The notes below the pieces were generated by a model. That model was not told where the DNA came from, did no database searches, and saw only the letters and a list, made by a program, of their open reading frames with translations. DNA of 18,353 nucleotides from a bacterium (GTDB taxonomy: Bacteria; Blakebacterota; Blakebacteria; Blakebacterales; Blakebacteraceae). Below are positions 1-18,353 of this stretch, one piece after another. Within the stretch, counting starts at the first letter, position 1. Each line of letters starts with the position of its first letter. The position numbers were made by a program, and so were the translations under genes. The DNA is taken from positions 1-18,353 of the forward strand of contig JALGWK010000030.1 in assembly GCA_025774205.1 (NCBI GenBank). Direction: 5' to 3'.

Positions 1-1
1 C

Positions 2-3000
2 GACATCAAGAGTGACCGGGTGAACGTCCTGAGTCTCGTCTTCGACCCGAACCAGCCGAGTCCCTGGCCGGCCGGTGCCTATGCCTGGAACACGACCACG
101 CTCGATCGCCGCTGGAACGGTGTGCAGCAGGCGGTGTCGGCCGGGGCTGTCGATCTCACTCAGCTCTCCTATCTGGAACTGTGGGTCAGGGGTGATCGCG
201 GGGAACTTCATATAGATCTGGGTACGATCTCGGAGGACGCCGACGGCAACGGCGATCTGAACACTGAAGACGTGCTCCGGAACGGGGTTCGGAACGGGGT
301 GACGGATTCAGATGAGGATATCGGGCTCGATGGCCTGACCGACGAAAATGAACTCAATTTCTATATCATCCATGCCGGGGATGATCCGGTCCTCTACCCG
401 ACCGTGGAAGCGAAGCGGGCACGCTTTACCGAACTCTACTCCGACCCGCTCTGGTACTGGTATCGCAGCGCCGACGATCCTGCCCACGATAACTGGCGGT
501 ATTCCAATCCCGATATTTATACCCGGGTCAACGGTTCACAGGGGAACCGGCTCGATAACGACAAGCAGAGCAAACCTGATACGGAGGATATCAACCGGAA
601 CGGCTACCTCGACCGGTCGAATAACTACATCTCCTGGATGATCGATCTCGGGCCTGACTCTCCCGACAGCCTCTATGTGGCCGGTGGGGATGTCGATCCC
701 GCCACCTGGAGTGAAGCTGACTCGTGGCGTCTCTACCGGATCCCCCTCAATGACGCGACGGGGACGGTCGGAACACCCGATCTCTCCCTGGTGGAGAGCA
801 TCCGGATGTGGATCACCGCCCCGCCCGACACCTCGGCCTTCAATGTGTCGCTGGCGACCATCGACGTGGTCGGCCACAACTGGCGGGAGAGACCGATCCA
901 GGTCGGGGATGTGACCCTCCCCCCCGAAACCGTCCGCGCGAGCGTGCGGAACACGTTCGACAACATCGGTGAGTACACGCCTCCGCCGGGGGTCAGCGGC
1001 GTCCGGGACCGGATCACCAGCCTGCTGGGCAAGGAACAGTCGCTTGCCGTCACCTTCGAGCAGCTCCCGGCCGGGGTCGAGGGCGAAGTCTTCAAGAGCA
1101 TCATCAAAGCCGAGGACTTCACTCTCTATCAGGGACTCGAGATGTTCTTCTACGGCAAACCGGCGGCACCCTGGATCGCCGGCGAGGACACAAGTCACCT
1201 GGTGGCGTTCCTCCGCTTCGGCGCTGATGAGAACAACTACTACGAGTACCGGGCCACCATCCATCCCGGGTGGGACGACCGGAACCACGTCCGGGTTGAC
1301 TTCATAGAGATCGCCGCCCTGAAGGAGGAGATGCTGGCGAGATGGGGAACGGCGACCGGGGTGCCCGACACGATCTCCGGGAACTACCGGGTCCGGGGAC
1401 GACCGAGCCTCACCAACATCCGGCGTATCTCGGTCGGAGTCGCCAACCAGCACCCGTCGCTGGCGATCGACGGCGAGATCTGGGCCGATGAACTCCGGGT
1501 CGTGAAGGTTCGGCGGGATGCCGGCACTGCCTCCCGCATGGGACTCAGGGTGCAACTGGCCGATTTCAGCACGATCGACCTGAGGATCAGCAACCGCACG
1601 GCCGACTTTCATGGTCTGAGGGAGAAGCGGGGAACGCTCAGCACCACCAGGTCCACCAACCTGCAGTGGGTAACCGCTCTTGACCGGCTGCTGCCCGCCA
1701 GGGCGGGATTCAATATCCCCCTGACCATCAACAGCCGGAGCAACCTCAGCCTGCCCAAGTACCTGCCCGGATCGGACCTCATCCTGGAGGAGGACCAGCG
1801 CTACGAACATCGAACGGCCCAGGAGGATCAGAGCATCTCGATCTCGATCCGGAAACAGGCCGAAAGCGAGGGGCTGCTGGCCAACTGGACGATCGATCGG
1901 ATGACCCTGAACGTGACCGGCAGTCGGCGGGACGGGGTCAGCCCGATCAATCCGGTCAACACCTCGAATCGGGTTCAGGGGCAGTTCACCTGGGACCTGA
2001 ATCCCCGGGTGGAGGTCGAATGGTACCTCTTCAGAAAGATCCCCCTGTTGCCCCGGTTCCTCAGGGAGACCGCCTTCAATCCCTTCCCGACCCAGCTTGA
2101 TTACTCGCTCAACGCGGTGAAACTCGACGAACGGGTCGCTGACCGGACCGGGCAGGTCAGGGAGCGGGAGGCGTTCACGGCCACGGAGCAGTTCTCTGCT
2201 GCCTTCCATCCCTTCGAACCGCTGACGGGTACCTATTCCCTGACCATCGACCGCGATCTCACCGAGGGCTGGGCGCTCAGTGACTTCAACCTCGGGAAGG
2301 AGGTGAAGCGTCGTCAGCTCTTCAACGCGATGTATTCACCGGCCACCTTCGACTGGATGACCCAGACGTACCAGTACCGAATCCAGTACCGGGAGAATAA
2401 CGATCCGAGGTTCAACACGAGAGTCACACCGGAGGGGGACCAGATCCAGCTGGGGCGGAGCGCCAACACCGTCATGGAGGGCACGGCGTCCTATACGATC
2501 ATTCCCACCCAGCTGATCGGCGCTCCGCAGACGCTTGAAGGAGCCACCGGCCTCCGCAAGCTCATCAACGACCTCAGGACGATCACCACCCGCGTAACCC
2601 CGGTCCTCATCAACCTCTCCAATGACCGGACCGGTGCCCAGCATAATCTCCTCGATCGTCCGTCCTTCGGATATCAGTTCGGATTGAAGGAGAAACCTGA
2701 CGTCCCGCGGGCCGCGGTAGTGGCAACCCAGCAGTCGACGATTCAGTCGACCCGCATGATCAACGCCAGTACCGGCCTCAGCCTTCCCCTCTCCGCGTTC
2801 ATCGATATCCGGCCGCAGTGGCGCTGGACCGACCAGTTCAGCGAGTCGAAAACATCATTCTCCTCCAGCGTGACCTGGCCCTACGTCACCCTCCGGTGGC
2901 AGGGACTCCAGCAGCTCTGGATATTCCCCGACATAACCAGTTCGATCTCGATCTCCTCCAGTTACCAGCGCACCCGTGACGCCACTGACTGGCTGCAGAC

Positions 3001-3526
3001 AGTGCTCAACGACGATCCGGTCCGGGCACCATACAGCAGTAACGACATCAAGGCGATGCGGCCGCTGCTCGGGGTGCAGATACTCTTCCTGAACGGAGTC
3101 GGAATCTCGGTGGGACGGAACTCACTCCAATCCCTCCGGGAACAGCTTTCCGGCGGCGGTAGCCAGACGCGGACGAGCAACTCGGACTATCACATAGATT
3201 TCTCCTACCGTTTCAGCGCCCCGGACGGGATCAAGATTCCTTTCTTCCGTAAACGGCTGAAGATCAACAGCACCGTGGATGCCAACCTGCGGCTGGAGCG
3301 ACGGGAGGACATGACCGAGGTACGCATCGGAATCGGGAAGGACAGAGGATTTGTACCGACCATATCAACTGCGACATGGTCCTTCAGACCCAGATTGGGT
3401 TATAGTTTCAGTGAGATGGTGGAAGGCGGACTCGACATGCGGTTCGAGAATGTCGAGGATCGGCTGATGGACCGCACGCGCAAGGTGCGCGAGGTGGCGA
3501 TCTACGTGAACCTCACATTCAGGTGA
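2..3526 (+). CDS. sprA: SprA-type outer-membrane translocon of type IX secretion, 5' partial
   Basis: The reading frame is open to the left window edge, so this is the C-terminal part (1174 codons visible) of a family usually above 2000 residues. SprA (Sov) is the very large outer-membrane beta-barrel that passes folded cargo to the surface in type IX secretion and gliding. Counting residues from the GTG at 20, family landmarks appear in order: LELWVRG and LHIDLGTISED (53-73), KPDTEDINRNGYLD (185-198), an RMWIT/IDVVGHNWRE block (262-290), EYTPPPGV followed by KEQSLAV (318-344), NYYEYRATI (406-414), RPSLTNIRRISVGV then EIWADELRV (461-494), and QLADFSTIDL (512-521). The remainder is long amphipathic beta-strand sequence ending in VNLTFR, an aromatic barrel end. 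The GTG at 20 is an internal codon, not the start. An acidic loop at 73-84 (DADGNGDLNTED) looks like an EF-hand calcium site. The glutaminyl cyclase follows at once. Family identity rests on recalled motifs and is strong; secretion function is inferred. Confidence 0.92.
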   Translation, partial: DIKSDRVNVLSLVFDPNQPSPWPAGAYAWNTTTLDRRWNGVQQAVSAGAVDLTQLSYLELWVRGDRGELHIDLGTISEDADGNGDLNTEDVLRNGVRNGVTDSDEDIGLDGLTDENELNFYIIHAGDDPVLYPTVEAKRARFTELYSDPLWYWYRSADDPAHDNWRYSNPDIYTRVNGSQGNRLDNDKQSKPDTEDINRNGYLDRSNNYISWMIDLGPDSPDSLYVAGGDVDPATWSEADSWRLYRIPLNDATGTVGTPDLSLVESIRMWITAPPDTSAFNVSLATIDVVGHNWRERPIQVGDVTLPPETVRASVRNTFDNIGEYTPPPGVSGVRDRITSLLGKEQSLAVTFEQLPAGVEGEVFKSIIKAEDFTLYQGLEMFFYGKPAAPWIAGEDTSHLVAFLRFGADENNYYEYRATIHPGWDDRNHVRVDFIEIAALKEEMLARWGTATGVPDTISGNYRVRGRPSLTNIRRISVGVANQHPSLAIDGEIWADELRVVKVRRDAGTASRMGLRVQLADFSTIDLRISNRTADFHGLREKRGTLSTTRSTNLQWVTALDRLLPARAGFNIPLTINSRSNLSLPKYLPGSDLILEEDQRYEHRTAQEDQSISISIRKQAESEGLLANWTIDRMTLNVTGSRRDGVSPINPVNTSNRVQGQFTWDLNPRVEVEWYLFRKIPLLPRFLRETAFNPFPTQLDYSLNAVKLDERVADRTGQVREREAFTATEQFSAAFHPFEPLTGTYSLTIDRDLTEGWALSDFNLGKEVKRRQLFNAMYSPATFDWMTQTYQYRIQYRENNDPRFNTRVTPEGDQIQLGRSANTVMEGTASYTIIPTQLIGAPQTLEGATGLRKLINDLRTITTRVTPVLINLSNDRTGAQHNLLDRPSFGYQFGLKEKPDVPRAAVVATQQSTIQSTRMINASTGLSLPLSAFIDIRPQWRWTDQFSESKTSFSSSVTWPYVTLRWQGLQQLWIFPDITSSISISSSYQRTRDATDWLQTVLNDDPVRAPYSSNDIKAMRPLLGVQILFLNGVGISVGRNSLQSLREQLSGGGSQTRTSNSDYHIDFSYRFSAPDGIKIPFFRKRLKINSTVDANLRLERREDMTEVRIGIGKDRGFVPTISTATWSFRPRLGYSFSEMVEGGLDMRFENVEDRLMDRTRKVREVAIYVNLTFR

Positions 3527-3572
3527 TCAGGATGGGTTACGGACCCGCTTTCTGTTCTGGCCCCTCCTGCCG

Positions 3573-4478
3573 TTGCTCCTCCCGCTCCTCGGAACCCATT
3601 GCGGTACCGGAGCCTCGGCCCGGTCCCGACCGGAGTTCGACGGTGAAGCGACCCTGGCCCTGGCGAAAACCCAGACCGATTTCGGGCCGCGGGTCCCCGG
3701 ATCCGAGGCGCACAGCCAGGCGATAAACTGGATGGAGGCGTTCCTGCAGCCGCTGGCCTCGCTGGTCCAGCGTCAACCCTTCCAGATCTGGAATCCTCAC
3801 TATGAGGAGAGCGCCGACGGGGTGAACCTCATTGCCAGTTTCTATCCCGAGAAGACCCAGCGGATCATGCTCTGCGCCCACTTCGATACGCGCCCGGAGG
3901 CGAGCGCCGAGTCCCCGCCGGTTCTCGAGCCGATCGACGGGGCCGTGGACGGCGCGGCCGGGACAGCGATCATGCTCCAGATGGCCACCATCCTCTCCGA
4001 GCATGAACCTGCCTACGGGGTCGACATCGTACTCTTCGACGGCGAGGACATCGGTCTTACGGGAGCTGGACCTGAGTACCAGCACTGGTTCCAGGGAAGC
4101 CGTCACTTCTCCAGTTTCGCCCGCCAGGCGGACTACAAGCCGTGGTTCGCGATCCTGGTCGACCTGGTCGGGGACAAACAGGCCGATTACTACCAGGAAC
4201 CGATCTCCCTGCAATACGCTCCCGATGTAGTCAGGAAGGTCTGGGATGTGGCCGCCGCACTGGGTGTCACCCAGTTCAAGCAGAGCCGCGGACAGTATGT
4301 GTACGATGACCACTGGATCCTGAACCGGGACGCGGGGATCCCATCCATCGATATCACCGAGAGTATCAGCGACTATGCCCACTGGCATACGCGGGAGGAT
4401 ACCTGGGACAAATTGAGCGCCGAGAGCCTCGCGGCGGTCGGCAAGGTCCTGGTAGGAGTGCTCTACCCGGAAGAGTGA
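3573..4478 (+). CDS. Glutaminyl-peptide cyclotransferase, M28-fold zinc enzyme, exported
   Basis: Converts N-terminal glutamine of exported proteins to pyroglutamate, outside the cytoplasm. Numbering from TTG 3573 (301 aa), the active-site set is visible: CAHFDTRPEA (101-110), zinc ligand Asp126 in GAVDGAAG, FDGED at 155-159 (catalytic Glu158, second zinc ligand position Asp159), LVDLVG with Asp197, DDH at 245-247 followed by GIPSIDI, and the WHT motif with zinc ligand His272 before REDT. This pattern separates glutaminyl cyclases from ordinary M28 aminopeptidases. The start is odd. In this frame there is a stop at 3507 and no ATG, GTG or TTG before 3573, yet the codons from about 3540 read as a signal sequence (RTRF then Trp, Leu and Pro-rich) running to a Cys at 3600. 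The only ATG nearby, 3532, is in another frame. A one-base indel near 3538, or a CTG start at 3552, would fix this. The gene sits 46 bases after sprA. Confidence 0.85.
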   Translation: MLLPLLGTHCGTGASARSRPEFDGEATLALAKTQTDFGPRVPGSEAHSQAINWMEAFLQPLASLVQRQPFQIWNPHYEESADGVNLIASFYPEKTQRIMLCAHFDTRPEASAESPPVLEPIDGAVDGAAGTAIMLQMATILSEHEPAYGVDIVLFDGEDIGLTGAGPEYQHWFQGSRHFSSFARQADYKPWFAILVDLVGDKQADYYQEPISLQYAPDVVRKVWDVAAALGVTQFKQSRGQYVYDDHWILNRDAGIPSIDITESISDYAHWHTREDTWDKLSAESLAAVGKVLVGVLYPEE

Positions 4479-4546
4479 GCGGCGGCGTTTGACAGACTCA
4501 GGGCACTGGCTTCATCCCCCCATCACCCGCCCCCACCCTGCGAAAA

Positions 4547-5197
4547 ATGACCGATCGATTCACCCGGACGGAACGCCGGGTAGCCATAGCGCTTCTGGTC
4601 GTGACTGCCCTCGGCGCAGTGTGGAACACAGTTGAGGAACTGAGACCTCCGCCGCCGCCTCTGCGGCTCATCCGGGGGGCTCTGAAAGCGGACTCGACAG
4701 ACACCTTCGACCTGAACGGTCAGCCGGAGGGGATCGTCTATTCTTCCGGGGAACCGGAACTCACCGGTCCGATCGATCTCCGGACGGCCGACGAGGAGAC
4801 CCTCACCCTGCTGCCCGGGATAGGACCGGTTCTGGCCCGGCGGATCGCCGAGTGGCGGGATGCCCGTGAGGGGCCGTGGCAGGTGGATGATCTGCTTGAA
4901 GTGAGCGGTATCGGTCCGGCCAAGCTGGCTCAGCTCAGACCCCTGGTAGTGACCGGACCGACCTCGGCCGCTGAAGCGGGACCTGATTCGACCGAACCGG
5001 CAGGGCTGGAATCGACCGCGGGAGCAGGACCTGATTCGACCGGTCCGACGGCTCCGGAGCGACCCGAAAAGGGGGTAAATGGCGTTGACCATCCCCGGGG
5101 TGGTCACTATGATACCGCGCGGCTTTCCCGCGGGGCTCATCCGAGGAAAACAGGTGCGGCCCGGAAGCAACCCGGGCTCTCAGGAGGTATGTTGTGA
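4547..5197 (+). CDS. ComEA-like membrane-anchored helix-hairpin-helix DNA-binding protein
   Basis: 216 residues. A basic N-terminus (RTERR) leads into one membrane segment (about 12-28), then a proline-rich spacer (33-38) and a tandem helix-hairpin-helix unit of about 60 residues: IDLRTADEETLTLLPGIGP, then WQVDDLLEVSGIGPAKLAQL. The two GIG turns are the DNA-backbone contacts of the ComEA/ComE DNA-receptor family. ComEA proteins bind incoming double-stranded DNA during natural transformation. The anchored, non-cleaved N-terminus is inferred from the lack of a clear signal peptidase site. After the domain comes a Gly/Pro/Ser/Thr tail with a repeated AGPDST motif. The last 40 or so codons (from about 5075) look non-coding: they contain a promoter and follow an A4G5 run next to an out-of-frame TAA at 5076-5078, so the real protein may stop there. 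No Shine-Dalgarno sequence precedes ATG 4547. It overlaps the pilin-like gene by four bases (GTGA). Confidence 0.75.
   Translation: MTDRFTRTERRVAIALLVVTALGAVWNTVEELRPPPPPLRLIRGALKADSTDTFDLNGQPEGIVYSSGEPELTGPIDLRTADEETLTLLPGIGPVLARRIAEWRDAREGPWQVDDLLEVSGIGPAKLAQLRPLVVTGPTSAAEAGPDSTEPAGLESTAGAGPDSTGPTAPERPEKGVNGVDHPRGGHYDTARLSRGAHPRKTGAARKQPGLSGGML
5085..5113 (+). promoter_or_regulatory. Sigma70-type promoter for the pilin-like gene
   Basis: TTGACC (5085-5090), a 17-base spacer, then TATGAT (5108-5113); each hexamer matches five of six consensus bases. The expected transcription start is near 5120, giving a leader of about 74 bases before GTG 5194. A textbook AGGAGGT Shine-Dalgarno sequence (5182-5188) lies five bases ahead of that GTG. 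The promoter is inside the 3' end of the comEA-like frame. Not experimentally known; the call is by consensus only, and the sigma factors of this organism are unknown. Confidence 0.55.
5086..5106. repeat. Inverted repeat overlapping the promoter, operator-like
   Basis: Arms TGACCA(T)CCCC and GGGGTGGTCA are exact reverse complements except for one extra T in the left arm, giving a 21-base near-palindrome. It covers most of the -35 hexamer and the spacer of the promoter at 5085-5113, where a bound repressor would block polymerase. In read-through RNA the same bases could form a hairpin with a bulged U. There is no T-run after it, so it is not a clear terminator. Regulatory role is inference. 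Confidence 0.45.
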
Positions 5198-5700
5198 AGC
5201 GAGTAAATCAGAGGGGAACCATTCTCTGGAAAGTGGTTATTGTGGTGCTGATCGGGGCTCTGGCGGCGACGATTTTCATCCCGATGAAGCAGCGGGCTGA
5301 GACCGATTACCAGATCAAGCTGACACGTCTGCACCTGGTCGACCTGATTCTGGCCGAGAAATTCTTCTTCGACGGGCGGCAGTACTACACCGCCGACCTG
5401 GAGAGTCTGGCCAGTTATATCAACAACGTCCGCATCATGCTGGTCGATACCGTCGATATCGGGGCTATCTACGCGGTGAACGATACGACGCTCAAGCTGA
5501 CCCACATGTGGAAGATGGTGGGGCCCCGGGAGCGCATACCGCAGAACCAGATTCTCACGACCTATCGTTCACCGGTGGATTCATCCAGTTACCTCCTGAT
5601 CGTGCGGGATGATGGTATATCCATCACCGTGAAGGATCGGCATGGCATCGGCCGGATCGAGAACAATGAAGCCTCCTGGCTCAGCAGGAGGGGTGGTTGA
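5194..5700 (+). CDS. Type IV pilin-like / pseudopilin-like protein with degenerate N-terminus
   Basis: 168 residues. The N-terminus MKRVNQRG is basic and ends in Gly8, followed by a long hydrophobic helix (TILWKVVIVVLIGALAATIF, 9-28), then IP and a long amphipathic helix. This is the layout of type IV pilins and pseudopilins, whose prepilin peptidase cuts after the Gly. The DGRQYYTADLESL stretch (about 61-73) matches the position of the 'Y-P-x-x-L' turn that follows the first helix in minor pilins, and the rest is beta-rich. The usual Glu at +5 of the mature protein is replaced by Lys13, and +1 is Thr rather than Phe, which is unusual for a major pilin. Start choice: GTG 5194 has an ideal AGGAGGT five bases upstream and overlaps the preceding stop. 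Neighbours (ComEA-like before, PilM-like after) support a pilus or DNA-uptake role. Exact family not recognised. Confidence 0.6.
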   Translation: MKRVNQRGTILWKVVIVVLIGALAATIFIPMKQRAETDYQIKLTRLHLVDLILAEKFFFDGRQYYTADLESLASYINNVRIMLVDTVDIGAIYAVNDTTLKLTHMWKMVGPRERIPQNQILTTYRSPVDSSSYLLIVRDDGISITVKDRHGIGRIENNEASWLSRRGG

Positions 5701-5715
5701 TCGGCCGGCCTCGCT

Positions 5716-6687
5716 TTGCTCGGTCTAAAATTCACTGATCGCACCTTCCGCTTCGCCACTCTACTCAATCTCCAGGACGGTCTCCGGCTGACGTCGGCCG
5801 GAGCCGGCCTCATCCCTTTTACATCGATGGACCGGGGCGTGATCCGTCCTGATGGTATCGCCGCCCTGATCGAAGTGCTCGACCGCTCACTCGACCGTGA
5901 AGGTGTGGAGCGGAGCGGAGCAGCAGTCGTGCTCGACGGCCGGATCATCGTCAGGACTCTCTTTCCCCTGCAGATCGGGACCTTCGCCGGGGACGACGAC
6001 CTCCGGGCGCGGGTGGAGTGGGAGATCGGGACCCGCTATGGAGGAGTGGATCCCGTTACCGATCTCCATGTCGACTGGACCCGACGGCAGGGCCCCGACG
6101 GGACTCAGGTGGTGGACGCCTGGGGCATCCCCCGGGCGATCATGGAACAGTACCGCAAGGTGATCGAAGGTGTCGGCTGTCAGGTGGTCGGCTGGGACTG
6201 TGATCCCTGGGCCATGACCCGGTTCGTCCGTATCTGCGCCGCCGGAGCGGATGAGGCAACGATCGCGGCGGTCCATGTGGAGGCTGAATCACTCGAGATC
6301 GCCCTGATCCGGGGTGAACATTCCGTGGGAACGACCTCCCTGCGCCGGGATGTCGCGAACGGCTCCGACAAACAGTGGGACTCAGATGAACCGGACGCAG
6401 TGGCAACTGAGATCCACCGTTCCCTCGAGGTGCTGAGCAGGCGGTGGTTGCCAATCGACCCGGACACAGGAGACCAGGTGGAGAGAGTCTGGTTCACCGG
6501 TTCGGTCGAGAATTCCGATTCCCTGCTGGCGGCCCTGGTCAGAACCTTGAAGACGAGGGTTGAGATGATCGATATCACAGCCCGGATCGGGATCGATGAA
6601 GCGCTGGCGTCGAGTCCCCTCATCGAGAGTAATCTGGGTTCATTCGCGCTCTGTATCGGAGGCGCGCTGGCTGACGTTCGCCCATGA
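5716..6687 (+). CDS. PilM-like actin-fold pilus assembly protein
   Basis: 323 residues. It begins LGLKFTDRTFRFATLL, resembling the opening 'GLDIGdrsvR' beta-hairpin of actin-fold PilM/GspL proteins. A central block VEWEIGTRYGGVDPVTDLHVDW followed by VDAWGIPRAIMEQYRKVIEG and CDPWAMTRF matches the pattern of the PilM middle domain, and the C-terminal part has alternating strands with a GSVENSDSLL segment. PilM is a cytoplasmic ATP-binding ring protein that links to PilN/PilO in type IV pili; GspL does the same job in type II secretion. No PilN, PilO or PilQ gene follows; rsmD does. The TTG start at 5716 has no Shine-Dalgarno sequence. A good AGGAGGGG (5686-5693) instead precedes TTG 5697, which overlaps the upstream stop but reads in another frame and soon ends. 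The true start is therefore uncertain and may hide a one-base indel. Assignment is moderate, based on fold-level resemblance and context. Confidence 0.5.
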   Translation: MLGLKFTDRTFRFATLLNLQDGLRLTSAGAGLIPFTSMDRGVIRPDGIAALIEVLDRSLDREGVERSGAAVVLDGRIIVRTLFPLQIGTFAGDDDLRARVEWEIGTRYGGVDPVTDLHVDWTRRQGPDGTQVVDAWGIPRAIMEQYRKVIEGVGCQVVGWDCDPWAMTRFVRICAAGADEATIAAVHVEAESLEIALIRGEHSVGTTSLRRDVANGSDKQWDSDEPDAVATEIHRSLEVLSRRWLPIDPDTGDQVERVWFTGSVENSDSLLAALVRTLKTRVEMIDITARIGIDEALASSPLIESNLGSFALCIGGALADVRP

Positions 6688-7286
6688 TCCGGATCACCGG
6701 AGGTGAGTTTCGGGGCATGACCCTTACCACTCCCCGTGGACACGGAACCCGTCCGGCTACCGCCCGGGTGAGAGAGTGGCTCTTCGATATCCTCGGTCCA
6801 CCCCGGGGGCTCACCGTCATCGATCTATTTGCGGGGACGGGAGCGGTAGGGATTGAGGCACTGAGCCGGGGGGCCGAATCGGCTCTCTTCGTGGAGAACT
6901 GGGGACCGGCCCTGACCTGTCTGCAGGCCAATCTGGAGAAGACACGCTGCACCGAACGGAGCGAGATCGTGCGGCTCGATGTTGCCCGGGCCGCGAAAAC
7001 GCTCGCGCGAAACAGGCGGCGGTTCGACCTTGGTTTCTGTGATCCACCGTATAGCTACCGCAACCTGGACACCCTTCTGGAAGAGTCTGTCTTGGAACTC
7101 ATAGTTCCCGGAGGTACTTTGGTGGTTGAGCACCGGGGTGATCCGCCCCTGGTTCCCCTGGGCCGTGAGCCGGACCGTGAACGGACCTTCGGCGACACGG
7201 TCCTCAGTGTCTGGAGTGATCTGGAACCGCGAGGGATCGACACCGATCCACCCGGTTCCGAAAAGGAACCGTATCGGGAGGGATGA
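6684..7286 (+). CDS. rsmD: 16S rRNA (guanine966-N2)-methyltransferase
   Basis: 200 residues, the normal RsmD length. It transfers a methyl group from S-adenosylmethionine to N2 of G966 of 16S rRNA in the cytoplasm. Family landmarks in order: [11 protein letters not shown] (1-11), [10 protein letters not shown] (22-31) that contacts RNA, the SAM-binding loop [20 protein letters not shown] (45-64), and the catalytic DPPY (117-120, in FCDPPYSY), followed by [11 protein letters not shown] 6684 overlaps the stop of the PilM-like gene (ATGA) and the stop overlaps coaD the same way, so translation is probably coupled. The rsmD-coaD pair is a very common gene order across bacteria. The last 25 residues are low-complexity and acidic, beyond the conserved fold. 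Confidence 0.93.
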
Positions 7287-7780
7287 CAGTGTCAACGCTG
7301 GCGATCTACCCCGGCACATTCGATCCCATCACCAACGGGCATCTCGACATCGTTGAACGCGCTTCCCGGATCTTCGACGAGATCATCATCCTCATCGCCT
7401 GCAACACCGAGAAGAAACCCCTGTTCGATATCGATGAACGACTCCGACTGGCCCGGGAAGTGACAGGGGAAATCGGAGACGTATCGGTCGAGTTATTCGA
7501 TGGTCTGCTGGCCGAATTCGCCCGCCAGCGCAATGCCTCCGCAATCGTCAGGGGACTGAGGGCGGTCAAGGATTTCGAGTACGAGTTCCAGATGGCCCTG
7601 ATGAACAAGTCACTCTATCCGGAGGTCGAGACAGTACTCCTCATGCCTTCAGAGCGGTTCACCTATGTGAACTCATCGATCGTGAAGGAAGTAGCCAGAC
7701 TGGGCGGCAACATCACTCCCCACGTTCCGCCGATCGTAGCCGAAGCCCTGTCGGTCAAATTTAAATCCAGCAAGTCCTGA
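7283..7780 (+). CDS. coaD: Phosphopantetheine adenylyltransferase
   Basis: 165 residues, the full family length. Catalyses 4'-phosphopantetheine + ATP to dephospho-CoA, the penultimate step of coenzyme A synthesis, in the cytoplasm. The nucleotidyltransferase signature [19 protein letters not shown] (9-27) holds the T/HxGH-type ATP site; [19 protein letters not shown] (91-109) is the pantetheine/ATP-binding block, and the [12 protein letters not shown] segment (about 130-141) is also typical. The ATG at 7283 overlaps the rsmD stop. GTG 7289, in frame, sits seven bases after GGGAGG and is an equally good start. Either leaves the conserved core intact. Confidence 0.95.
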
Positions 7781-7805
7781 TACCCAGGTGAGAGAGGGCA
7801 GCACC

Positions 7806-8999
7806 ATGCACATATCCAAGCAGATCAGCGCCCTGCAGCCGTCTGCCACTGTGGCGTTCACCGAGAAGGCCAAGGCCCTGAAACAGTCGGGCAGGGACGT
7901 CATCGTCCTGGCAGCCGGCGAGCCCGATTTCACGCCCCCAGCCTCCGTGCGCGAGGCGGTCGCGAAGGAGGCCCTGGAAGGGCCCACGACCTATGGCCCC
8001 ACCCCGGGATACCCCGAGGTTCGGGAAGCCCTGGCCGGGTACCTCGAGCGTACCAAGGGCCTGACGGTCACACCCGACCAGATCGTGTTCACCAACGGCG
8101 CCAAGCATGCCATCTTCAACGCGGCCTCGGCCCTGCTCGACCCGGGTGACGAGGTCATTCTCCCCGCTCCCTACTGGGTCACCTACACGGCCGTCATCGA
8201 ACTGCTGGGCGGGATTCCCCGGATCGTGGAGGGGAAGAGCATCAACGGCTTCAAGATCACTCCCGATGAACTCAGGAGCGCGATCACCGACCGGTCCCGC
8301 TGCCTGATCTTCAACAATCCCAGCAATCCGACCGGCGGATTCTATACCGCCGACGAGGTCCGGGCGATCACCGAGATCTGTGTCGAAGCCGACATCGCCA
8401 TCATCAGCGACGAAGTCTACGATCAGATCACGTATGGTGGCGGATCATACCTCTCGCCGGCGGCGGTCTCGGAAGAGGCAGCCGGACTCACAGCGCTCGT
8501 GGGAGCGTTCTCCAAGACGTTTGCCATGCCGGGCTGGAGGATCGGCTACCTGGTTGGTCCACAACCGTGGATCGGCAAGGTGACTTCGTTCCAGGGGCAG
8601 GCGACCCATCACCCCAGCGCCCTGGCCCAGGCTGCGGCCCTGGCCTGTATCCGGTGTGAAGAGGATTTCGTCGGCATGATGGTGCAGGAGTTCAGGAAGC
8701 GGCGAGACTATCTGCTGGAGGCGATCAACGCTATTCCCGGATTCCGCGTGGACGTGCCTCCCGAAGGAGCGTTCTACCTCATGGTCGACGCCTCCGAGGC
8801 CATCGCGGCCGTACCCGATGTGACCGGCGACATCGAATTCGCCATCTGGCTCCTCGAGGAAGCGGAAGTTGGTCTGGTTCCCGGCGAGGTGTTCGGCGCC
8901 CCGGGATTCCTGCGAGTCTCCTATGCCGCCTCGATGGAGAACCTCGAGAAGGCGGTCGACAAGATCACCACGGCGATGGGGAAGTGCTTCGCACCGTGA
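7806..8999 (+). CDS. Class I PLP-dependent aminotransferase, aspartate/prephenate type
   Basis: 397 residues. It transfers amino groups between amino acids and 2-oxoacids, most likely aspartate/oxaloacetate and possibly prephenate. The PLP enzyme features are clear: AAGEPDF (36-42), TTYGPTPGYPEVREAL (61-76), NGAKHAIFNA (97-106) for the cofactor phosphate, the NNPSNPTGGF block (170-179), SDEVYDQITY (201-210) with Asp202 and Tyr205 for the pyridine ring, Schiff-base Lys237 in SKTFAMPGWRIGYL, and a C-terminal FLRVSYA with the substrate carboxylate Arg. The start at ATG 7806 has GAGAGGG seven bases upstream and matches the usual N-terminus (SKQISALQPSATVAF); a GTG 18 bases earlier is open but poorly placed. 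It lies 25 bases after coaD and is probably the last gene of that run. Substrate within the aspartate aminotransferase I-gamma group cannot be fixed by reading alone. Confidence 0.9.
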   Translation: MHISKQISALQPSATVAFTEKAKALKQSGRDVIVLAAGEPDFTPPASVREAVAKEALEGPTTYGPTPGYPEVREALAGYLERTKGLTVTPDQIVFTNGAKHAIFNAASALLDPGDEVILPAPYWVTYTAVIELLGGIPRIVEGKSINGFKITPDELRSAITDRSRCLIFNNPSNPTGGFYTADEVRAITEICVEADIAIISDEVYDQITYGGGSYLSPAAVSEEAAGLTALVGAFSKTFAMPGWRIGYLVGPQPWIGKVTSFQGQATHHPSALAQAAALACIRCEEDFVGMMVQEFRKRRDYLLEAINAIPGFRVDVPPEGAFYLMVDASEAIAAVPDVTGDIEFAIWLLEEAEVGLVPGEVFGAPGFLRVSYAASMENLEKAVDKITTAMGKCFAP

Positions 9000-9146
9000 T
9001 TGTGGTGCTGCACCGAGAGCACCGAGTCGGCCGTCGGGCAAGGCGTGAGGAGGAGGGGATATAGGGGGTCAGGGATCTGACGGAACGACACCCCCGCGAG
9101 ACCGATTGATTCGGACACTGGACGGGGATACGGTTATTAATGCATA

Positions 9147-9192
9147 CTGACCTGTTCGATCCGGAACGTGCTCCGGACCAGTGTCAGGTCAG
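9147..9192 (+). repeat. Nested inverted repeat in the leader of the partner-switching operon
   Basis: Outer arms CTGACCTG (9147-9154) and CAGGTCAG (9185-9192) are perfect complements. Inside them TCCGGA (9160-9165) and TCCGGA (9172-9177) pair around a six-base loop, so the RNA could form a two-tier stem-loop. A further five-base stem, CGTCA/TGACG (9201-9205 and 9216-9220), follows before the Shine-Dalgarno sequence. The 260 bases from 9000 to 9259 hold no gene; apart from these and an AT-rich spot (9129-9145) I see nothing else there. Whether it is a protein-binding site, RNA structure or chance is open. Confidence 0.4.
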
Positions 9193-9259
9193 GTGACAGA
9201 CGTCAGCACTGAGAGTGACGCCGTGCTTGACCGGGAAAAGAAAGAGGAGAATCGGAAGA

Positions 9260-9601
9260 ATGCAGATCAAGCACGTTACCAGTGGTGATGTAGCCGTTCT
9301 GCACCTGCAGGGGAAGATCATGGGTGGTCCTGATGCCACGTCACTGCACGAGAAGCTCCATGAGCTGATCGAGTCGGGCACCAGGAGCGTCGTCATCGAC
9401 CTGAGGGATGTGGACTGGATGAATTCGTCTGGTCTGGGGATCCTGATTGGAGGACTCTCGGCGATCAGAAAGAGTGGTGGCGACCTCCGGCTGGCGAGTG
9501 TCACCGAGAAGATCGAGGAGGTCCTCAGGATAACGAAACTCGATCGTGTATTCGATGTCTACGGCTCGACCGATGAAGCCGTGACCAGTTACGAATCTTG
9601 A
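9260..9601 (+). CDS. STAS-domain anti-sigma factor antagonist (SpoIIAA/RsbV-like)
   Basis: 113 residues, one STAS domain and nothing else. In partner switching the unphosphorylated form binds the cognate kinase/anti-sigma factor and frees its target; phosphorylation on a Ser reverses this. The key loop reads MNSSGLGIL (54-62); Ser57 aligns with the phosphorylated Ser of SpoIIAA, and the usual Asp two residues before it is Asn55 here. Flanking strands VAVLHLQGKI (11-20) and SVVIDLRDVDW (43-53) fit the family. I chose ATG 9260 because GAGGAG lies ten bases upstream and the protein then has the family's normal N-terminus; a longer frame from 9215 adds only basic residues. It overlaps the kinase gene by four bases (TTGA), so the two are made together. 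Confidence 0.9.
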   Translation: MQIKHVTSGDVAVLHLQGKIMGGPDATSLHEKLHELIESGTRSVVIDLRDVDWMNSSGLGILIGGLSAIRKSGGDLRLASVTEKIEEVLRITKLDRVFDVYGSTDEAVTSYES

Positions 9602-10020
9602 AACAGCAGACTATCGAGAAAAAGTTCCGGAGTCGCCCTCAGGCGGTCGTCAAGGCTGAGCGACTGACCGAGAAAGTCGGTCGGAAATGCGAGGTCGACA
9701 CCGGTCTCATGCAGGATATCTGCATCGCGGTTACCGAGGCCGTGAACAATGCCGTCGAACACGGCAACAATCTCGAGCCCGACAAGTTCGTGACTCTCCG
9801 CTTCGACTGTTTCGAGAATTTGATCAGGATCACGGTCGGAGACGAAGGCCCCGGCTTCGATGTCGGACTGGTTGCCGATCCCCTCTCTCCGGAGAACCTG
9901 ACCAAGCCTAACGGCAGGGGACTCCTCATCGTTGAATCATTGATGGATGAAGTCTCGATCAAACCTTCGGCAGCCGGTACCGTCGTCGTGATGGTCAAGA
10001 ACCTGGTCAAGAAGAGGTAG
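9598..10020 (+). CDS. Serine kinase / anti-sigma factor of GHKL fold (RsbW/SpoIIAB-like)
   Basis: 140 residues, the normal length for this family. It should phosphorylate the STAS partner with ATP and, when that partner is phosphorylated, hold a target (classically a sigma factor). ATP-site boxes are complete: N-box TEAVNNAVEHGN (46-57) with Glu47 and Asn50/51, G1 box DEGPGFD (82-88), and G2 box NGRGLLIVESLMDEV (105-119). It starts with TTG 9598 overlapping the STAS stop, a translational coupling arrangement typical of these pairs. No sigma factor gene is adjacent, so the target may be encoded elsewhere or may not be a sigma factor. Confidence 0.9.
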   Translation: MKQQTIEKKFRSRPQAVVKAERLTEKVGRKCEVDTGLMQDICIAVTEAVNNAVEHGNNLEPDKFVTLRFDCFENLIRITVGDEGPGFDVGLVADPLSPENLTKPNGRGLLIVESLMDEVSIKPSAAGTVVVMVKNLVKKR

Positions 10021-10022
10021 CG

Positions 10023-12431
10023 ATGCCCATTGAGAGGCTGCAGGTCGGGATATTCCTGGCAAGCGGTCTGCTGCTCATGCTGCTTGGCTCGGTCATCTTC
10101 CGCGAAGGTACGGGGAGACGGCTCAACCGCGTGACAGCGGCCATGCTGTTCTTCGGCGGACTCGGCGCGCTGATGAGCGCCCTGGGATCAACACTGACCA
10201 GTCCGGCCACGACCAGCGCTCTCGAGGCCGTCGGGGAGGCTCCGCTCGGGAGCCTGAACCTCCGGCAGTTCGCTGTCCTCTGGGAGTTTTTCTTCCCCAC
10301 CCTGGTCTTCTTCAGCCTGATATTCCCCCGGGAAGCGGACAGCATCAAACGGCACCAACGCCTCTCCTGGCTCATATTCCTGCCCTACTTCCTCCACCTG
10401 GTGGTAGTCCTGCTCTCCATCGACTCATCGATCCTGGACTCCGGCAACCTCAGCATACCCGACAATATCTTCGGCCCCTTTGTCGGGCTTGTGAAGATGA
10501 TCCTGGCGCTCATCACCGGTTTCCTGGCTCTCCTGGTGAGAGCTCATATCCAGCTCTGGGCAGGGGTCAACGTCCTCTATGTCGGGCTGGCGCTCTACTT
10601 CCTGTGGCGGACCGGCAAGATATTGACCAACCGCCGGCTCCAGACGCAGGTGTTGATCCTGCGGATCGGTATCGGCATCGGGGTCGGTCTTTATATCATG
10701 GCAGAGGTGGTGCCGATCCTCCTCCCGTTCATGCGACTCCCACAGGGGCTGACCGCGCTGGTTCTCTCCACCGGACTGCTGACCGGCTGCGGCTCGATCG
10801 CGTGGGTGATCGTCCGGCATCAGTTCCTGGACGTGCAGGTACTGGCCAAGCGGAGCATGATCTACTCCGCGGCGACCGGGGTGGTGGTCGGTGTCTTCTT
10901 CCTCCTCTACACGCTCTTCGTCGACCTCTACCAGTCCCTGACGGGGGAGATGGAGGCGAACACGGCGACCGTTCAGATCATCTTCATCGTCATCGCGGTG
11001 CTGGCCTTCCAGCCCCTGCGCGGCTGGCTCGAGATGCTCGTCGACCGGTTCTTCATCCGGGACACTACTGATTACCGCAATATCCTTCAGGAGAGCGTTC
11101 ACAACATCATCGGCATCCTCGACATGGATTCCCTGATGCGGGCGACCTACCAGACCCTCGAGCGGGCCTTCCTGGTAGATGAGGCCGCGATCATCCTGCT
11201 CGATCGACGCACCGGAGCGTTCCGGTTCGTCAGGCGGGGACCACCCCCTCTGAAGCAGAAAGAGTGGGAACTCAAGCCTCCCAAGGCACTCGAAGCCGAT
11301 GATGGTCTGATAGAGCAGACTCCGGAGGAAGGTCTCCTCGACGCGCGTCGTCGGGCAGCCACCGGTCCCGGTCGCGCCCTCTTCCGTCTCGGGGACCCCG
11401 TCACCGAAGCCCTGACCCGGGCCAACGGACCGGTCCGTTTCGACAGGCTCACGGCCGAGATCCCGCCCGAGGTGCTGGGAGACCGTCCTCCCCTTGAAGG
11501 CACCAATCCCCAGATCGTGATCCCCCTGAAGCAGCGTCACGACCTTGTGGGCGTGATCACCCTCGGCTCGAAGCTCGCCGACACCGGCTTCAAGACCGAG
11601 GAACTCACGCTTCTCTCGGTCCTGGCCAGCCAGGTCGCGGTCGCGATCGAGAACGCCTGGATGCACGAGGAACGCATCGAACAGGAGCGGATGCGGGAGG
11701 AACTGGCCGTCGCCCGTGAGATCCAGCAGGCTCTGCTGCCGGACCGGTTCCCGAGGGGCCCCGGGTTCGAGGTCACGGCCATCAACCTTCCCAGCCAGGA
11801 GATCGGCGGCGACTACTTCGACTTCGTGCGCATGCCGGTTAACGAGGAGGAACACGTCGAGAAGATCCTGATGGTGGTTGGTGATGTCTCCGGCAAGGGG
11901 ACTCCGGCGGCTCTGCTGATGGCAAGCCTGCAGGCGACCCTGCGCGCTGTTTACGAGTCCCAGACGAGTCTTTCCGGGACGGCGGAGAAAGTGAACACGA
12001 TGTTGTATCGCACCACCTCACCAGAGAAATTCGTCACCCTCTTCCTCGCCGAGTACGATACGGTGACGAACATGCTGACCTACGTGAACGCGGGACACAA
12101 TTTTCCGGTCGTGACGCGCTCTACAGGAGATCAGACTTTCCTGGAGAAGGGTGGTCTGCTCATCGGTGTCGTTGAGAACACCGTGTACGAGGAGGGTCGG
12201 ATCAAGATCGAAACGGGTGACGTTCTGACGATCTATACCGATGGTGTCACCGAGGCCATGAATCTGCGTGAAGAGGAATTCGGGGAGGATCGACTCTTTT
12301 CGGTGCTCAGCAGCCGATCGTATCTCGGTGCCCGTGAGATCCGGGACGAGATCTACCGCGAGGTGCTGACCCATTCCGGAGACCGCGCCCAGTCGGACGA
12401 CCTCACTCTGATCGTCCTGAAACGCCTTTAG
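10023..12431 (+). CDS. Polytopic membrane GAF-SpoIIE (RsbU-like) serine phosphatase
   Basis: 802 residues. The N-terminal 335 residues carry about eight to ten hydrophobic segments (for example 5-26, 84-103, 115-133, 152-173, 178-197, 208-237, 241-263, 278-303, 314-332), a membrane sensor similar in style to the 7TM region of some histidine kinases. A GAF-like domain follows (about 360-545), then a helical linker EQERMREELAVAREIQQALLP (553-573), and a SpoIIE-type PP2C phosphatase to the end. Metal-site motifs are complete: GGDYFDF (595-601), DVSGKGTPAA (621-630), NAGHNFP (689-695), YTDGVTEA (738-745), SDDLTLIV (791-798). It would dephosphorylate the STAS protein in response to a membrane or small-molecule signal, switching the module on. 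ATG 10023 is two bases after the kinase stop. The domain calls are strong; the signal sensed is unknown. Confidence 0.9.
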   Translation: MPIERLQVGIFLASGLLLMLLGSVIFREGTGRRLNRVTAAMLFFGGLGALMSALGSTLTSPATTSALEAVGEAPLGSLNLRQFAVLWEFFFPTLVFFSLIFPREADSIKRHQRLSWLIFLPYFLHLVVVLLSIDSSILDSGNLSIPDNIFGPFVGLVKMILALITGFLALLVRAHIQLWAGVNVLYVGLALYFLWRTGKILTNRRLQTQVLILRIGIGIGVGLYIMAEVVPILLPFMRLPQGLTALVLSTGLLTGCGSIAWVIVRHQFLDVQVLAKRSMIYSAATGVVVGVFFLLYTLFVDLYQSLTGEMEANTATVQIIFIVIAVLAFQPLRGWLEMLVDRFFIRDTTDYRNILQESVHNIIGILDMDSLMRATYQTLERAFLVDEAAIILLDRRTGAFRFVRRGPPPLKQKEWELKPPKALEADDGLIEQTPEEGLLDARRRAATGPGRALFRLGDPVTEALTRANGPVRFDRLTAEIPPEVLGDRPPLEGTNPQIVIPLKQRHDLVGVITLGSKLADTGFKTEELTLLSVLASQVAVAIENAWMHEERIEQERMREELAVAREIQQALLPDRFPRGPGFEVTAINLPSQEIGGDYFDFVRMPVNEEEHVEKILMVVGDVSGKGTPAALLMASLQATLRAVYESQTSLSGTAEKVNTMLYRTTSPEKFVTLFLAEYDTVTNMLTYVNAGHNFPVVTRSTGDQTFLEKGGLLIGVVENTVYEEGRIKIETGDVLTIYTDGVTEAMNLREEEFGEDRLFSVLSSRSYLGAREIRDEIYREVLTHSGDRAQSDDLTLIVLKRL

Positions 12432-12456
12432 TACTACCCCCTGCCGGGAGCAGACG

Positions 12457-13707
12457 ATGAATCCCCTCATCTTCCGCGAGTACGATATCCGTGGTATTGC
12501 CGCCGACGACCTGACAGACGAGGTAGCCTTCGATGTCGGCCGGGCGTACGGCTCACTCCTCCGTCAACGCGAAGGTGAACTGGTCGTACTCGGTTTCGAC
12601 GCCCGCGAGTCAGGCCCCAGGCTGCACCGGAAGATCGCCGAAGGCCTCATTTCGTGCGGTCTGGAGGTGTGCGACCTGGGTATGGTCCCGACCCCGACGG
12701 TCTATTTCGCTGAGCAATATACCGGCTCGGACGGGGGGATCATGGTGACCGGATCCCACAATCCGGCCGAATACAACGGCTTCAAGATGACGATCCGGGG
12801 CGGTTCGGTACACGGGGAGGAGATCCAGGGGCTGAAGGCGATCATCGAGAGAGGTGATTTCGAGACGGGGGCCGGGACAATCGCCTCCCGGCAGCTGCTC
12901 GATGAATATCTGGCGGCAATCACCGATCGGGTGGTGCTCACAGCAGCCCCCGTTATCGTAGTGGACGCGGGCAACGGCATCGCCGGTCCCGCCGCCGAGC
13001 GACTCTTCACAGAACTGGGTTGTGATCTGCACGCCCTGTATTGCGAGCCGGACGGGACCTTCCCGAATCATCTTGCTGATCCGACCGTGCCGGAGTTCAT
13101 GGTCGACCTGCGGCAGACGGTTCTCGACCGGGGCGCCGATCTCGGGATCGGATTCGATGGCGACGGTGATCGGATCGGTCTCATCGATCATACCGGACGG
13201 ATGATCTTCGGTGATCAGCTGCTGGCGCTCTTCGCGCGGGATGTGCTTGAGCGGATGGGGGAGCAGAAGATCCTCTTCGACGTGAAGTGCAGTCAGGGGC
13301 TGGTGGAGGATATCGTGGCGCATGGCGGTATCCCCCACATGTGGAAGACAGGACACTCCCTCATCAAAGCGGAGATGAAACGCTCGGGGGTACCTCTGGC
13401 GGGTGAGATGAGCGGTCACATGTTCTTCGAAGAGGGGTGGTTCGGATTCGATGACGCCCTCTACGCCGGGGCTCGGCTCCTCGGGATCCTCGATCGCTGG
13501 CAGGTTCCCCTGGCCGAGCTGGTGGACAGCATCCCGGCCTATCATTCCACGCCCGAGTTGCGGGTGAGCTGTGCCGACGCCGAGAAGTTCGACGTGGTCG
13601 CCGAGATCACCGCGCGTTTCAAGTCCAGGGACGATGTGGAGGTCATCGACATCGACGGCGCCAGGGTCAACTTTGAAGAGGCCGTGAGGAGTTCATCGCG
13701 GTCCTGA
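12457..13707 (+). CDS. Phosphomannomutase/phosphoglucomutase, C-terminus disrupted
   Basis: 416 residues versus about 450-460 for this family. It interconverts hexose 1- and 6-phosphates for cell-envelope sugar nucleotides. N-terminal REYDIRGIA (7-15), the active serine Ser100 in TGSHNPAEYNGFKM, the metal loop FDGDGDR (233-239) and the sugar-specificity loop GEMSGHMFF (316-324) are all intact. In domain 4, the strand around DIDGARVNFE (398-407) should run into a GW..R.SNT.P phosphate-binding loop; instead the sequence jumps to a C-terminal helix in another frame. The visible frame ends with AVRSSSRS. The expected tail EEFIAVLKDFPAVAVEELEE is read one frame over (13686-13751). This is a deletion of about 25 codons that also shifts frame, either a real lesion or an assembly error. 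Start ATG 12457 has GGGAG upstream. If real, substrate binding should be badly weakened. Confidence 0.85.
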   Translation: MNPLIFREYDIRGIAADDLTDEVAFDVGRAYGSLLRQREGELVVLGFDARESGPRLHRKIAEGLISCGLEVCDLGMVPTPTVYFAEQYTGSDGGIMVTGSHNPAEYNGFKMTIRGGSVHGEEIQGLKAIIERGDFETGAGTIASRQLLDEYLAAITDRVVLTAAPVIVVDAGNGIAGPAAERLFTELGCDLHALYCEPDGTFPNHLADPTVPEFMVDLRQTVLDRGADLGIGFDGDGDRIGLIDHTGRMIFGDQLLALFARDVLERMGEQKILFDVKCSQGLVEDIVAHGGIPHMWKTGHSLIKAEMKRSGVPLAGEMSGHMFFEEGWFGFDDALYAGARLLGILDRWQVPLAELVDSIPAYHSTPELRVSCADAEKFDVVAEITARFKSRDDVEVIDIDGARVNFEEAVRSSSRS

Positions 13708-13751
13708 AGGATTTTCCCGCGGTAGCCGTCGAGGAACTGGAGGAGACCTGA
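13686..13751 (+). pseudogene. Out-of-frame C-terminal tail of the phosphohexomutase
   Basis: Reading in the frame that ends at TGA 13749-13751 gives EEFIAVLKDFPAVAVEELEE, the kind of final helix and tail expected at the end of this mutase family. The preceding gene enters this DNA in a different frame and stops at 13705-13707. It marks where the intact gene should have ended. Confidence 0.6.
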
Positions 13752-13786
13752 GCCACCGGCATTTTTCAGGCATGTTTCGAGGCGTA

Positions 13787-13816
13787 TTGCAGTCATGGTA
13801 CAAAACAGGGTATTCT
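13787..13816 (+). promoter_or_regulatory. Likely sigma70-type promoter for the LysM protein gene
   Basis: TTGCAG (13787-13792), 18-base spacer, TATTCT (13811-13816), each four of six to the consensus, in a locally AT-rich stretch (about 13761-13820) that stands out from its GC-rich surroundings. The expected start near 13823 would give a leader of about 90 bases. It lies after the end of the mutase remnant. Consensus-based only. Confidence 0.4.
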
Positions 13817-13881
13817 ATACCTCTCTGTCCCTCATTGAGCCTCTTTGACCCTGAACGGGCGAAGAGTGGTTCGATCAGCTG

Positions 13882-13895
13882 CCTCCTCAGGGAGG
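13882..13895 (+). promoter_or_regulatory. Hairpin that can sequester the Shine-Dalgarno sequence of the LysM gene
   Basis: CCTCC (13882-13886) pairs with GGAGG (13891-13895) around a TCAG tetraloop, with possible G-U extension on each side. GGAGGT (13891-13896) is the best ribosome site upstream of GTG 13904. A second one, GAGGTG (13901-13906), serves ATG 13916. Closing the stem would leave only the second site. Effect on translation is inferred. Confidence 0.35.
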
Positions 13896-13915
13896 TGTAT
13901 GAGGTGATTGCTGTG

Positions 13916-15232
13916 ATGAACGAGTCGAAAAGGACATTGATCGGCGCCGCGATCTGCGTTCTGGCGGTAGCCCCCCTGTCGGCCGGAGCCCAGACCGATC
14001 CGGTCATGACCCCGCCTGACACGCTCAGGGGAACGATCCATACCGTCCAGAAGGGCGATACACTGTGGGATCTCAGCCAGCTCTATCTGAGTAATGCCTG
14101 GCTCTGGCCGTCGGTTCACAAGGCCAACGAAGAGACGATCGCCAACCCGCCGCATCTGATCTATCCGGGACAGAGGATATGGTTCCCGATCGGCGGGGGG
14201 ACACCGGTGGTCCTCTCATTCGAGGAGGTGTGGCCCGACCGGGAGACCGGTATCATCGACGCAGCCCGGCAGGCAGTTCAGATACCCCTGCCCGGTTCCG
14301 ACCCGGTGGATACCCTGGGTGTGATTCCGGGCGAGATCCCGGGTGAGATCCCGGTGGATACCCTGGGTGTAACCCCGGGCGAGATCCCGGGCGAGACCCC
14401 TGTGGATACCCTGGGTGTGATCCCGGGCGAGATCCCGGGTGAGATTCCGGGCGCGACCCCTGATACGCTCGCCACCGGCGAACCGGGTGACATCTCGACC
14501 GGCTTCATCGGCTCTGAAAAGCGGTTCTATCCCCTCGCAACACGGAATGCCGTCCTGGCCGCCGGCTTTCTGGGGAATCCGAGCGGATGGCCTCAGGGTG
14601 TGATCATCGGTGGTGAGGGCACTGACCTGAACCTGTCACTCTATTCCCAGGTCTTTTTGAACCTGGGTGAAGATGTCACGCAGCCCGGGGAACTCTACAT
14701 CGTGGTAGAGCCGGGACCGCAGGTCCGCCATCCCGTATGGGGGAACCGGCTGGGCAGGAAGATAAGAATCAAGGGGATCATCCAGATCGTGGACACCTCC
14801 GGGCGCACGAGCCAGGGAGTGCTGGTCGCCGTATTCGACGCGGTCAGTCGCAGGGACCGGGTAATTCCGGCTCCTGAAGCCGACGCCCGGCCATGGAAGG
14901 AATTCATCCCTGTCCAGGAGGGGCGCACCGGATTCGTCGTGGCCAGGGCGAATGCCGACGGGAATATGCATCCCTATGACATGCTCTTCATCGATGGAGG
15001 AGCGGAGGAAGGCATTCAGATAGGGGATCTATATGTGCTGAAGCGCCCCCGGAACGAACGGGGCCGACTCCGTTTCTTCGAGGATGAGGTCGCCAGGGCT
15101 GTCGTGATCGCCGTACAGGAAGAGACCGCCACGGCCATGATTTTAACGGTGAAGGATTCCGTGATCGGAGCCGGCGAGCGGGTGACACTCATCGGACGGT
15201 CGGTGTTTGCGTATCCGGGGGAGGGGGGGTGA
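13916..15232 (+). CDS. Secreted LysM peptidoglycan-binding protein with PGE-rich repeat
   Basis: 438 residues. Signal peptide: NESKR n-region, hydrophobic core 8-22, and an A-x-A site (SAGA) predicting cleavage after Ala25, leaving Gln26 as the mature first residue. One LysM domain follows (about 41-90: IHTVQKGDTLWDLSQLYL ... NPPHLIYPGQRIWFP), which binds peptidoglycan glycan strands. Residues 130-177 are three 16-residue repeats of the type VDTLGVIPGEIPGEIP, a flexible linker. The C-terminal 250 residues are beta-rich with LYIVVEPG (about 260) and MLFIDGGAEEGIQIGDLYVL, a segment seen in many LysM envelope proteins. No enzyme motif is visible. I start at ATG 13916 with GAGGTG nine bases upstream; GTG 13904 with GGAGGT is an alternative that adds four residues. 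The gene has its own promoter-like sequence and ends before a terminator, so it is probably a single-gene unit. Role: periplasmic or wall-associated, function unknown. Confidence 0.85.
   Translation: MNESKRTLIGAAICVLAVAPLSAGAQTDPVMTPPDTLRGTIHTVQKGDTLWDLSQLYLSNAWLWPSVHKANEETIANPPHLIYPGQRIWFPIGGGTPVVLSFEEVWPDRETGIIDAARQAVQIPLPGSDPVDTLGVIPGEIPGEIPVDTLGVTPGEIPGETPVDTLGVIPGEIPGEIPGATPDTLATGEPGDISTGFIGSEKRFYPLATRNAVLAAGFLGNPSGWPQGVIIGGEGTDLNLSLYSQVFLNLGEDVTQPGELYIVVEPGPQVRHPVWGNRLGRKIRIKGIIQIVDTSGRTSQGVLVAVFDAVSRRDRVIPAPEADARPWKEFIPVQEGRTGFVVARANADGNMHPYDMLFIDGGAEEGIQIGDLYVLKRPRNERGRLRFFEDEVARAVVIAVQEETATAMILTVKDSVIGAGERVTLIGRSVFAYPGEGG
14303..14446 (+). repeat. Three tandem 48-bp units coding PGE-rich repeats
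   Basis: Units start at 14303, 14351 and 14399 with exactly 48 bases between starts, each coding PVDTLGV(I/T)PGEIPGE(I/T). A decayed fourth unit (GATPDTLA) follows. Differences between units are a few bases. Inside each unit PGE repeats with a 9-base period. Such arrays change copy number by slippage without shifting the frame. Confidence 0.95.
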
Positions 15233-15286
15233 GGATAACCGGTCGTTTTTCATAGCCCCCGGCTCCCGATTGGCACACATTGCGTC

Positions 15287-15330
15287 ACCGGGCGAGCGGC
15301 CCCCGTGAGCCGCCGCCCGGTTTCTGTTTT
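15287..15330 (+). terminator. Strong Rho-independent terminator between the LysM gene and pcrA
   Basis: The arm ACCGGGCGAGCGGC (15287-15300) pairs with GCCGCCGCCCGGT (15309-15321): thirteen GC-rich base pairs with one bulged A and an eight-base loop. It is followed by TTTCTGTTTT (15321-15330). It lies 55 bases after the LysM stop. Only a few bases separate the T-tract from the pcrA ribosome site (GGGGGAG, 15333-15339), so it could also attenuate pcrA if transcribed from upstream. Confidence 0.85.
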
Positions 15331-15342
15331 CAGGGGGAGTTG

Positions 15343-17538
15343 ATGGGTCTGGATCTCAATTCGAAACAGCTCGAGGCGGTCGAATACCGCGATACTCCCC
15401 TCCTGGTGGTCGCCGGCGCCGGCAGCGGCAAGACCAGGGTTCTCACCGCCAAGATCGCATGGCTGATCGAAAACCTCTCCTACAGCCCGTACCACATCCT
15501 TGCTGTTACCTTCACCAACAAGGCCGCCGGGGAGATGCGAGGCCGGGTGCGCGACCTCGTCGGACCGCTGAGCGAAGGAGTGACGGCCGGCACCTTCCAC
15601 TCCTTCTGTGCCCGTCTCCTGCGTCTTCACGGCGACCGGCTCGGGTACGACCGTGATTATTCCATTTACGATGATGCTGATCAGCGGACCCTGGTACGAA
15701 GGGTACTGAATGAGCTGGGGCTGCCGGAGACCACCTTTTCGCCCGGACTGGTCCGCGCCCGTATCAGTCGCGCCAAGAACGAGATGGCCGGGGAGAATGA
15801 GACCGACTGGTTCGGCGATTCATGGGTGGATGATGGGATCCGGAAGGCGTATGTGTCCTACCAGCGCGCTCTGCGGGAGCGGAACGCGATGGATTTCGAC
15901 GACCTCCTGGTCAACAGCGTCCGTCTGCTTCAGAACGTGCCCGACGTCCTGGAGCACTACCAGGAACGATTCCGGTACGTGCTGGTCGACGAGTATCAGG
16001 ACACGAACCGGCCGCAGTACCACCTGGTGAAACTCCTCTCGGGTCATCACCGTGGCCTCTGTGTAGTGGGTGATCCCGATCAGAGTATCTACAGCTGGCG
16101 GGGCGCCGACATCAGGAACATCCTCGATTTCGAACGCGATTATCCCGACGCAAAGACAGTCATCCTCGATCAGAACTACCGTTCCACCCGGAACATCCTG
16201 ACGTCAGCCTCAACGCTGATAGCCAATAATACCAGCCGGCATGAGAAGGACCTCTGGAGCGACCTGGGCGATGGGGATCCGGTGCGGGAGCTGGTCTTCC
16301 TCAATGATGACGAGGAGGCGCGCGGGATCGTCAGGATCATCCAGGCCAAGCGGCGTCAGGAGGGGCGGAAGCTCCGGGATGTCGTGCTGCTCTACCGCAC
16401 CAACGGCCAGTCGCGCGCCCTCGAATACGCCCTCAGGGGGGCGGGACTGCACTATGCGATAGTCGGCGGCCTCAAGTTCTACGAGCGGGCCGAGATCAAG
16501 GACGCCCTGGCTTACCTGCGCTACATGGTCAACGGTCGCGACACCGTAAGTCTCGAGCGGGCGCTGGCAACTCCGCGCCGGGGCATCGGGAAGGTGACGC
16601 TTGAGCGGATCCTGGAATTCCTCGAGAAGTGGGAGGGGGACCCGGGCGAGGCCCTGGCGGCAGCGGCTGAGGCGGTGGGACGGGCAGGTAAGGCACTCCA
16701 CTCCTTCGCGGAGACCATCACGACCTTCCGTGGTCGGATCTCCGGAACGGAGGTTGCTACCCTCACCGGGGACCTCCTCGAGGAGATCGGATACTTCGAG
16801 AAACTCAGGCTGGAAGGGACTATCGAGGCGGAAACGAGGCTGGAAAACCTCGGAGAACTCCTTTCCGGCATGGAGGAGTACTCCCGGAGATGGGGTGATG
16901 AAGCCGATCTGCCAGGATTCCTGGAAGAAGTGAGTCTGCTGACCGACATCGATGAGTGGGAGGATGAGGGAGAAGCGGTCACCCTGATGACCCTCCACGC
17001 GGCCAAGGGACTCGAGTTCCCCGTGGTATTCATCACCGGCATGGAGGAAGAATTCTGCCCTCTGCTGCGGGATGATGGTGATTCCGATGCTCTGGAGGAA
17101 GAACGGCGGTTGTGCTACGTTGGCATGACGCGGGCAATGGAGGAGCTCTATCTGACCCGGGTCAGACGGAGGCGGCGCTGGGGAAGTGTGCTCGACCGGC
17201 TTCCCAGCAGGTTCCTGGGCGAGCTGCCGGTCGATATTCTTGAGACTACGGATCAAATGCGGATCGTGACCGGGGCTGTCGGTGCCGGGCGGACCCGGGC
17301 GGCGGTCGCCGGGAAGCAGCAGATGGAGGCGGACGACGGCATGCCGGCCTACGAGGATGAGGATCAGAGCGCCGACGGTGTATACCGTCCGGGCCAGGAT
17401 GTAGAGCATCCCACCCTCGGCACCGGTCGGATCCTGGAAGTGTCGGGCCACGGGGAGAACACCAGGTTGATCGTGGCCTTCACGGAAGCGGGAACGAGGC
17501 GATTAATGGCCAGGTACTCGAAGCTGAAGGTCATCTGA
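15343..17538 (+). CDS. pcrA: UvrD/PcrA-type superfamily 1 DNA helicase
   Basis: 731 residues, the standard length. An ATP-driven 3'-5' helicase used in nucleotide excision repair, mismatch repair and clearing stalled replication or RecA filaments. All SF1A motifs are present: Q-motif region LNSKQLEAV (5-13), Walker A GAGSGKT (25-31), TFTNKAAGEM (56-65), GTFHSFCARLL (83-93), Walker B DEYQDTN (216-222), GDPDQSIYSWRGAD (243-256), DQNYRSTRNIL (276-286), YRTNGQSR, LMTLHAAKGLEFPVVFITGMEE and RRLCYVGMTRA. The last 55 residues (YRPGQDVEHPTLGTG ... ARYSKLKVI) form the Tudor-like C-terminal domain that contacts RNA polymerase in PcrA/UvrD. ATG 15343 is preceded by GGGGGAG at four bases; a longer upstream frame from 15280 overlaps the terminator and is not used. 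The stop overlaps kdsB by one base (TGATG). Confidence 0.95.
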   Translation: MGLDLNSKQLEAVEYRDTPLLVVAGAGSGKTRVLTAKIAWLIENLSYSPYHILAVTFTNKAAGEMRGRVRDLVGPLSEGVTAGTFHSFCARLLRLHGDRLGYDRDYSIYDDADQRTLVRRVLNELGLPETTFSPGLVRARISRAKNEMAGENETDWFGDSWVDDGIRKAYVSYQRALRERNAMDFDDLLVNSVRLLQNVPDVLEHYQERFRYVLVDEYQDTNRPQYHLVKLLSGHHRGLCVVGDPDQSIYSWRGADIRNILDFERDYPDAKTVILDQNYRSTRNILTSASTLIANNTSRHEKDLWSDLGDGDPVRELVFLNDDEEARGIVRIIQAKRRQEGRKLRDVVLLYRTNGQSRALEYALRGAGLHYAIVGGLKFYERAEIKDALAYLRYMVNGRDTVSLERALATPRRGIGKVTLERILEFLEKWEGDPGEALAAAAEAVGRAGKALHSFAETITTFRGRISGTEVATLTGDLLEEIGYFEKLRLEGTIEAETRLENLGELLSGMEEYSRRWGDEADLPGFLEEVSLLTDIDEWEDEGEAVTLMTLHAAKGLEFPVVFITGMEEEFCPLLRDDGDSDALEEERRLCYVGMTRAMEELYLTRVRRRRRWGSVLDRLPSRFLGELPVDILETTDQMRIVTGAVGAGRTRAAVAGKQQMEADDGMPAYEDEDQSADGVYRPGQDVEHPTLGTGRILEVSGHGENTRLIVAFTEAGTRRLMARYSKLKVI

Positions 17539-18284
17539 TGGCGGACGTTCTGGGTGTCATACCAGCCCGATTCGGCAGTTCGCGCCTGCCGGGCAAACCC
17601 CTGGTCATGATCGGCGACCTGCCCATGATCGAATGGGTCGCCCGGGGAATGAGCGAGGCGGTTACGCTGGATCGGCTCGTCATCGCCACCGATGACGACA
17701 GGATACGTGAAGTTGCCGAAGGGTACGGCCGGACGGTGGTGATGACTTCACCCGACCTCATCTCGGGCACCGATCGGGTGGCGATGGTTGCGGCGGATAC
17801 CGACTGCGACCTCATCATCAACGTCCAGGGGGATGAACCGCTCATCCGCGGGGCCATGATCGACTCACTCGTTGAAGTCATGGCGGGAGATGAAACCCTG
17901 CCGATGGCCTCCCTCGGCCACCCGATGACTGAAGAGGAGGCCGACGACCCCAACGTGGTCAAGGTGGTCACCGACGCCCGGGGGCGGGCGCTCTATTTCA
18001 GCCGGTCGAGGATACCCTTTATTCGTCACCGGCTGCCGGAGGGCGCCAGACCCTGGTTCAGGCACATCGGGATCTATGGCTACCGCGGGATCTATGGCTA
18101 CCGCCGCGACTTCCTGCTCCGGTTCGCAACCCTGCCTCCGGCCCGGTTGGAACAGCTGGAGGGGCTGGAACAGCTCCGGGCACTCGAGAACGGTTTCCCG
18201 ATCAGGATCGTCTCGACAAAATTCAATATTCGTGGAGTTGACACCCCGGAGGACCTTGAGCGCGTGAGAGAGGAACTTGCATGA
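17538..18284 (+). CDS. kdsB: 3-deoxy-manno-octulosonate cytidylyltransferase (CMP-KDO synthetase)
   Basis: 248 residues, normal length. Activates KDO with CTP to CMP-KDO for the lipopolysaccharide inner core, in the cytoplasm. Motifs: GVIPARFGSSRLPGKPL (6-22) nucleotide loop, LVIATDDDRI (47-56), SGTDRVA (76-82), NVQGDEPLI (95-103) with Asp98 for Mg, DPNVVKVV (137-144), HIGIYGYR (176-183) and LEQLEGLEQLRALENG near 203-218. Odd point: GIYGYR is present twice in a row (178-183 and 184-189) from a perfect 18-base duplication; relatives have it once before RRDFL. The insertion falls beside the strand that forms the sugar pocket, so activity could be affected. It overlaps pcrA by one base and pyrG by four (ATGA), so all three are likely co-transcribed. 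Presence of kdsB implies an LPS-bearing outer membrane. Confidence 0.93.
   Translation: MADVLGVIPARFGSSRLPGKPLVMIGDLPMIEWVARGMSEAVTLDRLVIATDDDRIREVAEGYGRTVVMTSPDLISGTDRVAMVAADTDCDLIINVQGDEPLIRGAMIDSLVEVMAGDETLPMASLGHPMTEEEADDPNVVKVVTDARGRALYFSRSRIPFIRHRLPEGARPWFRHIGIYGYRGIYGYRRDFLLRFATLPPARLEQLEGLEQLRALENGFPIRIVSTKFNIRGVDTPEDLERVREELA
18069..18104 (+). repeat. Perfect 18-bp tandem duplication inside kdsB
   Basis: GGGATCTATGGCTACCGC occurs at 18069-18086 and again at 18087-18104 with no mismatch, adding six codons (GIYGYR) in frame. Lack of divergence means a recent slippage event or an assembly error. Confidence 0.95.
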
Positions 18285-18353
18285 GCGAAGCACCGCGGGA
18301 GATCAAGTACATCTTCGTTACCGGCGGGGTTGTATCGTCACTCGGGAAGGGGG
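18281..18353 (+). CDS. pyrG: CTP synthase, N-terminus only (3' end outside window)
   Basis: From ATG 18281, overlapping the kdsB stop as ATGA, the frame reads MSEAPREIKY, then IFVTGGVVSSLGKG up to the window edge. IFVTGGVVSSLGKG is the invariant first strand and P-loop of CTP synthase, which aminates UTP to CTP. kdsB next to pyrG is a familiar order in many diderms and makes metabolic sense, as KdsB consumes CTP. Only 24 codons are visible, but this motif is diagnostic. Confidence 0.92.
   Translation, partial: MSEAPREIKYIFVTGGVVSSLGKG

Follow-up and report, generated by a model that had tools for sequence, protein, structure and literature searches.

A glutaminyl cyclase gene directly behind sprA and a Q-rule-like signature in a bacterial lineage apparently outside Bacteroidota

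Introduction

Type II glutaminyl cyclases (QC), the Q-rule and the type IX secretion system (T9SS) have all been described already. Among the enzymes, PgQC of P. gingivalis (PG2157; 6QQL) and TfQC of T. forsythia (6QRO) have an Asp as zinc ligand that is specific to bacteroidal QCs, and the roles assigned below to active-site residues follow the same source (PMC7948796). The P. gingivalis QC is essential through its activity, and its favoured role is the stability of exported proteins, which would be protected by their pyroglutamate (PMC10653852). The Q-rule, the preference for Gln at position +1 of signal peptidase I substrates, has been stated for Bacteroidetes and not for the FCB group as a whole, Ignavibacterium and Chloroherpeton being among its scattered outliers; with SignalP, a mean of 71% Gln at +1 has been published for Bacteroidetes (Bochtler et al., 2018; PMC5837995). 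That the rule occurs together with type IX secretion was noted earlier and then left aside, on the view that no mechanism links the two.

In the window described here (the whole stretch of 18,353 nucleotides that was analysed), a QC gene lies directly behind the 3' end of sprA. Judging by the papers searched, two points are new: that an apparent sprA–QC operon is widely conserved outside Bacteroidota, and that a Q-rule probably operates in the lineage of the window. No such operon or linkage was found in these papers, those on the T9SS included, which left most subscription papers outside, so that a prior mention is possible; the papers on sprA together with glutaminyl cyclase were unrelated only, among the matches listed. 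The window genome comprises 3.09 Mb in 527 contigs and is 86% complete. Its kin among the genomes searched are one in the genus and two more in the family, and because the next ones share the domain only, the lineage apparently stands outside Bacteroidota, probably as a small FCB-type phylum. A scan of the named genomes gave no match above 48% identity for it.

The sprA–QC locus

The features of the locus, all on the plus strand, are as follows.

2–3526: 3' part of sprA/sov, coding for the SprA outer-membrane translocon of the T9SS (TIGR04189, E 5.8e-87; PF14349, E 1.1e-27)
3532–4478: type II glutaminyl cyclase, whose frame is coding at least from 3537 onwards and whose probable start, the ATG at 3532, is one base off frame
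3600–3602: Cys codon of a lipoprotein-like, non-canonical lipobox (LLGTHC), from alignment with G001–G003, the other genomes of the family
3948–3950: zinc ligand Asp D138, equivalent to PgQC D149 and human D159, kept in 150/151 QCs
4044–4049: catalytic Glu E170 and zinc ligand Asp D171, equivalent to human E201/E202, with D171 equivalent to PgQC D183
4161–4163: catalytic-network Asp D209, equivalent to human D248
4308–4310: catalytic-network Asp D258, equivalent to human D305
4383–4388: active-site Trp W283 and zinc ligand His H284, equivalent to PgQC W298–H299
4547–6687: three genes behind QC, for a ComEA-like HHH protein, a pilin-like protein and an unassigned protein, in an order kept in the family genomes and not elsewhere

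The sprA gene is cut by the contig end, and what remains at 2–3526 is the C-terminal part of SprA/Sov; a further SprA fragment of the genome lies on contig C22, and the 5' part of the gene is on another contig. With SprA, PorV-family and CTD cargo matches all present, the T9SS is real in the window family, as in the described SprA/Sov translocon with PorV, from which the locus differs in that sprA has QC as its apparent operon partner. PgQC instead comes first in an operon of three genes, the others being PG_2158 and hemG (PMC10653852).

The protein encoded at 3537–4478 is a type II (animal-type, bacteroidal-like) QC with the full set of zinc and catalytic residues (numbered from nucleotide 3537). 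A sequence-only reading of this DNA had claimed a complete QC active site directly after sprA, and this is borne out by D138, D171 and H284, together with E170, D209, D258 and W283, behind a gene that matches TIGR04189. The Pfam match is Peptidase_M28 (PF04389, E 4.8e-32), and the best PDB matches are the QCs of T. forsythia (E 5e-50) and P. gingivalis (E 1.4e-47). An AlphaFold2 model with a mean pLDDT of 89.9 ranks 6QRO at the top (TM 0.84–0.90), and both sequence and fold are closest to characterised QCs, not to aminopeptidases. The window protein shares with PgQC and TfQC the fold, the single-zinc Asp/Asp/His set, the catalytic Glu and Asp, equivalents of Trp193 and Trp298 (W184 and W283) and an N-terminal Cys that is a candidate lipid anchor, at 34–36% identity over the aligned parts. 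The residue set D-E-D-D-D-H is intact in 141 of 151 QCs, the exceptions being mostly D/E swaps at one zinc ligand, and D138 is invariant in both QC alignments (A1 and A2). On the side of differences, PgAsp132 is replaced by Ser, since the Arg-Pro-x-x-Asp loop (R128, P129 and D132 in PgQC) reads RPEAS in the window and RPVAD in G002, so that the window protein keeps Arg and Pro without the Asp; TESISDY stands where distant relatives have an IDFDY-type loop; and the lipobox is non-canonical (GTHC in the window; GTYC, AAGC and AVHC in G001, G002 and G003), although the enzyme is probably lipid-anchored. Only one QC was found in the window genome, and no plant-type QC; on the QC tree it falls, with weak support, near those of Ignavibacteriota, KSB1 and Bacteroidota. 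By family and active site the protein is a QC, and it would be expected to have cyclase activity.

The frame 3510–4478 has no internal stop, and its first part, 3510–3526, belongs to sprA and not to QC, which corrects the earlier QC coordinates. No ATG or GTG start was found in the QC frame. An ATG at 3532 is one base off frame, behind a GGG run (region 3532–3545), while in the sister genome G001 the QC ATG is in frame at the corresponding place, 5 bases past the sprA stop; the simplest reading is therefore likely a one-base indel at the QC start, by assembly error or as a real frameshift. The alternative start, TTG at 3573, would leave only a stub of the signal peptide.

Conservation of the gene pair

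Linkage of the two genes extends far beyond the window. The earlier reading had named an adjacency confined to this contig as a ground for refutation, and on this ground it is not refuted. It was found in all four genomes of the window family. Animal-type QC occurs in 92 and SprA in 107 of 386 genomes, and 53 have both (odds ratio 6.0, p 2.8e-12); 36 of these 53, belonging to 23 families as counted by the family codes of the search tool, have sprA immediately before QC in the same orientation, and G174 is a probable 37th case. Such an adjacency is not due to chance. The named genomes with the pair belong to KSB1, Calditrichota, Zixibacteria, Gemmatimonadota and Fidelibacterota (Neomarinimicrobiota), with one MAG labelled Bacteroidota; the Bacteroidota loci gave 0 SprA matches within the fetched flanks, and no true Bacteroidota locus had the pair. 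The sprA stop and the possible QC starts lie close together, and the spacings include overlaps of −4 or −1 nt in Gemmatimonadota, Zixibacteria, Fidelibacterota and the sister genome of the window. Among 83 genomes with strong SprA matches, 49 have animal-type QC; plant-type QC is present in about 17 of the remaining 34, and lay beside sprA in none of the cases checked by comparing contigs and coordinates. The QCs of L039 and L042, on contigs labelled Acidobacteriota and Aminicenantes, cluster with Calditrichota QCs, for which binning errors or transfer are possible.

The genes flanking the pair vary between lineages. Zixibacteria have MurB before the pair, and after it S49/M16 peptidases or a ComEA-like gene; one Fidelibacterota genome has Ham1 and an endonuclease/phosphatase-family gene around the pair; and a ComEA-like gene is beside it in the window family, where the following pilin-like and 323-aa proteins (5194–6687), conserved in order, have no Pfam or NCBIfam match. 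The run of genes is longer in Calditrichota, KSB1 and other Fidelibacterota, namely sprA–QC–prmA (or Ppx/GppA)–choice-of-anchor X protein–BNR protein with a T9SS-like C-terminal domain–two PorV/PorQ-family genes, some parts of which are missing or replaced in some loci.

L046 (8578–14826), L062 (6027–12200), L077, L071 and L048: extended-operon loci of Calditrichota, Fidelibacterota and KSB1

The CTD protein of these runs has a Gln just past the likely end of its signal peptide in Calditrichota, KSB1 and Fidelibacterota loci.

Gln at position +1 of exported proteins

The window itself encodes one putative substrate.

13916–15232, plus strand: LysM protein (PF01476) with a Sec signal peptide, predicted cut between MNESKRTLIGAAICVLAVAPLSAGA and QTDP, orthologues in G001–G003
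13991–13993, plus strand: Gln codon at +1 of the LysM protein, at the predicted cleavage site

That this protein would have Gln as mature residue 1 had been proposed from the sequence, and the cleavage predictor agrees, placing the cut between SAGA and QTDP. Between its LysM domain and its C-terminal part there is a short repeat region (14280–14620, VDTLGVIPGEIPGEIP units), on either side of which the ortholog matches from G001–G003 stop.

Signal peptides were predicted with a home-made tool in which residue +1 is excluded from site scoring; strict counts require Gln at the predicted site, and relaxed counts let the site slide a few residues. A first predictor placed sites too early (L at +1) and was replaced by the version that ignores +1, with the relaxed count added. 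The family sample, a small one enriched for PorV and M28 loci, consists of 32 Sec/SPI proteins from four MAGs, and Gln was at +1 in 15/32 (strict) and 21/32 (relaxed). With the same predictor the values were 28/69 and 33/69 for Bacteroidota loci, and 3/47 and 4/47 for four genomes without QC, so that Gln at +1 is about seven times as frequent in the window family as in the latter (Fisher 1e-7 on relaxed counts). Because the Bacteroidota count falls below the published 71%, the predictor underestimates Gln at +1. In G346, which carries the pair, the counts were 13/25 and 18/25; G138, with QC and without SprA, gave 4/22, and G143, with SprA and without QC, gave 3/12. In the sample from the window genome, Gln was at +1 in 8/23, above later positions (p 2.7e-4), and inspection by eye showed that the clear signal peptides in the family, that of the LysM protein included, mostly end before Gln. 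The export-and-cap system that the sequence-only reading had inferred from the enzyme and one substrate thus gains statistical support, at a level about that of Bacteroidota, and is not refuted on the ground which that reading had named, a Gln at +1 no commoner than background. As Bochtler et al. (2018; PMC5837995) described for Bacteroidetes, a high share of Gln at +1 goes with one QC, predicted to be periplasmic, and these sequence statistics support a Bacteroidetes-like Q-rule in a lineage that is apparently outside Bacteroidota.

Capping and type IX secretion

The pair and a general Q-rule do not always go together. In G157 and G159 the sprA–QC pair is present and the QC active site is intact, yet Gln is at +1 in only 1/23 and 1/20 of their random exported proteins; for this reason sprA linkage and a general Q-rule are separable, and the idea that adjacency predicts a Q-rule was rejected. 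These observations concern the loci L249–L268, L298 and L299 of the two genomes. At PorV-family loci of the two genomes, Gln is at +1 in 10/29 vs 2/43 elsewhere (p 0.001), an excess that is only a hint because one PorV-family protein of G009, which has no QC, also has Gln after its signal peptide. A further idea, that in such genomes Gln is found on T9SS cargo only, was rejected for G157, whose CTD cargo does not start with Gln.

The explanation that we favour, with a probability of roughly 0.7, is a periplasmic single-zinc type II QC that caps Gln-starting exported proteins and derives from an old sprA–QC operon, in which linkage serves co-expression and not a sorting signal. Signal peptidase I would cut Sec substrates and expose an N-terminal Gln, which the membrane-anchored QC would cyclise to pyroglutamate at the periplasmic face, and the pyroglutamate would block aminopeptidases and so protect the exported proteins. 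Substrates would be the many Gln-starting exported proteins of the window genome, including the LysM protein and PorV-family proteins. The gene would be the second of an old operon common to many FCB-group phyla, later split in Bacteroidota, Ignavibacteriota and Balneolota/Rhodothermota. Being linked to sprA most likely lets QC be expressed together with the type IX translocon and so be supplied when this system, a large export load with components and cargo that would be major exported clients, is made.

Two alternatives touch the basis of this explanation, and both appear very improbable. That the window protein is an M28 aminopeptidase instead of a cyclase accords with its Pfam assignment and with some 20 further M28 proteins in the genome, and is hard to reconcile with top sequence and fold matches that are characterised QCs, with the bacteroidal QC-type zinc ligand Asp and with a Trp beside the His ligand where aminopeptidases have Tyr (PMC7948796). 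That the Gln at +1 stems from composition or from a bias of the predictor, without any Q-rule, is only slightly less remote: the sample is small, the predictor crude and Gln abundant in the N-termini examined, but site scoring ignores +1, Gln at +1 in the window genome exceeds that at later positions, and the four genomes without QC reach only 3/47.

A more serious alternative, though still one that we consider unlikely, is that QC is a general periplasmic capping enzyme whose linkage to sprA is an ancestral relic of gene order without functional meaning. It fits with true Bacteroidota, which hold QC and the Q-rule without the linkage, with the P. gingivalis Gln changes, which gave no general T9SS export defect (PMC5837995), and with prmA, a gene unrelated to secretion that also rides in some of these operons; however, the pair has been kept in at least six phylum-level groups while other neighbours changed, start and stop codons overlap or touch, and the two genes co-occur strongly. 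The opposite alternative, that across the phyla of the FCB group QC is an ancestral accessory serving the type IX translocon specifically, seems more doubtful again. The T9SS would then require pyroglutamate on translocon, PorV-like or operon CTD proteins (or cargo) to assemble or to work, and the genome-wide Q-rule, in Bacteroidota as in the window lineage, would be a later spread. The layout from sprA and QC to the CTD and PorV genes, the Gln of the operon CTD protein and the PorV-locus excess in G157 and G159 speak for it, whereas the G157 cargo, the QC-less G009 protein and the frequent Gln on non-T9SS proteins of the window family speak against it.

Of the sequence-only reading, the export-and-cap system and a meaningful adjacency to sprA are thus supported, whereas the coupling of capping to type IX secretion at which it had hinted is only suggested, by operon structure and co-occurrence. 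The pair without a general Q-rule in G157 and G159, the lack of plant-type QC beside sprA in the cases checked and the unlinked Q-rule of Bacteroidota count against such a coupling, and the P. gingivalis results in the literature speak against pyroglutamate being a sorting signal for the T9SS. An apparent sprA–QC operon in at least six phylum-level groups, with a probable Q-rule in one of them, reopens the question of how the Q-rule relates to the T9SS and suggests that the linkage between QC and the translocon predates its loss in Bacteroidota. Operon carriers without a general Q-rule are natural test cases, which should show the substrates most in need of capping.

Exported peptidases of the window genome

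In the window genome, 22 places listed correspond to about 20 M28 peptidase genes in 3.1 Mb. Several of these proteins have a Sec signal peptide that ends before Gln, consistent with a heavy load of exported aminopeptidases.
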